Positions 1-64,000 of a DNA stretch of 64,000 bases are shown one piece after another. The notes beneath the pieces were generated by a model. It was not told the origin of the DNA. It saw only the letters and a list, made by a program, of their open reading frames with translations, and made no database searches. How positions within the stretch are numbered: position 1 is the stretch's first letter; each line of letters begins with the position of its first letter. Made by a program: the position numbers and the translations under genes. This stretch comes from Pseudohongiella nitratireducens (GTDB taxonomy: Bacteria > Pseudomonadota > Gammaproteobacteria > Pseudomonadales > Pseudohongiellaceae): NCBI RefSeq assembly GCF_001642735.1, contig NZ_LWHM01000031.1, positions 186,001 to 250,000 of the forward strand. Direction: 5' to 3'.

Positions 1-801
1 TTCAATCTCACCCGACTGCAGGCCCATGGTGCCGGTACTTCGCACGCGCGCCAGAATTTCTGGCAAATCTTCACCGCCGGGACGAAGTTCCGGGACACGC
101 ACATCGGTCAATGTCAGGTTTTCGCTTTGTTCTCCACCCAGGCTAACCAGTTCAAGGGCCGTTCCCGGTGCCAGTTGTAACTGTGAGTTTTCGTTCGGCA
201 ATGTCTGGGCCGGAAAGGCAGAAAACACCACGATGCGCCGGTTTTCATGCAGCGAACTGGCCAGCAAATCATCAGCCAGTTGCAAGGCACCCGTCAGACT
301 GGCCTGATGGTAACCTGGCGGCGCCATTGTGGCAGCCTGGTTGCGCAGGGCATTAATATCCTGAGACAGTGGCGCCGCCAGACGGGCTTCCTGACCAAAG
401 GTAATCAGCGCGGCTTCGTCCCCTTCTGACAGCCTGTTGATGCGATCCTCAACGGCTTCTATAAGGCGCTCGTCACGATCCGAAAACTGCATGGTAACTG
501 AACGATCAGCAATGATGACCAGCGACTCCGGATTACCAGCCAGCAATTGGGAGACACCACTTTGATAAATCAGTGGCCGGGCAAATACCAGCACCAGCAG
601 TACCACCAGCAAAGTACGCAACAGCAGCAGTAGCCACTGTTGCACTTTCTGGAACATCAGTAATCGTCGGCGCGTCTGTTTGATAAAGCGTAATGTACCG
701 AACATGACCGTTGGCGGGTTATCACGGCGAATAAAGTGGATGGCCACCGGTATGGCTGCTGCGAGCAAACCCAGTAGAAACAGTGGTGCCAGAAAACTCA
801 T
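1..801 (-). CDS. BatA-like membrane protein with VWA-type region (3' end outside window)
   Basis: The frame is open from an ATG at 801 to the window edge, so the C-terminus is missing. The N-terminus carries two hydrophobic segments (about residues 2-17 and 53-73) separated by a basic stretch. This is the N-terminal double-transmembrane arrangement of BatA-type proteins found next to MoxR genes. A VWA-like segment follows, with 'ESLVIIADRSVTMQFSDRD' near residue 100. The canonical MIDAS DxSxS is altered to DRSVT, so metal binding is uncertain. It lies 27 bases downstream of the DUF58 gene and is the last visible member of the MoxR operon. In this family such proteins are inner-membrane anchors for periplasmic or cytoplasmic VWA domains; the exact role is unknown. 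Confidence 0.8.
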   Translation of the reverse strand, partial: MSFLAPLFLLGLLAAAIPVAIHFIRRDNPPTVMFGTLRFIKQTRRRLLMFQKVQQWLLLLLRTLLVVLLVLVFARPLIYQSGVSQLLAGNPESLVIIADRSVTMQFSDRDERLIEAVEDRINRLSEGDEAALITFGQEARLAAPLSQDINALRNQAATMAPPGYHQASLTGALQLADDLLASSLHENRRIVVFSAFPAQTLPNENSQLQLAPGTALELVSLGGEQSENLTLTDVRVPELRPGGEDLPEILARVRSTGTMGLQSGEIE

Positions 802-828
802 CGTGACTCGACTCCTAGTGGCAAGGTT

Positions 829-1770
829 CTAACTCAACCGTGAGCGACTGCTCAGATAGGCAGCCAAAGCCCGGTCAAGTGGCTGCGCCGTATTCAACAA
901 ACAATAATCCACGCCGCCACGTTGACATTGTGAGCGGCAATAATCCAGGTAAAGCTGCAGGTTCTCCAGATAGGAATCGCGGATAGCACCCGGTGTTGTC
1001 AGGTAACGCTCTCCCGTTTCCAGGTCCACAAAGGCTGACGACTCATTAAACGCAAAACCAAGCTCCTGTTCATCAAGTACATGAAAGACAATGACTTCAT
1101 TACCCATGGCTCGCAACTGTCTAAGTGTGCGGATGGTTTCAACCTCATCACTGAGCATGTCACTGATCAAAACAATCTGGCTGCGTTGCCGCAATGACGC
1201 AGCCAGTTCCTGAAGCGGTTTTACACTATTGGTATGGCGTGCCGCCTGTAAGCGGTGAATGGAGCGCAGCAATGTCAGCAAATGCTGCTTGCGGGCTTTG
1301 GCTGGCACATAATCGTTGACCACTTCATCATAGGCGATCAGCCCTACCGCATCGCGTTGCTGAATCATAAAGTAAGCCAGTGCGGAGGCCAGGGTTTTGG
1401 CATAGTCCATTTTCGTCATCGCCTGCTCACCACAGGCCATGGATGCCGAACTGTCTATCACCACGAAACTGCGGACGTTGGTTTCGTCTTCATACTGGCG
1501 AATATAGAGCTTGTCCGTACGGCCATAGAGCTTCCAGTCCACATGCCGCAAATCATCGCCGCGCACATAATGGCGGTAGTCAGTAAATTCGACACTGAAA
1601 CCCCGCTTGGGGCTTTTGTGCAAACCAGCCAGGAAGCCCTCCACAACAACCCTGGCACGCAGCTCCAGATTGTCCAGAGATGCCAGGATAGCCGGATCGA
1701 TAAAAGTGCTGCGACCAGTATTGGAGCTACTGCTACGGTCAGTGTTACGATCGGCGCGTTCTGTTTTCAT
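829..1770 (-). CDS. DUF58 domain protein, MoxR partner
   Basis: 313 residues from the ATG at 1770; a TTG at 1788 would add six residues. The protein shows the DUF58 hallmark 'RGDDLRHVDWKLYGRTDKLY' at about 70-89, followed by a VWA-like core whose MIDAS reads DSSAS (106-110). No signal peptide or membrane segment is visible, so it is probably cytosolic, as is usual for DUF58 proteins without an N-terminal anchor. It sits between MoxR and the BatA-like gene, the standard order MoxR-DUF58-BatA. In characterised relatives MoxR ATPases act with VWA/DUF58 proteins as a chaperone pair that activates or remodels other proteins. The substrate here is not known. Confidence 0.9.
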   Translation of the reverse strand: MKTERADRNTDRSSSSNTGRSTFIDPAILASLDNLELRARVVVEGFLAGLHKSPKRGFSVEFTDYRHYVRGDDLRHVDWKLYGRTDKLYIRQYEDETNVRSFVVIDSSASMACGEQAMTKMDYAKTLASALAYFMIQQRDAVGLIAYDEVVNDYVPAKARKQHLLTLLRSIHRLQAARHTNSVKPLQELAASLRQRSQIVLISDMLSDEVETIRTLRQLRAMGNEVIVFHVLDEQELGFAFNESSAFVDLETGERYLTTPGAIRDSYLENLQLYLDYCRSQCQRGGVDYCLLNTAQPLDRALAAYLSSRSRLS

Positions 1771-1837
1771 AAGTTTCTCAGTCAGCAACGGTCTACTTTG
1801 CGTTTCGGTGTTCCGCGGACCCCGGAATCAGAATCAG

Positions 1838-2887
1838 TTAACTGGCTATTTCCTGGGGCACGTCATTCAACAACCGTCGCACCAGTTCGTCCGGAGTGAT
1901 ACGTTCCGCTTCGGCATGGAAATTCAGAATAATCCGGTGTCTCAGCACCGACGGCGCAAGTGCCTTTATGTCACTGTAGGCGACATTAAAACGGCCGTGC
2001 AGCAGTGCCCTGACCTTACCAGCCAGAATCAGGTTCTGTGAGGCCCGGATACCTGCCCCCCAGGAAACCCAGTCATTAACATACTCGGGCGCTCTGTCAC
2101 TTTGTGGGCGTGTCGCATGTACCAGCCTGACTGCGTACTCGACAACGGATTTGGCCGCCGGCACCTGCCGGGCGACTCGCTGGAACGCCAGGATATCCTC
2201 ACCGCTCAAAGGATGCGCTACCGTTCTGTCGATAACACGCGTGGTGCTCGATACCACCTCCACTTCTTCCGCTTCACTGAGATAACCCAGCTCAATCTTG
2301 AACATAAAGCGGTCAAGCTGGGCTTCCGGCAGCGGATAAGTACCATCCTGCTCAATCGGGTTTTGTGTTGCCAGCACAAAGAACGGATCCGACATCTGGT
2401 GAGTAACACCTGCTGCTGTCACCTGCCTCTCTTCCATGGCTTCGAGCAAGGATGATTGTGTCTTCGGAGGCGTCCGGTTAATCTCATCGGCCAACAGAAT
2501 ATTGGTAAAGATCGGGCCTTTGACAAAAACCAGTCTACGGTGACCGGCATCCTCCTCGACAATTTCCGCACCCACTACATCTGATGGCATCAGGTCCGGC
2601 GTGAACTGAATGCGGCTGAAATTCAGTTGCAGAATATCAGCAACTGTTTTGATCAGGAGTGTTTTGGCCAGCCCGGGCACACCAGTGACCAGGCAGTGGC
2701 CACCACTGAACAGGGCAATCAGCAACTCTTCGACCACACTGTCCTGGCCAACAATGACTTTACGGATTTCCTCAACGAGCTGTTCGCGTCCTTCACGCAT
2801 TCTTGCAACCAGCGCCAGATCATCCTCATTTTCAAGACCTGCCAGATCCTGCTCCTGATCAATTTCCTGTACGTCGCTTTCGCTCAT
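1838..2887 (-). CDS. MoxR family AAA+ ATPase
   Basis: The ATG at 2887 (349 residues) is preferred because AAGGAA lies just upstream; the earlier ATG at 2947 lies inside the preceding gene. Walker A GVPGLAKT is at 69-76 and Walker B LLADEINR at 131-138. 'LATQNPIEQDGTYPLPEAQLDRF' supplies the sensor 1 and arginine-finger region typical of MoxR proper. MoxR ATPases form hexameric chaperone-like rings that work with VWA-domain partners. Three VWA or DUF58 partners are encoded in the same operon (829, 7718 and the edge gene). Identification of the family is secure; the process it serves is inferred only from its neighbours, most of which look exported or membrane-bound. Confidence 0.95.
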   Translation of the reverse strand: MSESDVQEIDQEQDLAGLENEDDLALVARMREGREQLVEEIRKVIVGQDSVVEELLIALFSGGHCLVTGVPGLAKTLLIKTVADILQLNFSRIQFTPDLMPSDVVGAEIVEEDAGHRRLVFVKGPIFTNILLADEINRTPPKTQSSLLEAMEERQVTAAGVTHQMSDPFFVLATQNPIEQDGTYPLPEAQLDRFMFKIELGYLSEAEEVEVVSSTTRVIDRTVAHPLSGEDILAFQRVARQVPAAKSVVEYAVRLVHATRPQSDRAPEYVNDWVSWGAGIRASQNLILAGKVRALLHGRFNVAYSDIKALAPSVLRHRIILNFHAEAERITPDELVRRLLNDVPQEIAS

Positions 2888-2930
2888 AGTGGTTTCCTTG
2901 TCTGTCGGCCAATATTTCTTGATGGCTTTT

Positions 2931-3827
2931 TTAATGTGTAAAGGCATAAATCAGATAATTAATTCCCAGCCGGTAGGCTTCATTACTGTAAAAGGTCGGA
3001 TAGTATTCATGGAACGTATGCTCCCAGCCGTCACCCATATCGGAGTTCAGGTTGGCAACCAGCATTACGCGACCTTCATCATCGAGAATGGCATAAACTG
3101 CCGGTGGAAACTGAGGGTCGTCCAGATTGAACTGACCGTAGTTCCAGGTGACCGCCCGGCCCGGGACTTGCGGAAAGGCAGTGATATCATAGAAGGTATG
3201 AAAAATCTCATGATCCACGCCCAATTCGACAACTTCCCGTTCGGGGAATAATCTTGCCATTTCCATCTGAAAGTCCTGCAGATGAGCCTCGCCCCAAAAA
3301 TCGTCCAACAGCACAAAGCCGCCTCTGAGCATAAACTCCCTGAGTGCCTGCAGCTCAGCTTCAGTAAAATTCGGGCCGCTGCGAATACTGCCAATGGGTA
3401 CACGTTTCATCGTCATGTACAGAAAAATCTGCTCGAACAAAGCCGGATCTGTCAGATCAATGGCTCGCGTCGCGTCAGTGGCAGTATCTACCAGACTGTA
3501 ACGCTGCACGCCTCTGAGAAAGTTTTGTTCTGCATCGGGGTAATCAGTATCCCACCACCCCCCACGCCGGCCACGCCCGGCCGGATAATTCTCGTACCGG
3601 CCACGCTGCCAGACAAATTCCGGCTGTTCCCCGAGCCCGGGACGGCGACTCACACTCTCTTCCTCATCAGACATAATACGGGTGATATCAAAATCCCGTG
3701 GAAAACTCAGCGCTTCACGAGAGGACTGTAAGGGATCCTGGGACTGCGCGTGCAACATCGGGCTGCAACAGATCAGTGCTGTCAGCACGCCTGCCTGCCA
3801 TACCTGCTGTCGCTCTACCCGGCTCAT
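2931..3827 (-). CDS. DUF4159 domain secreted protein
   Basis: 298 residues. A signal peptide ends near 'CCSPMLHAQ' (about residue 28). The rest matches the DUF4159 pattern, a glutamine-amidotransferase-like fold: 'FTEAELQALREFMLRGGFVLLDDFWG' followed by 'FPEREVVELGVDHEIFHTFYDI'. DUF4159 proteins often accompany MoxR, DUF58 and VWA genes and have no established activity. The start codon overlaps the stop of the upstream TPR peptidase gene (TGATG), which suggests translational coupling. No catalytic nucleophile typical of true amidotransferases is visible, so it is more likely a binding module in the periplasm. Confidence 0.85.
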   Translation of the reverse strand: MSRVERQQVWQAGVLTALICCSPMLHAQSQDPLQSSREALSFPRDFDITRIMSDEEESVSRRPGLGEQPEFVWQRGRYENYPAGRGRRGGWWDTDYPDAEQNFLRGVQRYSLVDTATDATRAIDLTDPALFEQIFLYMTMKRVPIGSIRSGPNFTEAELQALREFMLRGGFVLLDDFWGEAHLQDFQMEMARLFPEREVVELGVDHEIFHTFYDITAFPQVPGRAVTWNYGQFNLDDPQFPPAVYAILDDEGRVMLVANLNSDMGDGWEHTFHEYYPTFYSNEAYRLGINYLIYAFTH

Positions 3828-6613
3828 CAGGGTGTTTCCTCCTGAGCATCCCCCATTGTTTCTGTCGGTGTTGCTTCAACTGACTGCAACAGAATCTGCT
3901 GGGCACGTTCATAGCTCGGCGCCTGTTCCAATGCGCGTAACACGGTGTTTTTTGCATCGTCTCGCTGCGAATTGGCCAGATAGGCTGCCGCCAGATCTGT
4001 TCTGGCGCCGACCGGGTCGCTCACTTCCAGGGCCATCAGTACTTCAAACGCCTGCACAGCCAGTGCGCTGTCATCCGATGCACTGGCAAAATCTGCCAGT
4101 CGCCGCTGGACTTCAGGCTGATAAGGGTCCACGGCGAGTGCACGATCAATATAATATTTCGCTTGGTCCAACTGATTGGTTTCCAAAGCATGGTTGGCGA
4201 GAATCAATGGTGTATTGGCATCGTGCTGCTGGTTTTCCAGCATGATACGCAACTGAGCCAGCCTGGCTTCTTCGTTGCCCATCGCCTCATAAACCTGCGC
4301 CATCACCAGCGACGGACTGGGATAACCAGAATAGGTTGGCAGAATGGACTGTGCCTGCTGCAAGTGCTCCAGTGCCTGTTCATACTGCTGCTCACGGAAC
4401 AGCACAATACCAAGCTGCAAATGCGCCTGAAAGTCGCGCGGCTGCTCCTCGACCCGGGACTGCATATAATCACGAAGCGCTTCATTATTGTAGAGCTCAG
4501 CCAGGACTGCACTGCTGTTCTCACGTACACCATGACCGTGCCCGGTACCTTCATCCGGACTGTCTTCCATATGCACATAAACATTGATTGACTCTACCCG
4601 ACCTGTCACCCACTGCTGAAAGTCAGCGTCGAATGCTTCCAGGTCCTGGTCAAATACCGAAGAGAAAATCCGGTTCTCATCATGTTCATCCTGATAAGCC
4701 AGAATAAGCTCGCGTAACGTTTCAAACCCGAACCGTTCAACGATGTAGTCAACCACCATATAGGATTCAAAATAGGCAAAACTCAGGTCCGCATTACTGT
4801 TGGCACCCAGGAATCCGGCATCCAGATCGCCGACAGGTAGCAGTTGTCCCTGTTCATAGGCACGAACCAGGTCCAGCCCCTGGCGTCGTCCCCATTCGGG
4901 TTGCCCCTGGCCTTCCTCCCAGGTGGAAATGCCTTCCGACAACCAGCGTGGCATCCGGTTGTCGGTCATTTGCAAGGTCCAGACATGGACCAGTTCGTGC
5001 CACAAAATTTCCTGCCAGTTGGCGGACAGGGTATCGGGGGAGATCAGCGTAATCACCTTGCCAAAGCAGATACCGACCAGCGGACCGATATCCGGCAAGC
5101 CCACCGAACGCACAGCAAAATCTTCTGTTCGCTCAAACACTTGAATGGTAACGGGAACCTCAGGTTCAAACCCGTATTTGTCTACCAGGCGATCCCAGCT
5201 GTCCTCCAGCATCGTGCTCATCAAGGGCCACAAGACCGTGGCATCATGCTGACTCATGCGAACACGGAAATGTTCTGTTTCCAGCGTGGCATATTCATCC
5301 ATGACATCGAAGACTTGCAGCATGTTGGAAGTCAGCACATTGAAAGGATCATTTTCAAAAGCCAGTTCAAGGTGCTGCCGACCTTCTTCTTCCTCTCCCA
5401 AGCGGATCAGGTTACCACCCAGGACCGTGTGCGCATGCCAGTTGCGCGGATCGTTATCGAGAGCCTGTCTAGCCAGCGACACAGCTTCGGTAAAGCGGTA
5501 ACGGTTACCCAATTGTTCGGCGACCAAAGTATAGAATTCGCTGTTATTTGGACTGAAAGATGTAACTTGCTGCTCAGCTTGCTGAAAAGCCTGACCATCA
5601 TCCTGCAGAACCGCCAGCACGGCCTGCGTCGCCAAAGCAGGTATCAGTTCTGGGTTGATCTCCAAGGCGCGTTCCAGCATACGCCGACCTTCGGCTTCTT
5701 GCTCGTTTCGAATCAGAAGTGCCCCGAAGCGGGTCAGCGCCATGGTATCCTGCGGATTGATATCCAGTGCACGCGTCAGGTAGCGTTCGCCCGCGGAAAT
5801 CTCGGCCAGACCGCGCAAAGCAGGCCCATAACGTCGATTAACCTCAAGCGCTTCATTGAAGTTACGCTGCGCATCCTCATCATTGAACTTCTGCTGGAAG
5901 AGTTCACCCCAGAGTACCAGCGCTTCCAGGTTTTGATCATCCAGCCGTACTGCTTCATCAAACAGGGCATTGGCATCATGAAACAGCCCCAGCTCCCAGG
6001 CAGCCAGTGCCACCATGGCAACCTCGTCCGAGGTATAGACAGACCCAGCATCATAGCGACCCAGCGCCTGCTGAAATTGCTCCCTGGCTGCAACCGGGTT
6101 ACCCCTCAGTGCCAGCACTTCACCCAGACGTACCAGTGCGCGGACAGAAGGCATGCTGTTATCATTCAGTTCCTGAAGCAATTCCAGCGCTTCTGCGGAA
6201 CGTCCAGTCTCTATATAAAGTTCTGCCAGGCGCGTGGCTATCGGAGCAGCCAGTGTTGCGCCGCCTGACTCCTCAATTGCTATACTGAGAACTCGTTCAG
6301 CCCGCTCGTACTGTCCCACTTCACGGTGCGCACGCGCCAGACCCAGGGTGGCATCTTGTAGCCAGGGGTCAGATCTCACGGAGCCCAGCGCCTCCACAGC
6401 AGCCAGGTACGATCCGCTTTCCAGTAATTGCTGACCCCGCTCCAGTGAATCCAGGTCACTGCCGCCTGGCTGTGCCAGAGAGGTAGCAAACGGATTGGCA
6501 GCAGCGCAGGCGAACACGATGCCGGTTATCAGCGAACGCGAGCTATGCCGGACTTTCAAGCCCTGCCAGTTGCGGCTGGAGCCGGTGCTGTGAGCGTTAT
6601 CAGGGTAAGTCAT
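3827..6613 (-). CDS. Exported TPR protein with gluzincin-like (HExxH) peptidase domain
   Basis: 928 residues from the ATG at 6613, which has GGAAG upstream; an ATG at 6643 would add 10 residues. A hydrophobic N-terminal segment (about 28-48) looks like a signal peptide ending near 'FATSLAQPG'. Roughly ten TPR units fill residues 60-430. A peptidase-like domain carries HELVH (539-543) and a downstream glutamate in 'RWLSEGIS' (about 560), the arrangement of zinc gluzincins of the 'peptidase MA-like' type. More TPRs follow to the C-terminus. The protein is probably periplasmic. It overlaps both neighbours, so it belongs to the MoxR operon. Whether it cleaves a substrate is an inference from the intact zinc motif. 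Confidence 0.85.
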   Translation of the reverse strand: MTYPDNAHSTGSSRNWQGLKVRHSSRSLITGIVFACAAANPFATSLAQPGGSDLDSLERGQQLLESGSYLAAVEALGSVRSDPWLQDATLGLARAHREVGQYERAERVLSIAIEESGGATLAAPIATRLAELYIETGRSAEALELLQELNDNSMPSVRALVRLGEVLALRGNPVAAREQFQQALGRYDAGSVYTSDEVAMVALAAWELGLFHDANALFDEAVRLDDQNLEALVLWGELFQQKFNDEDAQRNFNEALEVNRRYGPALRGLAEISAGERYLTRALDINPQDTMALTRFGALLIRNEQEAEGRRMLERALEINPELIPALATQAVLAVLQDDGQAFQQAEQQVTSFSPNNSEFYTLVAEQLGNRYRFTEAVSLARQALDNDPRNWHAHTVLGGNLIRLGEEEEGRQHLELAFENDPFNVLTSNMLQVFDVMDEYATLETEHFRVRMSQHDATVLWPLMSTMLEDSWDRLVDKYGFEPEVPVTIQVFERTEDFAVRSVGLPDIGPLVGICFGKVITLISPDTLSANWQEILWHELVHVWTLQMTDNRMPRWLSEGISTWEEGQGQPEWGRRQGLDLVRAYEQGQLLPVGDLDAGFLGANSNADLSFAYFESYMVVDYIVERFGFETLRELILAYQDEHDENRIFSSVFDQDLEAFDADFQQWVTGRVESINVYVHMEDSPDEGTGHGHGVRENSSAVLAELYNNEALRDYMQSRVEEQPRDFQAHLQLGIVLFREQQYEQALEHLQQAQSILPTYSGYPSPSLVMAQVYEAMGNEEARLAQLRIMLENQQHDANTPLILANHALETNQLDQAKYYIDRALAVDPYQPEVQRRLADFASASDDSALAVQAFEVLMALEVSDPVGARTDLAAAYLANSQRDDAKNTVLRALEQAPSYERAQQILLQSVEATPTETMGDAQEETP

Positions 6614-7721
6614 GATAGGCTTCCGTTGTTCTGGCCAGTGCAATCAGTAAATCTTCCATCTGGCGCCAGTATTCAGCTTCAAGATAATTCGCTTTCTGAT
6701 TTCTCAGCAGGATGACCTGGCGCTCAAGCGCCTGCACTTCAGCCAGCATTGCTGGCGCTTGCGGGGACTGTTTGTCCGGATCTGGCGTGAGAATATTCAG
6801 GTACGCCACCTCGGCCAGCAGGCCATCGGATTCTTCAATCCCAGGATTCAAACTAAACAAGCCGTCTCCCGTGTCATCCAGAACGGCATGCTCGGTTGGC
6901 AGTCGCCCCTGTTCGTCATACCAGGCAGCAACCTGTGAGCTTGCGAAATTGAACAACTCCAGTATGGAGACCTGCTCATTGCGATCCAGGTCTGCCTGCC
7001 TCCCTTCCAGCCCGGCCAGTAGATAACGGGGAAAAATCGGATCAAATCGCTCGGCAGAAGAGCGGGTGGCAGAAATAACAATCCTCCCCGGCGCAGACAA
7101 TGCCCGGGCAAATTCAAACCCGGCATTGGTCATGTTGAACAGGACAATGTCCTGCTCCTGATAAGGTTCAAGCCACAGTGCCAGTTCATCGCCAGTCATG
7201 TCCGGGCCAACATTATTAAATTTGGCATCACCAAAAGTAGCCGCACCGTGACCTATCATGAACACACTTAGCAAATCACCAGCTGTCATATCAGACTGCC
7301 AGTCCCGAAGATGTTCTTCTATCGCATCCGCAGTCGATGCGCCAGCGACACGGGCTCCCAGCCCCCCGACATTATCGCCATCATCCAGCAGTATGCGTAC
7401 GTGATCGGCACTGTAGTCGTAATCGCGCTGTAAAATTTCATCTAACTGCGAGGTCCAGCCCCGAAAGCGTTGACGAATTTCCGGCGAGGCGGCAGCACCG
7501 GTAATGATCAGGGCAAACTTGCCCGTGTCTGCAGTTTGTAAAAACCGTTCGCTGCCGGAGACAGAAAAAGAGTCAGGTGAATTTGTACTGGTTTGCAACT
7601 CATTCTGTGCTTGAGCAGGCAATGCAATGGCGGCAAGAAACAGCACAACACTGAAAACAGATGCTTTACTGTGCATCCCGAGCACTCGGCACTGGCTTAT
7701 GAATTCTGCTGATATGCTCAT
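6600..7721 (-). CDS. Caspase/legumain-like (clan CD) protein lacking the catalytic cysteine
   Basis: The start at 7721 overlaps the upstream stop as ATGA; an internal ATG at 7676 would give a more compact signal peptide ending at 'ALPAQAQ'. The fold-defining pieces of the C13/caspase-like clan are visible: 'FALIITGAAAS' (first strand), 'HVRILLDDGDN' (second strand), 'LLSVFMIGHGAATFG' with the histidine dyad (H158-G159), then 'DIVLFNMTNAGFEFARALS'. The cysteine that normally follows the last strand is absent; asparagines and threonine occupy that place (about 196-199). It could be a pseudoenzyme or use another nucleophile. A distal coiled-coil-like tail is rich in E, Q and L. Export to the periplasm is inferred from the signal peptide. 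Confidence 0.75.
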   Translation of the reverse strand: MSISAEFISQCRVLGMHSKASVFSVVLFLAAIALPAQAQNELQTSTNSPDSFSVSGSERFLQTADTGKFALIITGAAASPEIRQRFRGWTSQLDEILQRDYDYSADHVRILLDDGDNVGGLGARVAGASTADAIEEHLRDWQSDMTAGDLLSVFMIGHGAATFGDAKFNNVGPDMTGDELALWLEPYQEQDIVLFNMTNAGFEFARALSAPGRIVISATRSSAERFDPIFPRYLLAGLEGRQADLDRNEQVSILELFNFASSQVAAWYDEQGRLPTEHAVLDDTGDGLFSLNPGIEESDGLLAEVAYLNILTPDPDKQSPQAPAMLAEVQALERQVILLRNQKANYLEAEYWRQMEDLLIALARTTEAYHDLP

Positions 7722-10021
7722 GACAGCCCCCGATAACGTCGATAAGCCCACTCAGCAAACAACATCAACAGCAGCAACCCCAGCCAGAAAGCATGATGCC
7801 AGATATCTCTGTCAACCTGGCGGGCATAAGGCGTTGGCGCAGAGGCCAGATCCGTTAACATGCTATCCAGCTCTGACAGTTCGTAATATCGTCCCCCTGA
7901 CGAACCGGCCACGCGTTGCAACAGTCGTCTGTCCAACCCGGCATCGTTGTATTCGCGCAGGGACGGGGTGACTGCAAATGAGCCTTGTTGCTCGAGTGTC
8001 GCCCCATCACCGGAAGTGGATGTGACGTCCACCAGCAACTGATAGACTCCCTCATCTGTCGCTGGCAAAGTGGCGCGATAGGTACCATCGTCATTAATGT
8101 CCCAGCTCATGGCCTGCTCGGCAATCTCGCCATTGGGCATTGTGACCTGTAACCAGACAGAAGCGTTATTATCCAGTTCGAACACGTTGTCGCGCACACG
8201 GACTGAAACATCCACCTCATCACCGGCATGGTAGCTTTCCTGGTTCAGTTCAATTTCAACCCGGGCCAGTGCTTCATCTGTCAGCCATCTGGCCATTTGT
8301 CGCCAGAGACGTTCATGGCTGTCATCTTCTGAGGGCATCAGCATTTGCCAGCGCCAGGTACTGGCCGTTGTCAACGCAACACTGCGACCACTGCCATAAC
8401 GCTGAGTTGCCAGCACCGGTAAAGGCTGGCGCTGATACTGTAGATCGGGGTGCTCCAATAATACGGTAGCACCGGCTTTGGCCTGGCCTGTGACATAAAT
8501 GCCCTGCAGCTCTGGCAGATCCTGCCAGCGCGTTCGATTCTCACTGTCACTACTGCCCAGCCTCAGCGCGTTAGCAAATTCACCTTCCGTGGTCAGTACC
8601 GGCGTAAACATAGTACCGGTCGCATGGGCACCCCGGCGAATCCCTCCCTGGAGCTGTCCTGGCAGGCTGTTGCTGCGCACCAGTTCAAGCGGCAGCACAT
8701 CAGACAACGGGGTATCGATAAAGGCATCATCCACCATGCCGCTGACCAGCAGCCCGCCACCGCGTTCGGCCACAAAATCCCGAATCAATCCCAACTGACC
8801 TTCAGAGAAAAAATCCAGCTCTACATCACCGATCAGCAAGCCTTCATAAGCGTAGAGCGCTTCCTTGTCTTCGGGAAAACCTGTGCTCAATTCCAGCGCA
8901 TTTTCAATACCCTGACGATAGAATCGACCTGGCCCGGTCTGCAGGTAAGAGGCCAGCCGCAGATCATCATCCGCATCAAGTGCACGGCGAATAAACTTGA
9001 ATTCATTTCTGGGGTGTCCGTCGACGTAAAGAATGTTTCTGGTTTCCGGCAGGCTATTATCAACCAGGAACTGGTAACGGTTGTTCTCAACCAGGCGCTC
9101 ACCGGTTAACGTTTCGATGCGGGCCTCATAACGAATCGCGGCATTTCTGTCGGGCACTACCGGGAGGGTATAACGCCGCGTCTCCCCATCATTACCCAAT
9201 GCAACCTGTCGGGATGCTACCTGAGTATCACCATCCCAGATAGAAATCTGAACCGCATCGGCCGCAAAACCGGTTTGTGAAACCGACAATTCAACATCCA
9301 CCTGTTCACTATCCAGCAGTGTGGCATCCGAGCGTACATTTCTGATGGCAATATCCGGGGTCACTTCCGGCTGCCCGACACCAACCGTGAACACCGGCAC
9401 CTCCCTGCCGCCCAGTACTTCAGCAGTTGTTGCCGGGTCCAGGTTGCTGTTGTCGCCACCATCACTGATGACGACCACCGCATTCAGGGGCAAACTGCCT
9501 AACTGTTCGCCAACATGGCTGATAGCCGTGGAAATATCTGAGCGGTTATCTGCAGCCGTCAGATCATTCGGCGAATTCAGTCGCCTGACATCCCGGCCGA
9601 AAGCAAATGTCCGGAGCTGATACTGCTCGCGCAAAGCGGATAAAACGGAGGGTGACAAGGCGTTCTGAACCGCCTGAATACGGCTTTGTTGTGAAGTGGA
9701 ACCATCATTGATCTGCATGCTCTGAGAGTCATCAACCAGAATCGCGAGATAGGTTTCCTGGGGATTGGTTTCCCATTCCTGAATAATCGGTCGCAACAGC
9801 ATCAGCAGTAACATCACCAGCGCCATTGAGCGCATGGCGGTCAGGGCAATCCGGTCATTCTGTGTCAGTGGCCGGGTGGTCCGCCCATACAGATACCAGA
9901 CCAGCAGGGGAACAAGTACAACAAGTAATAACACCATGAAAACGGGTACACCACTGGCGAAGACCAGCCGCCCTTCTGCTATTGCCTGCCAAAACCCTTG
10001 AATACCACTAACCCCGTTCAT
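7718..10021 (-). CDS. Membrane VWA-domain protein with glutamine-amidotransferase-like middle region
   Basis: 767 residues. Two N-terminal membrane segments (about 26-45 and 61-79) precede a VWA domain whose MIDAS is intact (DDSQSM, D97-S99-S101). The middle section resembles the class I glutamine-amidotransferase-like fold that often follows VWA in such proteins: 'NILYVDGHPRNEFKFIRRAL', then 'LIRDFVAERGGGLLVSGM' at about 405. A third membrane segment sits at the C-terminus ('AFWLGLLLLMLFAEWAY'), leaving a long periplasmic part with beta-sandwich-like sequence. It starts four bases after the DUF4175 stop. It is a likely membrane partner of MoxR. Confidence 0.88.
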   Translation of the reverse strand: MNGVSGIQGFWQAIAEGRLVFASGVPVFMVLLLVVLVPLLVWYLYGRTTRPLTQNDRIALTAMRSMALVMLLLMLLRPIIQEWETNPQETYLAILVDDSQSMQINDGSTSQQSRIQAVQNALSPSVLSALREQYQLRTFAFGRDVRRLNSPNDLTAADNRSDISTAISHVGEQLGSLPLNAVVVISDGGDNSNLDPATTAEVLGGREVPVFTVGVGQPEVTPDIAIRNVRSDATLLDSEQVDVELSVSQTGFAADAVQISIWDGDTQVASRQVALGNDGETRRYTLPVVPDRNAAIRYEARIETLTGERLVENNRYQFLVDNSLPETRNILYVDGHPRNEFKFIRRALDADDDLRLASYLQTGPGRFYRQGIENALELSTGFPEDKEALYAYEGLLIGDVELDFFSEGQLGLIRDFVAERGGGLLVSGMVDDAFIDTPLSDVLPLELVRSNSLPGQLQGGIRRGAHATGTMFTPVLTTEGEFANALRLGSSDSENRTRWQDLPELQGIYVTGQAKAGATVLLEHPDLQYQRQPLPVLATQRYGSGRSVALTTASTWRWQMLMPSEDDSHERLWRQMARWLTDEALARVEIELNQESYHAGDEVDVSVRVRDNVFELDNNASVWLQVTMPNGEIAEQAMSWDINDDGTYRATLPATDEGVYQLLVDVTSTSGDGATLEQQGSFAVTPSLREYNDAGLDRRLLQRVAGSSGGRYYELSELDSMLTDLASAPTPYARQVDRDIWHHAFWLGLLLLMLFAEWAYRRYRGLS

Positions 10022-10024
10022 GTT

Positions 10025-13000
10025 TTACTGCGCACTGCCTCCGTTTTCTGACAGGGCCCGATAGTAATCCTCTATCTGATCCCGGTACCGCTCTGGTATA
10101 TCTTCCTCGGAGACGTTAAACAAACGCTGGCTGACTGCCGAGAGCTCCGCGGCCGCTCTCAGTTGTGACTCCAGTTCCACCAGTGGGGTCAGAATCGACT
10201 CCAGCAGCTCTGGCTGGCTGAGAAAATCCTCAATACTTTGCTGGCTGATTTCGTCACTGACCGACCGGGCATTACCCCATAACGCCGCGTCACCAAACTG
10301 AGGGCCCTGCCAGGGCTGTTGCGGCATACCTTCACCTTGCTGGCCTCCGCGAGCTGTTTGTCCGGCATTCCCACTATCAGCCTGTGTGCCTGCCTGTGCA
10401 GCTGCCTCACCTCGCTGACCACCTGGCTGCTCACCTGTTTGAGAGCCAGGCTGACGCGACTGACTGGCACGCTGCCCCCGTTGCGTGCCAGCACCTTGCT
10501 GCTGTGCCTGCGGATCGAGTTGCTCACGTACCTGCTGGGCCAGTTGCTGAGACCGGGCCAGACGCTCACGCATGTCTGCGACAGACTCTCCATTCTGTGT
10601 ACCGGGTTGCCCTTGCTGGCCCTGCTGGCCGTTGTTCTGTAACGCTTCGCGCAATGCTTCAAGCTGGTTGCGCAACTCACTGGCATCACCGGCTACCTGT
10701 TGCAGGGCTGACTGACCCTGCTGCCCTGCACCCGGCGCACCTGGCTGCAAGGCCTGTAACTGCTGACTCAGGGACTGCATGGACTCATCCACTTCTTCCT
10801 CAATATCAACAGCCAGATTAACCATGCCGTTGCGCAACACCCGACCACTGGCTTCCATTCTCTCCTCCAGCGAGCGAATGGCACGATTGGCTTCCTGAGC
10901 CTGGCGAATCAATGCCTGTTCATCATTACCGGCACGGGCAATCACCGCACGTAACATTTCTTCCAGGGATTCCAGTTCCTGTTGCTGGCGTTGGCGTTCA
11001 CTAAGCAACCGTTGCACATCTTCGTTATTCATACTGGACTGACGAGACTGCCCCACACCCTGTTGGCGGTTCAGATCCTGCAACTCACTTTGCAGGCTTT
11101 GTTGCTGCTGTCGTAATGCTTCAGCACGTTGCGCCAGAGACTGGACCAGTTGATTACCCGCTTGTTCCCCCTCACTGGCCAACTGCTGTTGTTGTTGTCG
11201 CAGACTTTCCGCAGCACGCTGACTGCGTGCCGCCGCCTGTGAAGGTGTTGCTGCTTCTGAGGCATCCTGCATTTGCTGCAATGCCTGCCTGACCTGAGCC
11301 AGACCATCATTCTGACCGCCCTGTTGACCACCCTGGCTGTTGGCTGGCGAAGATGGCTGCTGCCCGGACTGATTACCTTGCGCCTGGCGTCGCCGGCTCA
11401 TTTGCTGTTCCAGTTGCGCCAGCTCCTGAGTCAGCTGCTCCTGCTCCCGACGCAACCGCTCCAGTTCGCGTCGCTGTTCTTCTTCAGACATCTGGTCGAG
11501 GCGGCGCGACAGGTTTCGCTGTGCCTGACTCAAGCCTTCCTGGCGACGAGCCAGTTGCTCCAGGCGACTCGCTTCTTCGCTGGCTTGCTGGGATTGACCT
11601 GCCTGGCGCGGGTTTTCGTAACGATTCTCGTTCTGCCCCATTTCCATATCGAACAACTCACGCAAATCTTCGCGTTCCTGTTGCTGTCCGCCACCACCGC
11701 CCCCGCCAGCAGTGCGCTGAAAATTAACATCCGTTTCATTAATTTCTGCTTCGGCACGCAATACATATTGCAAGGCCTGCTGCTCAGGTGCCATGGCGCT
11801 GGTCAGGGCTTCGCCATCGAGGTCTGTTGCCGCCAGCTCCATCTGCTCGATCGCCTGCTGCAAATAGGTCACCGCGTTACCATAACTGTCATCAGCAAAG
11901 TTCAATCGCTCAGACAGGCGATCAATCGACATCGATGCCCGTTCCATCGCCTCTCGCTGGGATGTTGCCACTACCGCCACATCATCACTGAACTGCTCAG
12001 CACTCAACTCGGCCTGCTGCTGCCTGAGCCTCCATGTCGCCGCAATGATGTCTTTCTGCAGCGTCACGAGAGCGCTCGAGCTGTCGTTCCCGCCCATGCC
12101 TCCGCCGCCCTGTTGACCACCAGCCGACTCTCGAAACACCTGGTCTGTTGGAATGACCTGCAGGAAGTAGATGTCCGACACCACTTCCTGTGGGCCATCA
12201 AGGCCATTATTGTCAGAGAGTGTCAGGTAATAGCTGACAAAATCGCCTGGCTGAACCTGTAGATCTTCCAGATAGACCAATTGATTGCCGCTGACATTCT
12301 GCAACCCTGGTTCGGGAAGGAAGTTTACCCGTTGCTCTTCGCTGCCTATTACACTGTAGTGCAGGTCGAAAGCCGTCAATCCGTAATCATCACTGGCATC
12401 TATCGCCAGAACCACTTCTTCCAAGGGCATCACATCCTGGTCTCGACCGGGACTGATCAAGGCCAGCTCGGGCGGCATATCCGGAATCACCCGGATATAC
12501 CAGGGCTCCGGATCTTCGCTTTGCAATTGCTCGAAATCGCTGGCAAACACCTGGTAAGACATATCTGTCTCGGCTGTCAGCGTAACCTCGCCGGTGTCGC
12601 CATCCACATTAACAGGGAGTTCACTACCATCTTCGAGGCGTAAAAATGCACTGGCGACCGGTTTATTGAACTGCAACTGCATGGCCACTTCCGTGCCTTC
12701 CGGTACCAACGCATCACCGGTATCCTCGCTGCTGTCATCCTCTTGTCCGGTGTAATCAGGGTAGTCGAACGCCAGGTCAATCTGTTCAGCGCGCGGCAAA
12801 TCAAACACGCTGATATCGAACTCCTGGCTTTGCGCCGGATCCGCGACACCGGCACTGAAGCTGGCGGTCACGTAATAGCGCATATCATCTTCGACTGACG
12901 CCAGCTCATAGCCATAAACAGCGCTATCACTGCCGGCTCCCTGCTCCTGCATGGGTAATTCGCGCCAGTTAACCTGGTCGCCCTGCACCCAGAGGGTCAC

Positions 13001-13738
13001 TTGCGTGGGGATGGCATTCTCGATACGAACCGAAATATTGGCAGGGTCTCCACGCTGTAACCGCATGGCCCCTGGCTCTACTGCCAGATTAACCGGCAGG
13101 GCCGGAGTGGCATCTGTGACCAGGTCAGGCGTTGCTGGCCCGGCAAAAGGCCACACGATACGCCCCGCCCCCAGACGGAGGAATTCAACACTAAGCAAAG
13201 ACATCACCAGTGTTAAAGACCCGGCTGCGGCCAGGCCCACAATCAATAGTGGTGCTCTACTGTCACTGACCTGGCGTTGAATCAATTCATGACGCTGTTT
13301 GAGATGATCTTCTGCATCTTCCCAGAGCTTTTCCACAAAGCGGCGCGAAACACCACGTGAGGCAAGGTCATCCGTACTGGAAAACTCCATGGAAGTCAGA
13401 ATGCGTTGCTCGAAATCCGGCAATTCTTTCTCAATCTGGCGCACGATTGCCTGGTCATCAGCACGCGTGCGTATCAGTCTGGCAGTGACAATCGTCACCG
13501 TGCCGAGCAGCAGAATAATCCACAGGGAGATAAGCAATGCGGTCCAGAGCGGGCCGGAAGGTAATGCCGAAGCAAGCACGGCGAGTGCCGTCAACCCCAG
13601 CAACAGAACGCCGGCAGCCACCGCAATATGAACGAACAGAGCCAATAACCATTGACGACGACGCAACCCGGCCAGGGTCACCCGCATCTGGCCAACCTGA
13701 TGTCCGCTTTCAACGTCTGTGTCAGTGGAAATTCCCAT
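10025..13738 (-). CDS. DUF4175 family protein, very glutamine-rich
   Basis: 1237 residues from the ATG at 13738; an in-frame TTG at 13774 is possible. Two N-terminal membrane segments (about 30-80) and a third near residue 160-180 are followed by a beta-rich extracytoplasmic part. From about residue 670 to 1150 the protein is dominated by glutamine, with long predicted coiled coil ('QEGLSQAQRNLSRRLDQM', 'QQQLASEGEQAG'). This layout is that of DUF4175 proteins. It is the first gene of the MoxR operon and is probably a large periplasmic scaffold. Function is not established for the family. Confidence 0.85.
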   Translation of the reverse strand: MGISTDTDVESGHQVGQMRVTLAGLRRRQWLLALFVHIAVAAGVLLLGLTALAVLASALPSGPLWTALLISLWIILLLGTVTIVTARLIRTRADDQAIVRQIEKELPDFEQRILTSMEFSSTDDLASRGVSRRFVEKLWEDAEDHLKQRHELIQRQVSDSRAPLLIVGLAAAGSLTLVMSLLSVEFLRLGAGRIVWPFAGPATPDLVTDATPALPVNLAVEPGAMRLQRGDPANISVRIENAIPTQVTLWVQGDQVNWRELPMQEQGAGSDSAVYGYELASVEDDMRYYVTASFSAGVADPAQSQEFDISVFDLPRAEQIDLAFDYPDYTGQEDDSSEDTGDALVPEGTEVAMQLQFNKPVASAFLRLEDGSELPVNVDGDTGEVTLTAETDMSYQVFASDFEQLQSEDPEPWYIRVIPDMPPELALISPGRDQDVMPLEEVVLAIDASDDYGLTAFDLHYSVIGSEEQRVNFLPEPGLQNVSGNQLVYLEDLQVQPGDFVSYYLTLSDNNGLDGPQEVVSDIYFLQVIPTDQVFRESAGGQQGGGGMGGNDSSSALVTLQKDIIAATWRLRQQQAELSAEQFSDDVAVVATSQREAMERASMSIDRLSERLNFADDSYGNAVTYLQQAIEQMELAATDLDGEALTSAMAPEQQALQYVLRAEAEINETDVNFQRTAGGGGGGGQQQEREDLRELFDMEMGQNENRYENPRQAGQSQQASEEASRLEQLARRQEGLSQAQRNLSRRLDQMSEEEQRRELERLRREQEQLTQELAQLEQQMSRRRQAQGNQSGQQPSSPANSQGGQQGGQNDGLAQVRQALQQMQDASEAATPSQAAARSQRAAESLRQQQQQLASEGEQAGNQLVQSLAQRAEALRQQQQSLQSELQDLNRQQGVGQSRQSSMNNEDVQRLLSERQRQQQELESLEEMLRAVIARAGNDEQALIRQAQEANRAIRSLEERMEASGRVLRNGMVNLAVDIEEEVDESMQSLSQQLQALQPGAPGAGQQGQSALQQVAGDASELRNQLEALREALQNNGQQGQQGQPGTQNGESVADMRERLARSQQLAQQVREQLDPQAQQQGAGTQRGQRASQSRQPGSQTGEQPGGQRGEAAAQAGTQADSGNAGQTARGGQQGEGMPQQPWQGPQFGDAALWGNARSVSDEISQQSIEDFLSQPELLESILTPLVELESQLRAAAELSAVSQRLFNVSEEDIPERYRDQIEDYYRALSENGGSAQ

Positions 13739-13847
13739 AGGCAGCTCATCGTTATTGTAATGCCGACTCTTCAACTATCCCATCATCAGGCACTGTGACG
13801 CAAGGGAATCTGACGGCAGCCGGACTCATTTGAGCGAAGCAGGCCAA

Positions 13848-14474
13848 TTAAAGTCTGCGGAGTTTCACCGCGCGATAGTGATCACAATTTTCCGGATAGA
13901 CATGGATTTTACGCGCTTGCAGGTCTGTACATAATGTATCCAGGCTCCAGTAGTGCTGCAGTGTTTCCAGGGTGTGACGAGTGGGTTGTGTTAGAGCCAG
14001 TTTCCCGGCGTCATGTTCAGCCAGGGCCAGGGTTGGTCTTACCCATTTATGATCCAGTATCTCTTGTTGATCGACGCGAACCTCAGTCTGCTCATGAACG
14101 GGACACAAAAAGAACCAGGTCGCAAATCGTCTGGCGAATCCAGCGGGAGTGGTCCAGTGCGCAATACTGAATAACGCGTCTGGTGACAGGGTTAACCCGG
14201 CTTCCTCGTACGTTTCCCGGGTTGCTGCGTGGATAGCGGCCAGGAACGCCCTGTCAGTATCAACAAGCTCCTGGCTATCACGGGTCTGCGGATAATCATC
14301 AGGCTCAACACAACCGCCCGGAAACACCCAGGTCCCCCCAAACGCAATCTGCTTGTTACGCAGAAGAAGCAAGGTTTCCAGATGACCAGAGCCTGCGGGT
14401 GATTGCCTGACCAATATCACCGTGCTTGCCGGTGCCGGGTTCGTCGAAGCTGGATTCGCCGGAGCTCGATTCAT
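13848..14474 (-). CDS. NUDIX hydrolase
   Basis: 208 residues. A Nudix box is visible but stretched: 'WVFPGGCVEPDD' at 49-60 and 'RETYEEAGL' at 86-94, with an insertion between the glycine part and the helix. All metal-binding glutamates (REx3EExGL-type) are present. The long insertion and C-terminal 'ENCDHYRAVKLRRL' recall the NUDT19/NUDT7-like group, which acts on coenzyme A or acyl-CoA diphosphates, but substrate assignment is speculative. The gene precedes the MoxR operon by about 110 bases and has its own promoter-like sequence upstream. Confidence 0.85.
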   Translation of the reverse strand: MNRAPANPASTNPAPASTVILVRQSPAGSGHLETLLLLRNKQIAFGGTWVFPGGCVEPDDYPQTRDSQELVDTDRAFLAAIHAATRETYEEAGLTLSPDALFSIAHWTTPAGFARRFATWFFLCPVHEQTEVRVDQQEILDHKWVRPTLALAEHDAGKLALTQPTRHTLETLQHYWSLDTLCTDLQARKIHVYPENCDHYRAVKLRRL

Positions 14475-14494
14475 AGTGCCCGAATCTCATTATT

Positions 14495-14523
14495 GTTATA
14501 TCTGCCTACCTGTTTCTAAACAA
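14495..14523 (-). promoter_or_regulatory. Sigma-70-like promoter upstream of the NUDIX gene
   Basis: Read on the minus strand, TTGTTT (14523-14518) is separated by exactly 17 bases from TATAAC (14500-14495). The -10 ends about 20 bases upstream of the NUDIX start codon, so the leader would be very short. Assigned by eye from consensus and spacing only. Confidence 0.45.
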
Positions 14524-14619
14524 TTACACACGATGAAGCAAGCAACGGCAGTAAACGATTCTTGACGAATCTTTACAATTTTCAGAAAAACTCACTCAGT
14601 AACCAAATTCCCCATGACA

Positions 14620-16188
14620 TTAATCTGCTTTACCCAGTTTATGCTTAAGAACTTTACCCGAAGGGGCTGTTGGTAATTGCGATACCAGATGAACGCGTGA
14701 CGGTCGTTTATAAGCCGTTAACCTGGGCTTTAAAAAAGCAAGCAGGCCCGCCTCACTCAGTTGGCAACCCGGCCGGGGTTGTACCCAGGCAACCACGTCT
14801 TCATTCCCTGGCACGGTCTCACCCACAACCGCACACAGCAGCACATCAGGATGATCCAGGATCGCAGCCTCCACTTCAGGCGGGTATACATTGAACCCGG
14901 AATGAATAATCAGTTCCTTGCTGCGGCCAGCTATAGTGAGATTGCCTGCCTCATCCTCCCAGACCATATCACCGGTATTGAGAAAACCCGCTTCATCCAG
15001 TGTCGCCCGGGTTGCCTCGGGATTACGGAAATAACCGGGCATGATACTGGGGCCGCGCACATGCAATTCACCAATTTCGCCTCGCCTGACCTCCTTGCCG
15101 TCGGCTCCCAGCACTCGCGTTACCAGCCCGGGCAAGGGCTGCCCCACACTGCTGGAAGCCAGCCTGTCAAAGCGACGCACCTGACAGATGGTAGGGCCAC
15201 TTTCAGTCATGCCGTAACCATTGAGTAACGGCAGACCGAAAGTCGACTCCGCATTTTGCTTTATGGCCGGGTCCAGAGGTGCGCCTCCGCTATACATAAA
15301 GCGCAGGTCGGGAGCGACCGGTTTTGACAGACCGGCACTGGCAATATAATCCGTCAGCTTGGCATACATGGCCGGGACGCCGAAGATGCCGGTCACCGAC
15401 TGTTCACGAATCGTCCGGGTCATAATCTCAGGATCAAAACGATCCGCCACCACAAAGTGAGCCCCATAATGCAGTGCCGAGAGAAAGACGGCAGACAGGC
15501 CAAAGACATGCGAGACCGGCAACACCAGATAAATACGATCCTGTTGACTCAGACCACGCAACGCACCGCTGATCGCGGCAATAAACATGATATTGCGATG
15601 CGTGAGCATCACCCCTTTTGGCGCCCCCGTAGTGCCTGTGGTGTAGATAAGACAAAACACGTCTTCCATCCCTGGCTCTGGCTCAATACCGGAGTCACTG
15701 GCGTCATGCATCACCATGCCTGCCTGGCCGCCACCCAGGGAAATCGTATCGGTCACGCCTGAGGTATCCAGTCGTTTCCAGTGACGACTGGCAGCTTCGG
15801 AATCGAGAAAAAACAGCTCAGCCACAGGCTGACAATGTCCAGCGATTCGCGCAATTTCATCCTCGGCCATACGGGCATTGACGATGACGGGCCAGGCACC
15901 CAGTTCGCTAAGTGCCAGAATCGCCACCAGCAATGGTACGCAATTTTCATTTACCAGCATGACACGATGACCGGCCTCAATACCTTGTTGAGCAAGAAAA
16001 GCCTTACTTTCACTGATTTCTCCGGCCAGCTCCCGATAGCTAAAGTCACGCCCCAGGTGATCGCTGATTGCCGGTGCATCTGGCGCATGTTCAGCCCAGT
16101 AACTCACCGCTGAGCTCACTTTTGCCGGCAGTGTTTGCAGAATCTGCTCTACCGATTGACCCAGATACTGTTCATCATTAGATTGCAT
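14620..16188 (-). CDS. AMP-dependent acyl-CoA synthetase/ligase
   Basis: 522 residues from the ATG at 16188, which has GGGA upstream. Longer in-frame starts (16239, 16320) run into the divergent gene at 16225 and are less likely. The AMP-binding signature 'IYTTGTTGAPKGVMLTHRN', the adenine-binding 'NGYGMTESGPT', the hinge 'GDMVWEDEAGNLTIAGRSKELI' and the C-terminal lysine region 'PTAPSGKVLKHKLG' are all present. It is therefore a complete class I adenylate-forming enzyme that activates a carboxylic acid to its CoA thioester. The chain length of the substrate cannot be read from sequence. No acyl-CoA dehydrogenase or thiolase lies nearby. Confidence 0.9.
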   Translation of the reverse strand: MQSNDEQYLGQSVEQILQTLPAKVSSAVSYWAEHAPDAPAISDHLGRDFSYRELAGEISESKAFLAQQGIEAGHRVMLVNENCVPLLVAILALSELGAWPVIVNARMAEDEIARIAGHCQPVAELFFLDSEAASRHWKRLDTSGVTDTISLGGGQAGMVMHDASDSGIEPEPGMEDVFCLIYTTGTTGAPKGVMLTHRNIMFIAAISGALRGLSQQDRIYLVLPVSHVFGLSAVFLSALHYGAHFVVADRFDPEIMTRTIREQSVTGIFGVPAMYAKLTDYIASAGLSKPVAPDLRFMYSGGAPLDPAIKQNAESTFGLPLLNGYGMTESGPTICQVRRFDRLASSSVGQPLPGLVTRVLGADGKEVRRGEIGELHVRGPSIMPGYFRNPEATRATLDEAGFLNTGDMVWEDEAGNLTIAGRSKELIIHSGFNVYPPEVEAAILDHPDVLLCAVVGETVPGNEDVVAWVQPRPGCQLSEAGLLAFLKPRLTAYKRPSRVHLVSQLPTAPSGKVLKHKLGKAD

Positions 16189-16224
16189 TACATCATTCCC
16201 TGATTCATTACTTGTGAAAATCGC

Positions 16225-17541
16225 ATGACTATCCCCCATCCTGCCAAAAAACCCGCTGCGCGCGCACGCACGGTCCGGCGCCAGATACTGCTCCTCAGCC
16301 CTTACGATGCCTATAGCCACCAGCAGTGGCGGTTGACCCTTGTCGCCATGTTTCCAGAGTTTGACTGGACAGTGTTGACTTTGCCACCCCGTTATTTTTC
16401 ATGGCGAGTGCGGGGCAACAGCCTTAGCTGGGCCTTTGAGCAACAGGATATACTCAGCCGTCACTTTGATTTGCTGGTCTGTACATCACTGACTGATTTG
16501 AGTGGCTTACGCGGACTCGTCCCTGCACTCACGGCCGTCCCTGCTCTAGTGTACTTTCATGAGAACCAGTTTGCCTATCCCGCAAACGGCATGAAAACCG
16601 GACCGAACGACAAACCGAGCAGGAAAGGCAAGCGAGGCGAGCCAACATCCGCGCAAGGCATTCCGTCCGAATCCGTTGAGGCTGCCATGCTGAGCATTTA
16701 CAGCGCGTTATGTGCAGACCAGGTGCTGTTTAACAGCCAATGGAACTTCCAAAGTTTCCTCAGTGGTTGCGAACAGTTGTTACGGAAATTACCGGACCAT
16801 GTGCCAGCGGGTATCTGTCAATTAATGGCTCGCAAGTCGGAAGTCCAGCCAGTGCCGCTACCCGACTCATTGTTTGAAGCCGCTTTATCTGCTCGCGCAC
16901 CGGACGCCCAGAGCTCACCCCTGATGCCCCCTACCACCCTTACCCCTCATGTACAGAGTTCCCACCCGACTGATACCAGTCCGCTGGAAATTGTCTGGAA
17001 TCATCGCCATGAATTCGACAAAGGTCCTGCCCTGCTGCTGGCCATCGTGCAACGTTTGGTACAAAGTAATCTGCCTTTTCGTTTGCACCTGCTGGGCCAG
17101 CGCTTCAGGCAGCGCCCTGATGAGTTTGCCGAGCTCGACTCCTTGCTGGAAAGTCACTACCAGTCGCAACAGATAACGCCAGGCATTAACCGCTGGCTGG
17201 AAAACCGGAATGATTATCTGCAGCAGCTCAGCGAAGCGGACATTGTGCTCTCCACCGCATTGCATGACTTCCAGGGACTTTCAGTTCAAGAGGCTTGCAT
17301 CATGGGCTGCCTGCCTGTTGTGCCTGATGCGTTGGCCTACCCGGAATTTATCCCCCCCGACTACCGTTATGATAATAGCGGAGTTATTGAACAACAGGCG
17401 GCATCGGCCACTGAGCGGATTCTTGGCATTGTGGCAGCCCGGCAGGCATCATCATCAGCCCTGCCCGCTGTTGACCTGACTGCTGTTCGGGCAAGTCACT
17501 GCCGAGCTGATTGGCTGGATCACCTGAACAAACTGCTATAA
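16225..17541 (+). CDS. tRNA-queuosine alpha-mannosyltransferase-like glycosyltransferase (DUF3524)
   Basis: 438 residues. The N-terminal DUF3524 region is diagnostic: 'ILLLSPYDAYSHQQWRLTL' at 21-39, 'WTVLTLPPRYFSWRVRGN' and 'LVYFHENQFAYP' at 108-119. The C-terminal half has a GT-B, GT4-like domain: 'EIVWNHRHEFDKGPALLL', then 'DIVLSTALHDFQGLSVQEA' for nucleotide-sugar binding. The animal relative GTDC1/QTMAN mannosylates queuosine in tRNA-Asp. That this bacterial protein does the same is inference, helped by tgt (the queuine/preQ1 transglycosylase) lying about 9 kb away. A poorly conserved insertion (about 122-145, Lys/Gly-rich) interrupts the N-domain. It starts 36 bases from the divergent acyl-CoA ligase. 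Confidence 0.82.
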   Translation: MTIPHPAKKPAARARTVRRQILLLSPYDAYSHQQWRLTLVAMFPEFDWTVLTLPPRYFSWRVRGNSLSWAFEQQDILSRHFDLLVCTSLTDLSGLRGLVPALTAVPALVYFHENQFAYPANGMKTGPNDKPSRKGKRGEPTSAQGIPSESVEAAMLSIYSALCADQVLFNSQWNFQSFLSGCEQLLRKLPDHVPAGICQLMARKSEVQPVPLPDSLFEAALSARAPDAQSSPLMPPTTLTPHVQSSHPTDTSPLEIVWNHRHEFDKGPALLLAIVQRLVQSNLPFRLHLLGQRFRQRPDEFAELDSLLESHYQSQQITPGINRWLENRNDYLQQLSEADIVLSTALHDFQGLSVQEACIMGCLPVVPDALAYPEFIPPDYRYDNSGVIEQQAASATERILGIVAARQASSSALPAVDLTAVRASHCRADWLDHLNKLL

Positions 17542-17579
17542 TCAGCCCCTATCACCCGAATCAAGGACCAGAAAACTTC

Positions 17580-18677
17580 ATGTTCTCATCGCAAACGCCC
17601 CGTCCACTTTCCATTCTGCTTACTTTTACCTGCTCATTCTGCCTGATCATGGCCACCTTCACTGCCCCGCTTGCTGTCCTTGCTCAGGACACAGGGGCAG
17701 AACCTGACAGTGCTGAGCAAGAAGCTGCTTTCCAGGCATGGTTGACAGAGTTTCGGGAAGAAGCCCTCTCTGCGGGTATTAGCGAGAACACGCTGGAACA
17801 GGTAATACCCACCATTCAACAGCAACGCCGGGTCGTAGCTGCGGACCGTAGCCAGGCAGAATTCGATAACAGCTACGATCGCTACCTGCAGCGGGTTAAT
17901 ACCAACCGGATAGAAGCTGGCAGGCACTTAATGCAGACCCAGGGCAGCATGATCCGGGAGGTCGCTGCTGAGTATGGCGTCCAGCCGCGCTTTATTGTCG
18001 CCATACTGGGCCTGGAGAGTAACTACGGCACCTTCCCCATTACGGAACCACTGTTCAGTGTTATCGCAACACTGGCCTTTGATGGCCGGCGCGGCGACAT
18101 GTTCCGACGTGAACTGCTGGCTGCACTGGAAATTGTCGACAAGGGTTTTGCCACACCGGAAATGATGAAAAGCTCCTGGGCCGGAGCGCTTGGTATCGCT
18201 CAATTCATGCCCAGCAGTTATCTGAATCTCGCAGTCGATCATGATGAAGACGGTAAAATTGACCTCTGGAGCATGGGCCCGGATGTTATTGCAACGGTAG
18301 CCAACTACCTCAAGTCCACGGGGTGGCGTGATGATCAGACCTGGGGGCGACCGGTCAGCCTGCCATCAGGAGGAGAGCAATCATTGCCGGCACCGCAAAG
18401 TGCGGGCATGACACCAGAGAGCACTTGCCGTTCCTATCGTACGATGGGGGCCTGGCGCCCACTTGAAGACTGGCAGCAACTGGGCGTCCGCCGTTCCGAT
18501 GGTTCACCATTGCCCGCACGCAATCTTCCCGCTGCATTATTAATAGCGGACGAAGGGGATGATCAAGGGTATCTGGTCTATCGCAACTTCTGCTCCATTA
18601 TGCGATACAACCCTGCGTTTCGTTATGCGCTGACAGTGGGGCTGTTATCCGATGCCATTGCGGGTATCAATAATTAA
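17580..18677 (+). CDS. MltB-family lytic murein transglycosylase
   Basis: 365 residues from the ATG at 17580; an upstream in-frame TTG at 17511 lies within the preceding gene. A signal peptide ends near 'PLAVLAQ' (about 36). The lytic transglycosylase domain has the catalytic glutamate in 'ILGLESNYG' (E146) and the MltB signature 'GALGIAQFMPSSY' followed by 'DLWSMGPDVIATVANYL'. It cleaves peptidoglycan glycan strands with formation of 1,6-anhydro-muramyl ends. The mature N-terminus has no lipobox cysteine, so it is soluble-type. It ends one base before the stop codon of the convergent MltD-like gene. Confidence 0.93.
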   Translation: MFSSQTPRPLSILLTFTCSFCLIMATFTAPLAVLAQDTGAEPDSAEQEAAFQAWLTEFREEALSAGISENTLEQVIPTIQQQRRVVAADRSQAEFDNSYDRYLQRVNTNRIEAGRHLMQTQGSMIREVAAEYGVQPRFIVAILGLESNYGTFPITEPLFSVIATLAFDGRRGDMFRRELLAALEIVDKGFATPEMMKSSWAGALGIAQFMPSSYLNLAVDHDEDGKIDLWSMGPDVIATVANYLKSTGWRDDQTWGRPVSLPSGGEQSLPAPQSAGMTPESTCRSYRTMGAWRPLEDWQQLGVRRSDGSPLPARNLPAALLIADEGDDQGYLVYRNFCSIMRYNPAFRYALTVGLLSDAIAGINN

Positions 18678-20939
18678 TCAAGCACCATCAATACGGTCAA
18701 CAACGGGGAACACGATGGTCTGACCAACCCTGACACGACTGAAATCAAGGTCAGGGTTGTATTGTCGTAATAACCAGAGAGGCACCGAGTAACGCTGGCG
18801 AGCCAGCCGGGAAATGGATTCATTCGCCGACAGTTCATGGCGACTGATGTCGCGAATACGATACTGTTTGAAAAATGTTTGCTGTTGCTGCAAATGATAT
18901 TCACGACGTCGCAGCTCAAACGCATCCTGGTCCAGACTGGCCACATCTACGTTGAGTCGCTGACCAATGATGACCGGGTCAGTAAAGCGCATGCCGTTGA
19001 GCTGTCGCAGTTCCTGAGCGCTGACATTGAGCCATTCAGCGTAGTGTCCCAGTGTCTCAGATGCCTGCACCTCGATACTGCCATCGCCAGCAATAGAATA
19101 ATCACTGGGGTCCGCCGTCAGCGCAACCTCAGCCAACTCATTGCTCTCCTCTACGTTCACCGTATCCGACTCTATTGCCAGCACTTCGTTTTCGGCGGCC
19201 GGTACTGTATCGCTTTGCTGGCGATAACTGGCTGGCATCAATAACGGCTGACGGGCTTCTTCATCCGGAAAGACGCTAGAGAACTGAGGCTCAGGAGTAT
19301 CAGGTCGGTTCAGCGGTAACTGCAAGGCCTGTCCGACAGCAATCCGGCCCCGGCTGTCGAGTCCATTATGAGCAATGATCGCCGCTGAATCTATGCCATA
19401 TCGACGGGCAATGCCAGAAACAGTATCACCGGAACGGACTATGTATTCATTTTCGCCAGACAGTGATGCCGTTGATGAATTACTGACATTGGCAGCAACC
19501 TGTTCATCACCGATAACCGCTTCATCATTACTGGCCAGTGTATGCGTGAGCATATCTGTATCATGCGGGAGCAACAGCGTTTGTCCGACGCGGATGGTGT
19601 GCCGGTCCCGTAACCGGTTAAGTGACACCAGTTGATCTACGGAGGTATCAAAACGGCTGGCGATGAGTGACAGGCTATCCCCACTGCGGACGACGTAATT
19701 TATATCCGGCGTCTGGAATGTGTAACGCTGCGAATCAGGGATTTCGCTCAGTCTAGCCTGCAAGTTGCCACGTACCGAGTTGCGTTGAATTTTAACGGAG
19801 TACCCTTTGGGGATCCGTTTTCCGCCCTCCCAGACCACAGCCAGCAATGCCGGGTTGTCAAATTTGAGCTGATCCATGCTGACGCCAAGCGCATCGGCCA
19901 GCACATTGGCTTCAACGTAGGTATCCAGTTCAAACGAAAGATACTCTGGTGCCACATCCAGATGCAGCACCCCGAACAGAGCCCGGGCACGCCGCTCTAC
20001 ATCCAGCACCGCCAGAAACTGCGGATAGAAGTTACGCGAAGCAAAACCGAATGATGGGCCTTTGTACTGCGAAATAATGGTTGCGATATCATCAGTCCCT
20101 GTTGCCCGCACTGCGCGAGCCAACCCTCCGGCACCATGATTGTAGGCAGTCAGAGCCAAAGGCCAGCTACCCAGCAGGTTATAGTTGTACTCTAACAGGC
20201 TCATTGCCGCATAAGTGGCAGTATAAGGGTCCATGCGTTCATCAACCACATTGTCGATGCGCATAAAGCGCTGACCGGTTGTTCGGATAAATTGCCACAT
20301 ACCAGCGGCCGCAGCATGCGACCAAGCGCCGGGATGAAAAGAGGATTCAACATGAGGCAATGCTGCCAGCTCTATCGGCAGGCCACGCTCAGCAGCGACC
20401 TCTTCAATATGCTCACGGTAAGCGCCAGAGCGGATCAATCCGGCAATAAACCGGTCAGACTGTCCTAGCTGGAAACGAACATTGCCGGCCGCTTCCGCCA
20501 GGGTCGCATTGTCGACCCCGTCCGGCCAGGCATCGAGCACCTGTTGCTGATTCAGCGTCAGGCCATCGCGCTTGCCGCTGGCCAATACCTGAAGATCCTG
20601 GCGAATCTGGTTGCGGTACGCTTCAATTTCCCTTCGGTTATAGTCGACTTTGCGATATATAACAGCCAGGTTGACCGCGTCATGCAAAAAGCCGCTGTTG
20701 GTATCAGCTTCGGTATAAACCCGTGTCCAGAAACGAATGGCAGGTTCCAGGGCTGCAGGCCTGGGTAATTGATCGGTGCCGCTAAAACCGGCGTTTTGGG
20801 CATGAACCGGAGAGGCAGTCAGCCACAGCAGCATAGCCAGTAAAACCAGAAGGTTTAAGTGACCTGCTTTAATCACATGGCTGCGAATACTGCGTCGAGT
20901 TGTATTGCAAAGACAGCCTAAGCCTTGATATTCACTCAT
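18678..20939 (-). CDS. MltD-like lytic transglycosylase with LysM repeats
   Basis: 753 residues. A hydrophobic segment at 29-47 ends in 'ASPVHAQ', a signal peptide with a long charged N-region. The SLT domain carries the catalytic glutamate in 'LPHVESSFHPGAWS' (E198) and 'AAGMWQFIRTTGQRFM', typical of MltD. Two clear LysM modules follow ('YVVRSGDSLSLIASRFD', 'YIVRSGDTVSGIARRYG'). Two more divergent LysM-like units lie near the C-terminus, ending 'VRVGQTIVFPVV'. LysM modules bind GlcNAc-containing glycans, so the enzyme should be held on the sacculus. E. coli MltD (about 450 residues) has two LysM modules, so this protein is longer. Confidence 0.92.
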   Translation of the reverse strand: MSEYQGLGCLCNTTRRSIRSHVIKAGHLNLLVLLAMLLWLTASPVHAQNAGFSGTDQLPRPAALEPAIRFWTRVYTEADTNSGFLHDAVNLAVIYRKVDYNRREIEAYRNQIRQDLQVLASGKRDGLTLNQQQVLDAWPDGVDNATLAEAAGNVRFQLGQSDRFIAGLIRSGAYREHIEEVAAERGLPIELAALPHVESSFHPGAWSHAAAAGMWQFIRTTGQRFMRIDNVVDERMDPYTATYAAMSLLEYNYNLLGSWPLALTAYNHGAGGLARAVRATGTDDIATIISQYKGPSFGFASRNFYPQFLAVLDVERRARALFGVLHLDVAPEYLSFELDTYVEANVLADALGVSMDQLKFDNPALLAVVWEGGKRIPKGYSVKIQRNSVRGNLQARLSEIPDSQRYTFQTPDINYVVRSGDSLSLIASRFDTSVDQLVSLNRLRDRHTIRVGQTLLLPHDTDMLTHTLASNDEAVIGDEQVAANVSNSSTASLSGENEYIVRSGDTVSGIARRYGIDSAAIIAHNGLDSRGRIAVGQALQLPLNRPDTPEPQFSSVFPDEEARQPLLMPASYRQQSDTVPAAENEVLAIESDTVNVEESNELAEVALTADPSDYSIAGDGSIEVQASETLGHYAEWLNVSAQELRQLNGMRFTDPVIIGQRLNVDVASLDQDAFELRRREYHLQQQQTFFKQYRIRDISRHELSANESISRLARQRYSVPLWLLRQYNPDLDFSRVRVGQTIVFPVVDRIDGA

Positions 20940-21054
20940 ATGCGTATGAACGATTCACCATTAATTCGCTGATGTTGCCCTTGAGAGCCTCACCTGTCAA
21001 CCTGCTGCTAACACTGCCCGTCCTGTGAGCATTTTACTATCCGAACATTTACTC

Positions 21055-21060
21055 TATACT
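21055..21060 (+). promoter_or_regulatory. Possible -10 element upstream of panP
   Basis: TATACT lies 95 bases before the panP start in the 215-base divergent spacer between the MltD-like gene and panP. The matching -35 region (TTTTAC) is poor, so this is only a weak candidate. Nothing else is evident in the spacer. Confidence 0.25.
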
Positions 21061-21154
21061 GCGCACCCTGTTGGACAGTGAGGTCCTGCGGCATTGCTGA
21101 CCCCAAAAATGACCTCCAACTGTAATAATTGCATGAGAGTTAGCAGGCCCCAGA

Positions 21155-22801
21155 ATGAGTGATGACAAAAAACTGGCCAGGGCTAGCCTGGATTCCTTAT
21201 ACCGTATTTTTACTGTACCGGAAGCACCTGACTCCACGTTAGGGCGCATTGACCAGTCGTTATCGCAGGACCTGGCGGGGTTTCTCCAGCAGCATATTGT
21301 CGCTTCAGAACGCGACCTGGCAGATATTGAAAGTGACTTTGATTCTGCTGCAATCCCAGAGCACCCGACTTTTGTTTCTGAACAAATACAGTTCGTCATG
21401 GACAAACTGGTTGCCCAGTCTGTGCATATTTCTGCACCCAGCTTTGTTGGACACATGGCCTCGGCCCTGCCCTATTTCATGCTGCCACTGTCTCGTATCA
21501 TGATGGCGCTCAACCAGAATCTGGTAAAAGTCGAAACCTCAAAGGCTTTTACTCCCATGGAGCGCCAGGTTGTAGGCATGATTCACAAACTGGTCTATGA
21601 CAACGACGAAGCTTTCTATGAGCACTGGATGCATGACCGGGCACATGCGCTGGGCAGCTTTTGTTCCGGTGGAACCATCGCTAACCTGACCGCTCTGTGG
21701 GCGGCTCGCAACAATGCCCTGCCTCCCGGTGGTGATTTTCGCGGCCTGGGTCAGGATGGTCTGTTAGCAGGCATGCAACATCATGGCTACCAGGGCCTGG
21801 CAATCCTGGTCTCGGAACGTGGACATTATTCGCTGGGGAAAGCCGCTGACATTTTAGGTATTGGCAGACGATCTCTGATTGCCATACCCACAGATAACAG
21901 AAATAAGGTACGTACTGACCTCCTGGCCAGCAAGTGCGACGAGCTGAAACGCCAGAATATTCGTGTCATGGCCATTGTCGGTATTGCCGGCGCCTCTGAA
22001 ACGGGCAGTGTCGACCCGCTGGACACCATGGCCGACATTGCTGCGGAACGGGGTATACATTTTCATGTCGACTCTGCCTGGGGTGGTCCCACACTCTTCT
22101 CTTCGACCCACCGCCACTTGCTCAAAGGAATTGAAAGGGCGGACTCAGTCACCCTGGATGCTCATAAACAGCTATATGTCCCAATGGGCGCGGGTATCGC
22201 GGTATTCCGTGATCCCAAAACCCTGACCAGTGTGGAACACCACGCGGAGTATATTATCCGTAAGGGTTCCAAAGATCTGGGGAGTCATACAGTAGAAGGC
22301 TCCAGGCCCGGCATGGCGATCCTGGTTCACTCCGGGTTGCATATTATTGGCCGTCAGGGATATGAGCTGCTAATTGATCAGGGCATAGAGAAGGCCCGTG
22401 CCTTCGCGCAAATGATCAGGGAAAGTGATGACTTTGAGCTAGTCAGTGAGCCTGAACTCAATATCCTGACCTACCGGTATGTCCCGGCCGATATCGCACA
22501 AGCGTTGGCACAGGCTCCAGAGAGCCTGCAAAGAGCAGTAAATGAAGAACTGAACAAGGCCACCAAGCGCATCCAGAAAATCCAGCGAGGCCTGGGTAAA
22601 TCCTTTGTGTCCCGCACCCGCCTGAATCCGGCGCTTTATGATGGGGACGACATTATTGTCTTCCGGGCCGTGCTAGCCAACCCGCTAACCAATACAGAAA
22701 TTCTCAGCGACCTGCTGGAAGAGCAGCGCCAGATTGCGGCGACCCGTGATGATGTTAAAACAATACTGGGGCTGGCAAGAGCCTGTTTTCGGTCCTGTTA
22801 A
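21155..22801 (+). CDS. panP: PLP-dependent aspartate 1-decarboxylase (PanP type)
   Basis: 548 residues, group II PLP decarboxylase fold. The aldimine lysine sits in 'TLDAHKQLYVP' (K338). The cofactor-stacking histidine is in 'SERGHYS' (H224) and the aspartate in 'FHVDSAWGG' (D306). The N-terminal extension and length fit PanP, the aspartate decarboxylase that makes beta-alanine for pantothenate in many marine gammaproteobacteria lacking pyruvoyl PanD, rather than classical glutamate decarboxylases (about 465 residues). Substrate assignment rests on this family resemblance. The gene stands alone between divergent mltD-like and convergent secF. Confidence 0.8.
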   Translation: MSDDKKLARASLDSLYRIFTVPEAPDSTLGRIDQSLSQDLAGFLQQHIVASERDLADIESDFDSAAIPEHPTFVSEQIQFVMDKLVAQSVHISAPSFVGHMASALPYFMLPLSRIMMALNQNLVKVETSKAFTPMERQVVGMIHKLVYDNDEAFYEHWMHDRAHALGSFCSGGTIANLTALWAARNNALPPGGDFRGLGQDGLLAGMQHHGYQGLAILVSERGHYSLGKAADILGIGRRSLIAIPTDNRNKVRTDLLASKCDELKRQNIRVMAIVGIAGASETGSVDPLDTMADIAAERGIHFHVDSAWGGPTLFSSTHRHLLKGIERADSVTLDAHKQLYVPMGAGIAVFRDPKTLTSVEHHAEYIIRKGSKDLGSHTVEGSRPGMAILVHSGLHIIGRQGYELLIDQGIEKARAFAQMIRESDDFELVSEPELNILTYRYVPADIAQALAQAPESLQRAVNEELNKATKRIQKIQRGLGKSFVSRTRLNPALYDGDDIIVFRAVLANPLTNTEILSDLLEEQRQIAATRDDVKTILGLARACFRSC

Positions 22802-22857
22802 CCGCTACCAGCAATGCCACCTATACAATCTATACACGTGACCTGTGTCGCGGTCCT

Positions 22858-22890
22858 GGTCTGGCACAAAGCCAGGCTTTGCGCCAGACC
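22858..22890. terminator. Strong hairpin between convergent panP and secF
   Basis: GGTCTGGC pairs with GCCAGACC (22858-22865 with 22883-22890). After one mismatch, CAAAG pairs with CTTTG around a 5-base loop. It sits in the 114-base gap between the panP and secF stops. No T-run follows on either strand, so it is a structured 3' end or an imperfect bidirectional terminator. Confidence 0.5.
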
Positions 22891-22915
22891 GGCTCTCCCT
22901 GACTCTTGCCAGGCA

Positions 22916-23875
22916 TTAAGGCATCGAGTCGACTTCTTCGCCTTCCTTGACGGGTACCGCCAGGTCTTCCTTCTGGATTTTCAGGCGCATCAGGAAATTA
23001 CAACTGATATTCAATGATGTGTAAGTACCGACACCAACACCGACAATCAGTGCAATCGCAAAACCTCGTATCGACTCACCACCAATGATCAGCATTGAGA
23101 ACAAGGCCAGCATGGTGGTTAATGACGTCACAAAGGTTCGGCTGATGACCTGATTCAACGTTGTATTCAGAACGACTTCAGGATCATTGGTACGCATGGT
23201 GCGGAAATTTTCACGGGCTCGGTCAAATACCACAATCGTATCATTCAACGAGTAGCCGATGACCGCCAGCAGGGCTGCCATCACCGTCAGATCAAAGGTC
23301 AGGTGGAACAGGGATATCACGCCCAGCACGACAATCACGTCATGCATCAATGCCAGCACAGCCGCCACACCAAACTTGTACTGGAAGCGCATCGCCACGT
23401 ACATCATGACAATACCCAGTGCCACCAGCAGCGCCAATGCCCCTTTCTCAGCAAGTTCAGCACCAACTTTAGGTCCAACATACTCAGAGCGGCGCATCTC
23501 AATATTCTGATCACTGGCAGAGCGCAGTGCCTCCAGCACTTCCACCCCCAGCGTGGAGGCGGCACTGGCTGCAGCCAGATCATCCTCACCGGCTTCCACC
23601 GGCAGGCGAACCAGCAGGTCGCGATCTGACCCGAAGGTCACCACGACAGCTTCTTCATAACCGGAATTTACCAGTTGCTGGCGAACGTCGGCTGGATCAA
23701 CTGCCTGTTCGTATCCCACTTCAATCAGCGTACCGCTGGTGAAATCCAGGCCGAACTCAAAGCGGTTAATCGCCAAAGACAGCAGCGCGATGATCAGCAT
23801 AGTACCTGAAATCATGCTGGTGATACGCCGACGTTTGGCGCTCATGAAGTCTAAATCTGATTTTAATAATGCCAT
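22916..23875 (-). CDS. secF: Protein translocase subunit SecF
   Basis: 319 residues (E. coli SecF is 323). It has six membrane segments with a periplasmic domain after the first: 'FEFGLDFTSGTLIEVGY' is the signature SecF start of the P1 head. 'AVIGYSLNDTIVVFDRARENF' and 'SRTFVTSLTTMLALFSMLIIGG' are the conserved TM4-TM5 motifs of the proton-driven RND-like channel. With SecD and YajC it pulls exported proteins out of SecYEG using proton motive force. It lies 39 bases after secD in a minus-strand operon. Confidence 0.97.
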   Translation of the reverse strand: MALLKSDLDFMSAKRRRITSMISGTMLIIALLSLAINRFEFGLDFTSGTLIEVGYEQAVDPADVRQQLVNSGYEEAVVVTFGSDRDLLVRLPVEAGEDDLAAASAASTLGVEVLEALRSASDQNIEMRRSEYVGPKVGAELAEKGALALLVALGIVMMYVAMRFQYKFGVAAVLALMHDVIVVLGVISLFHLTFDLTVMAALLAVIGYSLNDTIVVFDRARENFRTMRTNDPEVVLNTTLNQVISRTFVTSLTTMLALFSMLIIGGESIRGFAIALIVGVGVGTYTSLNISCNFLMRLKIQKEDLAVPVKEGEEVDSMP

Positions 23876-23914
23876 AACGTTACTCTAACCTTACTCGGTG
23901 ACGACTAGCCGTTT

Positions 23915-25771
23915 TCAGGATTTAATAAAAGGTCCAATGGACAGGGATGTCACCCGCCGCCCACCGTACATGAGGTTAACGACTGCGCGCGTCACCATGA
24001 TCGCCGAGAACATCGACGTGATAATGCCCACCATCAGCGTAACCGAGAATCCTTTTACCGGTCCGGTACCAACCGTGAACAGCACCATTGCCACCAGGAA
24101 GGTAGTGATATTGGCATCCAGAATCGTACTGAATGCCCGATCAAAACCAGCAGAGATAGCGTTCTGTGGCGACATCCCGGCGACAATCTCTTCACGTATC
24201 CGGGTAAAGATCAGTACGTTGGCATCTACCGCCATACCGATGGTCAATACAATACCGAAAATACCTGGCAAGGTCAGTGTCGCCTGGATAATCGACATGA
24301 TCGCCACCAGCAACATGACGTTACTGATCAATGCTATGTTGGCAGCCAGGCCAAACAGGCGGTAGTAATACAGCATGAAGGACAGCACCAGGAAGTAACC
24401 CAGCGCAACAGCTTCAGCGCCTTGAATAATATTTTCCTGACCCAGGCTCGGACCAACCGTGCGCTCTTCCACGAAATACATTGGAGCAGCCAGGGCACCG
24501 GATCGTATCAATAACGACAGATCGTTAGCTTCACGTGAACTCAGACCGGTAATCACAAACTCACGTCCCAGGGCGGCACGAATCACGGCATGGCTGATCA
24601 GGCTACGCTCTTCATAGCTCTCCTGCTCCTCCACCTGATTGCCGTTCTCATCCGTTGTCATAACCGTGCGAGTGCGGGTTTCAATCAGCAGAATATCCAT
24701 CGGCTGACCGATATTCTCTCGCGTGACCCGGTTAAACTGCTGCCCACCCTGTGCATCCAGATTGATGACAACCTGTGGCTGACCATATTGGTCTAGTGAG
24801 GAGCGTACATTTGAGACCCGGTCACCCTGCAGAATAACGTCGTTATTCACATTGACCGGCGTTCCCTGATATTCATAGGTTTCATAACTTGCCGAGGGAG
24901 CACCCACTTCAGCAGAGAGGTGAAATTGCAATGTGGCAATACGTTGCAGAATACGTTTTGCCTGGGCCGTGTCCTGTACACCTGGCAATTCGACCACAAT
25001 GCGGTTTGGCCCTTGCTGCTGAATGACAGGCTCGGATACACCCAGTGAGTCCACCCGGTTACGGATACTGGTCTGGTTAGCGGTAATGGTATCGCTGCGC
25101 ATCTGTTCGACGCTTTCAGGTGTCATCGCCAGATCCAGCAGGTATTCACCACCACTTTCACGGCCGATCACCTGCAGGTCAGCAAAACCCTCTCGAACAA
25201 TGCTGCGCGCCTGGCTACGGCTTTCTTCATCCGCAAAACTTAATTCAATGCTGTAGTCTTCGAGCACTTCCATGTTCCGGGCACGAATGCGCTCATTACG
25301 CAGTTCCTGGCGAATATTACTGAGGATATTCTCCATTCGGCGGCGCTGCGCCGTGTCCATGTCCACTTCCATCAGAAAGTGCACACCGCCCTGCAGGTCC
25401 AGCCCCAGGTTCATCCTGCTGGCACCAATACCTTGCAGAAAATCAGGTGTGGTTGGCGCCAGGTTCAGAGCGACAATGTAGCCTTCACCCAGCGTGTCTT
25501 CGATGACCGCTTTGGCACTGAGCTGATCCTCCAGTGAGGAAAAACGAATCAGGCCGCCCAGGTCATTGAGTTCATCACCAAAATAATCGATGCCCTGCGC
25601 ACGCAGTGCATCAGTGGCCATGCCTACATCGATCTGGGTGACAGGGTCATTTTCGTGGGAAATCTGAATGGCCGGGTCATCGGGATAAAGGTTGGGAAGT
25701 GCATATAGCAATCCGAGCAGCAGCACGGTGACTACCAGGATATTCTTCCAGAGCGGGAACTTATTCAGCAT
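23915..25771 (-). CDS. secD: Protein translocase subunit SecD
   Basis: 618 residues (E. coli 615). The first membrane segment (about 10-27) is followed by a large periplasmic P1 domain with 'MNLGLDLQGGVHFLMEVD' at the start and 'GLSSREANDLSLLIRSGALAAP' near its end. A five-helix C-terminal bundle carries 'GMAVDANVLIFTRIREE', which includes the aspartate needed for proton transport. It is full length with no gaps. It sits between yajC (94 bases upstream) and secF. Confidence 0.97.
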   Translation of the reverse strand: MLNKFPLWKNILVVTVLLLGLLYALPNLYPDDPAIQISHENDPVTQIDVGMATDALRAQGIDYFGDELNDLGGLIRFSSLEDQLSAKAVIEDTLGEGYIVALNLAPTTPDFLQGIGASRMNLGLDLQGGVHFLMEVDMDTAQRRRMENILSNIRQELRNERIRARNMEVLEDYSIELSFADEESRSQARSIVREGFADLQVIGRESGGEYLLDLAMTPESVEQMRSDTITANQTSIRNRVDSLGVSEPVIQQQGPNRIVVELPGVQDTAQAKRILQRIATLQFHLSAEVGAPSASYETYEYQGTPVNVNNDVILQGDRVSNVRSSLDQYGQPQVVINLDAQGGQQFNRVTRENIGQPMDILLIETRTRTVMTTDENGNQVEEQESYEERSLISHAVIRAALGREFVITGLSSREANDLSLLIRSGALAAPMYFVEERTVGPSLGQENIIQGAEAVALGYFLVLSFMLYYYRLFGLAANIALISNVMLLVAIMSIIQATLTLPGIFGIVLTIGMAVDANVLIFTRIREEIVAGMSPQNAISAGFDRAFSTILDANITTFLVAMVLFTVGTGPVKGFSVTLMVGIITSMFSAIMVTRAVVNLMYGGRRVTSLSIGPFIKS

Positions 25772-25865
25772 TTGACTTTAAACCTGTAGCTCACGACCGG
25801 TCACTGCCAGGCAGGCTGAGCCGGTCGTTTTCAACAACAGCAGACCTAACAGCCTGCCGACTTCG

Positions 25866-26198
25866 TCAGATCGACTTGATCGTTCCTTTGGGCAGAGCGG
25901 CGGCAACCGCTGACTTTTGCATGTTCAGCTGAACACCCTCAGCCACTTCAACGGTGACATACTCTTCAGTCACATTAGTCACTTTACCCAGGATCCCGCC
26001 ACTGGTGAGCACCTCATCACCTTTGCCAAGGCCGGCAACCAGTTCACGATGCTCTTTAGCGCGCTTGGACTGCGGACGCCACAACATCAGATAAAACAGC
26101 ACGAACATGCCGCCGATAAATAGCAGATTAAAAATGGCACTACCCTGGGCACCGCCCCCGGCTTGCTGTGCATGTGCTGTGCTGATTAAAAAATCCAT
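25866..26198 (-). CDS. yajC: Preprotein translocase subunit YajC
   Basis: 110 residues, one membrane helix ('IFNLLFIGGMFVLFYLMLWRPQ') followed by the YajC signature 'RPQSKRAKEHRELVAGLGKGDEV' and 'TSGGILGKV'. YajC is the small accessory subunit of the SecDF complex. Its place directly before secD is the standard one. A short alanine/glutamine-rich N-terminus ('STAHAQQAGGGAQG') precedes the helix. Confidence 0.96.
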   Translation of the reverse strand: MDFLISTAHAQQAGGGAQGSAIFNLLFIGGMFVLFYLMLWRPQSKRAKEHRELVAGLGKGDEVLTSGGILGKVTNVTEEYVTVEVAEGVQLNMQKSAVAAALPKGTIKSI

Positions 26199-26353
26199 AA
26201 TACTCTCTCTGTTTATCTCTTATATTTACTGTTCTTGATGGTCTGGCTCGATTGCGTTCTTGTTTATTAAGTATGGCCACTGATTGCTGATTTCAATGGC
26301 TCGTAACTGATTCCTGTCGCTATTTTGCCTTTTTACCGAGTTATCGCCTTCTA

Positions 26354-29055
<2,702 letters not shown>

Positions 29056-29201
29056 GTCTTTTCGTCTTGTAGGCAGAAAATCGGATGAAACAGGAAAGGG
29101 CACTATTTTCGCTGATCTGGCGCCGATAAACAATCCAGATGAGGCTTAACAACGTAAAGCCTATAACCCGTTATCAACGCCCGGCATGGATATCAAACAT
29201 A

Positions 29202-29714
29202 ATGGTAAAACTCATCGTAAATGCAATGGCCTTTAATGCCTGCTGGTTCGGGCTGGTATTGCTGGGCAATACCGCCGTACCCTTTGCCCTGGCCTGGGTA
29301 GTGATACATATTGCTCTGCAAAGAGAGTCCCTGCAGGAGTTGCGCTATATGGCCAGCGTTGTTGCCGTCGGTGCGGCTTCCGACTCATTACTGATCGCCA
29401 GTGGCGTGCTGACGTTTGAGGGAGCCGCATTTTGGCTGCCACTGTGGATGATCACGCTCTGGTTCAGTTTTTCAACTACCCTGAATCACAGCCTGGCTAT
29501 CCTGCGCCGCTCACGGTTGCTGAGAACCCTGGTTGCCTTCACGGGGGCGCCATCAAGCTATCTGCTGGGCAGCCAGCTCGGTAATGTGGAGCTAGGGCTC
29601 GGCTTACCTGCGACTTTCGCTGTCTTTGCAGTTACCTGGTTCATTTTGCTGGAAATTTTTTCACGTATCCCTATCCAGAATGCAACACCCCCTGAACTCT
29701 GTCCAGAATCATAA
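29202..29714 (+). CDS. DUF2878 membrane protein
   Basis: 170 residues from the ATG at 29202; an ATG at 29139 would add 21 residues without a visible ribosome site. It has four to five membrane segments, with the DUF2878 pattern 'NAMAFNACWFGLVLLGN', 'VGAASDSLLIASGVLTF' and 'WITLWFSFSTTLNHSL'-like stretch near residue 85-105. The function is unknown. In other gammaproteobacteria DUF2878 genes accompany cyclopropane fatty acid synthase and ChrR-regulated genes, which also occur 4 kb downstream here. It is followed after 12 bases by the chalcone-isomerase-like gene. Confidence 0.85.
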   Translation: MVKLIVNAMAFNACWFGLVLLGNTAVPFALAWVVIHIALQRESLQELRYMASVVAVGAASDSLLIASGVLTFEGAAFWLPLWMITLWFSFSTTLNHSLAILRRSRLLRTLVAFTGAPSSYLLGSQLGNVELGLGLPATFAVFAVTWFILLEIFSRIPIQNATPPELCPES

Positions 29715-29726
29715 GCTGAGGTCATT

Positions 29727-30197
29727 ATGTTGCCGTTAATTGTCTTTTTTGCCCTTGCGAGTCCATTAAACAATCTGAATAAAGTGGGAGAAGCCGAATT
29801 TTCGGTCATGTTTCTCGATATCTACGACATTGCTCTGTACAGCGACACAGGGACCTATCACCAGGGCACCGAACAGTACGCGCTGACTATCGAGTATCAC
29901 CGCAATGTCAGCGCAACACGCCTGCTTGATCTGACCCAGGATCAGTGGCAGCACCTGGAAGTGCCCGAATCCACGATAACGCAATATGCGCCTGTACTGC
30001 AGGATATGTGGCCGGATATAGAAAAGGGTGACAGTCTGACCATTAAGGTTTCACCTGACAGCAGTCAGTTCTATCACAACGAAACGGTCATTGGTGCCAT
30101 TGAAGATGCCAGGTTCGGCAAGCTGTTTACCGATATCTGGCTTTCACCCGATACCAGTGCACCAAGGATTCGACGCGATCTGCTGGGCCAGGACTAA
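29727..30197 (+). CDS. Chalcone-isomerase-like protein
   Basis: 156 residues with a hydrophobic start that may act as a signal peptide or anchor. The pattern 'VGEAEFSVMFLDIYDIALYS', 'LTIEYHRNVSATRLLDLT' and 'GKLFTDIWLSPDTSAPRIRRDLLG' fits the bacterial chalcone isomerase-like family. True chalcone chemistry is unlikely in bacteria; relatives bind fatty acids or have unknown roles. A clear GAGG lies nine bases before the ATG. It forms a two-gene unit with DUF2878 and ends 14 bases before the convergent c-di-GMP gene. Confidence 0.82.
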   Translation: MLPLIVFFALASPLNNLNKVGEAEFSVMFLDIYDIALYSDTGTYHQGTEQYALTIEYHRNVSATRLLDLTQDQWQHLEVPESTITQYAPVLQDMWPDIEKGDSLTIKVSPDSSQFYHNETVIGAIEDARFGKLFTDIWLSPDTSAPRIRRDLLGQD

Positions 30198-30211
30198 AAA
30201 CCGGCTATGCA

Positions 30212-33200
30212 TCAATGCCTTAAACCATCCAGGCTTATTTTGCTGTTAGTTGCTAAAAACTCAAGAAAATCTTTAGCTGACAAAGGCTTGCTGTATAGAT
30301 ACCCCTGGATTTCATCACAACCGTAGCCCTCAAGAATCACGAGTTGCTGCTGTGTTTCCACCCCTTCTGCGATGGTTTTCATGCCCAGGCTGTGTGCCAT
30401 CTCAATAATGGCTTTTACGATAGCCCTGTCACTCTCACTATCCTTCAGGTCTTTTACAAAGGATTGGTCAATTTTCAGTTTCTCGACGGAAAAGCGCTTC
30501 AGGTAGCTCATTGATGAATAACCGGTGCCAAAGTCATCAATGGAAAGATGAAACCCCTGTTTCTTAAGCCTCTGCATCGTCAAACTGGCCAATACGGGAT
30601 CCTGAAGTGCAACGGCTTCCGTCAATTCAAACTCGATCGAGCCAGGGTCAACCCCGTGACGAGAGACGATAGCTGCCAGGTGCTTGGACAACTCGGATTG
30701 ACGGAACTGCACTGCTGACAGGTTGATAGCCAATACCAGATCACTTAAGCCTTGCGAACGCCACTCAGCCAACTGTCGACTGGCTGTATTCACCACCCAG
30801 TCACTAATCGGAATAATAAACCCATTACTTTCTGCAACCGGGATAAAATCAGCGGGCGAAATCCGGCCGAGCTCGGCATCATTCCACCTCAACAGGGCCT
30901 CTGCCGCCACAACCCGTTGCTCCGCAAAACTGTACTGGGGTTGATAAACCAGCTCGAGTTCATTGTTATCAATCGCGTGCTTGAGGTGATTACTTATCTC
31001 CAGAAAGCGGCTCGTTTGCGATCGCATTTTCGGCTCAAAAAACCTGATACTGTTACGCCCCGATGCTTTAACCTCAAACATGGCCGCTTCAGCTCTCATC
31101 AACAGTATTTCCAGCGCTTCACCATCTCCCGGATAAAGCGCAACGCCAACGGAGGCCGTCAGATTAAGCTCCCTGTCATGAACCCAGAGCGGCGACTCAA
31201 TGACATTCAGCAACCCGGAGGCAATAGTAGCCGCTCGCTCGCGACCGACACCGGGCAACATCGCAACAAAGGTATCTGCGGACTGTCTGGTGACAATATC
31301 ACGCACCGCCAGTGCCAGCTGCAACCGGCTGGCAACCAGTCGTAGTACTTCATCGCCAGCACTTTGACCCAGCGCATCATTAATCGCCCTGAAATTATCC
31401 AGGTTCAGGCAGAAGACAGCGATCGATTCCTGGTACTCGCGAGCAATATTCAGAGCGTGCCTGTATTGTTGATCGAGGATGTCCCGGTTGGGTAACTGAG
31501 TCAGGTGATCATAATTTGCCAGTTGTTCTATCTTCTCGTCAGCGGCTCGCAGCGCACTTAAATCTTCCTTGTGAGAGATGTAATTAATAATATTGCCATC
31601 ATTATCCCTAACCGGGTAAATCAGGACCCGCTCAGGTATTTCACTGCCATCCTTGCGCCGGTTAATGAGGTCTCCCTGCCAGGGCTTGCCTTGCATCAGC
31701 AGGTCCCACATCTGATGATAGACTTCAGGAGGATTCCTGTTTGATTTGACGATGTTGGGCTGGGCACCAATCACTTCGTCTTTGGCAAACCCGGTGTTAC
31801 GCAGAAAAGCATCATTGACATATTCTATGGCGCCGTTAAGTCCCGTGATCATCACCGAGTTTGGACTCTGCTCCAAAGCCAGTGATAAGTTCCCCAGGGC
31901 AGAGTCCTGACGTTTACGACGTATGGACTGCCAAACAGCCTCAGCAAGAATTTCAAGCGTCTCCAAATCTCTTTTTCCATACTGATCAGGCTTGTTAACA
32001 ACACAAAATAATAATCTGGCTATCCCGTCTTCCCTTGCCGTCAGGCAAATCACACGGTCAATACCACTCGCATGGCTATCTGACAGCTCCGTACCCGGCT
32101 CATTGAGAATCAAGGGGTCAACTGCAGATAGAGCGCTCTCCAAAAAAGATTCGGGCACATCAATGCTGCCCCCACTAAACACAACATCCCTGAAACCGCT
32201 GTTTTCGCCCAGTACGAAGAGACATGCCTGTTGGCTCTCTGTGAGATAACGTGCATGCTCAACAGCGAAACTCAGTATATCGAGCTCAGTCTGAGTAGAT
32301 ACTTTACGCGCCAGTTGCAGCAACCCCTCATTAAGCCGGGCTTCGTGCTGTAATTGTCGCTGGTGACTAATCGACTCATTAATGTCACGAGCGAGTATCA
32401 AATACCGGCCTTCATCAAGTTGCCCGGCCTGAAGATAGGAGACAGAAAGAGAGAAGTACCGTTCGCCCTGCCATGTGTTCAATTGAATCATGTATCCTCT
32501 GGCATAGCCTGATTCCATAGCGGCTTGCATGGCCTGCGCACAGACTTTAGCGGCCTGTTCAGGCAGCGCCTCAGCAAGGCTTTTATTGAGAAAACGCGCC
32601 AAGGCGTCAACGAGTCCAGTCTGCCTCTCGGCACGCACGTCCAGAACGTATCCTTCGTGATTCAGTTCAAACAAGACATCGGGCAGGGCATTTAATGTCG
32701 CCTCCAGGCGCTGCTCGGATCGGCGTAATAATGCCCAGGGCTTCTGAATCGTTTCAACGAAAAGCACCCGATACAGCACCAGGTAAGCCAGTACTTTATA
32801 CACATGTGCGGTTAGCGCAAAGTAGCTATCCATCTGGTTGTAAATCATGAAAAAAACTTCGCTGACTGTGGTCAGAACTACAGCCAGTGCCAGGGCGGAG
32901 TAGTTATACCTGCGAGCGGACCGTGTACCACGAATAAAATAGGCAGCCGCCACCAGATAAACGGTTAACATGATGAATTCGGCTAGCGTCAGAAGAGATT
33001 GACGTTGATCAGCGGCCAGGACAGAAGCTTCGCGGGAGGGGCGAACAATAACAAGGGCAAAAGTAATAAATACCAGAGCCAGGGTTGGGGCCAGGTAATA
33101 AAACCACGGCGCCCCTCTTTTTTGCGAAGCCGGCAGTACTGCCAGTCCCAGCAAACCGGCAGCAGCAAATAACCTGGCAGCAGTTCGGAAGTCTTGACTA

Positions 33201-33547
33201 ATATTGGCTTGCTCAGCTCCCTGCATGAATGGCAAGCCCGGGAATGAAACCAGGTGAGCCAGATCCAGGGTAGCCACTGCCAGGAACATGGCCCCGACCC
33301 ATTTCACAGCTTTACTGCCATGACTGCGCTGGGCCTGCCATGACACTGTGAAGATCATGAACGCAATACTGATGGTGATCAGTTCAAATACGGTATGAAG
33401 CACCAGGTAAGTACTTTCGGTAATGAATCTGCCTATCCCAGGCTCAAGGCGATACATCAGAAAGGCAAGAGCTATTGCAACAGCAGCAGTAACGGCTGCA
33501 ATTTGCAGTTCACGCGTATGGCTTTGATGAACTCCTGACCAGCTCAT
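30212..33547 (-). CDS. MASE3-PAS-GAF-PAS-GGDEF-EAL protein, likely c-di-GMP phosphodiesterase
   Basis: 1111 residues. A MASE3-type seven-helix sensor (about 15-265, with 'LDLAHLVSFPGLPFM') is followed by a PAS-like unit (about 278-395), a GAF-like unit (about 410-545), and a clear PAS/PAC (about 555-670). A GGDEF domain (about 675-840) has its active motif replaced by SADTF (756-760), so cyclase activity is unlikely. The EAL domain is intact: EALLRW (883-888), 'INLSAVQFRQ', 'ELTEAV', 'IDDFGTGYSS' (DDFG 1004-1007), 'KLKIDQSFV', 'IAEGVET'. It should hydrolyse c-di-GMP in response to a membrane or cytosolic signal. It breaks up the DUF2878 and rpoE-chrR groups. Confidence 0.93.
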   Translation of the reverse strand: MSWSGVHQSHTRELQIAAVTAAVAIALAFLMYRLEPGIGRFITESTYLVLHTVFELITISIAFMIFTVSWQAQRSHGSKAVKWVGAMFLAVATLDLAHLVSFPGLPFMQGAEQANISQDFRTAARLFAAAGLLGLAVLPASQKRGAPWFYYLAPTLALVFITFALVIVRPSREASVLAADQRQSLLTLAEFIMLTVYLVAAAYFIRGTRSARRYNYSALALAVVLTTVSEVFFMIYNQMDSYFALTAHVYKVLAYLVLYRVLFVETIQKPWALLRRSEQRLEATLNALPDVLFELNHEGYVLDVRAERQTGLVDALARFLNKSLAEALPEQAAKVCAQAMQAAMESGYARGYMIQLNTWQGERYFSLSVSYLQAGQLDEGRYLILARDINESISHQRQLQHEARLNEGLLQLARKVSTQTELDILSFAVEHARYLTESQQACLFVLGENSGFRDVVFSGGSIDVPESFLESALSAVDPLILNEPGTELSDSHASGIDRVICLTAREDGIARLLFCVVNKPDQYGKRDLETLEILAEAVWQSIRRKRQDSALGNLSLALEQSPNSVMITGLNGAIEYVNDAFLRNTGFAKDEVIGAQPNIVKSNRNPPEVYHQMWDLLMQGKPWQGDLINRRKDGSEIPERVLIYPVRDNDGNIINYISHKEDLSALRAADEKIEQLANYDHLTQLPNRDILDQQYRHALNIAREYQESIAVFCLNLDNFRAINDALGQSAGDEVLRLVASRLQLALAVRDIVTRQSADTFVAMLPGVGRERAATIASGLLNVIESPLWVHDRELNLTASVGVALYPGDGEALEILLMRAEAAMFEVKASGRNSIRFFEPKMRSQTSRFLEISNHLKHAIDNNELELVYQPQYSFAEQRVVAAEALLRWNDAELGRISPADFIPVAESNGFIIPISDWVVNTASRQLAEWRSQGLSDLVLAINLSAVQFRQSELSKHLAAIVSRHGVDPGSIEFELTEAVALQDPVLASLTMQRLKKQGFHLSIDDFGTGYSSMSYLKRFSVEKLKIDQSFVKDLKDSESDRAIVKAIIEMAHSLGMKTIAEGVETQQQLVILEGYGCDEIQGYLYSKPLSAKDFLEFLATNSKISLDGLRH

Positions 33548-33637
33548 AAAATCCTACTAAAACACCCTATCTCATTGTATTTATTATTTTTAAATCACAC
33601 TAGCTGACGCACTCCGCCACATGTCATACATTGTGCC

Positions 33638-33646
33638 TGTTATAAT
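33638..33646 (+). promoter_or_regulatory. Extended -10 housekeeping promoter candidate before rpoE
   Basis: TGTTATAAT contains a perfect TATAAT (33641-33646) with an upstream TG extension, in the 220-base divergent spacer. No good -35 is present, as is usual for extended -10 promoters. It could supply basal transcription of rpoE-chrR. Confidence 0.4.
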
Positions 33647-33688
33647 TAGTGATCTAAAGCGAGTACAAAGAATTTCATCGTCCAAAAA

Positions 33689-33718
33689 TGATCCATCTAC
33701 CGCACTTGTGCGTATTAC
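33689..33718 (+). promoter_or_regulatory. RpoE/ChrR-type ECF promoter before rpoE-chrR
   Basis: TGATCC (33689-33694), 18 bases, TATTAC (33713-33718). TGATCC is the known -35 of the ChrR-controlled sigma E promoters of Rhodobacter. The same -35, same 18-base spacing and nearly the same -10 occur at 35237 before the SDR operon. This supports an autoregulated promoter. Confidence 0.65.
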
Positions 33719-33770
33719 CCTACAAATCAGAACGCAGATGTCAGTTAACAGGTAGGCGGGACTATGAAAA

Positions 33771-34406
33771 ATGCACGCTGAACGCGCAATTCGATTGCCA
33801 AAAGCGGGTCATCCCATTAAATTCAACAGGATGAGTGATGATCCCTGCAAAACGGAACTTGCTTCCTGGCTCGAGCTGGTCGGCATTGAACGCGATAAAT
33901 CAGCGTTCACTGACCTGTTTCGCTACTTCGCACCTCGCATCTACCACATTTCACTGAGTAAATTTGGCAGCGAGACCCTTGCCAATGATGTGGTTCAGGA
34001 AACCATGACCAACATCTGGCGTAAAGCCCACTTGTTTGACTCGGCCAAAGGCCAGGCAACCACCTGGGTGTATACCATCATGCGTAACGTGTCTTTCGAC
34101 ATGCTACGCAGAATCAGCGCCAACAAAGAAGATAACCTCAGTGACGACCTGTGGGGGCATATTGACAACGCGGAAGAGGACTCATCATTGGAGCCCTTTC
34201 GTGACCACCTGGCTGATCGGGAGCTTCAAAATGGCATTGATAATTTGCCAGATGATCAAAAGCAGGTAGTTGAAAGCATGTTCTACCAGGATCTCAGTCA
34301 ATCACAAATCGCAGAGAAACTGGGTATCCCCCTTGGCACCGTAAAGTCCAGGTTAAGGCTGGCAATGACAAAATTGAAGCATCACATTGGAGAAAAGCAT
34401 GATTAA
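33771..34406 (+). CDS. rpoE: ECF sigma factor, RpoE partner of ChrR
   Basis: 211 residues from the ATG at 33771. Family similarity begins at 'MSDDPCKTELASWLE', so the ATG at 33831 (191 residues) is also plausible. Region 2 is seen in 'FAPRIYHISLSKFG.SETLANDVVQETMTNIWRKA' and 'TWVYTIMRNVSFDMLRR'. Region 4 is 'YQDLSQSQIAEKLGIPLGTVKSRLRLAMTKLK'. Length, gene order and overlap with chrR mark it as the sigma factor held by ChrR and released by singlet oxygen in relatives. A tiny reading frame (MKNAR) overlaps the upstream start region. It has its own sigma-type promoter. Confidence 0.9.
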   Translation: MHAERAIRLPKAGHPIKFNRMSDDPCKTELASWLELVGIERDKSAFTDLFRYFAPRIYHISLSKFGSETLANDVVQETMTNIWRKAHLFDSAKGQATTWVYTIMRNVSFDMLRRISANKEDNLSDDLWGHIDNAEEDSSLEPFRDHLADRELQNGIDNLPDDQKQVVESMFYQDLSQSQIAEKLGIPLGTVKSRLRLAMTKLKHHIGEKHD

Positions 34407-35076
34407 GTATCACCCCGACAATGCATTTTTGCAGTCCTTCGCGACGGGCGATCTTCCGGCCTCATTGGCCGCTGCTGCTTCTATCCACTGTGAAATGTGC
34501 AGCTCCTGCGCCCAGACCGTTCAATCCTACACAAAACAAGCAGCGACTGACGGGTTCAGCGCACTTGACAGCCGAACTGAGAATGCAGAAGCCTGCAGCT
34601 ATCGCAGTATGAGCAGCATGGATGCCATGATCGAACAGATCACCAAAGATGAAGAGCAGGATATGGCATCAGAAAATCAAAGCAAAACCATTCAGGTTCA
34701 AGGCAAGCAGTTCGAATTACCCAGGGCACTGGTCAATATTCCTTTGGGTAAATGGAGTAGCCTTGGCAGGCTCTCACGCAGCCGTCTCGGCATGAATGAT
34801 GGTGATATTCGCGCCAGCTTGCTCCTGATGGAAGCCGATGGAGGCGTTCCGGAACATACACACAAAGGCTTTGAATTGACTCTCATTCTTGAGGGGCATT
34901 TTAAAGATGAATTTGACGACTATGGCCCCGGTGACTTCCTCATGCTTGACAGCAACCATACCCATAATCCGCAAACGGATACCGGCTGTCTGTGCTATAC
35001 CGTGTCCAACGATGCCCAGCACTTCACCAAAGGATTCAACCGGCTGGTAAACCCACTGGGATACTTTATTTATTAA
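34399..35076 (+). CDS. chrR: ChrR anti-sigma factor (zinc and cupin domains)
   Basis: 225 residues from the ATG at 34399, preceded by GGAG and overlapping rpoE by eight bases. The N-terminal zinc-binding anti-sigma domain has H5, H30, C34 and C37. These match, one residue earlier, the H6-H31-C35-C38 set of Rhodobacter ChrR. The C-terminal cupin domain ('GGVPEHTHKGFELTLILEGHF', 'GDFLMLDSNHTHNP') keeps the metal-binding histidines and glutamate needed to sense singlet oxygen. A strong terminator follows. Its role as RpoE inhibitor is inferred from these conserved residues and gene order. Confidence 0.93.
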   Translation: MIKYHPDNAFLQSFATGDLPASLAAAASIHCEMCSSCAQTVQSYTKQAATDGFSALDSRTENAEACSYRSMSSMDAMIEQITKDEEQDMASENQSKTIQVQGKQFELPRALVNIPLGKWSSLGRLSRSRLGMNDGDIRASLLLMEADGGVPEHTHKGFELTLILEGHFKDEFDDYGPGDFLMLDSNHTHNPQTDTGCLCYTVSNDAQHFTKGFNRLVNPLGYFIY

Positions 35077-35125
35077 CCCCGGTTAATACTCCTTAAACCC
35101 GGCGACATCAGCCTCTTCCTCGCGG

Positions 35126-35156
35126 GCGGGTCAGTCATTACTGATCCGCTTTTTTT
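35126..35156 (+). terminator. Rho-independent terminator after chrR
   Basis: GCGGGTCAGT (35126-35135) pairs with ACTGATCCGC (35140-35149), ten base pairs with one G-T pair and a CATT loop, followed by seven T. It separates rpoE-chrR from the SDR operon, which therefore needs its own promoter. Confidence 0.88.
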
Positions 35157-35236
35157 GTGATGGTTGTTGTCACAGTTATTAATATAGCTGGCAAGACTCA
35201 GTCATCATTTCAGGGTGATTTTTCAGCCTATACGAT

Positions 35237-35266
35237 TGATCCATAACTTTGGCGGTAGCGTATTAA
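35237..35266 (+). promoter_or_regulatory. RpoE/ChrR-type ECF promoter before the SDR-cfa operon
   Basis: TGATCC (35237-35242), 18 bases, TATTAA (35261-35266), 36 bases before the SDR start. The element matches the one before rpoE in sequence and spacing, so the four-gene operon is probably a direct target of this sigma factor. Confidence 0.65.
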
Positions 35267-35302
35267 GTGTTAAGAAACTTCACCAGTAGCTGAAGGCTCA
35301 AT

Positions 35303-36049
35303 ATGTCAGACAACAACAGAGACAACGATAAAACCATTCTCATTACCGGAGGCACATCCGGTATTGGCAAGTCTCTCGTAATCGAGTGCATGTCCAAAGG
35401 TGAACAGGTGATTGCCTGTGGACGCTCGCAGGATAAGCTGGATCAGTTGGCAAAGGAACTACCTGGCGTGATGACCCTCTGTTTTGACATCACCGATAAA
35501 ACAGCTATCGCCAAAGCTATACCCAATGAACTGACCATTGACTGGGCTATTTTAAATGCGGGCGACTGTGAATATGTCAAGGATGTAATGAACTTCGACA
35601 CCGCCTTGTTTGAGCGCGTCATTAAAGTCAACCTACTGGCACCTGCCTATTTAGCAGAAGCCTTGATCCCGAAAATCAATACCGGTGGCAGACTGGCATT
35701 TGTCAGTTCCAGTGTCACCAATTTACCGTTTCCACAGGCTGAAGCCTATGGTGCTTCGAAGGCGGGACTGGACTATTTTGCAAAATCATTGGCAATTGAT
35801 CTGAAACCTCACAATATCGGAGTCAGCCTTATTCATCCAGGCTTCGTGGAAACCCCGCTGACTGCCAGCAACTCCTTTAAAATGCCAATGATTATCAACA
35901 GTGATGACGCTGCCAAAAGAATCCGCGAGGGGCTTTGCCGGGGGCAATCATTGATTGCCTTTCCCCGGCGCTTTATTTTTATCATCCGGTTACTCAAACT
36001 GCTACCGGAAAAGTTATGGCAGTCATTTTTTAACAAGGATAAAGCATGA
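35303..36049 (+). CDS. Short-chain dehydrogenase/reductase
   Basis: 248 residues, complete SDR: 'ILITGGTSGIGKSL' for the cofactor, 'WAILNAGD' (NAG-type motif), the serine in 'LAFVSSSVTN' and 'YGASKAGLDYFAKSL' with the YxxxK catalytic pair. It is the first gene of the operon SDR-FAD oxidase-DUF1365-cfa. In such clusters it is presumed to act on a lipid or fatty acid; the substrate is unproven. A GAAGG lies before the ATG. The stop overlaps the next start as ATGA. Confidence 0.93.
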   Translation: MSDNNRDNDKTILITGGTSGIGKSLVIECMSKGEQVIACGRSQDKLDQLAKELPGVMTLCFDITDKTAIAKAIPNELTIDWAILNAGDCEYVKDVMNFDTALFERVIKVNLLAPAYLAEALIPKINTGGRLAFVSSSVTNLPFPQAEAYGASKAGLDYFAKSLAIDLKPHNIGVSLIHPGFVETPLTASNSFKMPMIINSDDAAKRIREGLCRGQSLIAFPRRFIFIIRLLKLLPEKLWQSFFNKDKA

Positions 36050-37329
36050 AAAAGATTGCCATTATTGGCAGCGGCATATCAGGACTCAGTGCTGCATACC
36101 TGTTATCAACCGATCATGAAGTTACTGTTTTCGAAAAAGACAGCCGGCTGGGGGGTCACACGGCAACCATGGATGTCAATTTTGATGGTGATCAACTGGC
36201 TGTAGATACCGGTTTCATTGTTTTCAACAATCGCACCTACCCCCGCTTTCTTGCACTACTCAATAAAATTGGTATGGGTCGCCAGCCGACAGAGATGAGT
36301 TTTTCTGTGCAAAACAAACAAACCGGGCTGGAATACAACGGCCACAACCTGAACACGCTCTTCGCCCAGCGCCGGAATTTGCTATCACCAGGCTTTTGGC
36401 AACTGATTCGGGACATTCTCAGGTTTAACAAACGCTGTAAACAGCTTTATGCCAGTGACAATATTGCTGACATCACACTCGGTCAGTTTCTGCGACAGGA
36501 AGGTTTCAGTCGTAATTTCTGTGAACACTATATTCTGCCAATGGGAGCCGCCATCTGGTCATCCTCTTTAGCAGAGACAGAAGAGTTCGGGCTGCCCTTC
36601 TTCATTCGCTTTTTTGAAAACCATGGTTTACTCGACATAAAAAACCGTCCTCAGTGGTATGTTATCCCCGGTGGGTCGCGTGCTTATATTGAACCTTTGA
36701 CAGCCGCCTTTAAGCAAAACATAAAGCTCAACAGCTGTATCAAGAAAGTAGAACGCGGCAGCGATGGGGTCACATTAACCATGACTGATGGTCAACAGGA
36801 ACAATTTGATGAACTGGTTTTCGCCTGTCACTCGGATCAGGCACTGATGTTATTAGGCGACAATGCAACTGAGGCTGAACGAGATATCCTGGGCGCTATT
36901 CCTTACAGTGCTAACAGCGTGGTTCTGCATACAGACATATCTCTGCTACCCAAAAAACGTAAAGCGTGGGCAGCCTGGAATTATCAATTACTGTCTGACC
37001 GGCAACGTCCTTCCAGCGTCACTTATAACATGAACATACTTCAGGGCATCGACAGCAAGCACACCTATTGCGTGACGCTGAACCAGGATGATTCTATCGA
37101 CGATTCCAAAATCATTCAGAAATTTGTCTACCACCATCCGGTATTCAATACCTCATCACTGGCTGCACAGCAACGTCGCGCTGAAATATGTGGCCAGAAT
37201 CATACCCATTATGTGGGCGCCTATTGGTACAATGGATTCCATGAGGACGGTGTTCACAGTGCTTGTGATATCGCCGAGCGATTTGATTCATCCATCAGGC
37301 TCGATTCGACAGGGGCAGGCAGCTCATGA
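36046..37329 (+). CDS. FAD-dependent amine-oxidase-like oxidoreductase
   Basis: 427 residues. Starts with 'KKIAIIGSGISGLSAAYLL' (FAD-binding GxGxxG) and 'TVFEKDSRLGGHTATMDV', the pattern of protoporphyrinogen oxidase / phytoene desaturase-like flavoproteins. 'DELVFACHSDQALMLLGD' and the C-terminal 'HYVGAYWYNGFHEDGVHSACDIAERF' fit the group that is always found next to DUF1365 and cfa. It probably oxidises or desaturates an acyl lipid made by the neighbouring enzymes. It overlaps both neighbours by 4 bases. The exact reaction is unknown. Confidence 0.9.
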   Translation: MKKIAIIGSGISGLSAAYLLSTDHEVTVFEKDSRLGGHTATMDVNFDGDQLAVDTGFIVFNNRTYPRFLALLNKIGMGRQPTEMSFSVQNKQTGLEYNGHNLNTLFAQRRNLLSPGFWQLIRDILRFNKRCKQLYASDNIADITLGQFLRQEGFSRNFCEHYILPMGAAIWSSSLAETEEFGLPFFIRFFENHGLLDIKNRPQWYVIPGGSRAYIEPLTAAFKQNIKLNSCIKKVERGSDGVTLTMTDGQQEQFDELVFACHSDQALMLLGDNATEAERDILGAIPYSANSVVLHTDISLLPKKRKAWAAWNYQLLSDRQRPSSVTYNMNILQGIDSKHTYCVTLNQDDSIDDSKIIQKFVYHHPVFNTSSLAAQQRRAEICGQNHTHYVGAYWYNGFHEDGVHSACDIAERFDSSIRLDSTGAGSS

Positions 37330-38087
37330 GTCATGCTATTTGCACAGGCCGTGTATACCACCGGCGCATGGAGCAGGCCACACATAGCTTCAGCTATGCG
37401 CTTTACATGCTGTTAATTGACCTGAAAGATCCGGCAATAACACAGTGCCAGAGCCCGTTTATCAGCACTCGCTGGTTCAGTCCGATCCAGTTTCGCCAAA
37501 GCGATTACATACCTGGTGAACCGGGCTCGCTGGAAGAGCGGGCACGGGCCAAGTTACTGGAGCTTGGTGCCTCAGAAACGGTAAGCAATATCCGTTTGCT
37601 GACACAGGGACGGTGCCTGGGGCTCTATTTCAGCCCGGTTAATTTTTACTTTTGCTACACAGATAATGAACAGCAATGCCGTTACCTATTGGCGGAAGTC
37701 AGCAATACCCCATGGAACGAACGCCATTATTATCTCGTGGACTTGCATGGCAATCACATTATTGAAAAATCCTTTCATGTTTCACCGTTCATGCAAATGG
37801 CAATGAATTACCACTGGCGCATCACCCCGCCGGATGAACAGGGTAATGATATCCATGTCCATATCGAAAATCATGCATCGGACAAAGGCAAAGTGTTTGA
37901 TGCCACACTGATGTTAAAACAGCTTGCACTGACACCGAAGAATGCTCGCCAAACTTTCTGGCAGCACCCCTTTATGACACTGAAGATTGTCAGCAGTATC
38001 TACTTTGAAGCACTACGCTTGATGTTAAAGCGAGTCCGTTTTGTCCCCTATCAAACGCGCAAGGCGAAGCGCGAAGCTCAGCATTAG
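37326..38087 (+). CDS. DUF1365 family protein
   Basis: 253 residues. Matches DUF1365: 'GRVYHRRMEQATHSFSYALY', 'IRLLTQGRCLGLYFSPVNFYFCY', 'EVSNTPWNERHYYLV' and 'KSFHVSPFMQMAMNYHWRI'. The family is cytosolic, without a known fold-based activity, and is strictly coupled to an FAD oxidase and cyclopropane fatty acid synthase in many proteobacteria. The internal histidines and the 'SPVNFYF' core are conserved. It overlaps the flavoprotein gene (ATGA); 14 bases separate its stop from the cfa ATG. Confidence 0.92.
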   Translation: MSHAICTGRVYHRRMEQATHSFSYALYMLLIDLKDPAITQCQSPFISTRWFSPIQFRQSDYIPGEPGSLEERARAKLLELGASETVSNIRLLTQGRCLGLYFSPVNFYFCYTDNEQQCRYLLAEVSNTPWNERHYYLVDLHGNHIIEKSFHVSPFMQMAMNYHWRITPPDEQGNDIHVHIENHASDKGKVFDATLMLKQLALTPKNARQTFWQHPFMTLKIVSSIYFEALRLMLKRVRFVPYQTRKAKREAQH

Positions 38088-38101
38088 TGGAGAGAAAAGC
38101 A

Positions 38102-39343
38102 ATGGAAGAGCGAATTGAGTTAATCAAATCCACGCAACCAACCTGGTTACAACGCAAGTGCCGCCGTCTGGTCCACAACACGCTGGACAAGCTGACAGGC
38201 TGCCAGATTGAATTGCATGAGCCGGGTGGCACCTTTATTTTCGGCACGCAGTCTACAGACCCTGACAGTGCACTCACAGCCCGCATCCAGGTCAAGGATA
38301 TCAGTGCCTACAGTGATTTTGTCAGACATGGTGATATTGGTGCTGCGGATGCCTTTATTAATCGCAAATGGGACAGTGACAACCTGACTGACGTGATACG
38401 GGTTTTTGCCAGATCCAAGCAGAAAGTCGAGAACCTGCAAAAACAATCAGGACTGCTTTCTCGGGGCTTGCAGCGTTTACGCTATGCCCTGCAACGTAAC
38501 AGTATTAATGGCTCAAAAAAGAACATCCTGTCCCATTACGATCTTGGCAATAACCTCTTCACCCAGTTCCTGGATACGTCAATGATGTATTCTTCGGCAG
38601 TTTTCCAGCATCCCCGGCAATCACTGGAAGATGCTCAGCAACATAAGCTGGCAACTATCTGCGAACAGCTGGAACTCCAGCCGGAAGACCACCTGCTGGA
38701 GATTGGCAGCGGTTGGGGAGGCATGGCGATCTACGCCGCTTCGCATTATGGATGCCAGGTGACAACCACCACAATCTCTGATGCTCAATACGAATATGCC
38801 AGGCAACAAATCGAAGACGCAGGGCTGACATCAAAAATCACCCTGCTGAAAAAAGACTACCGGGAACTAAGCGGTCGTTACGACAAAATCGTCTCCATTG
38901 AAATGATCGAAGCTGTCGGCCACCAGTACCTGGACACGTTCTTCCGGCAGTGTGATGCACGCCTGAAACCCGGTGGCAAAATGCTGCTCCAGGCGATTAC
39001 GATGAAAGATCAGCACATGGAGTTTTATCGCAAGCATGTTGATTTTATCCAACACTATATTTTTCCAGGCGGTTTTCTGCCTTCGGTGTCTTTACTCACC
39101 GACAAACTGACCAGTAACACAAAGATGGTAGCGGAAAGCCTCTCAGACATCGGCCAGGACTATGCGTTGACATTGCAGCATTGGCGGGACCGGTTTATGG
39201 CAGCATGGCCAGCGCTGTCGACCCAGGGCTATGATGATCACTTCAAACGGCTGTGGCTGTACTATCTTTGCTATTGCGAAGGCGCTTTCAGCGAGCAGAA
39301 TATCAGTACAGTTCATTTTCTGGCACGAAAATCAAGGCACTAA
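38102..39343 (+). CDS. cfa: Cyclopropane-fatty-acyl-phospholipid synthase family
   Basis: 413 residues from the ATG at 38102 with GGAGAG upstream; a GTG at 38087 is the alternative. SAM motif I is 'LLEIGSGWGGMAIYAA', preceded by 'SHYDLGNNLFTQFLDTSMMYSSAVF' and followed by 'VSIEMIEAVGHQYLDTFF', all typical for CFA synthases. It methylates cis double bonds of membrane phospholipids. In this operon the product may be a modified (furan or cyclopropane) acyl chain rather than plain cyclopropane, as suggested for ChrR-regulated clusters elsewhere. No terminator is obvious behind it. Confidence 0.92.
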   Translation: MEERIELIKSTQPTWLQRKCRRLVHNTLDKLTGCQIELHEPGGTFIFGTQSTDPDSALTARIQVKDISAYSDFVRHGDIGAADAFINRKWDSDNLTDVIRVFARSKQKVENLQKQSGLLSRGLQRLRYALQRNSINGSKKNILSHYDLGNNLFTQFLDTSMMYSSAVFQHPRQSLEDAQQHKLATICEQLELQPEDHLLEIGSGWGGMAIYAASHYGCQVTTTTISDAQYEYARQQIEDAGLTSKITLLKKDYRELSGRYDKIVSIEMIEAVGHQYLDTFFRQCDARLKPGGKMLLQAITMKDQHMEFYRKHVDFIQHYIFPGGFLPSVSLLTDKLTSNTKMVAESLSDIGQDYALTLQHWRDRFMAAWPALSTQGYDDHFKRLWLYYLCYCEGAFSEQNISTVHFLARKSRH

Positions 39344-39564
39344 CCTTCTATAACCGTACAGTTCTTCCCGGTACTGTTCTTCATTGTACTGCCCTCGCTT
39401 CAGTCCTCTCTGCCTCCTTTCCGTCTAAGGGGGCTGAAGCCATGTCTGGGGCATTTGTGCTATCCTTGTCACCTTAAATAGCATCAACAAGGTTTACAAC
39501 TTCCCAGGTTGTCCGGCTTTTCTGTTGCACAGTTTTTATTTTTTGTATGTACAGGTGAAATTTC

Positions 39565-40449
39565 ATGATCCTTCTGGTCTTCGTCACGGTTCTATGGGCG
39601 TTTTCATTCAGTCTGATTGGCGAGTTCCTCAGTGGCCAGGTAGATAATGACTTTGCTGTTCTGACTCGTGTTCTGCTTGCGGCTCTGCTGTTTGCACCGG
39701 TCACCGTCTGGCGGAACATTCCCCTGCCACTGAAAAGTGGCATCATGCTCTGTGGTGCGCTGCAGTTTGGTGTCACCTACTTGCTGCTTTATCGTTCTTT
39801 CAGTATTTTGACAGTGCCAGAAGTTCTGCTGTTCACCGTATTTACACCGCTATACGTGACATTGATAGATGACGCGCTGAACCGCAGGTTCTCGGCAAGT
39901 GCACTGATCGCAGCAGCTATTGCTACCCTGGGTGCCGGTATCATTCGTTATGACGGACTGAGCCAGGACTACTTGACCGGCTTTCTGATGCTGCAGGTGG
40001 CCAACATCACATTCGCAGCAGGCCAGGTTGGCTATAAACACCTGATGGCCGCCTACCCGTTGGAAATACCGGCGTGGCGCAGTTTTGGCTACTTCTTCTT
40101 CGGCGCTCTGCTGGTCGCCCTGCCTTCTTACCTGCTGTTTGGCAATCAGGATATGCTGCCAGCCAGTGCTTTGCAGTGGGGAATCCTGGTCTGGCTTGGC
40201 GTTGTCGCGTCAGGCATGGGCATGTACTGGTGGAACCGGGGAGGTTGCCAGGTGGATGCCGGCACCCTGGCAGTCATGAACAATGCGCTGGTACCGGCCG
40301 GCCTAGTGGTTAACCTGACTATCTGGGGACGCGATGAGGCCATTGTGCCTCTGATTATCGGAGGCAGCATTATCGCCAGTTCCCTGTACGTCAACCGGGT
40401 TTTACGCCAGCTCAGTCACCGGTCGCAACCGGTCGATCCGGCTGGGTGA
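39565..40449 (+). CDS. EamA/DMT-family transporter
   Basis: 294 residues with ten predicted membrane helices in two EamA repeats ('VLWAFSFSLIGEFLSGQ' and 'ITFAAGQVGYKHLMAAYPL'). It belongs to the drug/metabolite transporter superfamily and resembles carboxylate/amino acid exporters. Its 3' end overlaps the convergent sulfurtransferase gene by 38 bases. The 220-base spacer upstream contains short repeated tracts but no clear promoter. Confidence 0.88.
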   Translation: MILLVFVTVLWAFSFSLIGEFLSGQVDNDFAVLTRVLLAALLFAPVTVWRNIPLPLKSGIMLCGALQFGVTYLLLYRSFSILTVPEVLLFTVFTPLYVTLIDDALNRRFSASALIAAAIATLGAGIIRYDGLSQDYLTGFLMLQVANITFAAGQVGYKHLMAAYPLEIPAWRSFGYFFFGALLVALPSYLLFGNQDMLPASALQWGILVWLGVVASGMGMYWWNRGGCQVDAGTLAVMNNALVPAGLVVNLTIWGRDEAIVPLIIGGSIIASSLYVNRVLRQLSHRSQPVDPAG

Positions 40450-41314
40450 TCCACTCGCTCCAGGAGCCGGCATACAGCCTGGGCAATGGCATACCGGCCA
40501 CGGCTGCAGCCAGAATGTTGTGGCATGCAGTGACACCGGAACCACAGTAGCAGACACGATTATGATCGTTACCTGCAGACTGTAAGCGGCTGGTCAACTG
40601 ACGACTGTCCAGAAACTTACCCTGGTGATCGACATTTGCATTGCAGGGCAAGCAGACAGCACCGGGAATGTGGCCGGCGACCGGGTCAATCGGTTCCACT
40701 TCTCCCCGGAACCGGGCCTCGGCCCTGGCATCAATCATGACGAACTCTCCGGTGTTAAGAGATGCCATCACCTCCTGCGCACTGACTGTCATGCTGTCCT
40801 CAACCGTTGCTGCAAAGTCCCCCGCTACTCCTTTCTTCTCTATTCCGGATTCAGTTTCACCACCTTCAGCGAGCCAGGCCGCGATGCCACCATTGAGAAC
40901 ATAAACATCTTCGTGTCCCAGCCAACGCAGCAGCCACCAGGCTCTGGCAGCAAAGAACCCCGGACCATCATCGTAAACAATAACCTGAGTGGTATTGCTC
41001 ATCCCTTTTTGTGCCAGGGTCTCTGCCAAAGCGTCTGGGTTCGGCAGGGGGTGTCGACCCGTCTTACCGGGTATCACAGCCGCCGACAGGTCCTCGTCCA
41101 GATCCAGGAACTGAGCACCCGGGATGTGTGAGTCGACAAAACTCTCTCGCCCCCAATGCGGTTCTCCCAGCTGAAAACGACAGTCAAATATGATGACCTT
41201 GCGATCACTCTGACCGTCAATCTTTCTGTCATCCACCTGTTTGCCTGACTGAACTTTCAACTCAGATACGGAAATTAATGGGGACATAGATTTTGCAACA
41301 CGCGTCTCAGCCAT
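40412..41314 (-). CDS. sseA: 3-mercaptopyruvate sulfurtransferase-like (tandem rhodanese)
   Basis: 300 residues; an internal ATG at 41287 would remove nine. Two rhodanese domains: the N-terminal one is inactive ('IIFDCRFQLGEPHWGRE'), the C-terminal one has the nucleophile in 'VCYCGSGVTACHN' (C257). CGSGVT is the mercaptopyruvate sulfurtransferase loop, whereas thiosulfate sulfurtransferases usually have CRKGVT. It moves sulfur from 3-mercaptopyruvate to acceptors such as cyanide or thioredoxin. Its tail overlaps the convergent transporter gene. Confidence 0.88.
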   Translation of the reverse strand: MAETRVAKSMSPLISVSELKVQSGKQVDDRKIDGQSDRKVIIFDCRFQLGEPHWGRESFVDSHIPGAQFLDLDEDLSAAVIPGKTGRHPLPNPDALAETLAQKGMSNTTQVIVYDDGPGFFAARAWWLLRWLGHEDVYVLNGGIAAWLAEGGETESGIEKKGVAGDFAATVEDSMTVSAQEVMASLNTGEFVMIDARAEARFRGEVEPIDPVAGHIPGAVCLPCNANVDHQGKFLDSRQLTSRLQSAGNDHNRVCYCGSGVTACHNILAAAVAGMPLPRLYAGSWSEWITQPDRPVATGD

Positions 41315-41463
41315 CTCACTCTCTCACAGATAATCGTCATCAAATCGTCAATTTACCTACGTCAGTCTGTCACAAAAACGGGTCAAACTTCGGGCCAGTT
41401 CCGTTACACATACAGATTAATAATACAGATCAGCTGAGCTGACATACTGACAGGTAGACGGAT

Positions 41464-42027
41464 ATGATTAAACTCGTCTTGCGCCAATCATTCAACCCGA
41501 CATTGCAAAAACTTGCAGCACTGGATGCACGATTGTTCCTGGGTATTAACCAGGCGCATCAGCGGTTTAATCTGAGATCAGCGGTTCGACTGGTATCAGC
41601 CAGTGGAGATGGGTATCTTTATGCCCTGCTCGCTTTCATCCTGATTCTGGTGGACAGGCAGGCAGGAAGTACATTGCTGTTGGTGGGGTGTGCTGCATTT
41701 CTGATTGAACTGCCACTGTACTGGGTGTTAAAAAACACCTGCAAGCGTCGTCGCCCCTTTCACGTAGTAGCAGCGATGGCTCCTTTCCTGAAACCATCCG
41801 ATGAATTCAGCTTTCCTTCTGGCCACACCACGGCGGCCTTCCTGTTTGCCACCGCAGCCAGTCACTGCTTTCCTGCACTGACACTGGTTCTTTTTAGCTG
41901 GGCGGCATTAATCGGGTTGTCTCGTGTCATGCTCCGCGTGCACTTTGTTTCTGACGTGCTGGCTGGCATGCTGCTTGGCACCCTGATCGCTAACCTAAGC
42001 CTCCTATGGCTGGGTCAGGGTCTGTAA
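41464..42027 (+). CDS. PAP2-family membrane phosphatase
   Basis: 187 residues with about five helices. The three phosphatase motifs are complete: K90...RRRP (90-98), 'SFPSGHT' (116-122, H121) and 'SRVMLRVHFVSDV' (153-165, with H160 and D164). Such enzymes dephosphorylate undecaprenyl pyrophosphate or phosphatidic acid/phosphatidylglycerol phosphate in the inner membrane. Substrate not assignable. It starts the plus strand between the divergent sulfurtransferase and the convergent heme A synthase. Confidence 0.9.
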   Translation: MIKLVLRQSFNPTLQKLAALDARLFLGINQAHQRFNLRSAVRLVSASGDGYLYALLAFILILVDRQAGSTLLLVGCAAFLIELPLYWVLKNTCKRRRPFHVVAAMAPFLKPSDEFSFPSGHTTAAFLFATAASHCFPALTLVLFSWAALIGLSRVMLRVHFVSDVLAGMLLGTLIANLSLLWLGQGL

Positions 42028-42037
42028 CCAGACCCTG
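42016..42037. terminator. Perfect hairpin over the PAP2 stop codon
   Basis: CAGGGTCTG (42016-42024), loop TAAC, CAGACCCTG (42029-42037). The stop codon of the PAP2 gene forms part of the loop. No T-run follows, but it lies between two convergent genes 20 bases apart and may end both transcripts. Confidence 0.5.
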
Positions 42038-42046
42038 CAATCCAGG

Positions 42047-43045
42047 TTAAACCGTCTGCTGAATTTTCTTAAGGTGACGGTATTCCATCCACAACAGAAA
42101 CTGTAATCCGAATATCAGCGTGGCCGCCAGCAAATGGACAGGCTGGACAATCGCGGGCATTCCCAGGTGGCCCAGGGTAGCACCTGACAGAATGGCCAGT
42201 CCCACCACAGTAAGGATACCCAGCATCAGCCTGGTCAGGTAATGCCCCAGCCCCAGTGAATGGTAGAGCATCCATACGAGCCAAAGATTGGCAAACAGGA
42301 CAACCGCCGAAAAAGAACGGTGAACATAGAAGAACCAGGGCTGCATGGCAATCCAGCTGGACCGCTCTACACCCTGAAAATGATTCAGGAAATCGGTCAT
42401 TTCACGAACCTGAGTCCCCATCGTAACCTGCAATACAGTCATTCCAATGACTGTATACAGCAAAGGGGCAAACTTTGACGGCAGGCCTGAAATGGCGTGC
42501 TGACCGGCAATATCGCGGCGTGAACGCGCCAGGGCAAAAAGCAGCACACCCACGATGGCCAGGGCCATGACCATATGCAGGGTAATCATGCCGGGTTGCA
42601 AATTCGATGCAACTACGCGCGCGCCCAGCCAGCCCTGAAAGATCACCATCAACAAAGCTGCCACTGATGCAACCGGAATCCAGCGGTCATATGACCTCAG
42701 GCGCAGCGATTTCCAGGCAGTAATCAGTATGAACAGCCCAATGCTGACGCCAACCAGCCGATTGACATATTCTGTCCAGGTTTTAACCGGGTTGAAGCGG
42801 GTTTCCGCATAGCCACGATCAGCATAGATTTCCTGGTAATTCGCAGGCAACTGAGCCTCGCTTACAGGCGGAACCCAGCGGCCAAAACAGGTTGGCCAGT
42901 CCGGACACCCCATCCCTGCCCCGGAGGCACGAACGGTGGCACCCACCAGAATCAGAAAATAGACAGCGATCAGTGTGATAAGGGCGATACGCCGGTAGGA
43001 AACTAGCGCAGACGATGTGCCTGCAGATTGCATTTCTTGCGTCAT
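42047..43045 (-). CDS. ctaA: Heme A synthase (COX15/CtaA)
   Basis: 332 residues with eight predicted helices in two four-helix halves. Conserved histidines occur in 'GMITLHMVMALAIVGVL', 'FNPVKTWTEYVNRLVGV' region, 'FFYVHRSFSAVVLFANL' and 'MPAIVQPVHLLAATLIFG'. A paired-cysteine motif 'GCPDWPTCFGRW' near residue 43-54 marks the extracytoplasmic loop of CtaA. It oxidises the methyl group of heme O to give heme A for aa3 oxidases. Heme O synthase and oxidase subunit genes are not seen in this window. Confidence 0.92.
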   Translation of the reverse strand: MTQEMQSAGTSSALVSYRRIALITLIAVYFLILVGATVRASGAGMGCPDWPTCFGRWVPPVSEAQLPANYQEIYADRGYAETRFNPVKTWTEYVNRLVGVSIGLFILITAWKSLRLRSYDRWIPVASVAALLMVIFQGWLGARVVASNLQPGMITLHMVMALAIVGVLLFALARSRRDIAGQHAISGLPSKFAPLLYTVIGMTVLQVTMGTQVREMTDFLNHFQGVERSSWIAMQPWFFYVHRSFSAVVLFANLWLVWMLYHSLGLGHYLTRLMLGILTVVGLAILSGATLGHLGMPAIVQPVHLLAATLIFGLQFLLWMEYRHLKKIQQTV

Positions 43046-43223
43046 GGGTAGTTTAGGCTCTAGTTCAGGTCAGCAGAGTAGACTAATGCGCCAGATATTG
43101 AGTTGTCATTATTGCGGCAACAGTAATTTTACTCCTCCCAGCCGCCGCTGACCACCATTGGCGCATGGCTTGACCTGATTACCTTGAATCCTGCTGATCC
43201 AGAACAAGGTTTGCTGACCCGTT

Positions 43224-44300
43224 TCAGCTCTTTCCAGTCTGATCATCCTGCTGTCGCCAGGCTGATGGTGTCTGGCCTAATTTTTCTTTAAATGCCTTGT
43301 TAAAAGACGATAAAGAGAGGTACCCGACATCAAGCGCAATGCTGGAGATCGGTATATGAGCCTCATCCGGATCACGTAATCGGCTTGCCGCCTCTTCAAT
43401 ACGATACTGATTAAGGAACTGATTGAAATTACGAAAGTGCAGTGTCTGGTTGATCAGGCGCCGTAACCGGTATTCCTGTAATGATACCTTGGCTGCCAGA
43501 TCCCCGATTGTCAGCCCAGACTCGGCATAAAGTCGCTCTTCGCGCATCGCTTTGAGTATGCGGTCAATGTAACGTTGCTCCTGCTGGGAAACATTATCAG
43601 TTTCACTGACCTGTTCAGGGGGCTTTGGCATCGGCTGATCTGCTGCCGTGTGGATCAGGTGCGATGCATCGGCTTTGAGACGAAACATCACCAGATTCAC
43701 AAACATCAGCAGAATAAAGACGCCTGAAAAATAGACACTGTCGAGTTGGGGGCTGCCAAGCCAGAAAAAGCCGGAGCCGACAATCAGACCGACAATACTG
43801 CCCATACCAATTGCAAAGGGCACACGAATCTGACGCCGGGGTTCCACCAGGTCTTCATCACGGCCACGATAGGCCATAAATATCACATGGCACGCCAGCA
43901 AGAACATGATGAACTGCGGGATATAGAAGTAAGTGAAGAAAAACAGACTGATTTCAGGCGGGCGGCCTTCAAAAAAGAACAGCCCGACACAACGTGCAGA
44001 AATGTAAAAGGTAATCACCAGCCAGATCCATTGCGGTATGGCACGGCGATCATCAAACAGGTTGCGAGCCATCAGCCAAAGTACAGCCGGGGTAAAAGTA
44101 GCCAGTACCTGCAGTGGCGTCCGAACAATATCAGGCCAGGGCCACAGTCCTCTGGACAGAATATAGGAAACGATACAGACGCAAAATACGGCAATCAGCC
44201 TGGATAGACGTTGCCTGGGAAAATTAATCAGATACAGGCAGGCAAGAAATACCAACTGAGAAATGGCAAGAAAGCTACTTGCCGTGTGAATCCATTGCAT
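43224..44300 (-). CDS. AraC-family regulator with N-terminal membrane sensor
   Basis: 358 residues from the ATG at 44300; the TTG at 44372 would add 24. Seven or eight membrane helices occupy residues 1-210 ('SFLAISQLVFLACLYLINF' onwards) and are joined by a linker to a C-terminal double helix-turn-helix AraC domain: 'LTIGDLAAKVSLQEYRLRRLI' and 'PISSIALDVGYLSLSSFNKAFKEKLGQTPSAWR'. It resembles membrane-bound AraC regulators of unknown ligand. The strong terminator upstream separates it from the copper locus, so a regulatory link there is not implied. Confidence 0.9.
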   Translation of the reverse strand: MQWIHTASSFLAISQLVFLACLYLINFPRQRLSRLIAVFCVCIVSYILSRGLWPWPDIVRTPLQVLATFTPAVLWLMARNLFDDRRAIPQWIWLVITFYISARCVGLFFFEGRPPEISLFFFTYFYIPQFIMFLLACHVIFMAYRGRDEDLVEPRRQIRVPFAIGMGSIVGLIVGSGFFWLGSPQLDSVYFSGVFILLMFVNLVMFRLKADASHLIHTAADQPMPKPPEQVSETDNVSQQEQRYIDRILKAMREERLYAESGLTIGDLAAKVSLQEYRLRRLINQTLHFRNFNQFLNQYRIEEAASRLRDPDEAHIPISSIALDVGYLSLSSFNKAFKEKLGQTPSAWRQQDDQTGKS

Positions 44301-44381
44301 AGGGTCTGATGACCTCAGAATCTCATGATTATTATTGATTCTTATTTCAACCGCTTGGGGCAAGCAAGTCAATTAACAAAT

Positions 44382-44433
44382 AAAAAAACCCTGCGCTAAT
44401 GCGACCACTTCTCTGCATTAACACAGGGTTTTT
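44382..44433 (-). terminator. Terminator of the copper monooxygenase operon
   Basis: On the minus strand AAAAACCCTGTGTTAATGC pairs along 19 positions (two G-T pairs) with GCATTAGCGCAGGGTTTTT around a 12-base loop, and a T-run ends the structure. It lies 20 bases after the stop of the 44454 gene. The A/T ends make it bidirectional. Confidence 0.9.
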
Positions 44434-44453
44434 CGTCCCGAACTTATTGTCGA

Positions 44454-45416
44454 TTACGGTGTAACATTTACCTCAAGATACTGGTCTGCGAACAGACCAC
44501 CGTCATCAGCTCGAGCCCAAAGCACATAACGGCCTGGCTCTTTAAATGTCACAGATGACTCATAGACACCATCTTCCGGTACGGCTGGTGGCTTGAAGTA
44601 GGCACCCCAGGGCGAATTCGCACTGGCGCGCGTATCTTCCCAGCTCTTGACCTGCTGAGGCATGAACTCAGTTTCACCTTCGCCACGATACACACTCCAC
44701 GACAGGAACAGGCCGTTAACCTTGCCCACAGTCACACGTGATGGTGCACGAAGGAAACGCTGAATTTCACGCTGCGCACTGGGACTGGCATCGCGGTTCA
44801 AGCTGGCAACACGACCTGGCTTGGGCAGCCCGTCATCCGTTACCTGGACACGCAGCTCCAGCGGCTCACCAACTCGCACACTGCGAACGGTATCACCAAT
44901 GATACTGACCTGGGGTGGCGTATTGGCACGAGACTCAGGCGTACTGGTACCCGCACCCAGCGAACCGGTTTCTGAGGCAATCACAACATGATCGACAACA
45001 TAGTCTTTATCCAGTGTCGCATAAGCGGTGCGAGTTTCACCGTTAGGCGAAGTGATGGTCCAGGTTAACTCCTGGTCACCCCAGTCTTCTGGCACTTGTA
45101 CCTTGAAGGTAAAGCGGTTGCGACGCGGCTGGAAATGAGTAGGCTGACCACGATCTTCAGCGCCTGGGCTAAAGAAATTATTCTCGCCAACAGGAATATC
45201 CAGCTCTTCTTCCCAGTTTTCGTTGTGGTAACCGAAAATGAAGCTGTAACTGCCATCAGGGTTCTGCTCCCAGCCTTCATAGGCTGGCTCGATGTGCTGC
45301 CCCTTTAAATAGGTCTGGGCAGAAACCGGAGCGGCGATAAATGCCGCTCCCAACACAACGGTTGCCACAATGGCATGCACTCTGCTGAGTGCATTGTTTA
45401 CTGCTTTCAACATCAT
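44454..45416 (-). CDS. Secreted beta-sandwich protein paired with the copper monooxygenase
   Basis: 320 residues, signal peptide to 'AAPVSAQ' (about 34). The rest has no family I recognise. Aromatic/acidic repeats such as 'AYEGWEQNPDGSYSFIFGYHNENWEEEL' and two Ig-like stretches ('NRFTFKVQVPEDWGDQELTW', 'VRVGEPLELRVQVTDDGLPKPG') suggest beta-sandwich domains. The end 'FKEPGRYVLWARADDGGLFADQYLEV' also looks like an Ig-type strand set. Its start overlaps the stop of the monooxygenase gene (ATGA) and both are exported, so they are likely to act together. It is followed by a terminator. Confidence 0.8.
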   Translation of the reverse strand: MMLKAVNNALSRVHAIVATVVLGAAFIAAPVSAQTYLKGQHIEPAYEGWEQNPDGSYSFIFGYHNENWEEELDIPVGENNFFSPGAEDRGQPTHFQPRRNRFTFKVQVPEDWGDQELTWTITSPNGETRTAYATLDKDYVVDHVVIASETGSLGAGTSTPESRANTPPQVSIIGDTVRSVRVGEPLELRVQVTDDGLPKPGRVASLNRDASPSAQREIQRFLRAPSRVTVGKVNGLFLSWSVYRGEGETEFMPQQVKSWEDTRASANSPWGAYFKPPAVPEDGVYESSVTFKEPGRYVLWARADDGGLFADQYLEVNVTP

Positions 45417-46942
45417 TCTCCCTCCGAACCCGCTACGGCCATATGCGGCATGATTTCTTTTTCTTCGTCTTTAATAGTCAGGTAGTCAATCTTGGCGTCC
45501 GACATTTCTTCCTTGTCTTCTTCCGTCAACTCAACTGGTGCGACCAGCGGTGCCAGACACAACGGACAACCAATCACATGGTCATTCGGACCCAGATTCA
45601 GATTTCGGCGGCGATCAGCCATTTCCTGGAAGAACTCGTCTTCTGACATGGCAACGCGCATACCCAGGTCGATGAACATATTGGTCACAGACCGGTTACC
45701 TGAACCCTGCCAGTTACGTGAATCAGGCACATTCGGGTTGGTATCCGTATTGTTCATGTAGCCAACAATGTGCAGCACCGTGCCTTTTGGCAGCAGTGGC
45801 TGGTGATCGGCCTCAAAGGCATAACCACGTACCCAGTTATGGTCGTAACCCACACAAGACAGGGTCTCAACGGTATAGCCCCAGGAGGCTTCCAGACACA
45901 TGCGCTCACCTGGTGCGTGCAAATGTGGCTCGAATGTCACGATCTTGGTTGGCTGATCAAGCACCGCATAGGCATGCAGTTCCTGGTTATCTTCATTACC
46001 GGCGATCGAGATATCCACACCATTACCCAGACCAATGATAGCCGGCTGGTATTTAGGCTCGTAGCCTTTCGGGTGGAAGCGGAAGCCAATTTCCAAGTGA
46101 CCGGTCGTGTCTACACCCGTAGCGTGCAGGTGGACTGAATCAGAAACAATGGCCGAGCCTGCTCTTAGCAAACGACCGGCATCTTCATCAAAGATGTCAG
46201 GGTTACGGGCAATCTCATGAACAGGCCAGGAAACGGGTCTCTCTGTTGCCTGTCCATTCTCATCCTGAACCTGTGTGCTCCAGATCATATGGTGGACAAT
46301 GTTACGACCACCGACCGTGTCACCAACGGCTTCCAAATCCAGGTCATTCACTTCGCGGATTTCGACAGATTTCACATAACGGTCTTCTTCCAGTCCTGTG
46401 GGAATGCTGGGAATGTTACCCCACCAGTCAGGTGCCTGACCTTCTACAGTAATATCTTCAGTGCGGACAATCAGATCAGGCTGACCTGCAGACCAGCCTG
46501 CAGCGTCATCGAAATTCAGAGGCTCTGGCGCATCAGCAACATCACCTTTGGGTACACCACCTCGAGCCCAGGCTGAAATAGCGGCCAGCTCTTCGTCACT
46601 CAGAGAAGGGTCCTGTTTGTAATGCTGAATACCCACCTCTTTTTCCGCATACCAGGGCGGCATAGCGCCCGCTCGGTCTCGCAGACCGGTACGGTATTCG
46701 ATCAGACCAGCGAAAGGTACGACTTCGTCATAGGTAACCAGTGACATAGGCGCAACCCCACCGTCACGGTGACAGGTTTGGCAGGCGCGCTGCAGAATGG
46801 GTTCAATATCTTTATGGAATGTAACATCAGTACCTTGTTGCGCAGATGATACTGCTGGCATCATCAGTCCGGCAGCGCTCAACACACTGCTGGCCAGAAA
46901 GGCACGGGATAGACCTCGGCGGGTAAGCTTCAGCATCCTCAC
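45413..46942 (-). CDS. Secreted cytochrome c / copper type II monooxygenase-like fusion
   Basis: 509 residues with a twin-arginine-like start ('KLTRRGLSRAFLASS') ending in 'AVSSAQQ'. A cytochrome c-like domain with one CxxCH (CQTCH, 54-58) follows. The second part resembles the PHM/DBH fold: 'NIVHHMIW' (H217, H218), 'DSVHLHATG' (H271, H273), 'FEPHLHAPGERM' (HxH at 340/342) and Met in 'VTNMFID' (M422). These could form the two-copper site, and the heme could deliver electrons. A CxxC ('CPLCLAPL') sits near the end. Substrate unknown; oxidation of a small organic is a guess. Confidence 0.82.
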   Translation of the reverse strand: MRMLKLTRRGLSRAFLASSVLSAAGLMMPAVSSAQQGTDVTFHKDIEPILQRACQTCHRDGGVAPMSLVTYDEVVPFAGLIEYRTGLRDRAGAMPPWYAEKEVGIQHYKQDPSLSDEELAAISAWARGGVPKGDVADAPEPLNFDDAAGWSAGQPDLIVRTEDITVEGQAPDWWGNIPSIPTGLEEDRYVKSVEIREVNDLDLEAVGDTVGGRNIVHHMIWSTQVQDENGQATERPVSWPVHEIARNPDIFDEDAGRLLRAGSAIVSDSVHLHATGVDTTGHLEIGFRFHPKGYEPKYQPAIIGLGNGVDISIAGNEDNQELHAYAVLDQPTKIVTFEPHLHAPGERMCLEASWGYTVETLSCVGYDHNWVRGYAFEADHQPLLPKGTVLHIVGYMNNTDTNPNVPDSRNWQGSGNRSVTNMFIDLGMRVAMSEDEFFQEMADRRRNLNLGPNDHVIGCPLCLAPLVAPVELTEEDKEEMSDAKIDYLTIKDEEKEIMPHMAVAGSEGE

Positions 46943-47031
46943 AGGACACCTCCTTTATATTATTGTTTAACGGTTCACGAAGCATTGGAACACGATTTCA
47001 ACAACACCGTCTTGCTGATTCATGCAATAGG

Positions 47032-47077
47032 CTGACGGATTTCTGAAAAAACGTACAGAAACCTAATAATCCGTCAG
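47032..47077. promoter_or_regulatory. Nested inverted repeat in the divergent copper-locus spacer
   Basis: CTGACGGATT (47032-47041) has its exact reverse complement AATCCGTCAG at 47068-47077; inside it TTTCTG pairs with CAGAAA. It lies between the monooxygenase operon and the CopC-like gene. It could be an operator or a structured leader. Confidence 0.5.
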
Positions 47078-47145
47078 TTCGGCCATACCGATCACGATTT
47101 GAAAATGATATAAACTGGACACACTCAGCAGTAATGGGAAGGGAG

Positions 47146-47745
47146 ATGATTCGACAGACCGCACACAGGCTCAAGGCAGGCAACTTTCTGCCAGGCATAC
47201 TGATTGGCTGGTTATTACTGGCAACCACCAGTCACGCCCAGCACAACCACGGTTATCAGTATTCCGGCTCAGTTAACTTCGAAACCATTCCGGAAGATGA
47301 CTCTGTTTTACCGGAACAGCCTCGCGATCTCATTCTTCAATTCAGTGAGCCAGTGACATTAATGAAACTCGCGCTTCGCAATGACATCGAAAAGCTGGTC
47401 GATATCGGGTTCCGTTACGATCCCACTCCCAGCCGTGTGTTTATCTGGCCATTGCCTGAACTGCCAGACTCGGATTACTACCAGATAGACTGGTCAGCCC
47501 TGGATTCGAAGCGAATCATGATGGTAGGGCAGTTTTTCTTCTCGGCTGGACCGGATGCCGTGGTTCCCAGCTCAATCATTGCTGAAGAGGAGGAAACGTT
47601 AATGGTACCGGATTATCGCTTGAGTGATTTATCAACGTTCACGCCACCCGAAAACAAGCAACCCGACTCAGTCCGGATTGGTGGCAGGTCAGAGCAACCG
47701 GCCACCAATGATGAGGCTTCACCCGAAGGCAAAGAAGGCAACTAG
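47146..47745 (+). CDS. CopC-like periplasmic protein
   Basis: 199 residues from the ATG at 47146 with GGGAAGGGAG directly before it; an ATG at 47134 is an alternative. A signal peptide ends near 'LLATTSHA'. The mature start 'QHNHGYQYSG' is followed by a CopC-type beta-barrel pattern: 'EDDSVLPEQPRDLILQFSEPVTLMKLAL'. The classic copper ligands of CopC are not fully recognisable, so metal binding is inferred from fold similarity. A disordered C-terminus (Pro/Glu-rich) follows. It is divergent from the copper monooxygenase operon, sharing a 200-base spacer with an inverted repeat. Confidence 0.7.
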   Translation: MIRQTAHRLKAGNFLPGILIGWLLLATTSHAQHNHGYQYSGSVNFETIPEDDSVLPEQPRDLILQFSEPVTLMKLALRNDIEKLVDIGFRYDPTPSRVFIWPLPELPDSDYYQIDWSALDSKRIMMVGQFFFSAGPDAVVPSSIIAEEEETLMVPDYRLSDLSTFTPPENKQPDSVRIGGRSEQPATNDEASPEGKEGN

Positions 47746-47752
47746 CCAGGCA

Positions 47753-48400
47753 TCAGTGAAGTGTCGCGTGGCGTGGCCGCTGCGTTGAGTGGCAGAAATC
47801 AGGGTGGAGCAAATCGGTCTGCTTCACCATTAACAGGTCATGCCGCGTTAATCTCTCGTACTCACTGGTCGGCTCCACACCAGGGACATCCTCAAGCAGT
47901 ACACAGATCACGTCATCATTATCCATATCGACAACCACACAGCGCTTGAAACCGGCCACAGTATTCAATGCCGCAAAACTGCCAACATCACAGGCATGGG
48001 GCGGAAAGCGCCCGACCGCATCCTGGATAACACCCGCCGAAGAATAGGCTGTGCCGAACCCGGCAGCGGCTACAACATGAATAATTTCAATAATTTCCGG
48101 ATCCGTCAAATCAACACGAACGGAATCAGTCGCTTCAGCGAATTCGCCGTCCTGATGAAACGTCACCAGCTTGAGGAACAGGCTCATATCGTCCTGGTTC
48201 CATTCCAGCATCTCTTCTCTTTCACTACGGGAGCTGTCTGAGGAAAAGCTCATCACACTAGTTTCAATAGTAAGATCTTTTCTCTCTTCATTGTCTTCTT
48301 CCGAATCAAAAGGAACGACCATAGAAACAGCACAGAATCCATCACTGGATTCAGCACTGAGTCGCCAAAGGAAAGGGATGTTTCCGGAGAGTTCAACCAT
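47753..48400 (-). CDS. Uncharacterised acidic protein
   Basis: 215 residues from the ATG at 48400 (a TTG at 48418 is in frame). No family is recognised. It has no signal peptide or membrane segment. The sequence is acidic with a serine-rich stretch ('TSVMSFSSDSSRSEREEML') and a well-ordered-looking C-terminal half with 'EIIHVVAAAGFGTAYSSAGVI' and 'FKRCVVVDMDNDDVICVLLED'. The tail is rich in histidine and threonine. It is convergent with the CopC-like gene and followed by a large AT-rich gap. Codon use looks like that of its neighbours. Confidence 0.6.
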   Translation of the reverse strand: MVELSGNIPFLWRLSAESSDGFCAVSMVVPFDSEEDNEERKDLTIETSVMSFSSDSSRSEREEMLEWNQDDMSLFLKLVTFHQDGEFAEATDSVRVDLTDPEIIEIIHVVAAAGFGTAYSSAGVIQDAVGRFPPHACDVGSFAALNTVAGFKRCVVVDMDNDDVICVLLEDVPGVEPTSEYERLTRHDLLMVKQTDLLHPDFCHSTQRPRHATLH

Positions 48401-48881
48401 GATGTGAAAAACCTGCAAAAATCATGTGTGTTTACGATAGCATTACTACTCACAATTCACCAGAAGAAACCGCCGGTAAAATTGCTTCCGCCAGTAACGA
48501 GATATGGGCACGAAAGTAACAATTCAAGGTCTTGCCAAAGCACATTTTTTCTGAACCTTTCTTCAGTTCGAGCGATTGTCCACAGAATCTGTGGATAACT
48601 CAGTTGATAACTTGATAAGAAACGCCTGAAATGCCTGATATACAGTACTTCAACTCAAATTGATCATTTTTTGTACAATTCAAATATCGCTATATTTCAA
48701 TAAGTTATTGCTTTTTTATAGGCTAAAATGCACTTTTAAAAGAAATTGTGCAATTGGTTGACATGCCTGACATCTGTGTGCATAAATCCTTCTGAATTTC
48801 ACAGGAAGCTGCAATAAACTGGCTTTTCTGTCTGTTTTTACTACTGTTTTTTACCCTATAATGTCCCAACCTTAACCGATA
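48401..48881. other. AT-rich intergenic region with DnaA-box-like pair
   Basis: About 480 bases with no supported gene. TTGTCCACAG (48576-48585) and CTGTGGATAA (48589-48598) form an inverted pair separated by three bases; the second is a perfect DnaA box (TTATCCACA), the first differs at one position. The next 150 bases are markedly AT-rich. A sigma-70-like promoter is seen at 48758-48786 and a perfect TATAAT at 48857-48862. Confidence 0.6.
48758..48786 (+). promoter_or_regulatory. Sigma-70-like promoter
   Basis: TTGACA (48758-48763), 17 bases, CATAAA (48781-48786). The -35 is a perfect match, the -10 matches four of six. It points to the membrane-anchored gene at 48885, about 100 bases away. 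TATAAT at 48857 may be a second start site. Confidence 0.5.
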
Positions 48882-48884
48882 GTG

Positions 48885-49376
48885 ATGATGTCAATGAAAT
48901 ACCGCGCTTTTCCCTTGCTTTTTACAGCTCTCTTGATACTGCTATTGGTTTACTCTGTCGGTCGTTTTCTCAATCGGCAAAGCATCACAGACACGCATGA
49001 TGAAATTCTGGCCATCATCCGCTCATCCATGGAAGCCAAAAGCGCTGCACCGATCATTAATGCGGCTGATGAAGAATTGTTTGCTACAGTCGATGCCGAG
49101 ACTTATTACAACCTCTTTATGGCGCTGGAGGGTGCCGGAGAGCTGCAGAGCCTTAATGACATCAGCTATGAAGTCAGCAGCAGCCACTGGTGGCCGTGGT
49201 TAGCGGATTATCAGGTGCAGTACCAATTATCAGCGCAATACTCTCGTGGCAGCGCTGATGCCGTTGTAACGGTACTTTGGCATGACGGGCAGTGGGGATT
49301 TTCTCATGTCGAACTTGCTATCCACACCGCGATAGCGAAATCAATCACGGTCGTTGCTACCGCGCAGCCGACGTAA
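48885..49376 (+). CDS. Small membrane-anchored protein, unknown function
   Basis: 163 residues from the first ATG of the cluster ATG-ATG-TCA-ATG; a GTG at 48882 and two later ATGs are alternatives and no ribosome site is decisive. One N-terminal helix ('FPLLFTALLILLLVYSVGRFL') is followed by a soluble domain with a basic/acidic pattern and tryptophans ('SSHWWPWLADYQVQYQL', 'VTVLWHDGQWGF'). It recalls small anchored domains of the NTF2 or DUF4440 kind but no family can be assigned. Its end overlaps the convergent 49341 gene by 36 bases. Confidence 0.65.
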   Translation: MMSMKYRAFPLLFTALLILLLVYSVGRFLNRQSITDTHDEILAIIRSSMEAKSAAPIINAADEELFATVDAETYYNLFMALEGAGELQSLNDISYEVSSSHWWPWLADYQVQYQLSAQYSRGSADAVVTVLWHDGQWGFSHVELAIHTAIAKSITVVATAQPT

Positions 49377-49586
49377 CCCGGCGGCGAGCAAGCGGATCAC
49401 AATCACAATGGCCACTGCTGACAGCAGAATAATTCCCAGGAAAAGCAGCGTTCCCAGAAAAAAACTCAACAGCTCTTCTGTCGAGATGTTATATGACATC
49501 ACCAGGGCATAAAGAGCAGCCCCGGCAATCAATACCAAAGTCAACGTTGCGCGCAGTTTATGCGAAAGTAGACGTTTCTTTGCCAT
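49341..49586 (-). CDS. Small two-helix membrane protein
   Basis: 81 residues with an ideal GAGG six bases before the ATG. Two hydrophobic helices ('ATLTLVLIAGAALYALVMSY' and 'FLGTLLFLGIILLSAVAIVI') are flanked by basic ends. No family is recognised. It lies 41 bases downstream of hisC on the same strand and may be the last gene of the holD-rimI-hisC run. Its end overlaps the plus-strand gene. Confidence 0.72.
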   Translation of the reverse strand: MAKKRLLSHKLRATLTLVLIAGAALYALVMSYNISTEELLSFFLGTLLFLGIILLSAVAIVIVIRLLAAGLRRLRGSNDRD

Positions 49587-49627
49587 GTATCCTCTGTTTA
49601 GCAGCTTAACCAGGGCTTCTCAGTGCA

Positions 49628-50722
49628 TCACTGACCCGCAAGCCCGCGAATGGCCTGGAGTAATGTATTATTCTCTTCCTGCGTACCTACCGTGATACGC
49701 AGCTTGTCCTGAAGCCTCGGCTGAGCAAAATAGCGTACCAGTATTCCTTGGGCTTTCAAGGCCTGATACAACGCGTTGGCATCCAATAGCTCACCTCCCA
49801 CCTGCCTCGCAGCCCAGGTGACCAGCAGAAAATTACTGTGGCTGGGCAACACATCAAAGCCCAGGTCAGACAATGCTGACGCCAGACGACTACGCTCATC
49901 ACGAACCCTTTGCCAGCACTCCCTGGCATAAGCCTGAGACTTGAGCGCGGCAGTGGCCAGGCGCTGTGAAATCAGGTCAGTATTGTAGCTGTCGCGGGTT
50001 TTAAACAGCATCGGAGCCAGCAAGGATTCGCTGGCGATGCCATACGCAAAACGCAACCCGGCCAAAGAGTACCCCTTGCTCATGGTTCTGAGCAATATCA
50101 CGTTATCCAGTTGCTTAACCAATGGTACTGCGTTGTAGCTGATATCCGGCGAAATGAAATCCACATAAGCTTCATCAATCACCAGCACCCCCTGGAATGT
50201 CTCAGCAATTTGCGCCAGCTCAGGCGCTGACAGCAAACGACCGGTAGGTGCATGCGGATTAACAATAAAGGCAATACGGGCACCCGAGGCATTTAACTGA
50301 TCAGCAAAATCTTGCGGCAATCCCCAATCGTCATTCAACGGGATACGCTGCATTTTACAGTTTTGTACTGCAGCCAGAACAGGGTAGAGAGAATAGCTGG
50401 GTTCCGCCATGGCGATGGTGTCACCCGCATCTGCAAATGTCGTGATAATAAGCCGCAACAGCTCATCACCACCATTGGTCGCCATAATGTTGTTCTGACT
50501 GACCCCGTGCAAGTCAGCAGCCACCTCACGAAAATCATCAGCAAATGGCGGCGGGTAGCGACGCAGTTCGGCCACATTGACATCTGTTAACGCCTGCGCG
50601 ACTTCAGGTGCCGGCGGATAGGGATTTTCATTCGTGTTCAACTTGATAACGCGTGACTGACGGGGCTGCTCCCCCCAGGAATAACCTTGCATGTCACGAA
50701 TATTATTGCGCTCGTAGCTCAT
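49628..50722 (-). CDS. hisC: Histidinol-phosphate aminotransferase
   Basis: 364 residues from the ATG at 50722; the long upstream in-frame extension overlaps the preceding gene and has no family support. Fold type I PLP enzyme: 'KLNTNENPYPPAPEV' at the N-terminus, 'TNGGDELLRLIITTFADAG', 'NPHAPTG' and the lysine in 'LLRTMSKGYSLAGLRFAYG'. It converts histidinol phosphate and 2-oxoglutarate to imidazole acetol phosphate and glutamate (or the reverse). Some HisC-like enzymes also use aromatic amino acids. There are no other his genes nearby. It starts 40 bases after the lysozyme-like gene. Confidence 0.9.
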   Translation of the reverse strand: MSYERNNIRDMQGYSWGEQPRQSRVIKLNTNENPYPPAPEVAQALTDVNVAELRRYPPPFADDFREVAADLHGVSQNNIMATNGGDELLRLIITTFADAGDTIAMAEPSYSLYPVLAAVQNCKMQRIPLNDDWGLPQDFADQLNASGARIAFIVNPHAPTGRLLSAPELAQIAETFQGVLVIDEAYVDFISPDISYNAVPLVKQLDNVILLRTMSKGYSLAGLRFAYGIASESLLAPMLFKTRDSYNTDLISQRLATAALKSQAYARECWQRVRDERSRLASALSDLGFDVLPSHSNFLLVTWAARQVGGELLDANALYQALKAQGILVRYFAQPRLQDKLRITVGTQEENNTLLQAIRGLAGQ

Positions 50723-50762
50723 TCCATACTGCCTTTTCAATACCAACCCTGGGACGGGAGTG

Positions 50763-51587
50763 CTACCCACCAGGAAGATAGGTTTCTGTGCGTTTATGCC
50801 AGCCGGCACGCCAGCGTATTTCATTACGTTCAGCAGGGGCATTAGCGATGCGGCGATCCAGAATCTCTCTTGCAGACCTGGCAAATGCAGATAACACCTG
50901 CTCTCCTGAGTCCGATTGCAATGCCGCCATATCCATATGCTCAAGCACCTGCAAAAGTCCCCAGCCCTGCCCCTGGTATCTCTCTGAAGCCGAGACGCCC
51001 TCTCCTTTAAAATTGACATAATCAATCAGTGCGTACATGCCATAAGGGGGAGCGGCATTGGCGACAGTGGCAAAGCGTTGCTGCAGGTCATCAGGGGTAT
51101 CACTGTGAGCCTGCATCAAAGCCAGGCTGTTGCGCATACGCTGGACAATAAAAGCCGCCTGCACCTGTCGTGTCTCCAGCAAAAATTGCCGTAACGACTG
51201 CATGCGCTCACTATCCTGGCTGGCCAGAAACGTTTCCCGGTCTGACCAGGGGTTATCCCATTCTGCTAACCCGGCTATCCAGGACGGCAAAGAAACACCA
51301 CTGGCGACATAAAAGGCCAGCAATTCGGGAAAACTTTCCTTAAAAGCTTCCTGCTGGCCGGTGCGATACCAGATAAAATGCCCAATACCCAGAGACGGGA
51401 AATCTTCTCCTGCATTCCAGCTGGTCAGACAGGCTTCCCGACCCGCGCATTCATTTTGAAATATCTGGTCTGCGATCCATTGCTGCTGGTGTGTATTCAA
51501 TTGCGGCAAAGCACCAGGCTGGGCGTGAACACTCAGGCAAACCCACCACAGGCCAACCACTGCAAACCAGCGGCGAGAGCCACTCAT
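50763..51587 (-). CDS. Exported lysozyme-like protein, unassigned family
   Basis: 274 residues with a signal peptide to 'SVHAQPG' (about 23). The segment 'IFQNECAGREACLTSWNAG' (E46) followed by 'FPSLGIGHFIWY' (66-75) recalls the T4 lysozyme active-site stretch (glutamate, then T-I-G-I-G-H), with about four extra residues between. C47 and C53 could form a disulfide. The rest is helical with 'YALIDYVNFKGEGVSASERYQGQGWGLLQVLEHM'. This last pattern also resembles lysozyme-like peptidoglycan hydrolases. I infer a cell-wall role but it may be inactive. Its ATG overlaps the rimI stop (TAATG). Confidence 0.7.
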   Translation of the reverse strand: MSGSRRWFAVVGLWWVCLSVHAQPGALPQLNTHQQQWIADQIFQNECAGREACLTSWNAGEDFPSLGIGHFIWYRTGQQEAFKESFPELLAFYVASGVSLPSWIAGLAEWDNPWSDRETFLASQDSERMQSLRQFLLETRQVQAAFIVQRMRNSLALMQAHSDTPDDLQQRFATVANAAPPYGMYALIDYVNFKGEGVSASERYQGQGWGLLQVLEHMDMAALQSDSGEQVLSAFARSAREILDRRIANAPAERNEIRWRAGWHKRTETYLPGG

Positions 51588-52105
51588 TAAAGCTGCACCT
51601 CATTCAGGCGACAGCTCATGATCAGCGCGTCTTCCCGGTCATCCTGGATTGACGAAGCGGGATAATAACCACGTCGCTCGCCCACCTGGATGAACCCGAA
51701 TTCGTAATAAAGGCCACGAGCGGCTTCATTGGAAGGTCGAACCTCAAGAAAACAATCTGCCGCGCCAGTCACCCTGGCCTCTGTTAGCAGCTTGCGCAGC
51801 ATTTGTCGCCCCAGCGAGTGACGACGGGCCTGTGGGTGCACGCACAGTGTCAGCAGGTGGCTTTCGCCAACGGCAACACTTAACACCCCATGACAAAGCA
51901 CTTTGATACCGTCTGATATCACCCAGCACTCATAACCTGCACTGATACAATCCTGGAAGATTCGCCGAGTCCAGGGGCTGTCATAGGAGAGGTTTTCATT
52001 ACGCACTACCTGATCAAGGTCCTCAGCCGTCATGCGGCGACAAGTGAGCGACTGACCGATAGCAATTGATGGTGCCTGTCCTGCAATTGGATCCAGTTCT
52101 GTCAT
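51587..52105 (-). CDS. rimI: Ribosomal protein S18-alanine N-acetyltransferase
   Basis: 172 residues from the ATG at 52105. GNAT domain: 'LTCRRMTAEDLDQVVRNENLSYDSPWTRRIFQDC' at the start, 'LLTLCVHPQARRHSLGRQML' for acetyl-CoA binding, 'FLEVRPSNEAARGLYYEFGFIQVGERRGYYP' as the RimI signature. It acetylates the N-terminal alanine of S18. It follows the holD-like gene by 16 bases, the same pair as in E. coli. The first 20 residues are longer than usual. Confidence 0.92.
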   Translation of the reverse strand: MTELDPIAGQAPSIAIGQSLTCRRMTAEDLDQVVRNENLSYDSPWTRRIFQDCISAGYECWVISDGIKVLCHGVLSVAVGESHLLTLCVHPQARRHSLGRQMLRKLLTEARVTGAADCFLEVRPSNEAARGLYYEFGFIQVGERRGYYPASSIQDDREDALIMSCRLNEVQL

Positions 52106-52121
52106 GCTTGGGTTTCTTTTC

Positions 52122-52982
52122 TTATCCTGTTGAAAGTCGTTGTCGTAAAGCTTGCATGTGCTGCCATGCTTCTCGTTTTGTTGAAGGTGAGTCCACCATC
52201 TCATGCATGGCGTGCGTATATAGCACTTCTACTTTGAATGGCTCCCAGGCAGAAAGTTGTCCGGTTTTTATTGTCGAGGGCAAAAATACCGGTAGTGCCG
52301 ATGATAACACCAGCAGATTGGCTACCGGCCTGTCATTGAGCTGTTTGGCGACAAAACCATTCACCGCACTGGTCGCCGCAGCACTATCCTGAATAGCCAG
52401 ACCCGGCATGGGCCAGCTAAACAGCCGCGCCCTGAGGTTCGAGGTATCAATACCAGGATCCAGCGCTACCAGCATACGTTTCATCATATCGCGCTGGGCA
52501 GCCGGAATGCGCGTTTCCGCTCCCGGCATCATGGCGAGCAATGCCAGCCGATCATCCACATTCACCCAGGTGAAATTGAATGCCACTGGCTGATTTGTAA
52601 CAACGGTATCATCTGCCTGGGTAACTTCCCTGTTGTTGTCAGGAACATCGGCAATATCGCCACCATCAGGGACTTCTACGCTAGCTTGCTGCTTACGGTT
52701 CCTATCTTGCAGCCTGTCTCTCGGCTGTTTGTGCTGATCATCATCGTTAAGCAACTGACGAGCCTGCGTCAAAGCCCCCGACTTACCAGCGGACGCACTA
52801 TCTGTCGTATGACTTTTATTAGGCACCGGCTCATCAGCACGTGTCTCTTCCAACGAGAAGATAACATCATGTGACCGGGCAGCTGTGGAGGATGCCTCGC
52901 GGGGAAACCAGGGGGTAATTCCCATCTCTCTGAGAACCCGGCGTCGCTGTTGCTCGCGTGGTTGCAACATACTAATCGTCAT
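52122..52982 (-). CDS. holD: DNA polymerase III psi subunit (HolD)-like protein
   Basis: 286 residues; an ATG at 52970 is also possible. The beginning 'QQRRRVLREMGITPWFPRE' is the short HolD motif that contacts chi/clamp loader. The end (about 135-286) resembles the HolD globular domain: 'RLFSWPMPGLAIQDSAAATSAV' and 'NLLVLSSALPVFLPSTIKTGQL'. Between them lies about 100 residues of low-complexity, charged linker, far longer than in E. coli HolD (137 residues). The position upstream of rimI supports the call. Confidence 0.75.
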   Translation of the reverse strand: MTISMLQPREQQRRRVLREMGITPWFPREASSTAARSHDVIFSLEETRADEPVPNKSHTTDSASAGKSGALTQARQLLNDDDQHKQPRDRLQDRNRKQQASVEVPDGGDIADVPDNNREVTQADDTVVTNQPVAFNFTWVNVDDRLALLAMMPGAETRIPAAQRDMMKRMLVALDPGIDTSNLRARLFSWPMPGLAIQDSAAATSAVNGFVAKQLNDRPVANLLVLSSALPVFLPSTIKTGQLSAWEPFKVEVLYTHAMHEMVDSPSTKREAWQHMQALRQRLSTG

Positions 52983-53106
52983 ATTGTCGCGTAGGTATTT
53001 TTCATCTTGCCTATTATACGTTACTGACTGCCTTGTGCACCAAAGGTAATATTGTCAGTCTCTCACAATCATGCTTGAATCGTTGCAAACTCAATGGGGG
53101 GATACC

Positions 53107-54090
53107 ATGAAAGCGATACTATGCAAGGAATACGGCGGACCGGAAAAACTGATCATTGGCGATACTGACTCACCGATACCAGAACCAGACCAGGTGGTTG
53201 TCGATGTCTATGCCGCATCCATTAACTTCCCGGATACCTTGCAGATCCAGGGAAAGTATCAGTTCCAGCCACCCATGCCATTTACCCCCGGCTCGGAAGT
53301 CGGTGGCGTGGTCTCTCATGTGGGTAGCGAAGTCAGCAACCTGAAAGTAGGCGACCGGGTTATGGCGGTATCAACGATTGGTGGCATGGCTGAACAGGTA
53401 TGTTGCAATGCGTCCTCTGTCCGGAAAATCCCGGATAACATGGACTTCAATACCGCAGCAGGCTTCGCCATGGTTTACACCACATCGTACCATGCGCTGA
53501 AACAGCGGGCCCGGATTCAGCCAGGCGAAACGCTGCTTGTCCTTGGCGCCAGTGGTGGCGTGGGCCTGGCTGCCGTTGAATTGGGCAAACTGATGGGTGC
53601 ACGGGTCATTGCCGCCGCCAGCAGTGATGAAAAACTGACCTTTATCGAGCAGGCCGGGCCCGATGAACTGCTTAACTACGGCGATGGTGAGTTAAAAGAA
53701 AAGGTCAAAGCTCTGACTGACGGGAAAGGCGCTGATGTGATTTATGATCCGATCGGTGGCGATCTTTTTGACCAGGCGACGCGCTGTATCAACTGGAATG
53801 GCCGCCTGCTGGTTGTCGGTTTTACCAGTGGCAGAATTCCCAACTACCCCGCTAACCTGGCCCTGTTAAAAGGATCATCAATGGTTGGCGTCTTTCTGGG
53901 CCGCTTCCGCAAGGAGGAACCCGAAGCCTACGAGCAGAATTTCCAGGAATTGCTGCAAATGTACAGTGACGGGAAAATCCGTCCGATTGTCACTCAGACC
54001 TACCCTTTTGAGGACTTTGAGTCGGCATTCAATGTCTTCAAAGAGCGCCGGGTAATGGGCAAAGTCACCTTGACCATCCGTCAGGAATAA
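53107..54090 (+). CDS. NADPH:quinone oxidoreductase-family (zinc-independent MDR)
   Basis: 327 residues from the ATG at 53107, with GGGGGGA upstream; 53071 is in frame but lacks a site. The MDR signature is 'VLGASGGVGLAAVELGKLMGARVIA' for NADPH and 'FTPGSEVGGVVSHVGSEV' in the N-domain. No zinc ligands are present. These enzymes reduce quinones or enoyl compounds. It is followed by a 150-base spacer and an acyl-CoA ligase, possibly a shared unit. Confidence 0.9.
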   Translation: MKAILCKEYGGPEKLIIGDTDSPIPEPDQVVVDVYAASINFPDTLQIQGKYQFQPPMPFTPGSEVGGVVSHVGSEVSNLKVGDRVMAVSTIGGMAEQVCCNASSVRKIPDNMDFNTAAGFAMVYTTSYHALKQRARIQPGETLLVLGASGGVGLAAVELGKLMGARVIAAASSDEKLTFIEQAGPDELLNYGDGELKEKVKALTDGKGADVIYDPIGGDLFDQATRCINWNGRLLVVGFTSGRIPNYPANLALLKGSSMVGVFLGRFRKEEPEAYEQNFQELLQMYSDGKIRPIVTQTYPFEDFESAFNVFKERRVMGKVTLTIRQE

Positions 54091-54111
54091 GCGACACACG
54101 ACAAACTGATA

Positions 54112-54125
54112 CGAACATTCGTTCG
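54112..54125. promoter_or_regulatory. TetR-type operator-like repeat before the acyl-CoA ligase
   Basis: CGAAC (54112-54116), ATTC, GTTCG (54121-54125): a five-base inverted repeat with a four-base spacer, close to the GAAAC-N4-GTTTC layout of PsrA/FadR-like TetR regulators of fatty acid use. It lies seven bases upstream of the -35 at 54132. Confidence 0.4.
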
Positions 54126-54131
54126 ATTTAC

Positions 54132-54161
54132 TTGCGCTCGCCCGATTCCGCCGTATATATT
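54132..54161 (+). promoter_or_regulatory. Sigma-70-like promoter before the acyl-CoA ligase
   Basis: TTGCGC (54132-54137), then TATATA (54154, 16-base spacing) or TATATT (54156, 18-base spacing). The leader would be about 75 bases. Confidence 0.4.
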
Positions 54162-54243
54162 GCTCTACTTCGTTAGGTTCTGTCAGCAGTTCCTAGGGTA
54201 GTCAAAGAATACGAGAATAAGAGGCGGGCGCAAGTCCAATCGC

Positions 54244-55989
54244 ATGAAGAACGTATTATCCGCGCAACAAATCCAGCAAGATTTACTGACCCTCCGCGAT
54301 ATCGCCGCAAACCTGCGGAAACCGGGTTCCATTCTGGAAACCGAAAAACAGACAGTCAACGGCATAGAGATGGACGTTTTCAAAAACGTCGCTACCAACC
54401 TGCACGGTATTTACCAGCTCGGGCTGGAGGCAGCTGACCAGGATTTTCTGGTCTATGCAGACGAACGTTATACCTTCGCCGAAGCATTGAAGACAGCAGA
54501 GGCTATAAGTTGTGCGCTGATCACGGAATACGGTATCGGCAAGGGTGACCGGGTAGCCATCTGCTCGCGTAATTATCCTGAGTGGTGCCTGGCATACATG
54601 GCGATTACTATCATAGGCGCCATTGCCGTTCCCATGAACTCCTGGTGGCAAAGCAAGGAACTGGCATACGGGATTGAAGATAGTGGCGCCAAAATCATAT
54701 TCGCCGACCATGAACGACTGGAGCAACTAAGCCAGGTACGATCACAACTATCAGTAGAAGCCGTGGCCATCAAAACGGAGGCGCTCCCCACCCCGGCACA
54801 GCCTTTTGCGCAACTGGTGGAAAAAGGACTCGCTGCCAGAAACAGTGTGGATCTGTCTGCCATCAATGTCTTGCCGGACGACGATGCCTCCATCATGTAT
54901 ACCTCGGGATCAACCGGCAACCCCAAAGGCGTCTTGTCCACGCATCGAAACATAATCAGCGCACTCTACACCTGGATATTTGTCCGCGATGCCAATGAAA
55001 CCCTGCGGCCCGAAATCAAGGTAGAGAACCCGGAATTCCCCGAAGCGATTCTGGCGAATGTGCCACTGTTTCACGTCACGGGATGTCATGCGCAGTTCCT
55101 GCTTTGCTTTGTCATGCTGCGCAAGTTCGTGATGATGTATAAGTGGAATGCAGAACAGGCCCTTGCACTGATTGAAAAAGAGCGCATATCTGTGCTGCAT
55201 GGTGTACCGACCATGACCTGGGAGGTGATGAACTCTCCGGACTTCGAGAAAACCGACCTGCGTAGTTTACGTATCGTGCAAAGCGGTGGTGCAGCCCGCC
55301 CACCCGGTCACTTGAAACTGATTCAGGATAAATTTGCTGACCATATTCAGCCTGGCCAGGGCTATGGCTTGACGGAAACCAATGCCATTGGTGCAACCAT
55401 TACAGGCAAATTCTACCTTTCCAAACCGGAAAGCACGGGCCGCCCTTCTCCACCAGTGACACAAGTGCAAATCAAGGATGAAAGTGGCAATATCCTGCCC
55501 GCCGGAGAGATCGGTGAGATCTGTATCAAAGGTGCCACCATCATGAAGGGGTACTGGAAGAAACCGGAAGAAACAGCAAAAGCATTGCAGGATGGCTTCT
55601 TCCACACCGGTGATGTCGGTCTGCTGGATGAACACGGTTTTCTGTTTATCAAAGACAGAGCCAAAGATATCGTCATCCGCGGCGGAGAAAATATTGCCTG
55701 CGCTGAAGTGGAATACGCGTTATCAGATCACCCCGCTGTTTGTGAAGCCGCTGTCTATGGCCTTCCTGATGAGCGTCTGGGAGAAGTTGTCGCCGCATCA
55801 GTGCAGATCAGAAGCGAAGACGCTGTCTCGGTGGAAGCGTTACAGGCATTCTTACAGTCCAGAATAGCCCATTTCAAGGTACCCGCCTGCATTAAGTTAC
55901 AGACGGCTCAGTTGCCAAGAATTGCCACTGGCAAAATTGCCAAAAAAGAAATTCGCCAGGCAGTTTTGGCACAGCAATCGTCTCTGTAA
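54244..55989 (+). CDS. Fatty-acyl-CoA ligase (class I adenylate-forming)
   Basis: 581 residues. Signature 'IMYTSGSTGNPKGVLSTHRN', 'QGYGLTETNAIGA', 'GYWKKPEETAKALQDGFFHTGDVG' and the C-terminal lysine 'LPRIATGKIAKKEI' are all intact, giving a complete AMP-forming ligase. It differs clearly from the ligase at 14620, so the window codes for two unrelated acyl activators. Long-chain or aromatic acid specificity is not decidable. A possible TetR-type operator and promoter lie upstream. Confidence 0.9.
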   Translation: MKNVLSAQQIQQDLLTLRDIAANLRKPGSILETEKQTVNGIEMDVFKNVATNLHGIYQLGLEAADQDFLVYADERYTFAEALKTAEAISCALITEYGIGKGDRVAICSRNYPEWCLAYMAITIIGAIAVPMNSWWQSKELAYGIEDSGAKIIFADHERLEQLSQVRSQLSVEAVAIKTEALPTPAQPFAQLVEKGLAARNSVDLSAINVLPDDDASIMYTSGSTGNPKGVLSTHRNIISALYTWIFVRDANETLRPEIKVENPEFPEAILANVPLFHVTGCHAQFLLCFVMLRKFVMMYKWNAEQALALIEKERISVLHGVPTMTWEVMNSPDFEKTDLRSLRIVQSGGAARPPGHLKLIQDKFADHIQPGQGYGLTETNAIGATITGKFYLSKPESTGRPSPPVTQVQIKDESGNILPAGEIGEICIKGATIMKGYWKKPEETAKALQDGFFHTGDVGLLDEHGFLFIKDRAKDIVIRGGENIACAEVEYALSDHPAVCEAAVYGLPDERLGEVVAASVQIRSEDAVSVEALQAFLQSRIAHFKVPACIKLQTAQLPRIATGKIAKKEIRQAVLAQQSSL

Positions 55990-56053
55990 TTTTTTTCATT
56001 TAATACTTGCATTACTGCAATTTATACAGATAATTCGCCTTGTGAAGACCTGT

Positions 56054-56099
56054 CCGGTAAAACGACTTCAAAAGAGTCGATTTACCGGTTTAAAACCGG
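56054..56099 (+). promoter_or_regulatory. Two mutually exclusive hairpins
   Basis: Hairpin A pairs CCGGTAAA with TTTACCGG (56054-56061 with 56081-56088) and CGACT with AGTCG, loop TCAAAAG. Hairpin B pairs CCGGTTT (56085-56091) with AAACCGG (56093-56099). They share the bases 56085-56088, so only one can form. They sit between the ligase stop and the small gene at 56235. This is the geometry of an attenuator, but no T-run follows. Confidence 0.5.
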
Positions 56100-56234
56100 C
56101 TCATGCGTTTGGTTTCCGGGGCATTTTCCCTGGGCTCTGATCGCGGGATGCTGGCTGCTGCGGACACGCTTTCTGCGGCTGTCCAGATGCTCATATTGGT
56201 TCCGTAATCCGGAATTTTTCAGAGAGTTATCACT

Positions 56235-56507
56235 ATGAAAGGTCGATCCTGGGATGATTTTAGCGATTCCGCTAAAGACTACCTTGATGCAGGTATGCTG
56301 GCAGATACAGAGTTTGAGGATGAGCCAGAAACCAAGCACGGTCAGCGCCGTCGTCTGACGGAATTGCGCCGCCGCACTGAAGAGCGCCTGGACTGGAAAC
56401 GCATGTACGGTGAGCTTCAGTTTGATGATCTGGATGATGAACGTCTTTGGGACGATGATCAGATCAGTTATCAATACGACAATGCTGACGACATGCTGGA
56501 CGACTGA
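56235..56507 (+). CDS. Small acidic protein, PA3496-like
   Basis: 90 residues, no signal or membrane segment. The start is 'KGRSWDDFSDSAKDYLDAG', the middle is basic and helical ('RRRLTELRRRTEERLDWKRM') and the end is very acidic ('DDQISYQYDNADDMLDD'). The middle resembles the RR-x-IE-x-LE-x-RR pattern of small proteins of the PA3496 type; this resemblance is weak. Upstream hairpins may control it. It is plausible as a real gene because of its strongly biased amino-acid layout. Confidence 0.55.
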   Translation: MKGRSWDDFSDSAKDYLDAGMLADTEFEDEPETKHGQRRRLTELRRRTEERLDWKRMYGELQFDDLDDERLWDDDQISYQYDNADDMLDD

Positions 56508-56550
56508 TTGTCCCGCTTAGCAGACGCTGTGCATTAGAACCGCCAGGCGC

Positions 56551-57432
56551 TTAACGCGCCTGACGTAAACGTTCTATTCGCTCATTCAGCGGTGGATGGG
56601 ACATAAACAGTTTACCAAACGCATCCTTCGCTTTGTGGTTGATCCCAAACGCCACCAACTCATCCGGCATCTGCGTTGGCTGTCCCATTTTCAGCCGTTC
56701 CAGTGCCGCAATCATTTTCTGACGACCTGCCAGCGATGCTCCGCCAGCATCAGCACGGAATTCTCGCTGCCGACTGAACCACATGACAATCACTGACGCC
56801 AGAATACCCAATACCAACTGAGCAACGATAGAGGTAATCCAGAACGCCGGACCATGACCCTGCTGGGTTTTAAATACCACCCGATCCACAAAATGACCGA
56901 TCACCCGAGACAGGAAAATCACAAACGTATTAACCACACCCTGAATCAAAGTCAGGGTCACCATGTCACCATTGGCGATGTGCGATATTTCGTGCGCCAG
57001 AACGGCTTCTGCCTCTTCCTTGGTCATGGTATTCAACAGCCCGGCGCTGACAGCCACCAGTGAGCTGTTCTTGCTCGCACCGGTCGCAAACGCGTTGACT
57101 TCCGGCGAGGGGAAAATAGCCACTTCCGGCATTTTGATACCAGCACGTTTGGCCTGATCTGCCACTGTCGACAACAACCATTGCTCCGTCGCATTACGCG
57201 GCTGAGAAATAACCTGGGCACCAGTGGATCGCTTGGCTAGCCATTTGGACATGGCCAGGGAGATAAAAGAACCACCAAAACCGATAACCGCTGAAAAAAT
57301 CAGCAAAGCATTGAGATCAAGATCTGTACCGTTCTCGGCCAGAATCTGTTCAACGCCAAGTAGACGTAAAACAATACTCAGTACCAGCACAATGGCCAGG
57401 TTGGTGAGCAAAAACAGCGCAATACGCTTCAT
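56551..57432 (-). CDS. htpX: Membrane zinc protease HtpX
   Basis: 293 residues (E. coli 293). Two N-terminal helices, then the metalloprotease motif '[16 protein letters not shown]' (HEISH), two further helices and '[23 protein letters not shown]' with the third zinc ligand (E). The C-terminal end is '[16 protein letters not shown]'. HtpX degrades damaged inner-membrane proteins together with FtsH. It follows the QEGLA gene by 11 bases on the same strand, which fits a two-gene unit. Confidence 0.96.
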
Positions 57433-57443
57433 ATCAAGTACCC

Positions 57444-58781
57444 TCAGTCAACTGCAGAATCGATCACTTTCTCGTACAGTGGAGCAACTTTTGGCATTTT
57501 CGCGAACAGGGTTTGAAAGTGTCGCTGAACCCGGCCCATATTGATGACCGACATCCCGCTGGCAAAACCAAACCAGACATAAAGTCCGTTCAGGTCACGA
57601 AACATCTCAGGAATATAATGGGGGCCGGTTATCGTTCCTTCAAGGTAGTGCTGATACAAAATCGGAATGTCATCCAGCGTGATCTTACCGACAAAAAGCA
57701 TCGGCAATATTTCCGGCACACCCGATTGAATCGCACTGCGAATAAAGTTGACGTTTTCCACGAAACCGCGCAGATAGGAGAGGTCTTTACTAAAGACCGA
57801 CCCGCCGGACAAGGTTCCCCCCCGGAATACTCGCTGGGTGATTTTATAGCTGTCTGCAGGCGGTAGTCCACGATTGGTGAAAAAATGATAAACATCGAGA
57901 AAGTCAGCACCCTGCTCTGCCATATCAACCGCTACGACCCGGTCGCTGACTTTAAGGGCTCTGCCAGGATATGAACTGAAAGTCAGGGTCTCCATCAGTA
58001 CAGCCAGCCCTTCCTGGCAAGCTGTTACCCGGGGAGAGCCGACACTGAGCCAGGTTGCCCAGGGCTGCTGGCGACCATTCAGAGTCGTTCCGACATGAAC
58101 CCAGCCCTCATGGACTTCCAGCACCTGCAAATCGAACTCGGTAAAAGACGCATCCTGGTTAATCTTGATGTAATCACCACCGGCAGCTGCATCTGAGACG
58201 ATACCATCGCTTAAAATGACGCGGATATCGCCCGGGTCAAAATAATTACCCAGCCGATCCTGAAGTATGTCTACTGCGTCGGTTGCCGAAATGTTCTTTT
58301 CATAGGGGCGAACGAGATGCGCTGCGCCTGGCATGGAAAAAATTTCACCCAGCTTTTCTCCCAGTTGCCGCAAGGTTTTTCTGTCACCACGCAGATGATC
58401 CCTGGCAGAGCCATAAAGCGCCCGGCTGTATCGGCCAAACTCGGGGCTTCCCCGGTTAGCCAGCATATCGATAACCAGCAGATACTGATCAATCGTCCGG
58501 CACAGGATGCCCCCGAGACCGTCACTTCGCCCCAGTTTACGACGGGTTTCTCGTCTCAGGTGTAAAAAGCGATCGCGCTGCTGGACCGGGTCAAAACCCA
58601 GCTCCTGATTCTGGTAGTGATTTTCCGGTAGCCTGGGAAGCTCTCGCCCCTTGTCTTTGAAAAATGTCTTCTCGACCTCTGACGGCCACTTGATTGCATC
58701 GAGAATACGAATCGGGCGCTGTAACTCCAGCAACTGGTCAGAAAGCACCTTGACCTGTTGCTGATATTCATTCACTGCCAT
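57444..58781 (-). CDS. QEGLA-motif/DUF1704 protein (MATCAP-like metallopeptidase fold)
   Basis: 445 residues. The family motif '[17 protein letters not shown]' (QEGLA at 256-260) follows '[11 protein letters not shown]' (HEGWVH at 224-229). The combination HExxxH plus a downstream glutamate is the zinc site of the MATCAP/KIAA0895 tyrosine carboxypeptidases, which share the DUF1704 fold. In bacteria the family is annotated as flavohemoglobin expression-modulating, without proven chemistry. No signal peptide. It precedes htpX, so a shared proteostasis role is possible. Confidence 0.82.
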
Positions 58782-58818
58782 TATTAAAATTCCAGAAAAC
58801 CGAAGCTCGGCTATCGTA

Positions 58819-60177
58819 TTAGCCAGTCACAAGCGATTTGATATTAGTAAATTCACGAATGCCAAACACACTGAGTTCGCGACCATAACCAGAGGCTTTA
58901 ACACCACCAAAAGGCATACGAGGGTCTGATTTGACAAAATCATTGATAGCAACAGCACCAACCTGTAACTGCCTGGCGACTCGCTCAGCGCGCTCAGTAT
59001 CCCGGGAAAACACAGCGCCGCCCAGACCAAACTCTGACTGATTGGCCAGTGCCACAGCACTTGCCTCATCCCTGGCACGGATCACAGCAGCCACAGGGCC
59101 AAATAATTCCTCATCAAAAGCAGGCATACCCGGCCTCACTTCACCTAGCACAGTTGGCCAGAAAAGCGATCCTTCTCGTTTGCCACCTGTCACCAGAACC
59201 GCGCCAAGTCGAATACTCTCCTCTACCTGATGCGCCAGTGATTCACTCAGATCATCCCGGGCTTGTGGTCCGATATCAATGTCTGACTGCATCGGGTCGC
59301 CAACGGATTTTGCAGCCATGGCATCAGCCATACCAGCGACAAAAGCACCATACACCTTTTCGTCAACAATAAACCGTTTTGCAGCAATACAGCTTTGACC
59401 GTTATTCAGCAGCCGGCTGGTGACACAGCTTTCCACCGCCTTGCCAACATCTGCATCATCCAGGACCAGATAAGGGTCACTGCCCCCCAACTCCAGTACC
59501 GTTTTCTTCAAATACTGCCCTGCTTCAGCTGCCACCTTACGCCCAGCATCAGTACTGCCGGTAAAGGTGACTGCCTGTATTAACGGATGCCTGATCACGC
59601 GGGCACTGTCACTGCCGCTGACCAGCAAAGTGCGGAACAGGTCCTCGTCCAGCCCAGCTTCGCGACACAAAGACTCAATTGCCAGTGCACAACCAGGAAC
59701 ATTGGACGCGTGTTTAAGCACCGCCGCATTACCAGCCATCAAGGCCGGTGCCAAAAACCTGAAGACCTGCCAGTACGGAAAGTTCCAGGGCATAATAGCC
59801 AGGATCACACCCATTGGCTGATACATCACCTTTCCGTCCAGGCCTTCTCCGCTGACGTTCTCTGTGGCCAGCATGCCAGCACCCTGCTCAGCGTAGTATT
59901 CGCAGACCCAGGCACATTTCTCGACTTCCGCTGCAGCACTGCTCAATGTCTTCCCCATTTCCGAGGTAGCCAGGCGTGCCAGTTCGTCTTTTTTTTCCCG
60001 AAGCAGCGATGCCAGTTTCTGTAAATATTGCGCACGTGCTGCCAAGGACTGTTCAGCCCAGACCTTTTGCGCTTGTGATACGCGCGACAAAGCATCATCC
60101 AGCAGTCCCAGGTCAAATGACTGATAGGCCTGATTCTGTTTACCCGTGTAAGGGTTCATACTGATCATCTGTGTCAT
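58819..60177 (-). CDS. NAD(P)-dependent aldehyde dehydrogenase, succinate-semialdehyde type
   Basis: 452 residues. Nucleophile C263 in 'NNGQSCIAAKRF', general base E229 in 'LELGGSDPYLVL', 'MPWNFPYWQVFRF' for the cofactor. The start 'SMNPYTGKQNQAYQSF' and the end 'GVKASGYGRELSVFGIREFTNIK' are typical of the succinate-semialdehyde dehydrogenase group (about 455 residues, shorter GabD2 class). It lies four bases after fumC, making acnA-fumC-aldehyde dehydrogenase one operon. It may convert succinate semialdehyde to succinate. Confidence 0.9.
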   Translation of the reverse strand: MTQMISMNPYTGKQNQAYQSFDLGLLDDALSRVSQAQKVWAEQSLAARAQYLQKLASLLREKKDELARLATSEMGKTLSSAAAEVEKCAWVCEYYAEQGAGMLATENVSGEGLDGKVMYQPMGVILAIMPWNFPYWQVFRFLAPALMAGNAAVLKHASNVPGCALAIESLCREAGLDEDLFRTLLVSGSDSARVIRHPLIQAVTFTGSTDAGRKVAAEAGQYLKKTVLELGGSDPYLVLDDADVGKAVESCVTSRLLNNGQSCIAAKRFIVDEKVYGAFVAGMADAMAAKSVGDPMQSDIDIGPQARDDLSESLAHQVEESIRLGAVLVTGGKREGSLFWPTVLGEVRPGMPAFDEELFGPVAAVIRARDEASAVALANQSEFGLGGAVFSRDTERAERVARQLQVGAVAINDFVKSDPRMPFGGVKASGYGRELSVFGIREFTNIKSLVTG

Positions 60178-60181
60178 CGTT

Positions 60182-61573
60182 CTACTCCTTTCCCGGGGCT
60201 GTCATACGCCCGGGATCAACAGCTTCATCGAACTCGTCAGCACTCATCAGCGACAGGGCGACCACCGCCTCTTTCAGGCTGACACTGTGCTGGTCAGCAT
60301 GTTTTGCGGCTTTTGCAGCTTGTTCATAACCAATCACCGGACTCAGGGCAGTGACCAGCATCAGTGAACGTGCCACATAATTGGCCATCACCGCTTCGTT
60401 GACCTGCAAACCCTGCAAGCAATGCTGATCAAAACTGTCTATCGCATCGGCCAGCAGTTGCTGGCTTTCCATCAAGGTGTGAACGATCAGCGGCTTGAAC
60501 ACATTGAGCTGAAAATGCCCCTGACTGCCCGCCATACTGACGGTACTGTTGTTGCCCATAACACGCAGACACACCATGGTCAGCGCTTCTGCCTGGGTCG
60601 GATTGACTTTCCCGGGCATGATGGAACTACCCGGTTCATTGGCCGGAACCTTCACTTCAGCCAGACCACAGCGCGGACCGCTGTTCATCAAACGAATATC
60701 ATTGGCTATTTTGAAAAGCGACGTCGCCAGGGTATTGTAATGCCCATGCAACGTCAGCAGTGCTTCATGGGCGGCAAGCAACATAAAGTGATTGTCTGCC
60801 ACCACAAACGGAATATCTGTGATACGGGCCAGCTCTTCGACTACCGTGGCTGCCCAGGCAGGGTGTGTATTTAAACCCGTGCCAACAGCGCTGCCTCCGA
60901 TCGCCAGTTGCCGGACAACTGGAGCAGTGTCAGACAGCTGCTGATCACAAAACTGTAATTGTGATCGCCAGGCGGACACTTCCTGGGCAAATGTCACAGG
61001 CGTGGCATCCATCATGTGCGTCCTGCCACTTTTAAGCACAGAAGCAAACTTTTTTTCCAGCCCCAGCAAGGTCTCTATGATGTCTCCCAGTGAGTCGCGC
61101 ATTTCATGCATGCCCTGCAAGGCAACCATATGCATGACTGTGGGGAAGGTATCATTCGATGACTGCGACATATTGACATGGTCGTTCGGGTGCAAGGGCG
61201 TGTATTTGCCCCGCACACCACCCGCCAGCTCATTGCCAAGATTGGCGATGACTTCGTTGACATTCATATTGGTTTGCGTTCCGCTGCCCGTCTGCCAGAC
61301 TGACAATGGAAAGTGGCCCGAACAATCCCCGGCCAGCAATTGGTCGCAAGCCTGAGCAATCAGGTCTCGTCTTTCGCTATCCAGGCTGCCTAGTTTGCTG
61401 TTTGCTATAGCCGCAGCCTTTTTCAGCTGAATAAAGGCCCGTATGAATGCAGCGTCGAATCGATGATTGCCAATCTTAAAGTTTTCCCGGGAGCGTTGCG
61501 TCTGCGCCCCCCAGAGCGCATCCGCTGGTACCTCTACCACTCCCAGGCTGTCAGTTTCCTGGCGTGTACTCAT
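60182..61573 (-). CDS. fumC: Class II fumarate hydratase
   Basis: 463 residues (E. coli FumC is 467). '[17 protein letters not shown]', '[18 protein letters not shown]' and the superfamily signature '[15 protein letters not shown]' are complete. It hydrates fumarate to L-malate without an iron-sulfur cluster and so resists superoxide. The ATG overlaps the acnA stop (ATGA), and the aldehyde dehydrogenase follows in four bases. Pairing with AcnA fits an oxidative-stress or iron-limitation form of the TCA cycle. Confidence 0.96.
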
Positions 61574-64000
61574 GACGCCATAAGTTTGTTAACGACGAAA
61601 GGCATAATCCCGCCACTTTCGTAGTATTTCACTTCTTCCGCCGTATCCAGCCGGCATAGAAGATCAACCGTTTCGGACTTTCCGTCCGTATAAGAGACAG
61701 TCATGGTCACGGTCATGCCTGTGCTGATCTGTGCCAGGCCGGACAATGTGATGGTCTCACTGCCATCTATCTTCAGCGTCTTGCGGGTCACACCTTCCGG
61801 AAACTGTAAAGGTAGCACCCCCATGCCAGCCAGGTTGGAGCGGTGGATACGCTCAAAACTTTCAGCCACTACCGCTCTGACACCTAACAGGCGAGTCCCT
61901 TTGGCCGCCCAGTCACGACTGGAGCCGGTACCATATTCCTTGCCGGCTAACACGACCAGCGGCGTCGAAGATTTCGCATAGGTCATGGCAGCATCATAGA
62001 TACTGGTCTGCTCACCATCCGGCATCAGTCTGGTGAAACCGCCCTCAACGTTGTCCAGCATTTCATTGCGAATACGCACGTTAGCAAAGGTACCGCGCAT
62101 CATCACTTCATGATTACCACGCCGAGAACCGTATGAGTTAAAGTCCCCTGGCTTGACGCCTTTTGCCATCAGGTACTCACCAGCCGGGCTCGACTGGCCA
62201 AAAGCCCCAGCCGGGGAAATGTGGTCAGTGGTCACGGTATCGCCCAGTACGGCCAGAATTCTGGCACCTTCGATATCCCCCGGCACTGGAGCCAGCTCGT
62301 CAGCAAAAAATGGCGGATTCTGGATATAGGTTGAATCATCATTCCACTTATATGTCGCACCTTTGGCAACCGGCATGTCGTTCCACGCCTGGTTGCCGTT
62401 GAAGACATCAGCATAGTCACTGACAAACATATCACGGCTGACGTTTGAGACAGCTTCCTTGATATTCTCTGTCGTGGGCCAGATATCATGCAGATAAACC
62501 GGCTGACCATCAGCGTTTTTTCCCAACGGATCTTTGGATAAATCTATTTCAGTGGTACCTGCCAAGGCGAAGGCAACTACCAGGGGCGGTGAAGCCAGCC
62601 AGTTAGCTCGCACTTTGGCATGGATACGTCCTTCGAAGTTACGGTTACCGGATAGCACCGAGCACACCGTCAGTTTGCCTTCATCAATCGCGTGCTCAAT
62701 ATCATCTGGAAGCGGGCCAGAATTACCGATACAGGTAGTACAGCCATAGCCCACCAGGTTAAATCCCAACTCATCAAGCGGATCCTGCAAACCGGCTTTT
62801 TCCAGATAATGCGTCACGACCTTTGAACCAGGTGCCAGTGACGTTTTGACCCATGGTTTGACTTTAAGGCCTTTTGCCAGGGCATTTCTTGCCAGCAACC
62901 CTGCTGCCATCATGACGGAAGGGTTGGAAGTATTGGTGCAAGACGTAATCGCCGCAATCACGACGTGGCCATCTTCCATGACCCATTTCCCGTGATCCAT
63001 GGCAACGGCCGTTTTGCTGTGATTTCCGTATTGTTTTCTGGTGGCCTCTGCCATACCAGTCAACGCTACACGGTCCTGTGGTCGACCGGGCCCAGCAAGA
63101 CTTGGCTCTACCGTGCCGAGGCCCAGAATGACATCACTGCTGTAAACGGCTTCAACACCTTTTTCACGCCACAGCCCCTGAGCCTTGGAATACGCCTCGG
63201 TCAGCGCCAGCGTTTCTTCATCACGGCCGCTTAATTGCATGTACCGCAGTGTCTCTTCATCGGCAGAGAAGAAACAACAGGTGGCACCATATTCAGGAGA
63301 CATATTAGCAATCGTTGCCCGGTCAGCCAGCGACAATTCCGCCATGCCATCGCCATAAAATTCGACAAACTTACCGACAACACCATGTTTTCTTAACATT
63401 TCAGCCACGGTTAAAACCAGGTCAGTTGCTGTCACCCCTTCTTTAAGCCGCCCCTCCATACGCACGCCGACCACTTCCGGGATGCGCATGGTAATTGGCT
63501 GCCCGAGCATGGCAGCTTCTGCTTCAATACCGCCCACACCCCAACCCAGCACAGCCAGGCCATTAATCATTGTGGTATGACTGTCAGTCCCGACCAGCGT
63601 GTCCGGATAGGCTCGCATTTGGCCATTGACTTCTGCTGACCAGACACACTTGGCCAGGTACTCAAGGTTGACCTGGTGGCAGATCCCTGTACCTGGTGGC
63701 ACGACACGGAAATTATTGAATGCCTCCTGCCCCCAACGCAGAAACTCATACCGCTCCCGGTTTCTATCCATTTCGATTTCGACATTGTCTTCGTAGGCTG
63801 ACTCAGTCGCGAACCTGTCCACCATGACCGAGTGGTCGATCACCAGATCCACCGGATTGAGTGGGTTAACTTTTTCAGGGTCGCCCCCACGCAAGTTAAC
63901 GGCATCTCGCATAGCAGCCAGATCCACAACGGCAGGCACACCTGTGAAGTCCTGCATCAGCACCCGTGCAGGCATAAATGAGATCTCGTGATCAGATTGT
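61570..64000 (-). CDS. acnA: Aconitate hydratase A (5' end outside window)
   Basis: The open frame reaches the window edge; the visible part begins in '[22 protein letters not shown]', which is internal in AcnA (about residue 80 of ~890), so the ATG is lost. Cluster cysteines are in '[11 protein letters not shown]' and '[17 protein letters not shown]', and the active-site region in '[18 protein letters not shown]'. AcnA interconverts citrate and isocitrate. Length, start and these motifs rule out AcnB. It is first in the acnA-fumC-aldehyde dehydrogenase unit. Confidence 0.95.

Follow-up and report, generated by a model that had tools for sequence, protein, structure and literature searches.

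Animals employ PHM and DBH, two-copper enzymes that activate oxygen, in hormone making, and both have long been studied as ascorbate-fed systems in which an electron crosses ~11 Å between the two coppers. The literature searched gave no description of a bacterial cytochrome c-PHM fusion. Here we analyze a locus in the window (the whole 64,000-nucleotide stretch of Pseudohongiella nitratireducens DNA) in which a candidate fusion of this kind is encoded next to a partner gene and divergently from a gene for a CopC-like protein (Table 1). All three reading frames lie where the earlier note on this DNA had placed them, with the partner overlapping the large gene and the CopC-like gene running away from them across 191 bp. 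The large gene has a GTG start codon with AAGGAGGT five bases upstream, and its stop codon is shared with the partner's start in an ATGA overlap (45413-45416); the two likely form one two-gene operon. The hairpin beyond the partner folds at -29.9 kcal/mol (z = -6.96), which was equalled by 0 of 200 shuffles, and is likely the terminator closing this operon ahead of the AraC-type gene, whose cluster is found at 20 of 85 loci. A consensus scan for promoters over positions 44300-47800 gave 2 sites compared with 2.9 expected, no better than shuffles.

Table 1. Features of the locus, in window coordinates.
Feature	Position	Strand	Support
AraC-type HTH, hydrophobic N-terminal part, possible regulator	43224..44372	-	PF12833
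Hairpin with T-rich 3' side, likely terminator	44383..44434	-	folding versus shuffles
Partner protein, 320 aa, exported, two beta-sandwich domains, without named family	44454..45416	-	
Cytochrome c/PHM-like copper protein, 509 aa	45413..46942	-	homologs, predicted fold
Met422, CuM-type Met ligand (predicted)	45677..45679	-	24/24 rows
His340-Leu-His342, CuM-type ligands (predicted)	45917..45925	-	24/24 rows
His271, third CuH-type ligand (predicted)	46130..46132	-	aligned with paralogs
His217-His218, CuH-type ligands (predicted)	46289..46294	-	HH in 23/24 rows
Met94 (AMPPW), likely distal heme ligand	46661..46663	-	conservation
Heme c site CQTCH, residues 54-58	46769..46783	-	His58 in 21/21 heme-bearing rows of 24-protein alignment
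Intergenic region separating both divergent units	46943..47133	.	191 bp
CopC-domain protein, divergent, 203 aa, exported	47134..47745	+	PF04234, E 5.7e-6

The large protein bears the marks of a c-type cytochrome, namely a CxxCH site on an exported chain and a distal Met, with export judged by eye from a signal peptide at residues ~1-35; PF13442 matches below its cut-off (E = 0.0025). Met94 is kept in all 50 rows of the close set and in all 21 heme-bearing rows of the 24-protein alignment, and it is likely the axial heme ligand on account of its MPP motif, which we take as the mark of such a Met. Further along the same chain, we take His217 and His218 to correspond to PHM H107 and H108, His271 to H172, His340 and His342 to H242 and H244, and Met422 to M314. 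Of the 24 relatives and paralogs aligned, 23 have all six putative ligands, the rows being 26-39% identical to the first of them and some mutually close, hence not 24 independent samples; H217, H340, H342 and M422 supply four of the 14 invariant columns. As judged by this alignment, conservation of the ligands exceeds chance. The one row of the 50-row close set without an aligned HH is misaligned, as the HH is present in its sequence. The earlier note had put HH, HxH and Met motifs together with CxxCH on one chain, and its residue numbers were right; its reading of 271/273 as a second HxH does not extend to the family, because His273 is kept in just 4 of 24 rows of the wider set but in 48 of 50 of the close set. 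The aligned sequences thus mark His273 as a group-specific extra His, and H271 falls in the column where the paralogs have their one third CuH-type histidine (SVHL/SIHY).

The earlier expectation that the product of 45413..46942 would be predicted to resemble PHM and DBH was borne out by Foldseek, in which a model of modest confidence (pLDDT 66.5, pTM 0.64) returned only PHM or DBH at ranks 1-31 of the 44 matches with E ≤ 1e-3. DBH (4ZEL) came first with E = 1.8e-8, the best TM-score was 0.57 over the PHM target and 0.37 over the query, and the PHM/DBH rows were 8-13% identical to the large protein. Its copper part gave no PHM match in Pfam, NCBIfam, PHROGs or PDB-sequence searches; the protein did not match Pfam Cu2_monooxygen or Cu2_monoox_C at E ≤ 1, and hhalign against a single PHM C-terminal stretch gave probabilities of 0.2% and 0.1%. 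PF01082, the N-terminal PHM domain, matched nowhere in the genome at E ≤ 1. PF03712 matched at E ≤ 0.1 in 7 of the 24 aligned proteins, each an own-genome paralog; none of the remaining 17, among them the type found in the window, matched it at that threshold. Taking predicted model and alignment together, the large protein is predicted to have the two-domain beta-sandwich PHM fold with an HHH + HHM ligand set, and combines a c-type cytochrome with a PHM/DBH-like copper domain on one exported chain.

The partner is of no known family, as had been said of it: no Pfam or NCBIfam match rose above cut-off, PHROG and PDB-sequence searches gave none, and Foldseek returned assorted proteins, mostly Ig-like. 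The three genes also keep company elsewhere, a co-occurrence that the earlier note had proposed as a check, with 72 of 87 partner copies lying within 1.5 kb of a heme-PHM-type protein on the same strand and 18 of 20 strong homologs of the CopC-like protein adjoining a large-protein locus (15 of the 18 in one genus). Among the matches listed, 15 of 87 partner places are without a PHM neighbor, and the partner stands beside 0 of 67 longer paralogs. Distance matrices of the large protein and the partner correlate at r = 0.981 over 83 pairs, against at most 0.35 in 1000 shuffles, a co-divergence that is also expected under joint inheritance. Of 56 genomes, 25 have matches to the large protein, and these same 25 have matches to the partner. 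Across the class, the partner profile found 1 of 369 genomes, the window's own; across the phylum, the large-protein profile matched 10 of 398 genomes at E ≤ 1e-5, 8 of them over the heme region only. A plasmid collection gave no homolog at E ≤ 1e-5. By gene order and distribution, the partner is a dedicated, conserved partner of the large protein.

On this basis we favor, with some confidence, the reading that the large protein is a PHM-type monooxygenase of the periplasm that draws electrons from its own heme and acts with the partner. We infer metal binding, electron path, oxygenation, substrate and partner role, and propose that the two-gene operon would yield a periplasmic oxygen-activating enzyme whose chain has a PHM-type two-copper unit behind a c-type heme domain, the heme probably being ligated by His and Met. 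The respiratory cytochrome pool of the periplasm would deliver electrons to the heme, which takes the place of the ascorbate used by animal PHM/DBH; from there they would reach first the electron-transfer copper (H217, H218, H271) and then the copper that binds oxygen (H340, H342, M422), where O2 would be activated and a small substrate hydroxylated. The likely role of the beta-sandwich partner is that of a subunit for docking, stabilization or substrate presentation. The locus may encode a bacterial version of this chemistry powered by respiration and not by vitamin C. The positions of R240, N316 and Y318, which we take to be the peptide-binding residues of PHM, read E338, I424 and L426 (the register follows the ligand pattern common to both proteins, and N316 and Y318 were checked on a PDB-matched stretch); therefore the substrate is probably something other than a glycine-extended peptide. 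Gene neighborhood was dropped as a clue to the substrate, as the relatives' recurrent neighbors look housekeeping or unrelated: by Pfam they are SURF1, DUF6644, an alpha/beta hydrolase, a beta-lactamase fold and a trypsin-PDZ protein, and by sequence start presumably infB-rbfA-truB-pnp, a mutase and a transporter. The SURF1 cluster occurs at 12 of 85 loci. COX15 occurs in the window and at 9 of 80 loci, and its linkage was not counted, being confined to the ten nearest.

Electrons might instead flow the opposite way, from substrate through heme to the respiratory chain, in a copper oxidase or dehydrogenase that inserts no oxygen. A c-type heme is able to accept or donate electrons, and oxidase-assembly genes (COX15, the SURF1 cluster) lie close by, possibly by chance; but the most conserved part of the protein (24/24) is the CuM-type HxH + Met, which is the oxygen-activating site in PHM/DBH, and we consider this flow rather unlikely.

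The genome encodes seven paralogs of the large protein (E 4.8e-27 to 5.6e-8), and its seven PF03712 matches, four above cut-off, all fall on these. Three heme-less PHM genes lie on one contig (C1) with a redoxin-cytochrome c gene among them, so that the two kinds of domain are neighbors even where separate genes encode them. These three are what would be expected if small reductants (ascorbate, quinol) still fed the coppers and the heme merely tuned or protected the site, an arrangement that we find improbable since heme is still at hand for them in the adjoining redoxin-cytochrome c gene.

The CopC-like protein scores 27.7 bits against PF04234 (cut-off 23.3), and 23 of 23 rows of its alignment match this family at E ≤ 0.01. 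None of the 23 rows has a His in the DGH segment, the histidine of which we take to be a Cu(II)-site residue of CopC; two other CopC-like sequences, one in the same genome (L157) and L158, have ADGH and SDGH, respectively. With this His absent while the genome's other CopC has DGH, a role as copper supplier is doubtful, and the protein is probably an accessory, linked to the locus, that no longer binds Cu(II) in the ordinary way. The CopC domain, the linkage and the divergent orientation of the earlier description stand, and its copper carrier is weakened. The linked CopC-domain neighbor could also point to a copper homeostasis protein (sensing, buffering or sequestration) in which the PHM-type sites would serve as a copper store and the heme as a redox sensor. 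This is distinctly improbable, given the missing His, the DGH CopC encoded elsewhere in the genome, and the number of PHM-type matches per genome, from 7 to 24 in the 25 genomes with any, which better fits substrate diversity. That the protein is instead a hydrolase or binding protein akin to PNGase F, of the same double jelly-roll fold and with His that do not bind copper, is scarcely credible, for although PNGase-type proteins appear at Foldseek ranks 38, 41, 45 and 47 and a passage in PMC8812541 places PNGase F and PHM in one Pfam clan, the best PHM/DBH match is better by about four orders of magnitude in E-value, the ligands are conserved as an ordered set and the paralogs match PF03712.

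If the heme-fed monooxygenase reading is true, a natural version with a built-in electron donor would make inter-copper transfer directly measurable, and would make a C-H hydroxylating dicopper enzyme available from bacteria. More broadly, and tentatively, the locus could belong to a respiration-powered PHM-type family, undescribed in bacteria in the literature searched, in which heme replaces ascorbate, the two-domain beta-sandwich protein is indispensable as a subunit and a CopC fold has been put to new use minus its copper site. Within one marine family, the module would have multiplied by duplication and divergence into many versions, each accompanied by a partner copy of its own, which would imply a set of periplasmic hydroxylases acting on different substrates.

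Among known systems, PNGase F, a hydrolase without copper, has a related double jelly-roll fold and matches the model less well than PHM/DBH. CopC shares with the window's protein a PF04234 domain above cut-off, but the latter is without the DGH-segment His that L157 has. The redoxin-cytochrome c-PHM proteins of the same genome (L002-L005) are homologous over the heme and PHM parts at 27-28% identity, with PF03712 below cut-off in the whole-protein scan; they differ in an extra N-terminal redoxin-like region (by Pfam above cut-off in one of the four, weak in three) and in length class, theirs being the one without the partner gene alongside among the matches listed. DBH (4ZEL), the best single structural match, has a DOMON domain in front, whereas the large protein has cytochrome c there. 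Rat PHM (1PHM/1SDW) shares the predicted double beta-sandwich fold and the ligand order HH + H, HxH + M, and the large protein departs from it in being bacterial, with changed peptide-binding positions, no lyase domain on the chain, a fused N-terminal cytochrome c and a beta-sandwich partner.

The large exported protein, a 509-residue chain carrying a cytochrome c heme site (CQTCH at 54-58, with Met94), matched no copper-monooxygenase family in Pfam, and PHM was not matched in the PDB sequence search; its apparent tie to PHM and DBH is drawn from structural ranks, paralog matches and ligand conservation. The predicted structure that the earlier note had proposed as a check, an AlphaFold2 model built on a 50-row alignment of close relatives, is modest (pLDDT 66.5, pTM 0.64), and its Foldseek places 1-31 are PHM and DBH chains only (E 1.8e-8 to 5.2e-6), followed by assorted proteins. 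The large protein has seven homologous loci elsewhere in its genome, and PF03712 matches all of them, four over the cut-off. Among 24 relatives and paralogs (26-39% identity to the alignment's first row), 23 carry the full CuH-type HH and H and CuM-type HxH and Met, and all 21 heme-bearing proteins have the heme His and Met94, bearing out the claim that both kinds of site share one chain; against the tie, only 7/24 match PF03712 even at E<=0.1, all own-genome paralogs. Each of the six ligand positions is read in 49 or 50 rows of the close alignment, where HH at 217/218 is missing from a single row, a paralog that is misaligned but does have HH, and the single row lacking M422 has a gap there. 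The sole exception among the 24, a redoxin-cytochrome c-PHM paralog (L111), keeps the CuM-type set and has lost two CuH-type His, and is possibly a one-copper version. Features marking the close group are H273 (48/50 rows), a Cys pair on a predicted hairpin (C349 and C363, 49/50 each) and a C-terminal CPLC (48/50, gaps in the remaining two).

Three arrangements of heme and PHM occur in the 3.4 Mb genome: the cytochrome c-PHM fusion of the window, a redoxin-like-cytochrome c-PHM fusion (four genes), and a split form on one contig in which a redoxin-cytochrome c gene lies among three heme-less PHM genes. Of the sequence-level arguments that the heme would work together with the coppers, this recurrence, fused and split, is the strongest.

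The three genes of the earlier note were found where it had placed them, and its descriptions held: the end of the large gene and the start of its partner share four bases (ATGA), no named family was found for the partner, and the divergent gene's product matches the CopC family PF04234. By homolog search titles the nearest relatives are Pseudohongiella and further Gammaproteobacteria. A hairpin follows the partner gene (-29.9 kcal/mol, z -6.96; 0/200 shuffles equally good), and therefore the AraC-type gene beyond it is probably a separate transcription unit; its cluster is common to 20/85 loci.

Coordinates of features in the window and in comparison loci
Feature	Location	Strand	Remarks
Large gene	window 45413-46942	-	close group: H455 and CPLC conserved near C-terminus (residues 455-462)
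Partner gene	window 44454-45416	-	320 aa
CopC-like gene	window 47134-47745	+	
AraC-type gene	window 43224-44372	-	
Hairpin	window 44383-44434		3' of partner gene; 20 consecutive pairs, T-rich 3' side
AraC gene, same genome	L109:5033-6145		same cluster as window's AraC; divergent from redoxin-type PHM gene
Redoxin-cytochrome c-PHM paralog	L111:7183-8964 (G000:C20)		HS for HH, R for third CuH-type His; HxH, Met and heme retained
Heme-less PHM-like genes	L112:7191-11644 (G000:C1)		R, Y at 2/3 PHM peptide-binding positions
PHM-free blocks	L141:6853-9866; L142:5358-8391		gene order CopC-like, partner, AraC, as in the window
~390-aa gene (example)	L140:11077-12252		beside distant pair

The partner model (pLDDT 76.0) has an N-terminal helix and strands that in our reading form two beta-sandwich domains; the 50 listed Foldseek hits are a mixed set in which Ig-like proteins prevail, with TM over query <=0.24. 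A partner match is present in 77/80 loci (none in L022, L053 and L084; in L050 and L062 it adjoins a second PHM copy), and, in the co-occurrence check suggested earlier, large-protein and partner matches fall in the same 25/56 genomes. With PHM places classed by open-frame length as longer (redoxin-type) or non-redoxin, 72/87 partner places lie <=1.5 kb from a listed non-redoxin place, always in the same orientation, with 58 downstream of it and 14 upstream, and five of the other 15 are fragments (open frames <200 aa). Conversely, a partner is near 71/82 listed non-redoxin places and 0/67 listed longer paralogs. For the distance matrices of the two proteins, r is 0.981 across 83 pairs, against 0.35 at most in 1000 shuffles, and 0.935 across the 71 close-group pairs, against 0.55 at most in as many shuffles; across the 12 distant pairs it is 0.943, the shuffles having covered the two larger sets. 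Adjacency and correlation together indicate, at sequence level, that the pair travels and duplicates as one unit, while the PHM-free blocks in two loci count against a strict need for adjacency.

Distant partners (L129-L140, L050) carry a conserved Cys-Cys-Trp/Tyr motif near their end, absent from the window group. A ~390-aa gene adjoins distant pairs in 9/12 such loci (L130-L135, L138-L140); the two copies that were scanned against Pfam gave nothing over the cut-off. Within the genus it occurs in the seven genomes with a distant partner copy (G001, G002, G005, G007, G008, G010, G012) and is absent from the remaining eight. One 2.8 Mb genome (G019) holds 24 PHM-type and 17 partner matches, some of them fragments.

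All 23 aligned CopC-like rows match PF04234 at E<=0.01. Co-occurrence extends to this gene: 18 of its 20 strong homologs in 32 genomes lie <=1.5 kb from a listed PHM-type or partner place, as do 0/12 weak homologs. Fifteen of the 18 come from the window's genus, all <=450 bases from the PHM gene, and one each from G017, G018 (beside a partner only) and G020 (beside a longer paralog only). Most of the linkage is therefore a single inherited arrangement, though others exist, CopC-cluster genes occurring in 27/85 loci. QH occurs within the first 60 residues of 18/23 PHM-linked rows, some of the other five being incomplete. A weak CopC homolog of the window's genome combines an early His (AHTEL) with ADGH and is followed by a putative copD, and another, in G008, has SDGH, whereas none of the 23 PHM-linked proteins has His in the equivalent segment, which casts doubt on plain copper delivery as their role.

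Electrons would enter the heme from the periplasmic cytochrome pool and pass to the CuH-type site and on to the CuM-type site, where, with O2, a substrate would be hydroxylated. We consider it reasonably probable that the large protein is a PHM-type monooxygenase fed by its own heme; the direction of flow, the metals, oxygenation and the partner's role we infer from sequence and model. The wider reading, a respiration-powered bacterial family with heme replacing ascorbate, an obligate partner, a CopC fold reused without its copper site and diversification for different substrates, is tentative, at slightly under even chances. Confidence in both is tempered because PF03712 is matched by paralogs only and CopC linkage is mostly one inherited arrangement. 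Searches of the open-access literature showed no description of cytochrome c-PHM proteins from bacteria, and domain databases may already list such architectures.

In PHM, R240, N316 and Y318 bind the peptide carboxylate. The large protein instead has E338, I424 and L426 there, with E338 at what we take to be the R240 position and the numbering of M314, N316 and Y318 checked on the PDB-matched PHM stretch; a role in peptide amidation is therefore unlikely.
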